From: Neelides folsomi
Lineage: Eukaryota; Arthropoda; Collembola; Neelipleona; Neelidae
NCBI GenBank assembly: GCA_034687125.1
Contig: JAQGBZ010000001.1
Coordinates: 496,001 to 560,000 of the forward strand
Reading direction: 5' to 3'
DNA: 64,000 bases
In this document: positions 1 to 64,000 of the stretch, piece by piece
Numbering within the stretch: the first letter of the stretch is position 1
Layout: each line of letters begins with the position of its first letter
Notes under the pieces: model-generated
What the model saw: the letters and a program-made list of their open reading frames with translations, nothing else
Database searches by the model: none
Told to the model about the DNA's origin: nothing
Translations under genes and position numbers: made by a program

Positions 1-2561
1 CGATTGCACAACACTTAAAACAGGAGCTTGGGTCAGTTGTTGCTGTTGCATTTGAAGCTCCGCAGTCTCAGAAGTAGTTGAAATTGTGGTTGAGCCAGAG
101 CTTGAATTTGAGCTGCAAGATTCCTCATTCGGCGGTTGGAACTCTTTTTTGAGTATACTTAGGCCTGCCATTGTCGGAGATGGCTTTTCCGCCACAATGG
201 CATTTTCCTTGTTGGCGGCAGCAGCGGCAGAGGCGGCAAGACCCGAGGCGGAAGTGCTACTGTTAAAATTAAGTGCCAAATTCCTTTGAGCCCTCAAGGG
301 AGTCCCATGATCTAAAATTTCTCCCCTTTTTCTTAAAATTGAAGGACGAGGGCTGAGGGTGGATTTCCCAGTTTGGCTCGGAGATTGAACCGGGGTTGTA
401 TTTCCGGCTCCGGTTGTTAATGGTTGACTACTCGGCACAACACTGGTGGTTGTCAGCGAACTCGTCCCTGAACTTGCAGAGGTTGAGTTGGCCAAAGAAG
501 TCGATTGCTGTTGCTGGGAAATGACATGAGCGGGGATGGCATGGAGTTGGGATCCACCTTGTGTTAGCAAGTGAGTTGTGTGGTGCGGAGTGAGTATTGA
601 ATGTTGGCCATGGGAAATTGGGGTTATTTGGTTGGCAAATCCGTGCAGACTTCCTCCGATTGGGATCGTCACAGCTTGGCCCGATTGACTTTGTCCACTG
701 ATGATCATGGGACTAGTCATGAAAGTCGCATTGCTCACTTTCGTGTCCAGGATCCGTTTGCCTGTGCTGTCAACGGCGATGGGACGAGTTTGGATGACGT
801 TCTTTTGATCCAAGTAAAAACTCCCAACTGTGTTGGAGGATGTAAGGCCGACGTTGATGGGACCGTGGACGAGGAGTTGGGTTGGGCCGGAGAGGGAATT
901 GCTTGTCACCGTATTTTGTACCTGCCCGCCCGTTTGTCCTGAATGGGATGCAGGAATTGGGAATATTGTATCGCCATCCCGGCCAACCGGATATACTTTC
1001 GTAATGGGAACGCCCGTTTGGGAATTGGTAAGGGAGGGAGTCATGATCAGACTTGGCCTTGATGACATTGCCACGATTGGGTTACTATTGTTCGGTGTAA
1101 TGGCTGAAAAATTAAAAAATAATTAAATGTTAAATAGTTAACCTTAATATATTTTAGTTAGTTTTATGAAGGTCTAGTTTAATAAAAGTTATTGAAGGTA
1201 AATGGTTTAAAGGAAATTAAAAAGGAAAGATAAAATTGATAAGTTACCTTTTCCATTCGTCGTAATGGTAAGGCAGACGGTGGAACAATTAAGGCGAGGA
1301 ATTGGAGTTATTGTCTGGAGGGTATGGCCAGGCAGTTTGTTGATCAATTGGATTGGAGAACCATGGATAGGCTGACTTATTACTTTTTGGACTCTGAAAT
1401 TAAAAAAAACATTAATCATTAATTAATTTATATAAACAATAAACTATTTATAAACATTAAAAATCGTATTTTATAACTGCACACAGCTGATTGAGAACAT
1501 TCTTGCTTTGTTTGAACTTACTGGTTGGCAGTGGAAGAAATTGGTGGTCGTTGCTGAATTGGAAGATTCGTGATATTAGCTGCCCGGATTGTAAATGGAT
1601 GCAAGGGTAGGGTTAGGGACGTTCCGGAATTTGTACTTCCTGGCGCCTGGATCGTTCCCCTCATGTTCACAATCGGAGAACCAATTTGAGGTTTTAATAT
1701 TGACCCCTTATTATCCACCATTTGGAGCTAAAATGTAAAATAATATACTTTTATAGTTAAACATTATTCTTGGCTTTATTTCTGAACATTTTGGATTGGC
1801 TAATACGAGTCATAAAACTAAAACTAAAACTAATTAAGTGTTAATTATATAATGTAAATAAATAATAATATCCGTACTTGAGCAAGATGTTGAACAGATC
1901 CTTGCTGTGGTATATGGATCATTTTCCCATCTGGTCGAATAGCTCTTCCACTAACGGTGATCGTTGTTGCTCTGATGGGAGCAAAAGCTCCCTGGGGATT
2001 ATTCGTTTGGATCCAGGACCCATTGTTCACCGTCGTCCCCGTCAGCCGAATATTTTGCCCGAACCTATTGAAGTGCCTTTAAGTTATGGTCAATTACAAG
2101 CTATTCGCATTCACTCCACGACGTCCACGACCCATCCATAAAATAGAATAAAATCAATGAAATGTATCTCACCCAGAGGCCGAAATGGGAGTGACAGTAA
2201 TGGAGGCCGGCGGTCCGTGGGTTGTAGCTCTGACATTTCCAATCACCGCACCTCTTGCAATTTGGTACGTAGTAGGAATTCCTTGAGCAGAATTGGTTTG
2301 ACCCGTTGTCCCCCTGGTCGGGAGTATTGCTAAATTCCCGCGATTGACGCTGATGATCGACGGGGATCCCACGGCCGTGGCCACCATTGACTTCCCAATT
2401 TGGTGATGGGACAAGCTTCCAAAGGCTCTCACCGGTCGGAGTTGGACCACGGAAGGCCCTCGAAGGTCAATCGGCTGAGATTGCTGGATGGACGATTCGG
2501 GATGGTGAGGGTTGTCCGGCTTCTCAACCACCGGAGCTCCGCCACTACTTTGACTTGACAT
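1..2561 (-). CDS. SAP130: SAP130-like Sin3/HDAC corepressor subunit, N-terminal part (runs off window)
   Basis: Five minus-strand exons join in phase: 2173-2561, 1878-2076, 1522-1727, 1248-1393 and 1-1103, the last open through the window edge (681 codons so far). The protein is low-complexity, rich in Ser, Thr, Pro, Gln and Val/Ile, like the long disordered first half of SAP130. The key match is a TLSPRPSILRKR motif (bases about 317-355), close to the SPRPSILRKK motif of vertebrate SAP130 before its C-terminal Sin3-binding region. The start at 2561 reads MSSQ, resembling the vertebrate MSSQQ, and has an in-frame stop 24 bases upstream. Known role: nuclear subunit of the Sin3-HDAC complex. 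The conserved C-terminal domain lies outside the window, so the name rests on the motif, composition and layout. The acceptor at 2077 has a weak pyrimidine tract. Confidence 0.68.
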
Positions 2562-4590
2562 CACTTGCAGTTCACAATTTCCCTATTTTAAACCTTGCCC
2601 CACTCAATCGGTACGTAATTAAGATTGTAAGAGTCGTAAGGTAATGAATGTTATAATTAAAACACCTCTTCGTTTTTTTATCTCCTGTCTACTTGAGCCT
2701 TCTCGCGCTGGCGGCTCTTCATTTGGATTGGATCGATCCAAAGAGTTTCTCCTGTAGGTTCGGAGGGGTTTGTCAGGGGGCACCCGCGGACAGGTCTGTT
2801 CCTTCTCCTTCCTCAATCAAACTTTCGTATATTATCAACGGGCTATATATCTCTATTTACAAATAGAAACTTCACAAATACTTTCAACTGCAATCACCCC
2901 TTTCACGATCCACCCCGATGGTCACAACTTCACCTCCGACCCGGTCACGGTCCGAGGGGTTGAGGAAATGGAAATGCTACAGCGAACAAGTCGTCAATTG
3001 TCCACGGAGTCCGAGGAATTTCCCTTGCTGGCGATCTCTCTTTTGAAACTGAAGGTGGACGTCGGAGAGTTCCTCCTCTTCCTCTTTCATTCTTGCCTTC
3101 CCAACTGCCAGGATATCTCTCAAGGATCCGACCCTTAAACCGAACAACGGTTCACTCCAAACGAAGTCGGGGAAAGGGGCTCGGGAGAGAGTCGGATTGA
3201 CGGAGCTTGGAGGCTAACCTAGACTTGTTTATTACCTTCATGAGGTGGTGAGCGGAAGGAGGTTGAACTGGGCCCTCGGAGGTCAAAGGTTGAAGACAAT
3301 TGGGCGGTCAAGTCCCATGGAAAGGGGGGCTGGAGATGTGGAATCTGTGGCTCTGTTGTGGGCCGCTGAGGCTGCAGGACCTCTCAACTCTCCAACTACT
3401 GTCCTACTCTGACTCCGAGCATTGCTTTCCAACGAGCCCTGCGATTCGACGTCGAAACAAGTTAGTTTCCCTGTGTTGGAGGCGCAGCCGCTAGCCCAAT
3501 CCTTGCCACATTCCTCCCTAGCCCTCCAAACCATCCCGAGCCCCTATACCTCCTTATGCAACCCTCCGGCCCAGCTTCCAATCCCCCCTTCCAAGGGGGA
3601 TCCGGCCCCAGAGGTGGCAACTTCGCTCGGCTCAAATGGATCATTTCATTGGCTTCCGCTTTTCGCACCATTCACCCCCTTGACCCTTCCGAAATTCTTC
3701 AGACCCTCGCATGCGCCACTTTCAATCTTCTCTTTCAAATAGGATCTGTGTGGCAAATTCATCTTCAAAGATTCTTCTTCTCCCAACTTGTTCCTTGCTA
3801 ATACCGAATTTTGGAAGGGCGTTAATGAGACAAAGTAATTTTATTATTTAGGCACGATCCCCCTCAAAGAGACTCCAAAGAACAAGGAGCTTTTGACCAA
3901 AATGTCTTCGCATACTTTGGATTGGAGACTCCAATTTGGAGTCATCGGAGTGCTGTGTTATAGATCGGGATCGGAGACAAACTATAAATTATTGTTCAAA
4001 ATATCTTGCTCCTCTCTCCCGCTCTTTCCTAATGACATTAATATGGAGTTTATGAAGAGATTTCAATATTGAAATTATTGCCAAATGGAATTCTCTAGCT
4101 TGGGAGTTTATGACATGGATGATTTGGATCAAATTTGGATGAGATCATAGTGTTTTAGGATCGAAATTAGCTTATTGTAATCATTTATTTATGCATTTAT
4201 GCAATATACTCTATTATGATAATAGATATTGTAAGCATAATTTCATTATCTCATCCACAAGTGATCATTATCATGCATGAAAGACAACCGCTTTTATTGG
4301 GGTGCATCAAATGATTATAATGGCAATTCCCTCATCTTTTACGAGCATAAGTTGACAAAAGCATATGAAGTTGTCAAAGTTTTCCTCTTTTATTTTATGG
4401 GAGATTTCAGAAATAAGATGAAAAAAAATTAAATGGTTAAATGTAATAAATAATTTTAATAATAAATATAAAAATATTTTTAATTAGGAATAAAAATTAG
4501 AGCCATAACATGAAAATTGACAAGTGACAAATAGCAATAGTGTGTCCAGTATCAACTCCTTAATTGCATCAAGCTTCATACGAGTAGAGG
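2562..4590. other. Intergenic, divergent SAP130/TTLL3 promoter region
   Basis: About 2.0 kb between two head-to-head start codons. Bases 2650-3800 are clearly richer in G and C than the rest and probably hold 5' UTR and promoter of SAP130. Open frames occur on both strands here, but none resembles a protein family and none joins the SAP130 frame through good splice sites. Bases 3800-4590 are plain AT-rich sequence. A short palindrome of C and G runs lies at about 3582-3603. Confidence 0.5.
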
Positions 4591-7500
4591 ATGGACGAGA
4601 CGGAAGTGACAACAAATCGGGTTAAAAATGACATATCGAATGACAACCAACCTCCAGCTAATGAAAAATCTAAGAAAAATAAACCGGTCCACAGTTCAGG
4701 ATCAAAATCCCGGGAGGATGAGATAAATAAAAATGGGATTGTGGGTGAAACTTTTTCAAATGCAAAGAGCAAGGTGAACAGCAGAGAAAAAATTTCATCT
4801 CCGACCAAACTAGAATCCCAATCCCGGTTCAAGTTATTAAAAAGTATTTATGTTCATGAATTTATAATTATTTTTATTTATCCACACTGTTTTGTATTGA
4901 AATCGTACCTAAAAAATTCGCAATCTTACCAATATAACTTTTATATTTAATTTAATTAACTATCTTTTTAATTAAATTTATCTTCAGATGAATCTAAAGA
5001 AACCAGTCCCAAGGCTGCAACAGAACCCAGAATTAGCGTTTTAAATTCTCGGGTTGTCAATAACCATATGACTCCGATTTCGCCAACGACCATACCAATA
5101 TCAATGGTTAGTGGATTGAAGAAAACTCTTCATTCGCAGACGAATCTCCGAAAGGTTTATTCAGTCGGGCGGAATTATAATGGGAGCACTGAACGACTCG
5201 CGAAGCTTTCGGCCTTCCAAATACAAATTGACCGAGCGATGAAGGTGAGCTGAAAAATGAAAATGTTAAATCCTAAATGTCACTCGATTCAAATAGATAA
5301 AACAATGTTAACTATGCGCATTTTATACAAATATGTTCTAAATGTAGGAAAATCGAATCTATACAGTCGTCGGTCATTTTCCTCAACTCAAAACGGCCCT
5401 TAAACGGAGAGGATGGGTCGAGAAAAATTACAATTTGGGAATTCTCCGACCCATCAATTCTGTCTTTGCTGGCTGTCTGAATTTGAGAGGTTGATCTTAA
5501 TCTTTATTAAAATTCAAAGATGATAATTTAGTTAAATTCTGAGCTTCTTTATTCATATGATTTTAATAATTTATTTCTTCAAGGGTACAACGATGACAGC
5601 GAACAGAATTGGACAAATAGGATCTTGAGGGATTATCCTCCCGATTTCATTTGGATTATCCGAAGAGACAACGTTGATTTCCGTCGACTCCTCAAGGAAC
5701 AAATGATCAATAGGTTCCCTAGAGCTACTTTTACGACCAAAGTACGACCATTACACTCCATACATTAAACTACCAGTCTTATACACATTATTATTTATTA
5801 TTTAAACTTTCGGTCCCTCTCTCTATCTCTCAACACAGGCTTTCTCCATACAAAAAAATTCCCCCCAAATCCCCAAATTACATAATAAAATTGCTACAAA
5901 AAAGAGCTTTACAGAGTTAAATATTAAATGAGATTTGCATTTGTGAAGTGTAGATTAAACTTGAATAATTGGTTTTGTATATTTAAGACGGGGATTCATC
6001 ATGCGATCCAGAAAATTCATTGGTTTGCGGAAACGGGGATTTCCGAAGTTCTTTTCCCCCGGTGTTATCGTCTTTCATATGAAGAAGAGAAAACTGCATT
6101 CATTAACGATTACAGAATGACAGCTTGTATTTCTCTTCTGAAATGGCTCGTCTCTACTTTCGAAAGGTAAACAAATTATTACTACATTACCTGTATTAGA
6201 ATTTAAATGTACAATATAAATGTATCTGTAATCCTCTTGAATTTCATAAATGTTATCATTACAAAAGTAATAATGAAAATGATTTGAATTAAACAGGGAA
6301 GGAGAACCAGGCGTCATGAGTCACACGGGGAAAGTTTCAAGCATTTGCGTTGACTTCTGTTGTCGACACATCACGTAATTACCCATCACTTTGTTCCTAC
6401 AATAGACAATAATGGATTGACATTAAAATCCTCTTTCTCCTTTAATAACGTTCATAATAATACCTCTTGAACGTATTGATTGCATCTCTAATTAATGATA
6501 ATTGGATTAATTCCCCAGGAATTATATTCACATGAGGAGACACGAGGACATCGATTGGCACGTTCCTTCTCCATTTCTCCCTCAACATTGGATCATTTTC
6601 CTCAATCAATATTACAACGTGGTGTTTAAAAATCATAAATTGATGCCTAAGGAAATCACAGACACGGCGAAGGTTTTATTTAATGATTATTATTATACTA
6701 ATTATGTTGATTTTATTTATTAATAGTTAGTTAATGGGAATCCAAAATAGTTTAAATATTGAATTCAAATTTTATGATTAATTAATGAAATAATCTTTAA
6801 TCAATTTCTCATAAATAGGGAAAATATTTACTTGCAAAATCCTCTTTGAAACGTCTCACTCCCTTTTGGCCCCAAATGGAGCTTGATGGAATCAACAATC
6901 TCTGGATTTGCAAACCAGCAGCAAGATCCAGAGGCAATGGGATTATCATTATGAACGAAATTGACAAGATTATGGATCTCGTTTCTACGACCATGTCCCG
7001 TGAAGCCAATTGGGTTGTTCAAAAGTACATTGAAAGGCCGTTGGTGATTTACAAAACCAAGTTTGACATCCGGCAATGGTTTCTTATGACGGATGCGAAT
7101 CCGCTTACAATTTGGTTTTACAAGTAATTTAATTTAATTTTCTAATTAATTTTCCCTTTGTCTAAATATTACCTCGTATATAGTAAATTACACCGAAAGT
7201 AACTAAATTACGTAGAATTTTGGTGGTTTTAAATAACATGTTTATTTTGAATCACAGAGATTGTTATTTTCGCTTTTGCTCAAAGCCATTCACCTTAGAA
7301 AATTTCCACGAGAGCGTTCATTTATGTAACAATGCCGTACAATCAAAGTAAGCTAGTTGTAATTAATTTAATTTTAACTTTAGTTTAAAAATAATACAAT
7401 AAGGGAATTATTAGGAACTATTACTTACATTATAAATGTTCTTATTTAAATGTTCATAATCTGAAACATGCAGGAAAAAATGATTAAATGAATATAATTT

Positions 7501-8780
7501 AACTTGTTACATTAGATATCAAATTGATCAAAAAAGGGATGTGAATCTTCCCCCAGATAACATGTGGGATCTCAACACGTTCATGTTATATATGAAGAAG
7601 ATTGGGAAAGCTCATCTTTGGAATGAGGTGATTTATCCTAAAATGAAAGAAGCCATCGTGGGAGTTCTTCTCTCATCACAAGACTCTCAAAATAATCGAA
7701 AGAACTGCTTTGAACTCTTCGGTGCAGATTTCATGATCACGGAGGATTTCCGTCCTTGGCTTATTGAAATTAATTCTTCTCCATGCATGTCCTCCACTAC
7801 ACATGTCACAGCCAAAATGTGTTCTGAATGTCTCGAAGATGTTATTAAAGGTTGTTTGTTACATACACAAACTTAGTATTATACAATATACATATTTTCT
7901 TGCAACTGTCACTTACAATCACTATCGTTAATTTAAATTAATTGGATTTTAAAAAACTTTACACATTAGGGTTTATGTTAAAACAAATCTCAATGAAAAC
8001 TTGTCATGTTCCTTTTTCATCTTAATTGATTGTTTTCTTGAATAATTATACAGTGATTGTGGATAAAAAGAAAAACCCCCATGCAGATACAGGAAAGTTT
8101 GAATTGATTTACAAACAAGGTTTATGCCCTTTAACAAATGTGACTAAATATCATGCCATGGACTTGACCATATTTGGAAAGAGAATCCGGACTGATATTG
8201 ATTGGCCAAGGTAAACTCTCAAATTATCTCAATCAAATGCCAAAACTCCATGTTTAAATAATAATATACAAACGCAATAAAAAGTTGGCATACATTAGCA
8301 ATGGCAATTCTGAACTATAGGATGGGAAGACATACTATACCTTTTAAATCATATGAGTTTGCTAATTCTTATATTAAACTAAATTAAATTTTTAACTGGA
8401 CTTTCGACTTTAATATATCCTAATTTATTAATTATTTTTTTGAATGTGACAGCTTAATGCTTAAACATGGGATGCGTTTAAAACCGAGGGATCCTGCGGG
8501 AAAGAAGAAGTCTCTGAGATCGCTTAACGACCCGGAAGAAATCGAGATTAACTCCAAATGGCCAACTGGAAGTGTTGGGGAGCGAGATAAGAATTTTATT
8601 GAAAAGGAACTCTCCCAAGAACTCACTTTCAAAGAGCTAATGGACAAATTGCGATTGAAAGAAGAGGCGACGTTCAATGCACTCAATGCGATTCGAATGG
8701 AGGCTCTGGGAAAAGATTACGACGCAGAGGCCAGAAAGGAAAAAACGATAAGCAACAGGCCAAAGACGACCTTTAAATAA
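4591..8780 (+). CDS. TTLL3: Tubulin monoglycylase of the TTLL3/TTLL8 type
   Basis: Twelve exons: 4591-4843, 4988-5244, 5348-5489, 5584-5741, 5988-6166, 6297-6374, 6519-6672, 6819-7123, 7258-7347, 7516-7850, 8054-8210, 8453-8780; 811 residues, close to human TTLL3. The family adds the first glycine to tubulin side chains in cilia and flagella. Residues 1-170 are a polar, poorly conserved leader. The TTLL3/8 hallmark FPRCYRL is near residues 290-300. The ATP-grasp TTL domain spans about 330-660 and shows WICKPAARSRGNGI (436-449), a QKYI..P segment followed by FDIRQW, and FGADFMI...WLIEIN, giving metal ligands D610, E623 and N625. The long 5' part and FPRCYRL block favour TTLL3/8 over other TTLLs; TTLL3 versus TTLL8 cannot be decided because invertebrates usually have one ancestral type. 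Confidence 0.93.
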
Positions 8781-9852
8781 AATACCAAGTAAAACAAGGA
8801 AATTGAATCCTCTCCTAACTACTCAAAACCCTCCAATTCAAGGACACACTTGACACAATCACACACCTTTCTATTTAGACATTACAGAAAACCTTCTATT
8901 TATACAAATCCTAGTAAATAAACTTTAATCTATTGTTCTTAAATTAATATTAGTTTCTAATTCTCGGTTTCAATATTTTATATTAGGTAATAACAGGTTT
9001 AAAATAAATGTATTCGAATGACTTTACTAATCTTTTTCTATTAATATTTATAATAAATTCTGAAAATTTCTACAAATGCGTATTTAATAACGAAGACAAA
9101 AACACGATGCTATATCCTAAGCTCTCTAGATTAAAAAACTGTGGGCTTAATGTCCAAGTATAAAAATTAATCAAAAACGAATATCACACATTTATTCTCG
9201 AACTGTGAGTCAAAAAAGAATCACTTTATACATTTTAAGTAATAAAAGTCAATTATAATAGTCATAATATTTATTTAACATTGGGATAAGTATACAAACA
9301 TGATTTTATTTTACTTTAACTAATCCAAAGCAAAAATTGCATTTATATCAATTTATAAAAATTTGCTAGTCCGTAAATGACTAAATATTTTTTTAAATCA
9401 CCTAAAACCTAACATTAAAAGGAAAATGCCATATAAGTTAATATTGTCAGTAAATTGAACCCATTTAAAAATAAATAACAAAATCTCGGTTTATTCAACT
9501 TTAACAAATAACAGAACTTGGTAATATTAATAAGAAAATGAAAAATTCACTGATGCCTTTGAAAAACTTACATAAATAACAAGACCCCGAATAAATTAAC
9601 AATCAATGAAACTTTCAATTGAAAAATCGAGCCAGACACTATAGAGAGTTTACACACATATGAATGGGAGGTCGTCAGTTTTTAGAAAGTGCACAATGAA
9701 GGGTGCCTATGGTAAAGATGTGTAAAATTGGGAAATCTGGAAATTGACAAGTTGAGAACAATGAGCAAACCTGGGCGACGAGGAATCTCTTCTGGCTTGC
9801 TCGAGGTCGAAAATGCGAGTTATTGACGAGGCGAAGGGACGGGAGATGCGAA
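8781..9852. other. Convergent 3' intergenic region
   Basis: AT-rich sequence between the stop codons of the TTLL3-like gene (plus) and ARGLU1 (minus). It should hold both 3' UTRs; several AATAAA-like signals occur on both strands. No coding or repeat structure was seen. Confidence 0.5.
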
Positions 9853-12689
9853 CTATTCAGGGGTGGGCTTGAAGGAAAAAGATAGGCGCGGGCGAGAATT
9901 GTTTTTCCCCAGGATTTTCTTTTGCTCGTCCTTCACTCGTTTTTCTTGCTCTTTTTTAAGTCGCTGTCGCTCCTCGTCAATCTTTCTTTGATCTTCAACC
10001 ATTTGAAGCCGTTCTTCTGCCTGGAAATCAAATACAAAAATTCGATCAAAATCCATTTTATATTCATTTATTCATCGATTCCTTAATTCAATATTTCAAT
10101 ATAAAGCTAAAATATTTAACATTCAACTTGTAAAAATATAAGTGTGTGGTAAAATACAATCATAAATATTTTGAATAAATTCAAAAATTCTATTAATTGA
10201 TTAATTGAGAAAGTGAAGATTATTAATTTTGCGAAAAAAATGTCACTTTCTCATCCTGAGCGCTTTAGGATATGGGATAATCACTAACACTCTGGCAATT
10301 CGAAAGCATTACTTTTGCACCGACATAGAAGTTAATTTTCAATTGCTTGAAATCAACTAAAGCCGACAGTGCTTTCATATTTATCCTCATTGATTAATTT
10401 ATAATTAAGATGAAGTATTAAGCTTACCAATTTCCGCTGAGCTTCTTCTATCTTTTTATTATTCTCTTCCATGATGCGCTCAAGCTCCTCCCGCTTCTGT
10501 CTCTCTTCCTCCTAGAAAAGGGAAGGAATTGGATTAGCGAATTAAGAACGAGGTTGATTTAAGGACAAGTTCACCTCCTTGACTAGATCTATCGAGCTAT
10601 CAGCCAATCATTATGAGAGTGATTGGCTCCCATAACTGACTCTCTTATTCGAGCTTCTTAAAACAAAAGAAAAGCAAATATAGAGGTAATTGGATTAATG
10701 AGGGAGACGTTGAGGGGCGATGGCGCGGGACCAGCCACGTCCCGTCGGCTGAAAGAAGAGAATGAGAAAATATGAGTGAAATACAATGAAATACTACCTG
10801 AGTTTCACCGACCCAGCCGTTTCTTCCGCTGTCACTCCTTTCAATCACCAATTGACAAACACTTACCAAAAATATTACAATTTCATTCTTCCGCTTTCCT
10901 TCACACTATAAAAGCTCATGTCTAAAAAAGTCGACGCCTTGCCATTTCCATTTTAAGTCACTCCCAATCGTCGTTTCATTTTTAATTAACTATTGGGGTC
11001 ATACAACTACGTTCATGATCGCATTAGCAATTAAATTATACTCGTTTCATAAATTCACATAAATTGGCGTATTTTGTATGAAAAAAAGAAATATTATTCC
11101 TATATTATGATTAAATGTTTAACAAATGGTTATTTAGTTAATGTGTGAAAAGTTTAGACATTGAATTGACCAGAACTGAAAGAACGAGACAAACAAAAAG
11201 AAGGAGCCAATTTATATTTTAAAAAAATAATTGTTAAAAGGCAATGAGTATAAAAAGGTTCATGAGTTGGCTACAGGACGGAATGAGTCTCAATAAATAA
11301 GAGAGAAATGCCGAGAGTGAACTGGACCCTGCAGTTGAAACTTATTTTTTTCGTGCCATTCCTACATATTTGATTACACATGTATTGAGATATATTATTA
11401 CTCCGCTCTGCTCCATTAAATATTAAATAAAAGGAAAGGGGGGAGAAGAATAGCTAAAAAAATAAATCCCACTACGAGTCCAGCGCATTCAAAGCATCTA
11501 TTTCATAATGTAGTCAAATCGATTGCTGAATTTTTTTACTTTTCTTTTTTATATAAAATGTGATATAACAAAATAGGATTTATAGACTTTTTAAATACAA
11601 ACATTTAATTAAGACCATCTGAATCTCAATTATATAATTAATATCTCGAGTTCTGTATATAATAAATATAGTTACATGTATTAGTTGCTTCAAAATATGG
11701 ACTTTGGGAATTAACAGTTAGAAAACTAGTGATTGACATTTGTTTATATAATTTAATTAATAGTAGGACTTTTTAATAAAAGAAGTCCGTGATTGACTTT
11801 GACTCTTTGGAAATTTCGGGACAATGGAGCAGAGCTAAATGTTGGTCAATTAAATTGGTAAGGTTGTGTAACATAACATTGGAGTCATCAATATCATCCA
11901 GAAGGAATGAGAGGCAATAAGAAAGCGGAATAATGTTACTAGAATTAGAGTCTACCTCTCTTCTCCGCTCTTCTTCAAGCTGGGCGGCCTTTTGGCGCTG
12001 GAGCTCTTCCATCATCTCCTTCTCCATGGCCGCTTTGGCCTCTTCCACTCGTCGGAGCACCTCGGCTTCGATCTCGTCCTTCCGTCGCTCCAATTCCTCC
12101 TCCACTCGCTTAGCCACCAAGTCTTCAATTCTCTTTGCCGTCTCTTCTTCAACTAACTTCGCCTCCAATTCTTTCTGCCGCCTAACAATTTAAACAAGTT
12201 TTACTTCCCAACTTTTCATTTATTATTTAAATCATCTTCCTTAATAATCAATCTATCATATTTAAAATAATAAAATTTTAAATTAAAACCAATTATTTTT
12301 AATACCTTTGACGTTCTAACTCAGCTAGTCTTTCAATTTCTTTAATAGGTCGACTGCGACTCCTACTTCGAGAACTGCTACCACTACTGTTACTTGAACT
12401 TGAATTTGACCTACGAAGCATCGTTTAAAATTAATAACATAATAATCTTTTTCTTTAACATATAAAAAGTATCCATATTTTATAATTTATGTGTTTCTTA
12501 CGATGATCTATTTCTTGACCTCCTCCTTTCCTTAATTCCTCTTCTTGACTTTCTCCCATCTCGATCTCTCTCATTCCTTGATCTTGATCTCTTTGATCGA
12601 CTTTTCTTTGACTTGTGATGGTGACGTCCAGTTCGATTAATTCTGGTAGATGGAGAAATGGACCTAGATCTACTTCGTTTTCTTCCCAT
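9853..12689 (-). CDS. ARGLU1: ARGLU1, arginine- and glutamate-rich splicing/transcription coactivator
   Basis: Five minus-strand exons: 12502-12689, 12306-12410, 11956-12181, 10428-10511 and 9853-10020; 256 residues against about 273 in human. The first 95 residues are an RS-type domain (repeated Arg-Ser, Lys-Arg) expected to be nuclear and phosphorylated. The rest is a charged coiled coil with [39 protein letters not shown] and the diagnostic tail [18 protein letters not shown]. In vertebrates ARGLU1 is a Mediator-linked coactivator and splicing modulator that controls its own level through unproductive splicing. Exon 3 ends and exon 4 begins in phase 0; the intron between them (10512-11955) is by far the longest in the gene and carries exon-like sequence, reported separately. 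Head to head with PEX1, 678 bp between the two start codons. Confidence 0.95.
10575..10748 (-). other. Candidate poison (premature-stop) cassette exon in ARGLU1 intron 3
   Basis: Inside the 1.44 kb ARGLU1 intron, the minus strand has a strong 3' splice site (CTCATTCTCTTCTTTCAG ending at 10749) and, 174 bases further, a good donor (AAGGAG|GTGAAC). Bases 10690-10748 are more GC-rich than the surrounding intron. Joined to exon 3, the frame reads 17 codons and meets TAA. A 9-bp hairpin (10602-10610 with 10620-10628) lies near the donor. Just upstream, 10798-10905 has usable splice sites and 36 open codons with purine-rich runs that could act as an enhancer or another alternative exon. ARGLU1 in vertebrates is known for autoregulatory unproductive splicing; a parallel here is inferred, with no transcript evidence. 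Confidence 0.4.
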
Positions 12690-13367
12690 TTCTAAAGATA
12701 AAATAAAAAATTGTATTTAGTATTATATATTTCCTTATTATAACTATTTTTATTAAACACAATATGGAGTTTCATTTGGCTTACTTTATTTGAAGGTTCG
12801 ACAATGGAAAAGGAAAAGAGATAAGAATCCCGTGTTTATCGCTGCAGAACGGAGAATTGAAAAATATGGTGCAGGGAATTCAAACCGATGCGCCCAGACT
12901 GGAGGTTCCAGAGATTACATAATATGAAGACTTTTATTGTGAAATTCCTTCTTGAATTAAGATTTAGGAGGAGATTAATCTTTGAGTGAAACTCTCCGGA
13001 TCTTCTTGACCAGATTCACATTTTGTAGGTGTAAATGTGAAGACCGTTAAGTGCGAATAGAACGAGGTTAATTAATTTTGTACGACGTGAAATCAAGAGG
13101 TTCTCGCTTCTTGTGTTGGGCCAACGCAAACGCTGAAAGCAGAAGGAAGGAGAAGGGAAAGTTGGGTAAGTTCAATCAAATCATTTATAGATGGCCGGAA
13201 TGAAGGAAAAACTTCATTACGCTTCAACTCACTTCCGACCATTTTCTCAATTCCCCCCAAACGTTATGCTTTGATTTGACTTTCTCTCAATTGCAATACT
13301 GAAGCACTACATTATTTATTTAACTCCCAATTAAACCCATCTTGATTTAATATTTTTTAACAGTACC
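12690..13367. promoter_or_regulatory. Probable shared ARGLU1/PEX1 promoter region
   Basis: A 678-bp gap between two divergent start codons. The middle (about 12780-13290) is richer in G and C than the flanks. No TATA box stands out on either side, as expected for housekeeping genes. Precise start sites cannot be read from the sequence. Confidence 0.45.
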
Positions 13368-16300
13368 ATGAAAAGATGTGTGCAGATTGATTTTACCGGA
13401 GCGAGGACGGCATGTCTAGTGGAAACTTCTTGGGCTTTGAGTTCAAACACACTTAAAACAAAGATTCCAGTAATATTTTATTTTACTTATCTTAAAATAG
13501 CTTAAATTGAAACTTAAATAATTTAGATATATTTTAGTGCCTCAGCCATAATTGTTTCAACTTATTTAGAAATTGTGATTTTCAGTATTATTTATATTAT
13601 GCAGATATTAAAGATTAAAACCAAAGATGACAATACTCATTACGTCTCTGTGAATTCAAATAACAATACTGGTCTTAAAGACTCGATAAGAATAAATGGG
13701 CTATTTGGCAAATGTCTTGGGCTTGAAAATAAAGATGAGATTTCAATTGAAGAAATTGAAAACGAGACTCAAATTGTTAGAAAATCTGTCGTTTCTTGTG
13801 TTTCTGAAGATGATTGGGAAATTTTGGTAATATACTAATATTACTGACAGTACATATAATGAACTTGATTGTACAGGGTGGGGCATAAGTATCTTTATTT
13901 TTTATACGATTGTTTATTTAAAAAAGAAAGATACTTATGGCCCACCCCTGTATAATCAATTAATTAATTTATTATTCAATCAATCAACATTAGGAATCCA
14001 ATGCTGAGATGTTTTCTGCCACCCTTCTTAATCAACTCCGAGTTGTTTATAAGGGTCTCAACTTTCCATTTTGGATTACCAAATCTCTTTCAATAAACTT
14101 GAAAATCGGTAATCTTGATATTAAGTAAAATATGTTTGTTTTTTATCTTTATTGTTAATTTTGGTTAATTGTGTAATCTTTTTCAAATTATCTAGATTCA
14201 TTAGAACCTGAATTGGAATTCGGAATATTGGAAGCCAATTCTGAACTGATAATTCCTTCATTAACGTCAAACTCTTCAATATTCCAAATTCCTAATATTT
14301 TGAAATTACGAGTTCATCCAATACAACTACAATATCATTCGATTTTACCAAGCTCTGTTCTTGTTTTGAGTAATGTTCACCACGCTTTCATTCACAATTC
14401 AAGTTTACCAAGTCTTCACAATGAAATTAAAAAGTTTTTTTATGGAAAGTTGGTGGGGCCAAATGCGAAAAACTGGGATATTTACCTGAAGATTTTCATC
14501 ATCGAACAAATAGATTTAGATCCAAATCTCCTTTCTTCATTTCCCATTACAAACCCTCCATGTATCTTCCTCCATCATAAACTTTTATCTGACAAATTAC
14601 CAATGAAATCCTATGTTTTGATTGAAGAAGTTTCTGAAAAAGCCTTTGAGTCAATTCCACCCAAATATTTTCCAGTTGAAAATGAGATGCCACTACAAAC
14701 AAATGAGTAAATTAAAAATTATTTATTACTACGATTATATTTATAGTTTCCTAATAGTGCTTTTATCCATGTACATGTTTAATCATTTGATTGTATTGTA
14801 CTTTGTTACTCAATAATAACGTCGGTTTTAACCAAAGTTAATTAACCGTTTCAGACCAGCTTTCATCGGATTGATTGAAGAAGCAAAGAATTTTGCAAAA
14901 TCATCTTTAGCTTTGAGATCTCCACATGGAATCATCGGCCCAGCTTTTGGCAACTTGTTAATTACAGGTTTTATATTGCAAATAAACGATATTGTTTGAG
15001 AGAAGAGAGGAGCAGAGGCATCTAATACAACCATTTTATTTTCTAATGATTAATTAAATCTTTTATGATTTTTATAAAAGGGAAAGAAGGAAGTGGTAAA
15101 AGTTGGCTTTTGAGCAAAGTGAGTGATGACTTATCGTCCTTCCCTTATTTCGTCCATACCGAATTAATTGAATGTGCCAAACTGCGAGGGAAAAAGGCCG
15201 AAAGCATCGAGAAGGAATTGAAGTCCGCATTGGACCGTGGGAGTCAATTTGGTCCGTCGCTGCTCCTCCTTGACGATTTAGACATCCTGATCCCTAAGGG
15301 AAAAGCTGACCAACAGAATTTACAAGAGGAATTTCAACATCTCAAGTTAGTTATCCTCCATTGTCTTTTTCTTAAGGACTTCCCTTCTCCCATTCATTTG
15401 TTCATTCGAATCACTTGCGAGGCTCATCCTTAAAGGCCTTAAAGGAATTAATATAAATTGAATATGAAAGTAATTGGAGGCTTCTCAGGCCACCCATCGA
15501 TAATTTGATGGACGTCACACTCCGCCTGCTCACCTACTAAACTAATTATCTAATTTCATACCTGGGTTATTTCTATAAAGGTCCCTTGAGCAGAATCCCT
15601 AATAAATTAATACAGCTTCATTACATTTCACATCACAGGCCTTTCCAGACTAATAATTCTAATACAAATTAATTGATGAAATAATGAAGGTAATGTGCGA
15701 AATAAATTTTAACTATGAATGCATACCATCCTTACAAATACCTTTGATAAATAGCCTCTTAGCTGTGAATGTTATGTAATCAATTATGATCTAAGGTTTA
15801 CAACCAACTATACTAATTAAATTTTAATTTATTAATAAACTATTAAAACAAATAATTACAGATCCTGTTTGATCGGTATTTTACAAATCCTAGCTTTGGT
15901 TAAATACTAAATAAACTTTTGTCTTTTATTTTCAGAATTTCTGAAACAATGATTGAAACAATTTTAAGTGCCGAAGATGAACAAATGGTTGTGATTTGCA
16001 CAGTACGGGGATTTGAATCGTTGGATTGTTATTGGAAGTCTCGCGAAGGATTTCATTTCTTTGGGAAGGAAATTCACATCCCCCCTCCAACAAAGGTTCG
16101 TTTATTTGTTCAATGTCAGGCATAATAAATATAAACATTAAAGAGTCATATCACCATCATTTCATTCTTGTATTAAACTCCATATAAACCTGTTTTAAAA
16201 ATACCCATGATCTTGACGTATGTACTAAATGTTTTGAGAGATAAAGGGTCCATTAAGTTAAGCCTTCTTTTTCCATTTCAGTTTAATAAGCTCTCATTTG

Positions 16301-19300
16301 ATTGTTTTCACTCCTCTTTTTCATTCCTCATTCACTCTTTAATTCTCATATAAGCTCAACTAGGGATCATTTATAACTATAACACAACTAAAGAGAATAG
16401 TAAAGCCATGTAGAAAATGATACAAAAACAATTTGAGTGATAAAAATATGAAATTATATATAAAAAGAGCTTTTCATTTATTAACTTTTGCGTGGATGAA
16501 AATGGGGAATTTTATTGTTTTTATTGTATAGTTTGAGAGATTAGCGATATTCGCCGAGTGCCTCGACCGTTATCTTTCCGAACCAGGAACCGCCGTAACT
16601 TCCCCATCTTCCCCAATAGCCAGATCGGGAGACAAAGCGGAGGGAAGTGGGAATGAATGGGCTGATAATGGTCTGACAACCGAAATGAAGAAGTCTTTAT
16701 TTGCCATTCATGAAGAGGCGGCCACGCCACTTGCCCTCCACAATTTGGCTCAAAAATGGGCCTTGGAGCTCACCCTCGCCGCGTCCCCTCCATCGGCCCA
16801 GCTCTTCAACCGCGTTATTCATGAGGAGATGAACCAATTTGGACAGGGAAAGCCCCTTCAAACCCAACTGGATTGGAATCAATTGGGGGGACTCAAAAAA
16901 GTGAAAGATGAATTGATAAAAATACTCCAATGGCCCATAAAGGTTACATTTACAATCTTTTAGATCACATTTCCTCATAATTCCTTTTCATTTCAATTTT
17001 GCTTTATATTTTAAATTTCCAAACAAGGTTTTTATTTAAGCTTTAAATTAACTTTGATTTAATAAAAATTAAGATAGGTTCGTCATCATGTTAATCATTT
17101 AATGATTTATTTAAAATAACAGTTCCCTCGAATATTTGAGAATTCTCCTATAAGAATGCCATGTGGGATTCTTTTGTATGGTTATCCTGGAACGGGGAAA
17201 ACTCGGCTTGGTCTTTCAATCCCTTCAATTATCAATGCGAAATTCATACACATAAAGGTAAATTTTATTATCTCGTTTTCTCTTTATCTCTGGATTTACA
17301 TTTTGTCATATGCGATTCGCATTAAGTGCAACATTATGATTTAACGATAAGAATTATAATAAATATTTTTACTATATACTTTTAACAATGACAAAATTGA
17401 TAATTTAAAGGGGCCAGAATTGCTTTCAAAGTACATTGGAGCGAGCGAGCAAGGAGTTCAAGATTTATTCCAAAGGTTTAGTTTTTTTCAAACACTTGAG
17501 ACGACAATAGACCAATTGTGATAAAAGATATTTAAATTAAATGAATATATTACACTTTGTAATATTCATTGTTAACATAATAATTGCATTGTGTTTTAAT
17601 TATGAGCATTTATATTGTATTTTAATGATAAGTATTCTACTATTTGTAAATAATGTTTATTTTTAATGGGAGTTAATGATGAATTTGTGATGTTTAGAGC
17701 CAGAGATTCGGCGCCATGTGTTTTATTCTTTGACGAGTTTGACAGCCTTGTCCCAAGGTAAGATGATTGTTAATATATCTGACCATTATTAAGCATTATT
17801 AACACTTAACAGTGTGTTTGATCCAACGATGAAAAGTGGAAATAAAAGAGTTCAATTAGCAATTCTCTCGCTGAGTGGTCCTCTAAGGAGGTACAAAAAT
17901 GATCCAACTCTCTACTGAGCGTGGAACATAAATAGTTGATGTATTGAACTCATGAAAATGGATTTGTAATGGGATAATAATACAAGTTGAATGCGGCACA
18001 GGGAAAGGAATGGTTGGAATTATTACGTCCTATCCAATGGAGACAACGAGGACCTTGTGGGCACAATGGGAAAAGGAAGGGTGAAAAAAGGAGGCTCACG
18101 GTACTTGGACAAGGGATGAAAAAAATCCCTGAATTGCACCTTAATGAAGTGGGCGGACTGGGAGAATGGACTATCACTTGCCAAATGACAATGAGTTATT
18201 ATTTATACGAGGATCTCTCTTTAATAGAAAGACTCGTCTGACTCCTCTTTAATAATATACGTGTGAGTATTCCGAGAGTGAGCGTCCGTTTATTTTCACA
18301 CCTTTGTCCAACCTGGGCTGACTATGACGCGAGGGAAAATGTCTGATTGTTCCCATTGTGCGGGAGAGGATAAACGCTCTTTGAGCCTACAATGCTCCCT
18401 TCCAAACCAAAATGCGCCCATTCTTATTCTTCAATTAAAGGATCCTCAATTCCACAAATCATATTTCAAACCATATAACAAATCATACATAAAGGAGATT
18501 GTACATATTACTCATACAGTACATATAAAAATATAAAGTATTGTAGTGTAATACTTGTGTATATTACAAAAATGAATCCATTTCATCCTCAGAGCTAAAA
18601 TGACCGAATTGAACATGAGGAATGATGTTTTGTTGAACAACGTCTTGTACTTGTATATTATTTATAGGAATGTATTATAGGTTTATATGGTTGTATGAAA
18701 GGCGTATAAGAGCAATTTCTTTTTAAAACTTGCACTGTGTGAGGGCAAAGGGAATTTAATAATGATGATGATTTTCAAAATGACCATTTTTCATGTTTAT
18801 TCATTTGGATGGGTCTTACTTTGTTAGACGTGGGCACGATTCCACTGGAGTCACGGACCGTGTTGTCAACCAATTTCTTGCTGAAATGGACGGAATTGAT
18901 GGTGGTCTTGGAAAAGGTGTTTATCTCATGGCGGCCACCTCAAGGCCTGATCTCATTGATCCCGCCGTTCTTCGTCCTGGACGACTCGACAAACATCTTT
19001 TCTTTGATTTACCTAATCCAGTAAGTGAGACTTAAATCCAATTTCATATTTGAAAAGAAAAATTTACAGTTCTATTAAATAAAGTAAAAAATAGTCCCTA
19101 TATCAAGATTTAAAAAAAATTAAATGACGATTTTAATAAAAATGTATTTGTTTCATAATATTGTTAATTATTTATGTAATTAAAGTTTTCTAATGTTGTA
19201 ATATCAAAATTATTATATTAAGTATAAGTAACTAGTAAATAAGCAATTCACTAAATTTGTGTTTTATGACTTATGGTTTCAATGTCTCTGTAAAATGTAA

Positions 19301-20403
19301 AATTTAATAGTATTAATAATGTCGTGTATTAAAGTCTAATGAGCTGCTAATTACTCTTATAGGAAGAACGAGAAGAAATTTTAGTGCAGCTAATGACTAA
19401 CGAGGGTGTTTTGGCCGAGGGAGTCGATTGGGGTGAAATCGGAAGGGAAACGGAAGGTTTCACTGGAGCTGATTTGCATTCATTGATCTTTTCTTCCCAG
19501 CTTGAAGCCATTCAGCCGCTCATTGGTGAGGATTCTTTTTTTCATATTTCTCCATTCAGACTCGTGCGATTATTAAGGCCCATTCATGGTCATTATTCGA
19601 TTATTCTAATCATTCTAAAAGGAAACAACATGTAAATTTTTCACAACTGAAGAGCGTAATTGTAGCAATAAGTTAGGATGATTAATCTCCATCTTCTTCG
19701 CACCATTTGGACCAACGATGGTCGTAGGGAATGTTTAGGACAAAATCATCCGCTTTCTCTTTTCATCCGCCTTTTATTCCTTTTGTATCCCTTCATTATC
19801 GTTTCATTTTTCATAGGGGAATTCCACCTTAATGAGGACCCAAATGAACTCCGCTCCAATAAGGTACAAAATGATGTGTCATTTCCTTTGTCTTTTTTCA
19901 CATGCTCGCGTTTTGTTCGCTCCAATTAATCATTTTCTATTCCTCATCAGTTTAGTTGGTTTGGATGGGAAAGGAATTATTGGTTTTGTAATTGCTTCAA
20001 TTATTAATAATTGCTTATTTTTGTGCCAATTAGTAACCATTTTTATGATGTTAAATGCTTCATTGACTTTATATTGTATATGATTCAACAAAAATGAAGT
20101 TTATGTATTATGCAGATGAATAGTTTGGAATATTTTGATTTTGTGATTCTTCGTTTATTTTTTCAGGAATTGGATGGAAGTGAAAAGATCGTCCTTTCTG
20201 CTCAAGATGTCAAAAAGAGTCTTTCAGAGTTTAAAGCATCGCTTCCGCCCCAAGAGCTTGGAAAGTTTAGGCAAATGTGAGTTGAGTAATTACAATGATG
20301 AGGTCCTTTAAGTGAACCTTTTTTCAGATACGAGACCTTTGCGAGTAAAAAAGATGGAGAGAGTTTGGTCGTTGAAAGAGGGAAAAAAGCCACGCTCGCA
20401 TAA
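13368..20403 (+). CDS. PEX1: PEX1, peroxisomal AAA ATPase
   Basis: Sixteen exons: 13368-13469, 13605-13826, 13994-14108, 14196-14706, 14855-14967, 15081-15345, 15936-16095, 16532-16942, 17123-17257, 17411-17475, 17698-17757, 18828-19020, 19363-19525, 19817-19863, 20167-20276, 20328-20403; 915 residues against 1283 in human. With PEX6 it extracts the PEX5 import receptor from the peroxisomal membrane. The N-terminal double-psi domain includes DFTGART and KCLGL...SEDDWEIL. D1 has Walker A GKEGSGKS (355-362) and Walker B LLLLDD (415-420). D2 has GYPGTGKT (653-660), FFDEFD (710-715), [17 protein letters not shown] and an LRPGRLD arginine-finger segment. The tail ends KKATLA, like human QKVTLA. 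The first ATG-bearing exon was chosen because exon 2 alone would lose the first conserved strand. Shortness comes from the C-terminal linker and D1. Confidence 0.93.
13872..13952. mobile_element. 81-bp palindromic MITE, mariner-type ends, in PEX1 intron 2
   Basis: The left arm begins TACAGGGTGGGGCATAAGTA and the right arm is its near-exact inverse (CATAAGTATCTTTCTTTTTT when read from the other end). Arms of about 34 bp are separated by little more than a loop. Both ends carry TA, as in Tc1/mariner insertions. The arms match the ends of the larger element at 21366-21938, so this is probably a miniature relative of it. It sits between PEX1 exons 2 and 3. Confidence 0.8.
17758..18827 (+). other. 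Longest PEX1 intron, with a GC-richer internal block
   Basis: This 1.07 kb intron interrupts D2 between the Walker B segment and the second region of homology. Bases about 17980-18440 are visibly richer in G and C than ordinary introns here. Open frames there do not look like protein and lack matching phase. It could be a regulatory element; nothing in the sequence proves this. Confidence 0.4.
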
Positions 20404-21365
20404 AAGTTCCCGTTTCACCCTTCATTTCCATTTTCATTCAACTCATTTGAATTACTCATTGAATGGGTCGAGTTATAAAGTAAGTTTTAGGCAAATCAGA
20501 CGACAGTTTCAAATATTCTTCATGGGACAATTCCCCACACAAATCTTCATTATTTGGAAGAAAACATGGAAAGTTTCCCATCGCGTCTTCAATCTTCAGC
20601 TTCCATTTGCATTCCATTTCCTCCACGTTGCGGCCGAAGGAAGCTGACAGGATGAAAAGGAGAGAGACCTTATTTGAACTTGTCTCTTCCTTTACTCGCC
20701 CTCAGCTTTCCTTCCTCGTAAATAAGAAACTGTAAATACCTCATCTTTATCTCATTTATGGCCCTTCTCGGGTGATGAATGGGCAAATAAATAAATGTGA
20801 GAGAGAGACATGTTGTACAAATTATTGCCCATTCATGAGGTTTACTCCTTTGGAACAAGATTGCATTTATTATAATTTCATTTCTCTTCGCTTCAACTCT
20901 CACATTCTCATTGCACAGTGAAAACCGTCAGGCTCATTCAAGAATCAAAAACCTTTTGTGAAATTATAACTTCATCTCTTCATACTTCTCATATTGTCAT
21001 ATTGTTCCACTTGAAGTTCTACGGGTTGGATAAAATGTTATTCAGTAATGAAATAATTGACAATAGACAATAAATAGCAGTAGTTTAATGAATGGATACA
21101 CACATGTTAATTTAATAAACAGTTGAATGAAATGATTTAGCATGAACAAAATATGGTCCTTTAAGATGACACATTAAAACTAGCCAAATGGATTTTATTC
21201 GAATTCTAAAATATTTATTTACATAAATTGACTCAAAAATTCCAAATCTCCCTACAGGATGAAAAGTTAATCTCAAATAGATAATTGCCAATTTCCCATC
21301 TGTATGCATACACTTTTTTCTTTGTTGAATTTAACATGTTAAATCTTGGCTAAATATACAATTTG
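20404..21365. other. Non-coding, 3' of PEX1
   Basis: Holds the PEX1 3' UTR. An imperfect inverted repeat, ATGAATGGGCAAATAA (20775-20790) with its complement at 20822-20836, could fold into a 15-bp stem with a 31-nt loop. No gene seen. Confidence 0.5.
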
Positions 21366-21938
21366 TACAGAGAGGGCCATAAGTATCTTTCTTTTTTAAT
21401 GGGCAACCATTTTAATGTGATTAAAGATAAAAATCTTTAAACATCGGCGATTTATGTTAAATATATCCATCTACAATGAAGCAAACTAAAAACTGATTTG
21501 GTCAAAGCATAAATAAACGACAGCTACTTTTCTTTGAGAAAGCGCGAACTTTGGAACGCGATGGATAGGACGGGGCCCGACGAGGCGCTTTTCCATGTCC
21601 TCCACGCTCTCCAGATCTCACTCTCTTGGACTTCTTTGTTTTGTCAAAAGCAAGGTTTACGCCAAGATTCCATCAACACTTGATGAAATCAGGCTGGAAT
21701 AGTCGAAGTGTTTGCAAAAGTTCAGGTTGCTATGTGCAAACATGCATGTGAAGCTGTCGTTTGTTTGCGTTTGCAACGCTGCCTCGAAGCTGATGAAGCT
21801 CAAGTGACAAAATAATATTATTGAATATATTATATAATATATAAGCATTACCATTGCCAAATGTTAGAAAAATTGGTTAAAGATTAAAGAGATACGAGCT
21901 GATTAAAAAAAAGAAAGATACTTATGGCCCTCCCTGTA
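21366..21938 (+). mobile_element. Decayed mariner-like DNA transposon, internally deleted
   Basis: A 573-bp element bounded by inverted repeats of about 34 bp with one clear difference (TACAGAGAGGGCCATAAGTA at the left, TACAGGGAGGGCCATAAGTA at the right, read inward), both ends with TA. The plus strand between about 21545 and 21700 encodes the recognisable end of a transposase: RWIGR, then PPRSPDLTLLDFF, then a SKARFTP segment. The tryptophan usually before PPRSPD is cysteine here. The N-terminal helix-turn-helix region and first catalytic aspartates are missing and later stops interrupt the frame, so it cannot encode its own transposase. The family is Tc1/mariner; the subfamily cannot be told. 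Confidence 0.85.
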
Positions 21939-24900
21939 CATATGGAAGGTAAGCCTATTCGAATTCTACAACATCGATTATGATAAAATAATTTTTAATT
22001 ACAAATCTCCATACTTTTCAAAAAGTTAATTGTAGTTAAATCAAAGTTAAATCGAGATCTTGATTTTTTACAATAGTTTCAGAATACAACCGTATGTTAA
22101 CATCGCGATGCATTTTTTCAACTTTGTCGCAGCATATAGTTGGGAGGCTGGAATTTCATAATAAATCGAGTCGGAAAAATACAAATGCCAAATCTGATTA
22201 TTGCTTAAACCATTTAACATTTAATTAGCTTCGAAAATTAGGGAGATTTAGGATTAAAGATCACTTTTAGTTAAATAAGAGTTGTAGAATTCAAATAATA
22301 TCAATTTACATGAACAATATAGATACTAATGGCAAATTTTATTGATTTAAAAATATTGAAGAATGTAAGCTACTTAAATTATTTGTTAATCTTATATTGG
22401 AGAAAATTGTAATGATATATTTTATTGATTAAAATTATAAAATAAAAAATTACTTGTTAGTTGATTTGTTTATACTTTTAAATCCTATACATTTTATACT
22501 TTTATCTACATTATAAATAATGCATCTTATATCATCCTATCGTCCATTTTATTATCCTATCAAAATAAATATAACTAATTTATTAATACAATGTACTGAT
22601 ACAATGTAAAATTAGTTTATTCCATGAGATGATGTCTATTTTTTTACCTTTATAAAATATTTAGTTTATTTGACATATCATTAGAGTGGAATTTGAATAT
22701 TGACTAATGGTGAGAGTAGTTAGTCTCCCGCACGTCATATTGAGTCAAAGATCGGAAGGTGATGGGAAAAGTCATTTATAAAATATGAAACATGTTCTTA
22801 TGACCATTATGGTTGGGAAATAGACCGGTGATCCACAAAAAGGTATTTGAGATTAAAAGGTTCGATTTAATTCATTAGACGTGAAAAGTCCATCAATCAC
22901 AATTAAACTGACTGCTTCCTTCCCATTGTCATCTCAGATTCATAATAAGCAATAGGTTGTTCCGGAAAGGGTCCCACAAACACCGCCACCTCATCAAAAG
23001 ACATTCACACATTCTTCAAGAGCTCCTCCTTTGACTCCTTTCAGCTCCGTCCAATTCTCCTCCGAGTTCTCTTTTGAGTTGGAGGGAGAAAGGTAAGAAG
23101 AGTACAATAGGACTTATTTAATTCATCCCCCCACACATGATTCAATTTGGAGGGCGCGAGAGGGTTCGGAATGATACGCTTTCACCCCTCTCAGACCTCT
23201 CCGAATAACTGGAGTTCAACCCGGGAATCGGAGGGAAAAATGAAGTGAGGACAAATGTATATGTTAGTGAATGGTGGTGCTTTCCAAGCCAAATGATGAG
23301 GAAATGTGGTGTTTAGTATTCAGGGTGGTTCATCTCGGCTGGGTTGGTGGAGAAAAGAGGCATTGTCCGCCCCGGAATCGGCTCTGAATGTCTGAAAGCC
23401 TCGAATCTTTCTCCCTAGGAGATTTTGTCCAAATATTCATTCAGAGGATTCCTCTTGGTCCTTTTCTTCCTTTCAATTGATCACCCATTCCGCATTCACT
23501 CGCTCACTCCACAGATTCAAAGGGAGAAAGGAAAACGTTTAGTGTTGAATAACAATTTGTTTGAAAAAGATTCCTTGTTACTCCTTCTATGCTCTGATTC
23601 ATCATTTCACATTTTAAATATTTCTCCACAATCTACCTAATATAAATACTTCCAACTTCTTTGATTTTTATGTTTCATTTAAAAATCGAAACAAGTATCT
23701 AAACGTTAATTAGGTAATACTTTGTCGTACTTGAATTGCGTTTTCCAATTGCGATTTAATACCTTCTGTAATTTATATTTTAAAAACGAAAAAATAAACA
23801 ATTTTTATAATTATCTGCATAAGACTCACCACCTTAAGGAACCTATTTATTAAAGCTTTAAAAAAATTTAATTTTTACTTTTATATTTAAATTCTTCGGA
23901 TTGATTGAGTTCCAACTGAGTGATTTAACATTAAGAAGGGAATTTAAAAGGGTCTTGAATTGGTGCAAGGGGAGTTTGAAAGTGATTGTATGTTTGATTT
24001 TATTTATATCTGTGATTTTGTAAAGTTGGGAGTTCAGAAGAGTATGAAACGTGGTTTATTTTGCATTAGATGGGGAAACGAAGGATGATGAGATTGTGAG
24101 ATGATTATGTCTCTCTTCCCAACTCTCCCCTTCCCACTTCTCACTTCCTACAACCAACATAAAGTGATTTTTCCTATGGTTAATTGACCGTGAAATCGGC
24201 CCCATACCAAATCCAAACCTTCCCAACTTCAACACCACAAATTCATCTAAATGACCCGAACTGTGGCACAAAATGAAAACCCGGGTTTCAATACAACCAT
24301 TACATTCCCTTCATGTTTCTCCCATTTATTGTTTCATTCGCCATTTTGCACATTTGGCCTTAAGGATCTTTTTCCAGCTTTTCTAGTTGGATTATAAATA
24401 ATTGCTTCTCACGACTTGACAAATCAACTTTTCAATTTATTTCCATTTAACAATCTCGCCCAATTTCACTTCTTGGTTCTTGAGCTGTTTTCCAGACATT
24501 CAAAGTTTTGAATTTGTTGAGATTTAAATTTCTTATAATTAAAAGAAACCTCCCGAGTGAAAAAAACGGATGTATAAAAATTGCCTTTTTCAATTTTGTC
24601 ACTTTTTGACTCTTTTCCCATTTTGTTATGTGTGAAGTATTTTGAGAAAGGATTCTTTTCTTGTAGTGAAAGGGGAAGTGGCGGGAAGAAAAAGATTGAA
24701 CTGCTCTTTTCATCATTTATTGTTGAGAAAAGGGAGGATTTTGCGGACGGTTTTTCCAATTGACAATTGAGAGAATCCAATAATGTCGAATGACAAAGAG
24801 AGTCAAGAGTGGGAAAATGTACCATTGTTGTTTTTGTGTGTCCTTCTCTATTGACAAAGAGGATGAGTTTGATATCGCCTTGGACAAACCACAAGGTTTT

Positions 24901-27900
24901 CTATCTCCTTCACCTCAGCTCTCATTCTCTCCCTTTTCTTTATTCTTTCAGCTAGATTTTGTTTTCCCTCAGCTCAGGAGATTGAGTTCCATTTATTCCC
25001 CACTTCTATTACTTTTGTATTACCTCCATTATCCCGATGGTAAAGTGAAGAGAATGAGAAAGAAATAATGAGCTTGTGTGGATCATCTCACTATTTGCTT
25101 ACCAACTTCCTTCTGGCCAGTTAACCAACGACTCAAATAAAACAAGACCGAATGAATGTTTTTGACCAAACAGAATTCTATTTTCTGGTGAATGATTCTG
25201 AACTACGTATGTAGATTACATTCTAAAAATTTTAACATTAATAAAAATATATTTCACAAAATAATTAATTTAACGTAATTAGTAGTGCAATGATAAGCGC
25301 CAAAAGCAGGAACACATCTGTAATCTTCTAGGGAAAAATTTAGTAAATAAAATAAATATCTTCTAATATCTTCGGTCAATCCTTATTTGATTTTTCGATA
25401 TTTTATATGCTTTTAATTTAATTGTTTGGAAATGAATGATCAACTCATTGTTCGAAGGTTAGAACAAGAGTGAATTTTAAAGAGTTTCAATTTACTTCGT
25501 CCACCTCATGTTGATTGACATGAGGGAGAGTGAAGTGAATGGAGAGGGTGAAAGGACAAAAGGCGTTTGGCACTTTGACGTTCGCCATCCTCCACAAGCC
25601 GTCCAAAGAGCCCTCGTAAGAGAACAACGACAATAAGCGCCATAGAAAGAGATGGAGAGGGTGCGGATGTGTAGTGAGGTTTAAATTACTCGCCCGTGCG
25701 CCTCCTCATTGTACATCATGGATTAATCCAATCATGGGAATAGTTTCTATGTCTGAAGGGGGACTGATTAGGGCCCTTTTCTTCTCCAATTCCCAAGCCC
25801 TTTGTGGTTCCTCTTGGAATCCAAATGCGATTGTACATCATCAACTCCATATGAACTTCCACCAACCCTGGGACCTTCCTCTTCACACCGAGTGGGAACT
25901 TGACTTTCTTTCCACAATTCCAACCCCGTAAAGTGATCCGCTTCCCAACTGTTATCCTCAATGTCAATCCCTTCCGCATTTGAGTTCAACAATAAATATC
26001 CAATAGATCCAATTCATCCACCAAACTTCCATTGTTCCTCACAATTTTTCTATTCATCGGTTATGAATTATGAATAGGAAGAGACGATTGAGCCCATTCA
26101 AACTTTCCTATTCATAATAGGATCCACAAAATCGATACAGTTCCAATAAATCTTCCAATGAATATTTTTTTTTGTAATAAAAATGAACCGAAAAATCGGT
26201 ATAATTGAAACAAATAAATATCATACATTATATGGTACATTATGAACAAAATTCCACAAATTTTATTTAATTAATGTTATATAATTCATCAAATTATTGA
26301 ATTTATCAGTTGGGTATGTGAGTTTGGTGAATAACAGAAATCAGTTGAGAGAAGGAGGTTGAGAAAAAGGATATAAATGGGAAAGAACCATGCGTAATTA
26401 CACTTTGTGGAAAATAGTCGGGAGAGAGAGGAAAGCGGAGAAATGCTAATGGGTAAATAATGCTCTGGCGTAATTTGAGGACAGAGAAAAGGAATGGGAA
26501 AGATAGTGGAAATAATTCTGAGCTTAAAACCCTTGGAGCGGAGATCACTTGGGCGGAGTGAAATAGGGTAATGAAGGGCGGATATAGAGGCAATATATAA
26601 AGCCATAATGGCCCGAAGGTGTTTGCCGATAAGAACCCGCCATTTCCAATCTTGGTTCTCTTGGAGAGAAAGAGTATTATGGGAGAGGAAGACACCGTTT
26701 GGAGGATGAGGATGACAGAAGAGGAAGAGAATGGGGCTGAGCATAAAGAAAATCACTAAGGACTCCCTTTGATTTATTCCCCAGAGAATGGAGAGATACT
26801 CGGAGAGTTTTTCAGCCCGCGCTTCCCATTTCCGGACCGTGAAGAGAAGGAGCCCATTTCATGTCAGGGAGAGATAAGGGCCGTTCTCTATATTATAATC
26901 ATGCCCACAATGCGAGTGGAAAAGAGAACATCTCTCGCCTGTCAACTCCACAAATTATCACCGTCAGGGAGAGACCAACAAATATACATTTCCCGCTTTT
27001 CCTTTTTAGACCTTTTTCGGGAGGAGATCGGTCGGCGACTATCGGCCCTTCATCATCATACAATTCCGCACTTTTCCACCATTTCACAACCAAGGCAGTT
27101 TCCCATAAAAGTATCTTTTCAACTTCAAATTGGCTATTTATTCTTACAAAGTCACAAAAGTGACAATCCCTTGACACAGAATCTCCTTCCTTCAATGGAG
27201 ATCATCTTGTAAACCATCCAACAAGCAGCTATATTTTATTTTAATACATTTATAAATATTATATAAAATGTCTATTTATTATTCACATCATATGTAATTG
27301 GTTAATATTAATCAAGTTATCATTATCTGTAATTATAAAATATTGAACTCTGTTTGCTGATTTTTTGCCTGTTTTAAATACTATTTTTACTAGATAACAT
27401 GAACTTAAAATGAACATTTATTGTATAGAACTTCAATTAATTTCGATGTATACATATTTCAATTGAAAGATTGGCAATGAGTGAGTATGGTAGTTCATTA
27501 AAATACTTTTATTCGTTCGATTTATTATTTAATAGTCTTATAATAAAAATACTGAAACATTATACAAAAGAAATTTATTGGTGCCTCCAATTGTTGTTAA
27601 ATTCATAATTGTAAGCAAAATCTTGAAAATTGTTAAATTTAATCGAAATCTACATAATAGAAGATACTCAAAGGGTCAATGAATACGATAAGATTTATTG
27701 TAAATTAAAAAACTCAATACCTTTATATTTTATGCAAGTTTCATAAAAAACGATAATTTATTATCATAAAAATGCGAATTAAATAATAAACTTTTTTTAT
27801 TTATTAATCAAATTGCACATCCCTATTTAACCTTACAAATCAAACTCATTTGATTAAAATGATTGAGAGTCAGTGGAGGGGCTCCACTGGCTGAAGGGTG

Positions 27901-30900
27901 GAGTTCATTTTTAACTGATTCCGCAATTTGTGCTTCATGACCTTAACTAAGCTAATTATGATATTTGAAGTGCCTGTCTTATATATATAAAAATAATTTA
28001 AACATTTGAAACATGTGGAGTTGTGGAGTCTTTTAACATTTAATTTTTTTTATTGTTTTATGTTTTTGAATCTCAATCATATTGATGATACACATTAGAC
28101 GTAGTTGTGCTTGTAGTCTATATGCAATTACCTATTGTATGACTATGCATATTATGTAGGCACTCATAAATTCAATATGATAAAGGCGTAATTTTATTAA
28201 TCTCTTTCAGATAAGAAATTCTAATTTGTTTTTTATGTTCTTTAATATTTATTTAATTCGTTTTGCTTATTATCCCCTTGATTTGCATTTCCTTTATTAT
28301 TCATTGTATTTTCTATTATTCGCTATTATTCATTATACTTATTAAAGTTCTTTGTGAAAAAATTTGTTAAAAGTGACATTTAGAGTTTTTTGATAAACAA
28401 TTTAATGACTCTTCAATTCTCAGAATTTGTCAATTGAGCTCATTATCATGTAACCCTTGTGGAAATAAAAATCTCTTAACATTGAAAAAGATAAAATTGT
28501 GAATATAATGGATTCGTTAAGTAATTGTGCAAATTCCATTGACACCTCCACTCTTTACCTTTTATGTTTTTACCAAAAAGTCTACATGGTGAAAAGGTAT
28601 AAAAAAGAATTAATAGACGAATATGAAACACGTAACGTTTATCAAGAGACAAAATGGCTATGAACCTTTCTAAATGTTTAAATGCGAAATATAGATTAGC
28701 TCTAATTTGTCTTTCTGCTATTCAGCTACAGAGACATTTGTTACAAAAATGATTTTACACGAAGGCAATAAAATGGAAATGCGATAAAGTATTTTTATTT
28801 TTTATTTTAAGTGTCTGTTTATTCCTTACTCATTAAAAGTAGTTTTACAAACAAAGTGTTATCCGAACTTTACTAATATTAACAGATAATAGGGTGATGA
28901 ATATGGAATGGCGACAGAAGTATTAGCATTTAATATCTTTGTCCCTCCACTCGCTCAGTCAGCTCTTTATCAAAGTCAACGGGATTGTTTCTGGAATTAA
29001 TGGGCAGGTGCCACGGCATTAATTACAACGACACATTTGGGATTCCCTTTCCTTAATGAGGCTTAATTAATAATTAAAAACTATTTGACACATGTATTTT
29101 GCTTGTTTTCCTCTTGTGTTCTTTTAACTTGGGCTTTTAATGAGAGACAATTAATTATTCCTCACCAAATTACAATTTCACACACTTGTTACCTTTTATT
29201 TGCAAAAGGATGTGCAGACATTTCAACAGTACCATGAAAGCTTAAACAATACTTTTTTATCATTCTCAATTTAATGAAGAAGAATTCCTCATTATGAAGG
29301 ACTTGGAAAATAATGAAACAATCATACAAAATTATACTACAAAACCAACACCATTAAATTAATCGTATACTTATTATGCATGTGTAAAGTACATTATTTC
29401 TATTTGAAAAGATGTCCATCAGCTTTGGATTTATTTGATTGTTCGATTCACCCTTTCCTGCTTTCATTTCGGAGAAATGAGATTTGCAGTGTTTACTATC
29501 ATTAGCTTCGTTTTTACTTTATAATTAACAATTTCTAGTTTATTATCAAACTTATTACATTGGTATGTATGTATAAATATTACAGATTATATGTAGTATA
29601 CAATAGTAAAGCTAAAATGTAACATTGTTATTTATGAATTATCTTAAACTTACAAGTATTGTTAAAATCTATAAATTTTAAATAAAACACAATTATTATT
29701 CTCATGTCTGAATCTACATAAATAGTTACTCTACTACACATAATTTAAATTAAATATACAATAGTAATGACACGCATGTAGCTATCTAGAAAATATTTAA
29801 ATGTAAGTACCTATGCTATGTACATACATGTATCTGTACTTTATTACTTATTTATAATCATTTATTTTACAACATTAGAATTTAATTTCAAACAAGCTAA
29901 ACCAACCAAATACAAACCAATGATAATAATGGTATTTCAATTTTAAAATGAATGGCAAAATAATATGGTGTCATTCAAAAGACCAACCGTTGCATTTAAA
30001 CTTTTTAAACGCTAGAATTAAAAGAAAGATTTAATGAGCTGAAAAAAAACATTATTAGCTGAATTTATAGGAATTAATGTAAAAAACAACAGTGTTTTGT
30101 CTCAGCTGCCTAATAGTAAACAAAATTGTTTAGTTAATGATTGTTTAGAGATCAGCATATCAATACTTTCCTCGTATAAAATAGCGAGGATTATTGTAGA
30201 TTCAATTATTTAATAATTCTAATATTTGAAAGAAAATCATATTGACTGTACATATACTGTAGAATAAACTAATAATTACAATTTACCTAACTTATAATTG
30301 TAATTGTAAAACTTATTAAATACACATGTATACCATATATGTATGTAGTACATAACAAATACGTTTAATATTATTCATTAACTCATTATGATTGTTTAGT
30401 TAATTCAAATTAGATGATGATTTTTATATGAAAATGATTAGATTACAAATTACACAATTAATTGAGAAATATAACTTGATAACTTTAAAATATAACTCAC
30501 TCTAACTTTATATAATGTTTAAAGTATAACTTACAAGGAAACTTTTTTATATGTATTTCGCGTATAGACTTTAGGGATATTGGACAATTAAGACCATCAT
30601 TATGAATGATGAAATCAAGAGAAATTTGTCTGTTAAAATCAAAGGTCAAATTTTGATGAATTTTTGAAACTTCGATTTTTAAAATGCATGCCTTGGTTTT
30701 TGAGAAATTGAACGATTAACATTAGAAAGCAGTAATCTGGTAATGTCCAACCTGTACTTATGGTATGGTTTCACCACTTTCCCCGTCGTTACGCGAGATA
30801 TAAAAAGGTTTCCTTGTTAATTCATTTTATAAAAAAAATTTAATCACAAATGCAGATAAAGTTTGTAAAAGTAAAGGTTTGCTAATTCTACTATTCAGCT

Positions 30901-30978
30901 TTCAAATTGTCATTGAATAAATATTATACATAATTTAATGTATAAATTAGTTCTAAAATGATAGGAAAGTATAAAACT
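21939..30978. other. Gene-free region with islands of higher GC (possible Sox regulatory landscape)
   Basis: Nine kilobases without a convincing exon. Most is AT-rich, but blocks at about 22690-23600, 24050-25120, 25480-26060 and 26290-27220 are richer in G and C and less repetitive. Open frames in these blocks run on both strands, are Ser/Pro/Phe-rich and resemble no family. An octamer ATTTGCAT lies at about 28280 with CATTGT-type Sox sites nearby. A gene desert beside a SoxB gene is a common setting for conserved enhancers; that reading is inference. Confidence 0.45.
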
Positions 30979-31386
30979 ATACCGCTTTGGCTTGAAAGAT
31001 AGCCGGTGCTTAAAAGATAGCCGGGGGTTCATTGTGAGATTTTAAATGATAGCCGGGTCTCAAAAGTTAGCCGGCTCAAATAAATATTTTCCTATACAAC
31101 GTAGGTATAAATACTTGTAGTATATGAAAATGTTTGTTTGACTCTAATTTTTAAATTATCACAAATGCATTGAATGTTTTAGCTGTGAATACACATCTAA
31201 AACATTCAATATTTATCCGAAACAAGTATGAAAACAGAAGAAACACTATATTAGTTAATATAAAATCTTAAAAGTTTTCTACAAAAGTTGAATGGTTTTA
31301 AGATAGCCTGTGCTTAAAAGATAGCCGGGGGTAGGGCCCAATTTTTTAAAAGATAGCCCGGGCTATCTTTCGAGCCAAAGCGGTAT
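30979..31386. mobile_element. 408-bp foldback/MITE-like element with GATAGCCGG repeats
   Basis: The ends are inverted repeats of 26 bp with one difference: ATACCGCTTTGGCTTGAAAG at 30979 and its inverse ending at 31386. Inside are seven copies of a short unit like TTAAAAGATAGCCGGGGG: four near the left end, three near the right. A 31-bp stretch at 30998-31028 recurs in the same direction at 31302-31332 with one difference, so the element has both inverted and direct repeats. The middle is AT-rich and non-coding. It ends 10 bp from the stop codon of the Sox gene. A short TA or AT target duplication is possible but not clear. No transposase is present. Confidence 0.75.
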
Positions 31387-31396
31387 TTTAATTTGA

Positions 31397-32626
31397 TTAA
31401 ACAACAGAAACCACCGGGGAAGGAGTTCTCCTCCCAGAGCTTCTTTGGTCTCCTTTGAGAACAACATACACAGGGGACTTCTTTGGCAAATTTCCACTTC
31501 CCTCAAGCAGTGCTGAAAAGTCCGGGTGATGAGCCTCAGATCCCGGGCGAGAGAGAAATGGAGGCATTGAAGGGTACAAGTAGGGCGAGGGATAAAAACC
31601 CGGGTAAATCGGATAAGACCCATGTCCCGGGTAATGCGCAAATGGATGTCCAGCAGTATGATGAACCGATTGTGGGCTCGGGGACCGGGAAGATTTCTTT
31701 GGCGAAATTGACCTATGATGATGATGATTTGGATGATAATGCGGAGGAGATGAATTGTTTCCGTTTCCACCTATGGAGGATGAAGGGGATCGGCTAGAGC
31801 TTCTTTCACCTGATCCATTCTTGTGGTCTTCTTCATAAGAGCTCATCACTCGGGCTTGGGCAATTCGGGAAAGAATCTCGTCCGAGATGGACGAGGGGAA
31901 GAACGGGGGAAATATTCGGGAAAAGTCAGGTGGGAAGGCGGAGAGTGTAGGGCCATTGGAAGCGGAAGAAGTTGGGAGCGGGAGGGAAGAAAGCGACCCT
32001 GAGAGATGTGATTGAGTGGAGTGGGGTGAGAAAAAAGGGTTGTTGGCGGCACGAGCAGCGAGGGAATCCATGGCTCGGATCACGGATGAGGGAAGAGGTC
32101 CAAATTGGAACTTTTGATTATCCGTCTTACATTTATTGTTGGGATGGATGAGGGAAGGCTTTGGCTTCCTCCTGGGTCTATATTTGTACTCGGGATGTTC
32201 CTTCATATGAAGGGCCCTAAAGATTAAAAAAATATTTGTAATTATACAAATACAGATACAATAAATATGCGCAATATGGTAAACAATTCTAGTGAAATTG
32301 GATATGTAAATTCCAATAAAATGATTAATATGATTGAAATCGAGCTAAATTAAATATTTATAAAAATAAAACGTTTACCTGAGTCTTTTGGCTTCATCAA
32401 TAAACGGTCTTTTTTCTGATTCTGACAAAAGTTTCCATTCTGCCCCAAGCCGCTTGCTAATTTCTGAATTGTGCATTTTTGGATTCTCTTGTGCCATTTT
32501 TCTCCTCTGGCCCCGAGACCAAACCATGAATGCGTTCATGGGCCTTTTAATATGATCTTGAGCCGAAGCTGCAGAAGTGGAATGCATTTTCGAGTTATTG
32601 ATGTTTGGAATTATCATAGACGACAT
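31397..32626 (-). CDS. SoxB2 (Sox21/Sox14-like) HMG-box transcription factor
   Basis: Two minus-strand exons, 32379-32626 and 31397-32216, give 355 residues. The HMG box (about residues 24-102) contains [36 protein letters not shown] and [10 protein letters not shown], essentially the group B sequence. These factors bind CATTGT-type sites in the DNA minor groove and act in neural and gut progenitors; B2 members usually repress. An intron splits the HMG box (EAKRL|R, phase 2), a gene structure compatible with arthropod Sox21 genes and unlike single-exon SoxB1. The C-terminal part is Ser, Pro, His and Tyr rich, as in activation or repression tails. The start at 32626 is the first ATG upstream of the box; a further one at residue 4 is possible. 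A transposable element lies just after the stop. Confidence 0.9.
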
Positions 32627-35600
32627 TCGAGTCCACAACAAGAATTTGCGATCAAGGTCTCGTAAAACTCGTAAAGATCAAATTACAAATATTCCAATCA
32701 AAGTCTCAATCTTCATTCGTCAAAGATGTAATTATGAATGTGGGAAGCCGGGAGAAACAAAAGGAATTGTTTATCTCTTAATAAAAACCTCGTAAAAAGA
32801 GATGATTAAGATAAAGATTCCAAACACTCCAATTGTTCTCTATAAATCTTCTTTCACACTTTGTAACATTGACACATTCATTAGTTCATAGTCATTAAAA
32901 AACTCCTTGCGTCATTGGGAAACCGAAAAATACAAGTTGGGTTCCGCGAGTTTCTCACCAATCTTTAAAACAACAACTAACTGTATTTTGGTCTTGTTAT
33001 TGAGTCTCTTATAATTCCATGTATGTAATTTTCGCTCCCACAATAATAAAGAAGATAAATGGATATTATTATTATGAAAGGGAAGAAAACAGTAGAAGAG
33101 AGATAACAAGGAATTTGTCGTGTTATTTAATTATTTGTTCTGACTGCATTCCCCTGATGAAGCGTATCTTGTTCAAAGTTGAGGAAAAAGAGAGCTGAGA
33201 CAGATAAATCCCCACTGACGCACAACACACAGTCTCAGTTACTGATAAGAGTGAATAAAATGTCAACACTCCTCGTCCTCTGAACTCTGTCTTTACGCAC
33301 CAAATGAAAGTCGATTATTTACCTTATTCACTATTTACTAATACTTTACTAAGTATTCAGAATTGAGATAAAGGGTGAATAATCACCTCTTGTTTTACTA
33401 AAAAGTCTCTTCAATTCTTCAATACACCCAATAGTGAACAAAGGGTCGCGACGTGTTTCACTTCAATTTGCAAGAGATTAAGAGCGACAATGACACGGCG
33501 CCAAAAGTTGGAGCCGGAGATGAAGATATGAGTCTATTGTTCTTTCTCCCAGTTTGGCTCAATTTGGATTTGTAGATGGGTTAATGAAATTGGATTTCTT
33601 TTTCTGGTCCAGTAAAGGTGTAAGGGGGATTGGAGGTGTGGAGATGAAGAAGATTAAGTGGATGAGATTGGGAGAGATGTGGAGGTGGAGTGTGGGGAAA
33701 CGGAGAGTGAGGTCCTATAGGACCCAAATCCCTCTTTTGTTGGGCGCACAAGCAGGGAGACAAAAGCCAATCTATTCATCGGCCCAGAGATAGACCTTCC
33801 CCTTTCCCACCATCAGCCTCTTTCCAACCACCAAGACCATCAAACACACTCCCACGAGAGAAACAATGGGAAGGATCCGACAAACCTCCCGCATCCGTTA
33901 CCTCCTTCCTCCTACAATGTCTAATAAAACAATTTAACCAAAGACACCTTACTTACCTCAAAAATAATTAGAAATATTTGATCAAACTCAAATTAACAAA
34001 TTATCAATAATTACAAACATTGAAAATTATTCGAGTAGTTAGAGAATACTTTAAGTTAATAGAAGTTAAGAATACCTATCTGTATTAGGCCTATTTAGTC
34101 TTATTAGGCTTTATTTTTTGAATTTAAGAAATATAATAGTTAAGTTTCTTTTGTTCGTTAAAATGCGTCGTTTAATTCAAACAATTGTAAAAAGTTGATC
34201 TTACAAAAGACTATTTACATTGTTCTTAAAGTCAATAGTCAAATCAAAAGCTTTAAACAAACATTACAATCTCCGGAGAGAAATAATCTCTATAAAGAAA
34301 CAAAGAATACGACATTTTTGACCATTTTAAAGTTGAAAGGAACATTGGTTTCATTTTCCCTAAAAGGGTATTGAACAAGTCACATTTTACATTTATTGGA
34401 TGGAGATAACAAGGTCGAGGTCTTTTATTGACATTTTACACATTTGGAAATACTTTTACATTTGATTTAATATTAATGGGAATTTTAATAAGTAACAGCA
34501 TAACCACATCTTAACTTCTTAATGCCATTTGCTATTACATCACAAATGACACCATTTAAATTATTTTATTAATTATTTTCATTTTATAATAGGAAGGTTA
34601 ACTTGTTTGTCATTATGTTTATGTTTTTGCAAATATTCTAAAAATATCATAAATTCTGTTAAATTCCTAAATCGCTCTAATATCCACATTAAAGCATAGA
34701 AAAATACAAGAATGAAGTTTTAATTCTGATAAAAATATTTCTAAAATATCAGTGAAGAAACGAAAAGAACAAAACTTCCTTGAATGACTAAATAATGAAA
34801 ATAATGAACGATTGACAATGAAGCTAATTGACATTAAATAAAGGTGAAACAAATTGAAGAATTTATTAAATTGCCATTTAAAACGAATGGAATGAAGAAT
34901 TGAAGTCCATTGAAGTGTTTCGAGAAAGCATTTCCCATTTCGTTCCCTTCAATTAGGAGATAAGAGAAGTTTGAGTAGACAATAGGTGAGTTAAATGGGA
35001 AACTCCACCTTCACAAGGAGAGACATGAAGTTGAATAGAGGTGGAGGGGGGAAGATATTTAAATTCTCTAGCCCTCAATTTCATACCAAATGAACCATGA
35101 AGAAAAACAATAGACTCATTAAATCCCTCTGCTGCAATCTCCAATACCTTCCTATAACATCAGACTCCCATTTAATAACATGACAATATCTATTTAACTC
35201 TTTTAGATTATGGGGAGACAAAGGCCGTCCACAATGCGGCTCCTCCATAAAGATACAAAGTGAGAGACAACGCGATAGAAAAAGATACACAAAGTGATAT
35301 TGTATCTTTTTTATATGATCCATTCATATCTCATCAAATAAATAGATCCGTGGATGATAAAATGATAATGTGGAGGTTTGATCCTTTACATCCTTCTTCA
35401 TAGTTATGATTGGTGTGCCAAGTGATGTACCTTTTGATCGCGGCATCGGCTTTAAAAACCGAGGTAAACTACAAATGATCCTTCCTTTGTCCTCATCCCA
35501 AAAAGGGAGACAAAGAGAGATCTTGTGCATTCTGTGAGTCTCTCCAAACATGAAAAGTTCCCCTTCGAGTTCACCACCATTGAGAAGGAAGAATAGGAGA

Positions 35601-36206
35601 GAGATACCCACTTCGGGCCTATTCTGCAGAGTGTGGATCAGAGAAGGGAATTACGACAGTATGCCATCCTCAATTATTCTCTATTCACCCGAACCAAATC
35701 AAATCTGACTCGTCTTCCTTTCATAAATCCTTCCATTAATTACTATTTTAAAATCCAACCTAAATCAAACATTGTTAGCGGACGTGTTTTGAATTCATTT
35801 CGGTCCATGTGTTACAATTAATTTCATTCAATTTAACCCTTTGTGTCCCATTTGTATCGATTTACCGCTATAAAACAACTTTAATAGAATAGCTCTAAAA
35901 GTACACTTTACCTTTATGTACTTAAATATATTAAATACAAATGATAAAATGTATAATAGAACGTCAAATGGAGAAATCAAGGCGGATGGATGAAATTATT
36001 TCATTGAATACAAATTCTCTTTATATTTCATTTTTCTTCTATGATTATACATACAGGTAGAATTTGATTGATATCATAGTTTAATAATTAACAATTGTGT
36101 AAATAATTAACAATTGATATTTATATAAACTAGTAAACAACAAATATTTAGTAAACTTTTACAAATTATGAGAAAATATTTATTAATTTGCAAATTCGTA
36201 AATAAA
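32627..36206. other. Upstream region of SoxB2 and 3' flank of PELP1
   Basis: 3.6 kb without a gene. Bases about 32830-33960 and 34860-35720 are richer in G and C. The first should include the Sox promoter and 5' UTR. Sox-type motifs such as CTATTGTTCT (about 33534) occur, compatible with autoregulation but common by chance in AT-rich DNA. Bases 35830-36206 are AT-rich and hold the PELP1 3' UTR. Confidence 0.45.
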
Positions 36207-39200
36207 TTACTCGACAAAATCATTAATCATAGCATCAAAATTCAACTCATTATCGTCAATTGTCACAATTTCAGGTGTAAATTCTGAAGAATCAGGTGAA
36301 TCGCTTTTCGCCTTCTTTAAAGACTCTATTGGAGCAGGAATTTTAATCTCAGGCAAAATTTCACATATGGAATCCTCATCACTCGAAATCCTCCTTTTCT
36401 TATTAGCAATAACCGAATTTCCATTAGCTTTGGCTTTAGCTACCTTCTCTCTAAAATAGGAATAGCCATATTCTTCAGCGAGTATTTCCTCTCCTCTGAT
36501 AATACTCTCATCCTCATTTTCTTCTCTGGTCTTATTAGATCTCTCATCGAAGAATTCAGCCAAGGCTTCTTTCAATAATTTCTTGTCAAAGAATTTCCCC
36601 GCTTGTTGTCTTACAGGAGTTTTGGCGTCTTCTCTAAATTCTGCTTCTTCATCAATTTCGTCTTTTTCCTGATTTCCTATCAGAACTTCGTCAGTTTGGC
36701 AGAAAGCGTCTTTCAAATCAATTGAATCTTCTTCCATAGTATCATCAATTGTAATTATAGGAATTGTTGGATCGCTAGCTGGGGCTTTCCGGCTCTCGAA
36801 AGTAGAAGTGATTGGGAAACTGAGACTTGGAGAAATTGGATGGACAAGGGTCTCAATTTGAAAATTCATTTCGTGACAAGACTGAGACACTTTCTCTGAT
36901 TTGTCCATAAGCCCAAGTTTTATAAGTTTCACAATTAAGCTCAATGAAACTCCTGACTTGAAATTTGGACTTGTTGAAAGTGTCATCAGACATTTGTAAT
37001 TATTAAGTCTGCAGGTTTGGTCAGTGTATTGATTTGAATATTCGGAATCACTCGAGAATTCAATGATGGTTCCTGTGATTATCTCATAAACAAGCTGAAA
37101 ACAAAATAATTTTTAAATATTAATAAATTATTGAGTTTTTGGTTTGGGTTAATAAACTTACATCATATAACTTTTGGTCTAATGTTGGAATAACAAGAGC
37201 CAAAACTTCCAGAGCTCTCCGGCAAATCTTTGTCGAAGTAAGATAGAATGATTTTGATTGAGAAGTTGAAGCAGACAAGAGATTTTTATTTATATGTCCT
37301 TTCTTTTTCTTTCTGCCATTTGAGCAGAGAGTCAATTGAAGAGTTTCTTTCCTGATCTCAATGGCATTCATCAAAATTCCTGTAATCGTTGTTGTGATTT
37401 TAGATGATGAAAAAGAGCCTTTGGTTATTTTCAACCAAATTATTAAAGTCTTGTACAAATCCAATGTCACATTTCTGAAAAATGAAGAAAATTGGTCATA
37501 ATTAAAACTTTCAAAATAAAACAAAATTTTATTGTTGTATTTAATTATACACTAAAATTTATGTTATTTAATAAGGGTTAAAAAAAGCTTAATATATCTG
37601 TAGATTTAAAAAATGAATCTCACTCAAATGCGCTTGGTTTTTGGATCAACCATTTGAATTCTTGGACAAATATCTGATCAATTGTTGAAGCTTGTGAAAA
37701 GATGTTCGTTCCGACACTAAAAAGTTTGATATTTTATAATTTACAATATTTATCTTATATCAGAATTTTTAAATTATTTTTTTACATACCAATTAATTAA
37801 GCTTTGAAGTAGGGCGATTGAAGCTTGATGAACAGAAGGCAAAATTCCAGCAAAGTAGACAGTTTCTTTCGTAGGATTTTGTACACTTAAAACTTCAAGT
37901 GGATTGACAATTAACATTTTAGTTATAGTGTTAAGCAATCCCGAAGCAGGAACTAATTTAACGGCCGTGAACGTATTTCTATTATCCAAATTCATTTAAG
38001 TTGTTTAATAATTTGACTTTTAACTATTACATACCTTAAATAACTACAAATTGTTGACGATAAATTCACAAGTCTTCTTTTTAACAATGAAATTTTAACT
38101 AAAACATTGTTTTCCACAATAGGTTGAATTCCTGGAAATTTATTGTCATCCCCGATGAAAGGATTATTCGCCTATTAATATTAATAAAAACAATTCAATA
38201 ATAAATTTAAAAATTATATTCTTGTAGTTTCTTTTGTTCAAATTCAAATAAAAGTGCAAAATAAAGAAATAAAGATGTAACATGAAAAGAAAATTTGTTT
38301 TAATGTAATGACATACTTGATGCAAAGGACAATGGTCGGAATAAAGTCGAACGAGAGTTTCATACAAATGATTGGAGAACTTCAACACCATTTGTTGCCA
38401 ATCTTTGATGTGGCGATCTCCTTCTGGTCCTTTTCCTCCACAAGTTGATAAAAGTGGGAATATTTCGTTGTAAGATTTGCTCTCGTAATCGGCTTGGTCA
38501 ATATTATTTAGAAAAATCCTTTCAATTTTGTTCCTGAATGGCAACGATGGACCGGGAAAACATTTCAAGCAAATGGTGAGTAACTCAAGATAAATATCAA
38601 GAGGAGTGGATTTAATCTTTTCAATGAGAAACTCATAAATCTTCGGAACAATTGCAACTGAGATTGTTTGTTGAAGATCTGGCTGCTTAAGACATTTCGG
38701 AAGAATATTAACTGGAAATTAAAAAATATAATATGCATTGTCATTAACTTGTTTGATAATCTATGCTTTGAAATTGAGTACAATTTTAGTTTAAATTTTT
38801 CTTACTAAATATTTGACAAGCAGGATCGACTGAAATACTCTTCATAACAAGGTTCAAAGAAGATCCGAGTGAATCATGCAATTTAGCGATTGAGTCTTCA
38901 CTTATTTGAGCCGTGATTCTACTCAATAGCAAAAGTCCTTTTGGTGTTGATTTTACTTCATTCAGCATTTTATTGATTTTGCTTATTATGGATCTCAGAA
39001 ATTCGTCGTCCTAAATAAAAATTATTGCAACTTGTATTATAAAAATCGTAACTTTTTAATAGGTCAGTGTTGTTTACAAATCTAATAATGTGATTAGAAT
39101 AAATGTAATAACGTGTATCTTTTCGTACATTTGTATTGAAAAGTTGAAATTGGTCTTCCATTTGTTCAGTTTCCACAAACATAACATCGAGGACATCTGA

Positions 39201-39248
39201 ATCTTCAGTTATTTCAGACCAAAGTCTGGTCAATCCCTCAAATTCCAT
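36207..39248 (-). CDS. PELP1: PELP1 homologue (Rix1 family), rixosome/5FMC scaffold
   Basis: Eight minus-strand exons: 39129-39248, 38806-39010, 38317-38711, 38035-38171, 37790-37978, 37624-37716, 37162-37474, 36207-37094; 779 residues against 1130 in human. The first 550 residues are helical repeats; the segment YNEIFPLLSTCGGKG followed by a W-Q-Q-M-V-L-K-F helix matches the PELP1 block FPLLPLLGG...W..QL. The last 200 residues are acidic with a KKRR nuclear signal and end DDNELNFDAMINDFVE, as in the Glu-rich tail that binds chromatin and the SENP3 partner. Known role: scaffold with TEX10 and WDR18 in 60S pre-ribosome maturation and heterochromatin RNA decay. The proline-rich middle and many LXXLL boxes of vertebrate PELP1 are missing, as expected outside vertebrates. 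Recognition is by block similarity, not overall identity. Confidence 0.82.
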
Positions 39249-39942
39249 TGTGAATTTTTTTTAATTACAAGTCACAATGATCAACTATTGAAAATGATTA
39301 TAAAATTTCGTAACGCTGATCATTAACACAAATTAACAGTTTATGTAAAGTCTTTCGTCAGATTCGATCTGAAAAAGCCGAAGAAAATGCACGAAAATAA
39401 ATGCGATAAAATAAATGCGAATTTCCGATTTTGTGCGAAATGAAAATTGAAAATTATTTTATAAGCATGTTGGAATTCAAATTGAAAATTATTTTATAAG
39501 CATGTTGGAATTCAAATTGAAACCTTTTATTCTAGCAGGATCTAGGCTCTGATATCTCTTTGATAGATCATATTGTCCCAGCTTTTCCATATTACACAAT
39601 GTTTGGATATATCCGCATTGACTCTAATGTTTAAGAGGAAGACTGTATTGAGTGTAGGCAAAGAAATCCGCCCCTATACTTATAGGCATAGTTGTTAAAG
39701 AATGTACGAACACAATATTATTCTCCTATTGTAATTTGTTAAAAAGTTTATTTTGGATATCTTTAGATAAACAACCTTTAAGCATGTGACTTTTTGACAA
39801 CCCCCTTAAAACTAAAATAGGTTAAAGGTTCAAGACTCTGATTACTATAATTAGAGTAGTTTAGGGTGTGCCTTAACTTTCATATTTGCTTCGGCGATTC
39901 AGCATTATTATTCATTTTAATTAATTAAAAATCGGCAGTAAG
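39249..39942. promoter_or_regulatory. Probable bidirectional PELP1/RRAGA promoter
   Basis: 694 bp between the PELP1 and RagA start codons, transcribed away from each other. It contains the 35-bp tandem repeat at about 39445-39522. Both genes serve growth and ribosome supply, so joint control would make sense, but that is inference. Confidence 0.4.
39445..39522. repeat. 35-bp tandem repeat, just over two copies
   Basis: The unit beginning AATTGAAAATTATTTTATAA starts at 39445 and again at 39480 without a change, and a third copy starts at 39515 and breaks off after a few bases. The exact identity suggests a recent duplication. Confidence 0.9.
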
Positions 39943-41826
39943 ATGAAGAAAAAGGTAATTTCGTTCATCCTTTCATATCATATCATTTGAGAATTGCGTA
40001 ATATCCCTTCCAGATTTATTATTTTTCATAAGTTGTGCTGCAATTAGTTGTTAAAGAGTGTGATAACACCCAATTAAATAATTGTACAAAGTATCCTTCA
40101 CCTTATAAAAACGAAGGCAAAGATGAAGGTATACTTACGTAGCAAAAAGCACAATCAATGCATGTCAAATATTTATTAGCTTTCTTCTTGTTGTTTGCTT
40201 CATTTGGCATTATAATGTCAATCATAAATTATATAATATTTTTTTATTAATTGCGTAATTTAATTTTTAGGTTCTGCTGATGGGAAAAAGCGGGTCGGGG
40301 AAGACGAGTATGAGGTCAATCATTTTTGCAAATTATATTGCAAGGGACACACGAAGATTAGGAGCTACAAGTATGTCTTATAAAAACATTATAATTACTC
40401 TTTTGATATTTTAAACTGATTATTCTAATCTGAATTTTAATTGCAATACATCCACGATTTTAATAAAATAACATTGTTTAATTACAGTCGACGTTGAGCA
40501 TTCTCATGTTCGCTTTCTTGGGAATTTGGTTTTGAACCTTTGGGATTGTGGAGGTCAAGAGGCTTTTATGGAAAATTATTTTGCTTCACAAAGAGACAAT
40601 ATTTTTTCGAACGTCGAGGTCCTCATTTATGTCTTCGATGTCGAATCTCACGAACTTGAAAAGGATATGCACTATTATCAATCATGCCTTGAAGCCATTT
40701 TACAAAATTCCCCACAAGCCAAAATATTTTGCCTTATTCATAAAATGGATCTTGTTCAAGAGGATCAACGAGATGTGGTAAGTTTTAATTAAAATTGTAT
40801 GCAGTGTGGTACTTTATGATAAACGTCTAAATTCTCAAAAAACAATATGAAATATAATTTATTTTTATATCATATTTTGTTTATACTTTTAGATTTATCA
40901 AACAAGGAGAGATGATATAAAACGGTTAAGTAAACCTCTCGACTGTACATGTTTCCGTACATCGATTTGGGATGAAACTCTATATAAAGTAATTTATGAC
41001 TAAAATCCAATTTTATTAAACATTTGACAATTTAAATTTAAATTAAAAGTTAAGTTTGTTAATATTGAAATTGTAAACATAATCATTTTATATTTTAGGC
41101 TTGGAGTTCTATCGTTTACTCGCTCATCCCTAATGTGAGACAACTCGAGAATTCGCTATCCGAATTTGCAAATATCATTGATGCTGATGAGGTTTTATTA
41201 TTTGAGAGGGCAACTTTCCTTGTTGTTTCCCATGCCCAAAGGAGAGTACACAAAGATCCTCATCGTTTTGAAAAAGTTTCGAACATTATTAAACAATTTA
41301 AGTTGAGCTGCAGGTAATTTTTTGACAGTGTTTTCTTTCATGATACCTAACTCCTTAAATAGTCATTAAGCTTTTATTAAACTTAATTTTAGCAATGTCT
41401 ATACTAGCATATTTATCTTAATTTATAATTTGATTTCAGTGTTTATAATGTAATTTTCTTTTTGGTATTTTAGCAAACTAGCAGCCCAATTTCAGAGTAT
41501 GGAAGTTCGAAACACTCAATTTGCGTCATTCATTGATATTTTTACTCCAAATACTTATGTCATGGTCATAATCTCTGACCACAATTTGCGTAAGCCTAAA
41601 ACTTTGTTTCACAATTGACATTAATATTTTAATTATGATATAAATAGCTAATTGTAAATGGAATGGATAACATACTTAAGCATAAAGTCTTTATTATTCC
41701 TTCAAAACATAATATAAAAATTACATTACAGCTTCAGCAGCGATGTTACTCAACATTAAAAACGCGAGAAAGCACTTTGAAAACATCGAAAAAGTGAGCA
41801 ATTCAAATCCCAGAATTCTTCGCTAA
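39943..41826 (+). CDS. RRAGA: RagA/RagB-type small GTPase
   Basis: Seven exons: 39943-39954, 40271-40370, 40488-40777, 40893-40988, 41099-41313, 41474-41589, 41732-41826; 307 residues against 313 in human RagA, with near identity over most of the length. Heterodimers of RagA/B with RagC/D recruit mTORC1 to the lysosome when amino acids are present. Visible motifs are G1 GKSGSGKT (9-16), WDCGGQ (G3), HKMDL (G4) and the C-terminal roadblock-like half with [10 protein letters not shown] and QSMEVRN. The first coding exon encodes only MKKK and ends in a GTAATT donor; the next begins at the highly conserved VLLMGKSG. The invertebrate single gene corresponds to both RagA and RagB. Confidence 0.97.
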
Positions 41827-42782
41827 CTTTCGAGTCTTCCCGATAACATCACAACCACGAACAATAATTCGTGAAATATTATGTTTATATCTTGTGTTTA
41901 ATGTAAAATTTAATATATTAAGAATTTTATTCTCTAATCATCTAAATTATAAAATGCAAGAATCATTCCATAAATCTTGCATTACAATGTTATTTTATTA
42001 TTAAATATCATGTGTATTCTTACCAAGTTTCTCAATTTAGAAATGACAATTGTATTTTACTAAATATTTATTAATGAAAAATATCATTTTTCATGGCCCA
42101 TATGATCACTTATTACTTTTAAATGGGAATTATATTAAACAATTATTATCATATAATCTTATAATATCTGATTTTTATTCATCATCAAAATAATTTGCAT
42201 TTACATTTTACTTACCATTAACCATTTATCTCATTTAAGAAGTTGGTTAAAATATTAATTTATCGAGAATGCATTCCTTCATTCTTTGCATAACATAGGA
42301 GTTATTGAAAAAGCCTCTCTATGTATTTGCATGTATCTCTATACCTTTTCCAGCCATTTCCTGTGCCCTGTGTTGTGCGAATGTAAAAGTTGCATCTCTG
42401 CACATAATTGGTATATTTGACGTGTCCATTCCATCCAACACGACAAATCGAATATTTTGATTCCTCTCTTCCAGACTAGACACTCGAATTTTATCGGAGA
42501 AGATAATTTTGATTAATTACGATCAAGGTAGTACCACACATTGGAATCAATTGAGTTAAAACTCATATCATATCCAATTTATTGTATATTTTATAAGAAC
42601 GCACTTTATCGCATTATCTCGCGGTAGTCAAATTACCGGCGCTTCATTGATTCAATTTCATACCAGATTGAAGTTGGTTGAGGGACGAATTATAATTAGT
42701 GGTAATTTGTAATAGATTTTGTGATAAGTTAATAATTTGACTTTAATTTTTCCTTATTAGAGATTCGTTTGAAGAATTCGGG
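41827..42782. other. Intergenic, RRAGA to PRDX4
   Basis: AT-rich, with the RRAGA 3' UTR and the PRDX4 promoter. One stretch, 42319-42514 on the minus strand, keeps an open frame of 65 codons with a protein-like look but has no start codon at its beginning; see findings. Confidence 0.4.
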
Positions 42783-43933
42783 ATGAAGAAGTTTGTTTGT
42801 TCTGTCATAATTTTCGCTTGGTTTTTGGTTCGGAACTCTAGTAGTGCCGAAGCCGAAGATCAATGTTATTCTTTTGCTGGAGGATCAGTTTATCCACAAG
42901 AGACATCAAAAGCATCTGGACACACGTTGCAATGGACAAAAGCAATGAGTAAGATAAATAAATTATATAACTAAATTATACTTTTGTAATTTGAGCTTTC
43001 ATTATTTTTTATTAAACTTGGTCATTTATTTGATGTCTTTAATTACAGTCTCTAAACCAGCTCCGAATTGGGAATCGACAGCTGTCATTAATGGGTCTTT
43101 CAAAAATCTAAAACTTGCCGACTTCAAAGGAAAATATCTCGTTTTCTTTTTCTATCCTCTCGATTTCACCTTCGTCTGTCCGACTGAAATTCTTGCATTT
43201 AATGACAGAATAACCGAATTTCATAAAATTAATGCAGAGGTAAGTTTAACTTAAATTCCATTTGGTTGACATTTCATATTAGTTTATGCGATAATTGACA
43301 ATTATATTTACATTAGGTGATAGCTTGTTCTGTCGATTCTCACTTCACTCATTTGGCTTGGATGAACACACCAAGGAAAGAAGGCGGACTTGGACCCTTG
43401 AAAATTCCACTCCTTTCGGACTTAACACACAAAATTTCAAAAGACTACGGAGTTTATCTTGAAGACTTGGGCCACACTTTAAGAGGACTTTTCATTATTG
43501 ATGATAGAGGAATTCTGAGGTGAAAAGGGTTTTATTTTCTCTTCCTTTTTATTTTAATTTACATTTACATAGAGGGTCATATTCTCAAACATTTTACTAA
43601 TTGTGCACATCGAACTCTTTTAGACAAATTACAATGAACGATCTTCCAGTTGGCAGAAGCGTTGACGAAACTCTTCGACTTGTTCAAGTGAGTCTTTTCT
43701 CATTCTTAACCATCAATGTTTAAACATTTCTAAATGTCATAAAATATTATAATATTTGGAAATTAATTGAGGCCTTAATTTTTAATGAAATTCTTGTTTC
43801 AATAAAGGCATTCCAATACACTGATATTCACGGTGAAGTTTGTCCTGCTGGATGGAAACCCGGAGAGCAAACAATCATTCCAGATCCTGAAGGCAAAATC
43901 GAATATTTTTCAAAACAAAAGAATGACCTCTAA
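42783..43933 (+). CDS. PRDX4: Peroxiredoxin-4, secretory-pathway 2-Cys peroxiredoxin
   Basis: Five exons: 42783-42948, 43049-43239, 43317-43519, 43624-43687, 43808-43933; 249 residues. It reduces H2O2 in the ER and feeds oxidising power to protein disulfide isomerases. A signal peptide (residues 1 to about 22) is followed by [11 protein letters not shown], the PRDX4-specific N-terminal block with the extra cysteine. The peroxidatic Cys99 lies in [14 protein letters not shown] and the resolving Cys220 in GEVCPAGW, 121 residues apart exactly as in human PRDX4. GGLG and a late YF pair, which make 2-Cys enzymes sensitive to overoxidation, are both present. The chain ends in KNDL, close to a KDEL retention signal; human PRDX4 lacks one. 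The start is the only ATG before the signal peptide in frame. Confidence 0.96.
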
Positions 43934-45138
43934 AAACATCTGTCATTGTACTTCTCATTTCACGAATCTAAATGAAACTTTGTAATTAACTGTCTCTAAC
44001 TGTATCTTCCACAATGCAACCAACTTCCTTTCAATTTATTGTTATGTATTTAATTAGAGAATTTGATTTCAGAACAATATTGAAAAATTGGCATTATGTT
44101 TTGATACTCATTATGTTCTCGTATCAGATTGAAATGTAATTAAGTCATGTTCAGATTTCAGGATTGACCTTATATTTATATTAGTAATATTATATTATAT
44201 ATTATATTACATATATTACATATATTACATATATATTAGTAATATACAATTATTAGAGAAGATACATTTTTTGTTAACTTTAGAAAAGACATTTTCAGCT
44301 TCATATAGTTTCAAATGCTCATAATATGATTACTATTTATTAATGTTGATATTCATGTTATTGTGCTAATTCCATTTAATTGATATTCAAAATTTGTTAA
44401 AGTATTATTTATTGTCTGAATATTATGTTAATTGTTCTAAAATATTTATGTGTTTGATAATATTGAAAGTGATATTTATGTTGTTTCAGGAAATTAAGAG
44501 CAATGCTAAAATAATCTTACACACAATTGTACAACAGGAAATTTAATTATTATAATTAAACATTAAACTTGAAATATTCTTATTTCCATTTTGATACACG
44601 AGTTGCAATATTTAATTTTTAAAATATTAATCCTTGCATTTGACGATAATCCATTATTTGCATACACCTTAATTCATTGGAAATGGTTCTATTAATTGTC
44701 TCACTTTAAGCTTCATTCACTGGGACCTAAATCAAGAAACCTTCAGACGTTCGAATTCGGACATAGAACGATTATGTAATTGAAGAAAATTGAATCAATT
44801 AGATTGAATGAGTTAACAAGAGAGAACAAGAAAGGGGCGTGTGTGTATTAAATTGGCTTTGGTAACTTTGGCTTGACGTCTTGGCGTGTGGTATTAAATT
44901 TTACGAAGTGTTTACATCTAATTATTAATTAAACCTTCAGTTTTTATTCTTTTGTTCTTTCTTTATCTATTGTAAATGGATTCGTATTCTTACCGAAGAA
45001 TCTCAAGTCCTTGCCAGATGTGTTCGAGATTTCCCAATTCCTAGCATAGTAAGTTGATTTCTTAAATTATAATTAATGATATTCTTATTTTGTCTTCCTA
45101 AATTTTATACGACTTGCTATTATTCTTAGTTATGTATG
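43934..45138. other. Intergenic, 3' of PRDX4
   Basis: AT-rich. A simple TA/ATT-rich run lies at about 44185-44248. No gene or clear element seen before the transposon at 45147. Confidence 0.5.
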
Positions 45139-45645
45139 TATTATCGGGCTGAGTTTTACTTTTCCGGCCAATAATTCCGACAAATTCCAAATAGCAACAA
45201 GATTAGCCCCTATGTTTACTAACATACCAATGAGATGGTATTTATTGTTACAAGGGTAAATCATTAATTTTTTTTCACAACAAATAAAATTAATTATATA
45301 ATTAACCATTTCATAAATGCAAATCTTAATGTTAGATATACACTATTTAAAACTACATTTGATTTCATAAAAAAATTGTGTTTTGAAAATAGTGTTTGTA
45401 TACAGGGAGATATAAATGAAGTGGGAATAATTCTAGAAATGTTTTACTAGAAATGTCTTACAATTAGTAGATTCAATCATAAGTTTTATAATAATTATAA
45501 AATTTCGCATTTTAATTGTGAAATATCGAATTTGAAAACAAAAGTTTAGGAATTTTAATTTCGATCGTTATGCTATGAAATAAGATATAGAAATATGTAT
45601 ATTTAGTGAAAGAATACCCGACATGCCATTACATATAATACAGCA

Positions 45646-45726
45646 TACAAGGTAGTCCAAAGTTTGCTTCTTTTTTTAAAACTAATGATTGATTAATAAA
45701 TAAGACAAACTTCGGACCATCCTGTA
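45646..45726. mobile_element. 81-bp palindromic MITE nested in the larger transposon
   Basis: Arms of about 32 bp, TACAAGGTAGTCCAAAGTTT on the left and TACAGGATGGTCCGAAGTTT read from the right, differ at several positions. TA flanks both ends. The TACAGG...GG..C..AAGT layout and 81-bp size match the PEX1-intron element at 13872-13952, so both appear to belong to a wider mariner-type group, though with different arm sequences. Confidence 0.7.
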
Positions 45727-46222
45727 CATTCACGGTTTTTAGGGCAAATACTGGAGACCCGACTATCGACTAGAGGTAAGCTTCAGGGTCTTTACTAGCG
45801 GACTATTTTATGCGACGTGTTTTAAGTTAGGTTAGGTATGGTAAGCGGCAGACGCATACCACTTGTCAGGTGTCAGTTTACTTGCACTTGCGGATTTTAG
45901 TGATCCCAGCGTTGTTGGAACAAGCCGCTTGGAAGAAATCTTTTTAAGAACTTCCCAAACGTATGCTTGTACTCTCAAATTAAGAAATTAATGGAAGATT
46001 TGCGGGAAAAGATTTTAAAATACTAAATGATATCAAATGTTTTAAAGCTTTTTTAAAATAATGCTTATCTAAATGTAAGACTAGCATTTTTAAAAGAAAT
46101 GGTTGCCTAATTATAATGTATTGATAATAAATTTAGAAAACAATATGGATGGGCATAGATTGGGAAATAGTATATAAAACCTTCATTTTGAACTATTCAA
46201 CGTTTTAACATATTTTAATATT

Positions 46223-46310
46223 ATACCCTGTTTTTTAAAGAAAAACTTGAAATTGCAAAATTGCAGTGGGTATTTGAATTTCTAGTTTTTCTTTAAAAAA
46301 GGCGGGGTAT
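46223..46310. mobile_element. 88-bp hairpin element nested in the larger transposon
   Basis: ATACCCTGTTTTTTAAAGAA on the left pairs with an inverse arm ending CGGGGTAT at 46310 across about 34 bp, leaving a loop of about 20 bases. The shape is that of a short MITE with a TA or AT target. Family unknown. Confidence 0.6.
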
Positions 46311-46648
46311 GATAACTTTGAAATTTTGTTAATTAAAAATATTAAATTCGTAAGATTCATTAAATATAAATAATTTAAATTTGACGGCAATTGCCTAAAT
46401 TGCCGTATTTAGGCAGTTGCAGTAATTTTTATTCTTGTAATGACACGGCAACTACCTTTACCGCAGTTGCCGGAAAAGTAAAACTCAGCCTATTATCGCT
46501 AGATAATAAACAAAACTACAATTTTGACTTCAACAGGTGGTATTCTCACCATAAGAGTATTTAGTTTTTAATTTTCTAATTGCAATTACATTAAAATGCA
46601 TTACGTAACGTATACGTTTTAATCCTACAAATATTTACAGAACTTAAA

Positions 46649-49600
46649 ATGCCTCCGAAGAAGAAGCCAGCCACTCCTGGCAAAAATCAGCCGCTCATCA
46701 CCAATTTCTTCAGGAACCATAACCCGAGAGAAAATCGAATTCCGTCGTCACAAAGTTCAAATGCTTCAAATTCAAGTGCGTCATCAACGCCGTGTCTACC
46801 TCCCGTCCAAATTCCAAAGCCTAAGAAAAAACAGAGGGCCGAAAAACGACAAAAGTATAGAAATCCTCGAGAAGGAACAATTTTAGTTGACTTAACCAAT
46901 GATGATGATTCTGTTGATCGTGTAACCAATGTGCCTTGTTCAACGGCTTTAACACCAAGTATTTCTAATTTGGTTCTTTCAAGTGGAAGTCAAGATGAAC
47001 CGGTGGCTTCATCGTCTTATCAGATCTCACCATTGAATGGAAATGGAATTAATGGAACATTTCTCACCCCTTTACTTACTCCATCAGTTTCAATACGCAA
47101 TCTTGACAATGCTTGTGACGAAACCCAAAAAATTGAAGTCAAAACAGAATTTGACATTCCATCAGATCGTACAGGTGAATTTGATGCAACTCCTCCTTTA
47201 TCCCCATATTTGGCAATTATAAATAACATTCCTGACTTTACAGAAGAAGAAGACTTTTCTGACCATGAATTTGAAAACAATAGCCTATCTTTGCTAGGTA
47301 ATGATCAGCCAAAAGATTTAACAAGTCCTTCCATAAGCGTTATAAACCTGAATGATATCATTGAACCATTTTCTGATTGCTCCCAAAATTCAACTATGAG
47401 CATGGAGCAAGAAACTCCTGTTAAAGAAAGACTTGAAGACCCAGAGACTGATTTTGAAGATGATGATGCAAATACAACGTCCAATGCCAATTTCAACACA
47501 CAGTCAATTGACTTTGTAGAAATTAATAAAACAACCAGTAAATTTAATGAAGCCTTATTAGCAGCAGAAACTACCAGCCAAAAAACTCCCAATTCGAAAA
47601 CTTCTTCAAATCCTCGTCGACTGTTGGAATTCTCTCCTTTGAAAAGTACAAAATCGCCAAAATCGAGAACAACCCGGTTTGATGGAGTTCGAAATCTGAA
47701 TAAAAAATCTCCAAAAGGAAGTCGAACACCGTCAGCATCAACATCAAATGCAATCTCCCCAAGACGTTTAAACATGAACGTTGGTGAATCTCCACAAAAG
47801 ACAGTTGTTACCGGGCCTTATTACTTGGAGAATTTTTTGGCCATTTTGAAGATGGTTGCTGAGAACGAAGCAAATGTTTATTTGTTCAATGAGGCTGAAA
47901 TGGAATTGATCAACCAATTTACAAATATTTTGAGTTACAAATCCAAGTGTTTGTTTATGCGGTTATTCCAAAGGCAATGGAAATGGAGATCACCGGCCAA
48001 AATAAAATATGAAGCGATTGCCATTGACTTGATGCCTTTTTTCGACGAGCTTCTAAATCACAAATTTCTTGAAATACTAACTAATGAAAATGGTAATTTA
48101 TTTTTATCAGTTAATTTCTGAATGGACTGATAAAAAGTAAATTCATTTTATCTTCTAAATCATTTTATCAAATTCATTTTGAAAATATTTTGATAATTGT
48201 CTTTTAGGGGAGAATGAAGATTTGGAAGCAACTTTAAAGCTCTTAACCGCTGAGCAGCTTTTCGAATTAGCTAAGAAAATGGGAGTTGGGAACAGAAAGA
48301 AAACAATGGAACTCAAAATTGATTTACTTTTGAAAATGGCCAGAACTCAAAAGACTCTCACAAAACAATCTAGTACAAATAAGATTTTAAAGGCGTATGT
48401 TTTTAAAATATAAATATTTAACAATTTAACTTGATATAATAGTATCATTACTTACAGTTTCATTACATAAAATATCTAAATATTTTATTTGTATAAATGT
48501 ATCCGAATGGATATTTAATTTCTTATTTCTGTATACTAGGGCTTTGGAAATTTTGGGATCAATGTATAGAATAGGTGAATTTGCAAAGAATTTTTTTAAC
48601 AGAATACTTTTGATATATTCGCCATCTCAATATTCTGAGGGTGACACTAAAACAACAAATGATACACTGACTATGCTTCTTGCTAATCAAGGGATAATGA
48701 ACTTCCCGACATTCAACATCATCAGAGAGAAACGTCTATTCTTTGATCGAAATTCCTTAATCAGGTTGAAATTCTTAAATATGGAAAAAATAGAATTCAA
48801 TTTTCAGTAATTTTATTAAATGGAATTGTATATAATGTTAAAATTAATATGTCAGATTTCAAGAGTCATTGACTTCATTGATTAATCAACGAGGGCTACT
48901 TGAAAAGAAAGACTGGCCCTCTGCTCAATTTGTTACAAATGAAGCAATGGCAATCTTTGAAGAAATTTTGAACAATGACGAAATAAAGAATATTGATTTA
49001 GCAGCTCCTTCATTTTTGAGGATTTACACTGCCGGGAGCGTTCTTGCCAGAATGATTTGGGAAGGAGTGGACGCCTTTCAAAAGACCAAAGACTTCAAAA
49101 GAGCTAACGAGCTTGTTGATAAATTATTGAGTCAAGATTGCTATCTTAGTCAATACCGAGGCCGATGGTTTGAGAGATTTTTTGTCAATTTGACTCATTT
49201 GAAAGTTCCCTCTAATATAATTATGGATAAGATGAAAGATGTTTTGTGCAATGATCAGACTTTAAATGATTCGTACAAATACTCACTGTCTCAAAGATAT
49301 TTAAAGTTGAAGACAAAAGCCATGAAGAAAAACAAAGTCAAAAGGGGGAGGAAAAGGAAACGAATTGATGAAGATTCTGAGAATGAAGAAGTCGAACTTG
49401 ATATTCCTATTCTAGAGGATGCAGAGCCGTTTATATTTCAATTGAAAAAAGTCTTTATTGAAAACCATATAGAAGGAGAAATGATGGAGAGGTAATAACA
49501 TAAAGTTAAAATACTGATATTATATATATATATATATGCAAAATATGATTTTAAATGATTAACAATATTATTAATTTGTATCAGTTTAAATAATCATTTA

Positions 49601-50585
49601 ACTTCTTTTCATATAGGGTTGCACAATTCGGGAAATCTGTTTTTGTTAGTGAAAGTCCTGGAGCTGACAATTCTCTTTCGTTTGTTGAAGACTTTGCCTT
49701 TAGACATTACAAAGAAAAGGGGTTCTCTCATTGTAAGTCAAATTGCTAATTTTATTAAATTAATTTCGACAAATTAAAAATAAAAGTCGAATTATTTTAT
49801 AATTATTTTAGATGTTCACGGAGAAGGGGCCGTCCCTGTTACCTTATTTGGACTCGTGTTTTGGGACATTATTTACAAAGATGTTCCAGATGCGTTTTTC
49901 AATTCTACTGACCATCATCCTCAAGATCTTCATTTTGAAGATTTTTATCTTAATAGAAAAATGGAATGCGACAAAATGATTCACAATCTCCGTGTCAAGT
50001 GGTCACTCAATGATCTTCTGAGCCACATTGAAACAAAATGGAATGAGAATTTTGAAAAGTTGTGCATAATTAATTGGAAAGTTTTTAAGTCATTAGAAAA
50101 ATTCACAGTAAGACTAATAATCACTTCAAAATTAATTTACTTTATTTATTAAATTATTGTTTAGAGTCTGTAATAAGTAACAATGTAATTAATTAAGAAT
50201 TTTTTTTAATTTTTTAGAGTTTCGTAAAAACTTTACAACTTCGGGATATAGCTGCCATTTGCGGTCGACTAATGAAGAATTTTCGACATGCTAGGGGTGG
50301 TTTTCCGGACTTGACCATATGGAATGCAAATGAATGCAAGTTTGTGGAAGTGAAGGGACCAAATGACAAAATTTCTTCTAAGCAATTCATTTGGATTGAT
50401 TTCTTAATGAGTGTTGGAATCAATGCCGAAGTTTGTCATGTGAAATGTATACAATTTTATGTTTTAAACATTTAACACTGAATTTATTTTTTTCCATATA
50501 ATGTATCATTATTTAATCATAATAATTTTATCATTTTCTTTCAGCGGTCAGCAATAAAAGAATCCGGACCAAGCGCAATTCATAG
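46649..50585 (+). CDS. FAN1: FAN1, Fanconi-associated structure-specific nuclease
   Basis: Eight exons: 46649-48092, 48208-48394, 48540-48764, 48856-49491, 49617-49732, 49812-50107, 50218-50446, 50545-50585; 1057 residues against 1017 in human. It trims DNA flaps at interstrand crosslinks and limits repeat expansion. The N-terminal third is disordered, with a perfect PIP box QPLITNFF (14-21) for PCNA binding. The SAP-containing region starts near residue 390 (PYYLENFLAILKMV, LFQRQW), followed by TPR helices (YRGRWFERF). The VRR-NUC domain has HGEG (E874), ARGGFPDL (D999) and FVEVKGPND (E1012, K1014), all catalytic residues present. No C2HC UBZ4 finger can be found in the N-terminal part. A Lys/Arg then acidic insert (about residues 790-830) is likely a nuclear signal. 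Confidence 0.96.
49521..49537. repeat. Short TA dinucleotide microsatellite in FAN1 intron 4
   Basis: An uninterrupted run of TA of about 17 bases just after the exon 4 donor. Confidence 0.9.
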
Positions 50586-51580
50586 AGAATCTCTGGATTC
50601 TGTGAAAGTCATCGCCATCAGTTGTTATTATTAATGTATGAAAGTTTTTCTTCATCGTGTTCGCACATTTTCCATACATATAACTTATGTATTTGTGCAT
50701 AAATATGGGATATCTAAATATCTTTTTAGTATTCATTCCTTTTTAATCTTTTTTGCTTGATTTTACTTTTTTTCAATTACTACTCATCGTAGAGTAGTTG
50801 TTTTTATTTGTTGAATACAATAGCTATTATAATGTTTTACACTGCATTTGTAGAGACGTGCGACCAAAATTCAAATAATGGATAGCAAATATGAACTTAG
50901 GAGATAAAAATACATATATGATGTAAATTTCAACTTTGTAAGACATGAATACACTTAATTATTGGAAAAATTAAACATGGGCTATGGCTGTGAAAACTAC
51001 TATGTAGCTCTCTACTAATTATATATTTGACGAGATAATAAAAAGCGAAATACACCACTTTTATTCACCATAAATTATTTTTTTAGCTTTGTCATCTATA
51101 CATATACTTTATAATTAAGTTGGTCAACATCATCAATAATAAAAGTTGTTTTAATTTTCGATCTGTAATATTAATAAAAAAGATCAATTTTGCAAATAAC
51201 ATAGAAGATTTTGTGCACTAATTGAAGTGCCGCAGGTGTAGACGGGCCCCTTTAATATTAGACCAGACTTCAGAATAGAAGTTGCGAACTCGATATTTAA
51301 TACACGGCTCAATTCCATTCGAGCCAAAATTGATTTAGATTTTGACTAACTTTAACTTTTCTAATCAATAAAACAACAATTTTAAGTCAACCATTGTTAA
51401 AGTTAAAAAGCAATTCAAAGTATTTTAAGGACTTCAAAGTTAATTGCAAATATTGTTAAGATTGTCTCTCCTTATTAACCCTTTTACAAGTCAAGATTAG
51501 GACAGCCGATTGATTTTAAATTTTAAATAGACTTCTTTTAAACAAATTCATTATATAGTTAATTATTTTTAATTGCAATA
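50586..51580. other. Intergenic, FAN1 to PTGES2
   Basis: About 1 kb of AT-rich sequence containing the FAN1 3' UTR and PTGES2 promoter. No TATA box or further gene seen. Confidence 0.5.
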
Positions 51581-53489
51581 ATGCTCGTGTTTAAGCGATT
51601 GATGCAAACAGCAGCGACTGAAATTCCTAAACGGTTAGGCAATTCAGGAGGAAACAAAAAATCGGTTCTTTGGAAAGTTGCAGTAGGATTTGGAGTCGGA
51701 ACTTCTCTTGGAGGAATCTACGCTTACCAAAAATTAACTCGTAAACCATCACCAATTCTTAACAACAATGATAATCCGTTTGCTTTGGATAAAGCACCCA
51801 ATTTTCAACCATCGAAATCCGTAAGTTATTAATTAATCTTTCATTTCTTAAAGTTAATCTACCAAATACAATTATCCCGTCTTCTTTGTCATCTCTTTTT
51901 AACTGTCTTTATATAACTCTTAGGTGAGATTTCCGAATGACACGTCTGGTCTAAAATTGTAAGTTCCATTCGTTTTTGCATGCGTCATTAATATTTTCAA
52001 TAAAAGAAATCCAATGAGAATAATCAAATAATTGTCTTAATAGGACACTTTACCAATATCAGACTTGCCCGTTCTGCTGTAAAGTAAGTGAATAAAATTT
52101 AAATCTTGATATTATGATTTATGCAAAAGTTTAATTTGTTCTATAAATTAAATGATAATTTTGATGTTTGTTTGTATATTAGGTGAGGGCTATGCTGAAC
52201 TATTTTGGAATTTCATATGACATAGTGGAAGTTAATCCAGGTATAAAAAGTTTATAACATTCATTAGTTTATAATTTTTGTCATTTTATCTTTAATTAAT
52301 GAGTCTAATTAAACGCTCTCCATATTTCATTTCAGTTTTGAGAACGCAATTGAAATGGTCAGAAGCTTACAAGAAAGTCCCGATTTTAATTGTTGAAACT
52401 CCAGAAGGAGAAATCTTTCAATTGAAAGACAGCACTATGATAATTTCATGTCTTTACTCCTACTTTTCTAATAAGAACAAAATTTCGAAAAAAGAGAAGA
52501 ATTCTCTTCAAGAAATCGTTAGGGGCTATCCTTCAGTGAACTACAATGTTATTAAGAAGATAACCACAAAAACTATTTTTATATTTACACAATACTTTGA
52601 TAATTTTAAATGTTAAATATTAATCAATTGGCCATTAAAAATATTTTATACCAATATTATTTTAGGACGAAAAGGGGAATCCTCAAACAGAAATCTATAA
52701 CAAATACTTTACGATCAATGTTGAAGATCCCAGAGCTAATGAGGTTGTGCTTGAGGAAAGGAAATGGAGAGAATGGGCCGATAACTGTTATGTTCATACA
52801 CTTTCGCCTAATATTTACAGGTAAGAATTTTATAAAGAAAATGAAAGTTTAATTTAATATGAAAATTTTCAAAGTTGGTTTCAATGCGTTTTAATTGAAT
52901 TTAGAACCCTTCCTGAAGCCATTGATTCATTTCGCAATTTCGATCAAGTAAGACTAATTTATAACTCACTCATGGTCAGCTCTCAGCTAAATTAAACTTA
53001 ATGTATAAAAGTAGGAATTTAATAATTTAGGTAAACTGATATCCTATTTAATAACTTAAAGTCATTTTAATGGCCAAAAGTATTTTAAAGGGTTGCAGTA
53101 AAAAAACAATAACCTAAAGTTTTTATATGATTTATTCTTCAAACTTTTAGGTCGGGGAATGGGAAAAGAACTTTTCAAGCTGGGAACGAACCCTCGTCAT
53201 TTACGTGGGAGCGTTTGCCATGTGGGTGATTGGAAAAAGACTCCAGAAGCGTCATCATCTCAAGGATAACGTCCGGGAGTCACTTTACGACGAGAGCAAT
53301 TTTTGGGTGAAGAATATTGAGAAGAAAGGAGGAGAGTTTATGGGAGGGAAGGAGCCCAATCTTGCTGATCTCGCAGTTTACGGAGTTCTCTCGAGCATTG
53401 AAGGATGTGCAGCCTTTAACGACCTCGCCGACCATTCTCAAATAGTTTCAAAGTGGTATAGAAAAGTTCAAGAGCATCTCAAAGCCTAA
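51581..53489 (+). CDS. PTGES2: Prostaglandin E synthase 2 (membrane-associated, GST-like)
   Basis: Eight exons: 51581-51820, 51924-51958, 52044-52083, 52183-52240, 52336-52547, 52666-52820, 52905-52947, 53151-53489; 373 residues against 377 in human. A basic leader and one hydrophobic segment (about 31-49) fit the membrane-anchored N-terminus. The thioredoxin/glutaredoxin fold follows, with the YQTCPFCCKVRAML active site holding the CPFC pair, then VPIL and a DST motif. The C-terminal GST helices include SPNIYRTLPEA, KRLQKRHHLKDNVRESLY and PNLADLAVYGVL. The protein binds glutathione and haem; its prostaglandin role in vivo is disputed and unproven in arthropods. The exon 5 donor (AAT|GTTATT) is weak, but it keeps the human spacing between the YP and EKG positions. 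Confidence 0.95.
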
Positions 53490-53885
53490 GCCAATCCTTT
53501 AGTGTCTTTCCTTTTTCCTCCTACATTTACCCGAAGAAAGTAAATAAATCGAATTTATTTACCCTTAATTTTCACATTTTATTCCATTTACATAATAATC
53601 AGTTAAACAGTGTTAGTCAATATCAAACATTTATTCCATCACATTAAGTCAAATTGTAGTAGACGGGTAATAATATAAAAATATCATTAAAACAAGATTT
53701 TATTCTATTTTAAAACTACTTACATACATAATATTTAACAGTTGTGAACATTATCAGAAAGGGTTAATTTTATTCCATAATTAAAATGGATCATAACATT
53801 ATTTATATAAAATTAAAGTACAGAAGGTTTGTTTTAACTTAATCACACATATCTGGACTGATCGACTGATCCATTCTTTCTTTCT
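53490..53885. other. Convergent 3' region between PTGES2 and the zinc-finger gene
   Basis: 396 bp of AT-rich sequence with polyadenylation-like AATAAA signals for both strands. Nothing else seen. Confidence 0.6.
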
Positions 53886-55956
53886 TCATTCTTTATCCAT
53901 ATTTTTTAGATCTTCAATTTTGTTTAAGATTTTATCCAAATCACTTAATTTATTCCCCTTTGAATGAGGAGGTTCATGTCCGCGAGGAGGATTATTTCCC
54001 AATGGGTTAAACGTCTATGATATTTCACAAAATTAATTTCCGAATTGATAGAATTTAATATTTCACTTTCATAATTTATTTTAAATGAGTTTAAATTACC
54101 GGAGGATTAGGCTGCATATGAGAAGGAATTTTTGGCATAAATTGATTCACTGGTTGCAAAGGCGGAGGCAAACGTGAAGCAGAAAGTGGAGGATTCATTG
54201 GAGAAGCTTGTGGAATTCTACTGATCCGCTCTGCAGAATCGAATCTTGGTCCATCTCGATCTCTCATTTTATCATCTAGTTTTGACTCATCCTTACCCAA
54301 AGGTGGTTTTGCATCTCTCCTTACAGTTGCGGGATCAATTCCTTCTAATCGCAGCTTATGATTCTTTCCCTTATAATGTTGTTCCTCAGATTGCTTCGAG
54401 TTTAACGGGCATTGACACAATTGGCAAAATGAGCCTGAAATGCAAAATAATTATCAATTTATCAATAGAATAATAATAGTGTACCATTAACCAATATAAA
54501 TATTAAATATGGAAATTCACCTTTGACATTATAATAAATAAGTTAAAATGTCAAATTCCCAAATTACCTTCCTGTTTTGGTTTTTTGGAACCATTAAAAT
54601 CATTAAATGAATCGGATTGAATTCTTTTTCTCGATATCCTCTCAACTTCATATTGACCAGAGTTCATTTGTTGATTTGAATTGTTCATTCTGAAATTATT
54701 ATCATTCCCTTGCATGAGCGGCTGTCCCGGACGAAATTCATTATTAGGATGACTGTTGAAATCGGAAGGTCGGTTATTTGTGTTAGGAAATCCGTTATCA
54801 AACGAAGGATTAAATGGACGATTGAAAGGAGGTCGAGGGAAATTGTCGTTTGGAAAATTGTTAAATTGAGACTGATTGTTAAATCTTTGATTTTGTTGAG
54901 CAGGATTTGGAATAGAAGGCCCATTGAGTCTGGTGACAGTTCCTTGAATGCGAGGAAAATTCCCTTTTATTTCTCCTTCATTGAATCCTGGATTTGGCCT
55001 TGAGTCTCTTGAGTCTCTCGAGTCAAATTGTGAGTTTTCTCGTGTGGGATTACTCGGCAGCAAATTATTTTCCTCCAACCATACTTCAATATTTCTTGCA
55101 TGCTTCTTTCCTTTATAATGATCCCGTGCAACAATTACCGAAGATAACTAAAAACAATAAACATTTAAACATCACACATTGAATTCACAAAATAAAAACT
55201 ACAATAGTTAATAGTAATAATATATTTTTAATTAATTATAATTTTCATATAATAAAAATTAAATAATAAATTAAACAAATTATCAAATGGTTATAATATA
55301 GAATTTAAGCACAAAGTGGGCCTTACGTTTAATTCACACAGTCCACAGTAGAGAGGTTGGAATTTATTCCTTAATAATTTTGGCAGTGATTGATCAATGA
55401 TGTCTTCATAAAATAAAATACTTTTTTCATTTTCACTCATCTTCATATCCCATTTATTCTGATGGATCGGAGGTGGCGGAGTAGCTGAAGCTCTCTTCTG
55501 TCCTGTGGGCTCGGAGAGGAGTTCTGGAGAGAGCCAAGGAAAAGTTGGTGGAAGTGGCGGAGGAAGTAAAGGAGGATAACTTTGTTTCGGTTTCACAATG
55601 TAACCACTGGGGTCAGGAGGAAGAGGAGGACGAATTGGTTTTTCATTAGCTGGAGGTAGCGGAGGAGGTGGAGGCGGCGGAGGAGGCACAGGAGGCAAAG
55701 AGTTAACCCGGGAGTCCTTTTGTGACGGAAGCGGTGGTGGAGGAACTTGCGGGTAGAATGGATAAGGAGGATGTTGTGGTACGGGTGGATAGAATTGACC
55801 TCCGCCATAACCATAATTATAGTTAATATATTGATCCATGCTCATTGACTGTTGGGGCTGATATCCGAAGTAACCCGGCTGGACGGGCTGGACTTGAACA
55901 CCGGGAGGTCCAGGAGGAGGAAACGCAGGTCCGGTCGGATTTGGGTTTCTTGACAT
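53886..55956 (-). CDS. Proline-rich protein with two U1/matrin-type zinc fingers
   Basis: Four minus-strand exons: 55327-55956, 54568-55147, 54100-54434 and 53886-54014; 557 residues. Residues 1-160 are Pro, Gly, Tyr and Gln rich with several runs of four or more prolines. Two C2H2 fingers of the zf-met/U1 type follow: YCGLCELN...HYKGKKH (about 203-225) and FCQLCQCP...HYKGKNH (about 406-425), with the wide C-C to H-H spacing and the HYxGKxH signature. Between them lies a 180-residue stretch rich in Asn, Phe, Pro and Gln ending in RISRKR and KKPK basic patches. Such paired fingers (ZNF385, ZNF346, ZMAT) bind double-stranded or structured RNA. The low-complexity sequence suggests an RNA-granule or splicing-linked nuclear protein. 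I do not recognise a specific orthologue. Confidence 0.85.
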
Positions 55957-57716
55957 ATTTTATTGTCAAAATCACCTTCAACCTAAAAGTGTCCACATGT
56001 AATTACATTTCTTTATTTTTGTATTATTAATTAGTAAATGTGTATAAATAAGGATAAATAAAATGTTAAATAGAACTTACATGAATTTAATAATTATTTA
56101 AATTAACACTATTCTGAATTCTAAGAATACAAAAACCTAATGTTTCAGTTCCTTAAATGTTCTAAATTTTAAATCTTGTATTTAATTGACATTTGGTTAA
56201 AATTTGCAAGTATAAAATTGCAAATAAATTAAATCCTAAGATTTTCCTTTAAATGTAACAATGAGTTTGTCTCAGAGAATTGCGTCTAAGAAATTTTATT
56301 TTTTAAAGTCACCCCAAGAGATTGCTCTTCAACTTACATTCAATGTCAATTAAGTTTGTCTGAAGATAACATTAAATGCCTAAACGCTATTTCCCTTGGC
56401 CTAAATGTAAGATATTTAACTAATCGACTTTTAATTGTATGCATGTATTATAATGTACTAGGAATATGGAATCATCTTATAAATTCCAATACAATGTCGT
56501 TTTGAGCATTTTTGCATAAAAAACTTCCTATGAATTCCTCTTACAATAAACGTCATTTATGTATGTAATATTTAAGAAATCAAAAACAGTTGATAATTAA
56601 ATAAAAGTTGTTTATATTTGATTTATTAAAGGTCAATGTTTTGTCAAAATTCTATTAATCACTGTAAAAATGACAGGTCTCAACATTGCTTTCCCTTTTC
56701 TTACCAAATTGATCAACAAAATATGAATTTATTACAAGACATTCAACGTTCACAACTTTCGCTAATTAATTAGAATAAGAGAAGATCCATGAAACATCTC
56801 TAATAACACGGGTCTGGTGGTGCTGTCACGCGTAAGTGCGATCAGAGGGAGCGAAAATGGTCCACTTGCGTTCAATCATTTATTGTGCCAAAATGTTTAA
56901 TCATTCAAAGTTCATACCAACATAAAACATTACAAGTTTTCATGTGTTGTTGAGTCAAAGATTTCTTATGCACTAAAATGTTAAAGTGAAAGGGCATAAG
57001 GACATCGCATAATTATTATCACATGAAAGTATCGAGTAATATGAAAGCAAAAGCTGTTAATTATTCAATCTCATATTTTTCCTTTGTATTGAAAGTTCTT
57101 TTGCACTTTATTTTATTATTCTTCATTGAGAGAAATTGGAAAATCAAAACTTTAACTTTCTTTTGCTATCATAGTCAAGTTCCAGCTTGAATAACTCCAA
57201 TCTGTCTGGTAAACTCAAAACTTGTATAAAATCAGTAAACTGTATATTTTATAATTTAAGGATACATAACCCATATATAAACAATATACAGATGAATATC
57301 ATTTAGTTTTATGATTATTGTTTATGTATCAATAAACATTTATTTGTGCTTAAACTTGAACCTTTTGTTAGGTTAATTTAGTATATGCATTTTAATTAAT
57401 TAAGTAAGAATTGATTGTTTATCCGCATTTTTATTATTATGCTACACAATAGAACATATTGAATGAATGTGGTGATGGGCAAAACTCGTTTTTCTGCAAA
57501 AGTGAAAGTAGCCGTATGATCTTCAACTTGAGGTATGCAAAATAGTTAAATACTACGAAGTTCGCTGGGTGAGCCGAAGGGTTATCTCCATCTCAGATCC
57601 ATGTTGATTTTCTATCAGTGGCTAGAAATCCTCTTGTACCAGTGACCCAATATCGTCTTTCTTTCCCCTTTTGAAAAATGTCAGGAAGCGTTTTCACCCC
57701 TTCCGCTTGGGTGAAG
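55957..57716. other. Intergenic, zinc-finger gene to DUF4789-like gene
   Basis: 1.8 kb of mostly AT-rich DNA holding two divergent promoters. Bases about 56810-56890 and 57540-57716 are less AT-rich. No further gene seen. Confidence 0.5.
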
Positions 57717-57749
57717 TATTTAAGGAGTAAAGTTTATTCTTCCTCAGTT
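57717..57749 (+). promoter_or_regulatory. Core promoter of the DUF4789-like gene
   Basis: TATTTAAG at 57717-57724 is followed 29 bases on by TCAGTT (57744-57749), a standard arthropod initiator. The start codon is 20 bases after it. Confidence 0.65.
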
Positions 57750-57768
57750 TGCCTCCAAGCTCATCAAA

Positions 57769-59168
57769 ATGAGGCGGTTTGGTCATCTTTTTCCCATAGC
57801 CATCCTCTTTTCCCTCCTTGGTGCAGGATACGCAAAGTCGGCTAATGGAAAAGGAGCAAAAGCAGCAGAAATAAAGTTTGTTCAGTTTTTCAATTTATTC
57901 TATTTAAAATATATTTTATTATTATTATGTTTATTAGTTAATTTCGACTCTTTAATTGCGTATATGCTTAGGGTGGTGGAATGGCATTAATACCCCGTTC
58001 CATAACATCTTAATCATAATCTACAGTAATTAAATTAATATTATTTCAGTTTGGCTTATAAAATTCATAATAAATTATGACAATTCAATTATTTTCTTTC
58101 ATTATGTATCAATTGATTAATAATACAAAATAATGTAATTTATTTGTTTTTAAATATATTGTAATAAATATATTATTGTATACTGCATTCATAAATATCT
58201 AAATTAGATATCAAATCCTTAGATGAGGTTTATAGAAAGTAAAATGAATTAATAAAAATGTAAAGAAAATTCCAGTATTACTTGCTTTAAACAAAAATTG
58301 AGTCTCGTTTATTGTCAAAGGAAACATTTGTGCCCAGAGATTAAGGACCATGCAATGTACCAGATCTGGGCAACGAGGTACGACAACGTGACCCAGAGGT
58401 GCTATCAAACAGGTCAAAGGGGACCTTGTGGGAAGAACATGATCTTCTACTCCCTCCCCAATGACCCGATTTACGGTAACTGATAAATAATTGTCATTTA
58501 AACTCTAGCCGAGTAGAAAGGTGAGATTTTCATTTCTATTGTATTTCAGGGGAATGTGATTGTAACTTCGACGTGGAATGCAAGTCTCTCATTTACTCCC
58601 CAGTTTTCAACGAGTGTTTCTTCGCATATGAGCAGGTAAGGAGAACATGAATAGTTAAAATGTGTGTCTCCGCGTGGACTAGAAAGGAGGAAGACACATT
58701 TTTATCAATTTATGTGTTTTCGAAGGGTCACTGCAACGAAGGTTTCTGGCTCGTGGCGGACAAAGAAGGGAAACCTTCCTGTGAACGGAATCTATGTCGG
58801 CCACCGCCGAAATATTCCCTCAAGTATCAATGGGCTCTGTATAAGGGAAGATGTGAAAAATTATACCATCCTGTTCATGACTGCAAACCGGGAGAATACT
58901 TGTGGGTTCCTAAAGGTAATCAAATCTCATCTCCAATCTCTCTATGCAAATTTATATTCATCAAACTTTTGAATGGGTTTGTTGAACATTCTTTGGATAG
59001 TTTACTAAATAACATTAAATGAACATTGTTTTCAAAACAGGCCACAGATATCCTCAGTGTGGGAAAGCAGAATGCTCGAATGATTCCGGATTTGTTCCTG
59101 AGATTGAGTGCGAATTGGGAAGCAAACTCTTCCACGAGAACAAATGTTCCCGTCGGAAAGGAATTTAA
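57769..59168 (+). CDS. Secreted cysteine-rich protein, DUF4789-like
   Basis: Five exons: 57769-57875, 58321-58475, 58550-58635, 58726-58915 and 59041-59168; 221 residues. A signal peptide (residues 1-22, ending GYA) precedes about 180 residues with some 16 cysteines and repeated blocks such as RCYQTGQRGPCG, ECFFAYEQGHC and YKGRCEKLYHPVHDC. Each block has an aromatic, Cys, then GPC/GHC/DC plus an F/Y-W-L/Y-V or G-E-Y-L-W strand. This is the pattern of the DUF4789 family of secreted arthropod proteins, whose function is unknown. The acceptor of exon 2 (GTCAAAG) is chosen because it keeps the frame to the first conserved cysteine. A TATA box and initiator lie upstream. Confidence 0.82.
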
Positions 59169-59843
59169 AGGACTTAAACACACAATTCTTATTTATTGAA
59201 TTACCATTACTTTTACCGGATAATAAAATGTCGAACCGTTTATTCATTTAATATTTAATTTATTTATTTATTCTTCTTAAAATTATATAGTACCAAAATT
59301 CCAAATCATGTCATGTGGTTTATTCATTTTCTCATTAATCTACTTAAAATCTAAATACATATTAGTGTAATAAATAACAAATCATGTCAATTTAAAAATT
59401 AACTTAACAATCGGTTACCTCTACATATATCAAAATATCTCATTTGGCTCACTGATGGTCTTATATGTAAGTATTATAAGCACTGCTGTCAAATGCTCGT
59501 CTTATTTTATTCTATTTGGGCTCAATGTAACGGTGGTGGATTTAATGAATGGGCGATTTCATTTGATATGCAACTTTTGACACCAAAGTCAAGCTGATGA
59601 ATTTATTATTAGTTGAGCCTTAATGATTCTCAATTATTCACTCCATAATTAATATTTGAAACGTCAGATATTGATCTGGTTAGGATGGTCAAATTCTTAT
59701 TCAATTTCTCTGTGTCATCTTATTGTTAATGCTTCTGTATGCCTGACCCTTAGAACATCCATAATCATTAATCGTTGGCATATATAATCATTGGCATTTG
59801 AAATTAAAAAAGGGAACGAAGGAGTCTAGGCCATGAGCTTCTC
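59169..59843. other. Intergenic, DUF4789-like to CUB gene
   Basis: 675 bp of AT-rich sequence. Contains the 3' UTR of the first gene. Nothing else seen. Confidence 0.5.
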
Positions 59844-59877
59844 TATATAAAAGATTTAAATTCACAATTTCTCATCT
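59844..59877 (+). promoter_or_regulatory. Core promoter of the CUB-domain gene
   Basis: TATATAAAAG at 59844-59853 and an initiator-like TCATCT at 59872-59877, spaced by about 28 bases. The start codon follows at 59910. Confidence 0.7.
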
Positions 59878-59909
59878 CCAGAACACTTCCATATCTCAAA
59901 GTGGTCACA

Positions 59910-62018
59910 ATGGAGGCATATTTACCTGTATTGTTATTGTGTGTGTTGAGTATTACGTTAAGCTCTGCCAGCACTTACATCCACAATCATGAATCAAACT
60001 CCCGATCTTCAAGATGTAAGACTTATACCCAAATAAATTATTTGATTATTATAAAATTATTATAATTTTTCGTAATCTTGATCAGATATGTTCATATTTC
60101 ATTTTATTAAAGTTTTCCCACTTTTCTCAATTGTGAAAATTGCAAATCAGCCCTGTACTCCAGATGAGCCAAATGCTGTTGGAACGTGTTTTACAAGGTT
60201 GGAAATAAAACTGCAGTACCAACATATATAAATCCTTGTAAAACCCCTAATCCAGGAATTATATTTTTATATGAATTTATAGCTCACAGTGTAGGAAGAT
60301 TGGAGGACAATCAAGTGGCACATGTGCTTCTGGATTTGGCACTTGCTGCATAGGTAATATTAATAATAGTCATATAGAAAATCCGAATTTATAGATAGTT
60401 TCAAATAATGTTAGATAAATTCATTCTGGGTTTATATTTATTTTCTTTCAATTTAATGGTCAAAAAGTTTCTGCAACATGCGAATCAACTGTGACTCAAA
60501 ACAACACAAATTTCCGGACCAAGTCCTATCCAAATGCTTTCAATCCTACAGGCCTAGAGCTGTGCAATCTCAGAATTCAAAGGGTTTGTTTTATTTTGTT
60601 TTCATTCGCTTTTTCATTACTCCAAATGGGTTGGAAAATGATAAGGAAAATGTTTTGTTGGGACAGCCTTCCGGAAACATCTGCCAAGTCCGTCTTGATT
60701 TTATTACAATGAAACTGTCTGGGGCTGACCAGATGACCGGGCAGTGTGCTGGAGATCGTCTTTCAATCACTGGAATCTCTGGCCCCGCTCCCTCCAATTT
60801 ATGCGGAGATTTAAGTGGCCAACACATGTATTTCAATTTCGGAACCTCCGATCGAATCACACTTCAAGTCATCACAGATGGAGAGTCTTCAAAGGAAACA
60901 AGGGATTGGAACGTCAGGGTCACTTACATTGAATGCAACTCTAGGCTTTTAGGTCTCTTTTTAATCAATACGTGCCAGTCTCTTTAGACAACACTTTCCT
61001 TAACATGGAAATCCAATATTAAGGCAAAGGTTTAAATGCACTTTAATTTAAATGTTTCAATATTTTTATTATTCAGCTCCTGACGGATGTCTTCAGTATT
61101 TTAATCAAGCCACAGGCCAAGTGCGGATCCTCGGGTGAATTGGAAATTAAACAATTTAAATAGAGTAAATATTTAAACTCATGCTTATGATAATAAAGTA
61201 AATGATTTGCACTTTCAGTTACCCTATGGCTCCTCATCTTGCGGATTTGGACTACACGGTGTGTGTGAGAGGAGAAGATGGTAAGGAATGGAGATGTTTA
61301 TCGGAAAATTAATTTATTCTTATCACATAATCTTAATTTTCTTTTTAAGGAAGTGGATCAATAGTCTGGTCGCCTTGTCAGGTAACCCAAATTATACTCA
61401 TTGACTCATTTGTCAAGTGAATTGGCAAAAGATTTAAATATAATCAATTAAAAACGTTAACTTATTTAAAATGTTTAAACTAGGGCGAGGGAAAAGATGT
61501 AAGCTTTTTTATGTCTGGAATGACCGCTGATATGCCGGTATGTAAAATAAATGAATTTGGATTAATTTATTTTATTGTGCTTGTGTCATTAGTTTGTTAA
61601 CTATTCAGGAAATTTTTTGAGATATCTAAATATTTTTACTATGATGTTTTATATAATTTGAATTTTAATATATTTAGGGAACTGATTGTCTGATGGACTA
61701 TGTTTTGATTATGACTGATGATCCAATGATGATGAGAAATAATGATCGCTATTGCGGAAGTTTGCTCAATTCAATGATGGCACCATTTACCGTGCGATGT
61801 AAGAGAATGTCATCAAAATATACAGATTTGTATATATTTTTATCATAATCTTCTGTTGTATGGCTAATATAAAAATCAATACGTGTTTTGAATTCCTAGC
61901 TGTGGCGAAGCCTTTTATCATGAGAGTGAAAACAAATTCTGATGAAATGGGAGACGCCATGAACACAGGTTTCTGTCTCGCGTGGAGGCAAGAACCTCCA
62001 AGAAGTGTAGTTGGATAA
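59910..62018 (+). CDS. Secreted CUB-domain protein with N-terminal Cys-rich segment
   Basis: Eleven exons: 59910-60015, 60113-60197, 60283-60353, 60468-60583, 60667-60952, 61077-61134, 61219-61280, 61350-61381, 61484-61537, 61678-61798, 61900-62018; 369 residues. A signal peptide (1-20) is followed by a compact cysteine module (CTPDEPNAVGTCFTSSQCRK to FGTCCI, about 50-88). A CUB-type domain follows, with NICQVRLDFITMKL, APSNLCGD and a WNVRVTYIEC strand. A second half with YTVCVRGE, WSPCQ, RYCGS and MRVKTN resembles another CUB-like domain. This architecture recurs in large, poorly studied families of insects and crustaceans; no enzyme motif is seen. A binding role outside cells is likely. Several exons are very short (32-62 bp), so small boundary errors are possible. 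Confidence 0.85.
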
Positions 62019-62860
62019 AAGAAACAATATTTATTTTATTTAAAATCTAAATAGCAATCAACGTTTTAAAACTTGGTTTTATTCACATTTTAGCACACAC
62101 TTACATATTGATTTATCTGGTTACTTTTTTATTTCACTATTGTTTTGTTTAACTTGTTATGTAATTTGTAATATTTAAGAACCAGTGGAATAATTAATAA
62201 TAAATTAATGATTACAGATATGTACATACATAAGTACTATAGTTCAATAAACCATTATTCTAACTTCATTAACTTCACGATTTTAAATTCATCTATTATG
62301 GATTTTCATATAATCATATACCTAGGTAAGGTAAGTATGGTAGGTAAGGTAGGTAAGAATGAACAGATTTTCAGACTTAAGATTCATTCAGTAAGTTTAT
62401 TTATCGATTAAAATAAATCTTAACTCTGAAATATCTTGTCTTTATTTACAAATTAAATTCCAAATATTTTTAAGATTTTATGAGTAATTTTGATAAAAAT
62501 ACATTATTCCTTAACCATACATGGTGTTTTTACGGTAATCAGCAGTTGTGCTTAAAATGAGCAAAATTTTTAAATTGTACGTTTGATCAAAGATCTACTT
62601 TATACATATGTATGTATGTAAAGTATGTACAATATAATGTATAGTTACATATACTATGTATGTACTTTATATGCATATACTTTATACATATGTATGTATA
62701 GTATTGTGCTCTAAATGACTGCGGCTTGTATTTAAAAATGAAATTTAGCTGTACATTTAGCTTATATTGTACTCCCTAGATTCAAATAAAAGATCAAATA
62801 CTGTAATATTCTGCTCGTGGATAAAAACTATTATATTTTATAATTAAAATTTAACGACGA
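62019..62860. other. Convergent 3' region with simple repeats
   Basis: Between the CUB gene and the minus-strand peptide gene. It holds a run of GGTAAG-type units at about 62323-62358 and a tangle of TACATATGTATGTA repeats at about 62597-62700, in direct and inverted copies. No gene seen. Confidence 0.6.
62323..62358 (+). repeat. Short array of GGTAAG units
   Basis: Five copies of GGTAAG or GTAAG/GTAGG follow each other within 36 bases. Each resembles a consensus 5' splice site. Probably a simple repeat. Confidence 0.8.
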
Positions 62861-63498
62861 TTAATTTGACTCATTTTGATTTTGGTTTTGAGGTTGCCTC
62901 CGTCTGACTGGCAAATTACCGGCATGTCGATTACCTTTACGATAAAAGAGTACACCTCCGTTGCTCACGTGCTTCTTTTGTCGATATTCTGAAAAAGGCA
63001 AAAATGTTAGATTTTACTTTTCGAGTTATCCTTAAATCCCACCATTTAATTCGTCTTCTCCAAAGTCATCGATTCCCATTGACCGCTGCTTGACTGCAAT
63101 GATCCGTGCTAAAGGATGATAAGTGACGTCTCTTTTGGAGTTCCTTGGGAATTGGCCGCCTGGTCTTCTCATAGGATTATAGTCGCTTGGATGGGGAGAC
63201 CAAAATCGGGCTCTTTTGAAAACTCCGTAATTGTCATCTCCCTCTTTTTACAAAGGTCATCAATTTTTTAGTTATGTACATTAGCATAATAAACAATCAA
63301 GCCGAAAATTTCATCTATTGTATAAACATTTATTAAACTTATTTAATTATTTTAAATAATTTAATTAAGCGACTTTTTACCATAATCTTCTCCATCGTAT
63401 TCGGCGCCTTCTTCTAGGAACAAAGGTTCTCCGAAAACTTTTGAACTTATGGAGAAGAAGAGCACGAGAGTGAAAAGCGAAATGATGAGTCGAGACAT
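62861..63498 (-). CDS. Small secreted dibasic-rich protein, possible peptide precursor
   Basis: Three minus-strand exons: 63381-63498, 63043-63243 and 62861-62988; 148 residues. A clear signal peptide (residues 1 to about 23, ending VFG) is followed by an acidic stretch (LEEGAEYDGEDYEGDDNYG). The rest is basic with paired basic sites in VFKRAR, PMRRPG, NSKRDV, RQKKHV and VRRRQ, giving candidate fragments of about 10-25 residues, and an Asn/Gln-rich end. There are no cysteines after the signal region. This layout is that of a neuropeptide or other prohormone, but no Gly precedes the basic pairs to direct amidation, and I recognise no known peptide. A matrix or cuticle protein is an alternative. 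A TATA box stands upstream at 63579-63586. The exon 2 acceptor was chosen at AAAAG|AG because the next AG would bring a stop. Confidence 0.75.
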
Positions 63499-63578
63499 GT
63501 TAAATGACTTTTGGAGAGTTCCGATTTGGAGTGATCCGGACTTTTGAATATGAATGGCCCATCAAGGAGGAAACTCTT

Positions 63579-63586
63579 CTTTTATA
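63579..63586 (-). promoter_or_regulatory. TATA box of the secreted peptide-like gene
   Basis: TATAAAAG read on the minus strand within GGGTATAAAAGAAG, 81 bases before the start codon. Transcription would begin about 30-35 bases downstream, near 63551. Confidence 0.7.
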
Positions 63587-64000
63587 CCCTTCCAAGTCTG
63601 TCGTGGGTGGAGTAAATTGACTTTAATAACTGAGAAGTTGAGATAAATCGTAATAAAAGAAAGTAAGGGAACCTTGAGCCCCCGGACGATACGATAAGTC
63701 TCTATTGAAATTCCAAGCTCTGCCTTTTTCACGCACAGCTTCAGGGCTAAATTATGATGAATATTTTTTTCTTAAATCTCTGAAGAGGTTTCAATGGCTC
63801 AATGCTCAAGTTTAATTAAACTTGGAAATTGAATTCCGAGACTTAAAGTAACATTTTTCCTAAAAGTGAAACCCCATATCATCGAAATTGGGACTTGAGG
63901 GAATTTTTTTAAGTATGTATATAATTTGCATCTACTCGAATCTCATATTCTCACGTATCATTTGAATCATAATTATATAATTTTTAATCATATTTTATCA
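63587..64000. other. Upstream flank at the window end
   Basis: AT-rich sequence upstream of the secreted-protein gene. No coding feature or repeat was seen before the window ends. Confidence 0.5.

Follow-up and report, generated by a model that had tools for sequence, protein, structure and literature searches.

The longest intron of the ARGLU1 gene contains a 174-nt block, at positions 10748-10575 on the minus strand, that may restrict ARGLU1 output by serving as an unproductive or decoy exon. We advance this reading tentatively, judging it to have a little less than an even chance of being correct, and as the best explanation of the sequence features described below. The strongest sign for the candidate exon is a GC-rich island that begins at its acceptor, which outweighs the features on which the original prediction was built. 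That prediction, of a feedback cassette in this lineage, stands in part: the block carries the best splice-site pair of the intron together with the exon-like island, but a second block lying upstream of it (10905-10798) is doubtful as a joined cassette exon. All positions refer to the window, the whole 64-kb stretch of DNA that was analysed.

The ARGLU1 gene and the background set

Rebuilt from its translation and splice sites, the ARGLU1 coding region (9853-12689, minus strand) comprises five coding exons (12689-12502, 12410-12306, 12181-11956, 10511-10428 and 10020-9853), which encode a protein of 256 aa and are separated by introns of 91, 124, 1444 and 407 nt. The protein belongs to the ARGLU family, matching Pfam PF15346 over the whole profile (1-149 of 149; 3.8e-50, obtained with a query that had one additional R at the exon 2/3 joint). 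A search of the 75.1-Mb genome with exons 3-5 (E up to 0.001) hit no locus other than this ARGLU1 gene, and comparison of the protein and of a degenerate exon 3 pattern with viral and genome contigs identified no relative. Intron 3 (10512-11955, 1444 nt, phase 0), the longest of the gene as had been claimed, has a GC content of 33% and runs from donor GAG/GTAGAC to acceptor TTTTCTAG/GA, the slash marking the splice junction; in the protein it falls between EERRRE and EEERQK. Its own sites fall at the 35th percentile, below the median, for the exon 3 donor and at the 67th percentile for the exon 4 acceptor. Beside ARGLU1, the window also holds a long hairpin (13866-13962, z -10.2, ends CAGGGTGGGGCATAAGTATC), evidently a miniature inverted-repeat element: 40 places scored (of 422 candidates), the hairpin itself included, show at least 90% identity over about 75-105 bp.

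Splice-site strength and base composition were assessed against a background formed by the 64-kb window and the adjacent 200 kb (264 kb in total), on which a small two-strand gene-finding model was trained iteratively. Donor and acceptor models were built from 104 high-confidence introns, those in which both flanking exons have strong coding scores; all of these introns were predicted, with no support from RNA, and the scores are not cross-validated. The acceptor and donor of the candidate exon are absent from this training set. The ab initio predictor, which was blind to the finding, used acceptor 10748 for a predicted exon, ending it not at 10575 but at 10709, on a very poor donor (1st percentile). 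Its ARGLU1 model was otherwise imperfect, with exon 3 extended beyond its donor to 11798.

The candidate exon and the island behind its acceptor

The candidate exon begins at acceptor 10748 (CTCTTCTTTCAG), which scores 10.68 bits and lies at the 84th percentile of the 104 high-confidence acceptors of this genome, and ends at donor 10575 (GAG/GTGAAC), with 6.50 bits and the 52nd percentile of the corresponding donors. The strong acceptor and good donor 174 bases on that had been reported are therefore present, and functional-looking sites bound a block of exon size, as in a poison cassette exon. Among acceptor-donor pairs 50-300 nt apart in intron 3 this pair ranks first, and branch-point-like words place an A at 15, 25, 29 and 39 nt upstream of the block.

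The main rival of the decoy-exon reading is a pseudo-exon arising by chance, that is, an unused splice-like pair in a long intron whose in-frame stop and open codons are accounted for by base composition. We regard it as rather unlikely, and much of what the splice sites, the stop and the hairpin contribute is nonetheless in keeping with it. Dinucleotide shuffles equalled the score sum of the pair in 58 of 500 cases, and real non-coding chunks in 7 of 132 (66 chunks, taken on both strands). The corresponding odds lie between about 1 in 9 and 1 in 19, which makes the splice sites alone weak evidence. Both site scores were equalled in 8 of 500 shuffles and 2 of 132 real chunks, and none of the 18 other high-confidence introns longer than 800 nt reaches the score sum of the pair. 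Reading on in phase 0 from exon 3, translation meets a TAA (10697-10695) after 17 codons, as stated originally. This premature stop lies 120 nt upstream of the donor of the block, and so beyond 50 nt from that junction, but a stop is expected in 98% of cases within 58 codons, and its presence is for that reason uninformative.

The 9-bp hairpin described near the donor exists as an inverted repeat, AGCCAATCA/TGATTGGCT (10602-10628, with arms at 10602-10610 and 10620-10628), and is likewise uninformative. No folding signal was detected in context relative to shuffled sequences (z -0.7 for the donor half and -1.1 for the cassette); the 44 nt of the hairpin region folded in isolation gave z -2.2, a stability matched by 5 of 200 shuffles, and the best fold of these 44 nt omits the 9-bp stem. 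Two other identities were tried and rejected for this part of the sequence. Rfam returned no match to non-coding RNA either in the window at the gathering threshold or in 9700-13300 at E up to 1, and no tRNA was found. Nor does the sequence look like a repeat or a transposon: in a search that skipped simple repeats and very common words, 10575-10905 matched one place in the genome, as did each of two 86-nt pieces taken from it and its flank.

What the chance account does not readily reproduce is the GC island (10700-10749), which went unmentioned in the earlier work and appears to exceed chance expectation. The island has 74% GC and 7 CpG and begins at the acceptor, so that GC content steps from 26% in the 46 nt before position 10748 to 74% in the 46 nt after it. 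In the 264 kb, counted on both strands and under any predictor label, 28,285 AGs have a GT partner, and of these acceptor 10748 is the sole one to combine at least 5 bits with 70% GC behind it. When at least 5 bits is combined with a GC step of at least 0.40, six AGs qualify, 10748 among them; three of the other five, but not the remaining two, mark the start of a predicted coding exon. An earlier count, limited to 16,449 AGs labelled as non-coding, had found none with at least 0.70 GC and an acceptor of at least 5 bits, but is partly circular because the predictor tends to label GC-rich stretches as coding, and the recount was for this reason made on all AGs. Equally good sites (10 and 6.4 bits) occurred at six of the 16,449, and none of these six had a GC content of at least 0.55.

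Nine of the 11 GC islands of at least 0.70, including that of ARGLU1, overlap predicted coding sequence, and none of the 104 high-confidence exon starts attains 0.70 GC, so that the ARGLU1 island exceeds an ordinary exon start, a point against the candidate. Under a model contrasting exon and intron composition, the first 46 nt of the candidate exon are as exon-like as the top 0.17% of non-coding sequence. The block taken as a whole (174 nt) reaches only the top 10%, and its other 128 nt do not resemble an exon, a score as high being found in 39% of non-coding sequence. The full 331 nt of 10575-10905 are ordinary in GC content, being equalled by 11% of non-coding windows.

A second argument against a chance origin comes from SRSF5, for which unproductive splicing at one intron is described as essentially universal across metazoa, the fly included (PMC4379411). 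The SRSF5/B52 orthologue was identified in this genome (best solved relative SRSF6, 2.3e-42), and an intron of 1885 nt interrupts it between SWQ and DLKDYM (SWQ/DLKDYM; L038, reverse-complement coordinates 3425-5310). We take this to be the published unproductive intron, human intron 5. It contains GC-rich islands like that of ARGLU1 and is likely to be a poison-exon region. When the 21 introns longer than 800 nt are ranked by their richest 50 nt, SRSF5 (0.76) is followed by ARGLU1 (0.74), one control (0.72) and the others at 0.66 or less, a ranking devised after the ARGLU1 island had been noticed and calibrated on one yardstick gene. The predicted 1588-nt intron of Tra2 showed no island (0.58) and no recognisable poison exon. 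The splice-score sum singled out no poison exon in SRSF5, the best inner pair reaching 13.7 bits, below several controls, and we accordingly do not rely on it as a detector. When the ARGLU1 intron was compared in same-strand orientation with the introns of SRSF5 and Tra2, only short chance matches appeared.

Upstream of the candidate exon lies the second splice-bounded block of the original prediction (10798-10905, minus strand, 108 nt), which is purine-rich as described (66% purine) and, read in the frame of exons 3 and 4, stays open for its 36 codons. An open run of this length is expected by chance in about 9% of cases and thus does not exceed chance, which again suits a pseudo-exon. Its acceptor and donor lie at the 27th and 61st percentiles, and exon joining of the two blocks is unlikely because the 49-nt gap between them is smaller than the shortest high-confidence intron (53 nt). 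Two copies of AGCGGAAGAA lie within the block on the minus strand (10886-10895 and 10821-10830), out of four in the 264 kb counted on both strands, the motif having been picked after the repeat was noticed. We presume AGCGGAAGAA to be an enhancer-like motif of the GAAGAA type. The block is probably a splicing enhancer for the downstream exon, and less likely an exon.

The DNA itself shows the splice sites and how strong they are relative to others, the premature TAA, the step in GC content and the enhancer-like repeats, and from these features we infer how exon recognition, inclusion or intron detention, decay and self-feedback of ARGLU1 might proceed. When abundant, ARGLU1 or an SR-type protein would bind the purine-rich block at 10905-10798 as well as the GC-rich island with which the exon begins, and this binding would promote spliceosome assembly at the strong 10748 acceptor. 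Two branches could follow. In the first, the candidate exon would be spliced in, so that translation would stop at the 18th codon past exon 3 and the mRNA would decay. In the second, the candidate exon would serve as a decoy and hold up the splicing of intron 3, which itself has a donor weaker than the median. Less ARGLU1 protein would result in both cases.

Alternative explanations for the features of intron 3

A different possibility is regulated retention or an early 3' end of intron 3, with no cassette involved, which would yield a truncated ARGLU1 or a retained-intron RNA that is decayed. We consider this distinctly unlikely as the sole explanation, and it is compatible with the decoy-exon model rather than exclusive of it. 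If the exon 3 donor, itself at the 35th percentile, is ignored, the reading frame continues for 60 open codons (11773-11955, minus strand) to a TAA at 11775-11773, with a coding log-odds of +11.6. Runs of at least 59 codons past the donor occur at 1 of the 104 high-confidence donors. In contrast, the frame-free exon-likeness of this read-through reaches only the top 11%, and its peptide has no Pfam match, as is also the case for the other peptides in the set of four short in-frame or opposite-strand peptides searched, that of 10905-10798 included. ATTAAA occurs on the gene strand at 11777 and 11757, at the end of the read-through, yet poly(A)-type words are common locally (eight AATAAA or ATTAAA in the 2656 nt scanned).

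The same part of the intron contains a long-range inverted repeat of 13 perfect bp (arms at 11405-11417 and 11823-11835), which in RNA forms 14 pairs with one G-U. Its predicted helix of -23.8 kcal/mol was reached by none of 100 shuffles but by 2 to 3 of 66 real non-coding chunks, and it is given little weight for that reason. A precedent for an early 3' end is provided by the SRSF5 gene of frog and zebrafish, in which early polyadenylation within a comparable exon is reported (PMC4379411).

The region 10600-10750 might instead be a regulatory element acting at the DNA level, as an internal promoter or enhancer, and we regard this as very improbable. Seven CpG within 50 nt would suit such an element, as would AGCCAATCA and TGATTGGCT, which are inverted, CCAAT-box-like and 18 bp apart from start to start. 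We assume that these two words resemble NF-Y sites. A 15-mer at the distal end of the GC island, GAGGGAGACGTTGAG (10700-10714, plus strand), is found at five places and also bears on this reading, since its RNA orientation is opposite in ARGLU1 and SRSF5, and DNA therefore fits it better than RNA. A DNA element leaves unexplained, however, why the island starts exactly at a strong acceptor, and three of the five places of the 15-mer are without recognisable context.

The 15-mer itself is rare. Five exact copies were found in 75 Mb, against none for a reversed control; when two mismatches or fewer were allowed, the 15-mer had 347 copies and the control 238. Among these 347, 13 have one mismatch and 329 have two, from which roughly 0.3 exact copies would be expected by chance. 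Besides the window (10700-10714), the exact copies lie at C131:111257-111271, C21:358410-358424, C62:124391-124405 and C71:216114-216128. Two of the five places are in introns of splicing factors, ARGLU1 and the SRSF5/B52 island, where the copy is in the opposite RNA orientation to that of ARGLU1. At the three others, 3-kb stretches contained doubtful predicted exons only, and two of these places have 20 nt in common. Having been spotted by eye after the SRSF5 island was printed, the 15-mer is treated as a lead only. The broadest scenario that could be built on it is highly speculative and, in our estimation, has only a slim chance of being correct: ARGLU1 would have limited itself through an exon in the same intron since the common ancestor of arthropods and vertebrates, and in this genome the unproductive introns of ARGLU1 and SRSF5 would be coupled, at the DNA or RNA level, by a shared rare 15-nt element with complementary transcripts.

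Least probable of all is that 10905-10798 is an alternative coding exon adding 36 residues without a stop, for although its 108 nt are in frame and keep the full open reading frame, it has a coding log-odds of -1.0 in frame, no Pfam match and a weak acceptor at the 27th percentile, and would interrupt a domain whose profile is matched from end to end.

Comparison with known unproductive splicing

If real, the decoy exon proposed for intron 3 would extend unproductive splicing of ARGLU1 to arthropods, and would make it testable whether this feedback is ancestral to animals, as for SRSF5, or has originated repeatedly. Where a genome is AT-rich and RNA data are lacking, the search for GC islands could then also be used for finding other poison exons. 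The literature searched, with most subscription journals outside its scope, yielded no paper on unproductive splicing of ARGLU1 in arthropods.

The analogy with vertebrate ARGLU1 on which the original prediction drew is sound. Self-regulation of ARGLU1 via an ultraconserved element is described in one report (PMC10447433), and a review describes the mammalian case, in which an ARGLU1 intron is retained and has a poison cassette exon (PMC5602073). The vertebrate element and the candidate have in common the gene, a long internal intron and a splice-bounded block with an in-frame stop; they differ in that conservation and self-regulation are described for the former, whereas the latter is a candidate in genomic sequence. 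The ultraconserved element of vertebrate ARGLU1 was reportedly first presented by Pirnie et al., and we understand it to sit in intron 2.

With SRSF5/B52, the likeness resides in the 1885-nt intron of the orthologue in this genome, which has GC islands as ARGLU1 does. The two introns differ in sequence, sharing nothing beyond chance except one 15-mer that lies on opposite RNA strands.

A third system, intron 4 of OGT, illustrates the decoy branch of the model. There, decoy exons are reported to belong to a retained intron, with weak decoy sites and a cassette of 143-153 nt (PMC12017769). The ARGLU1 candidate resembles these decoys as an exon-like block in a long intron, of similar length (174 nt), which would keep the intron from being removed more by being recognised than by being included; unlike the weak OGT sites, its acceptor is strong. 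Taken together, the candidate would belong to a known kind of control, the self-limiting poison exon, a placement that its sequence moderately supports.
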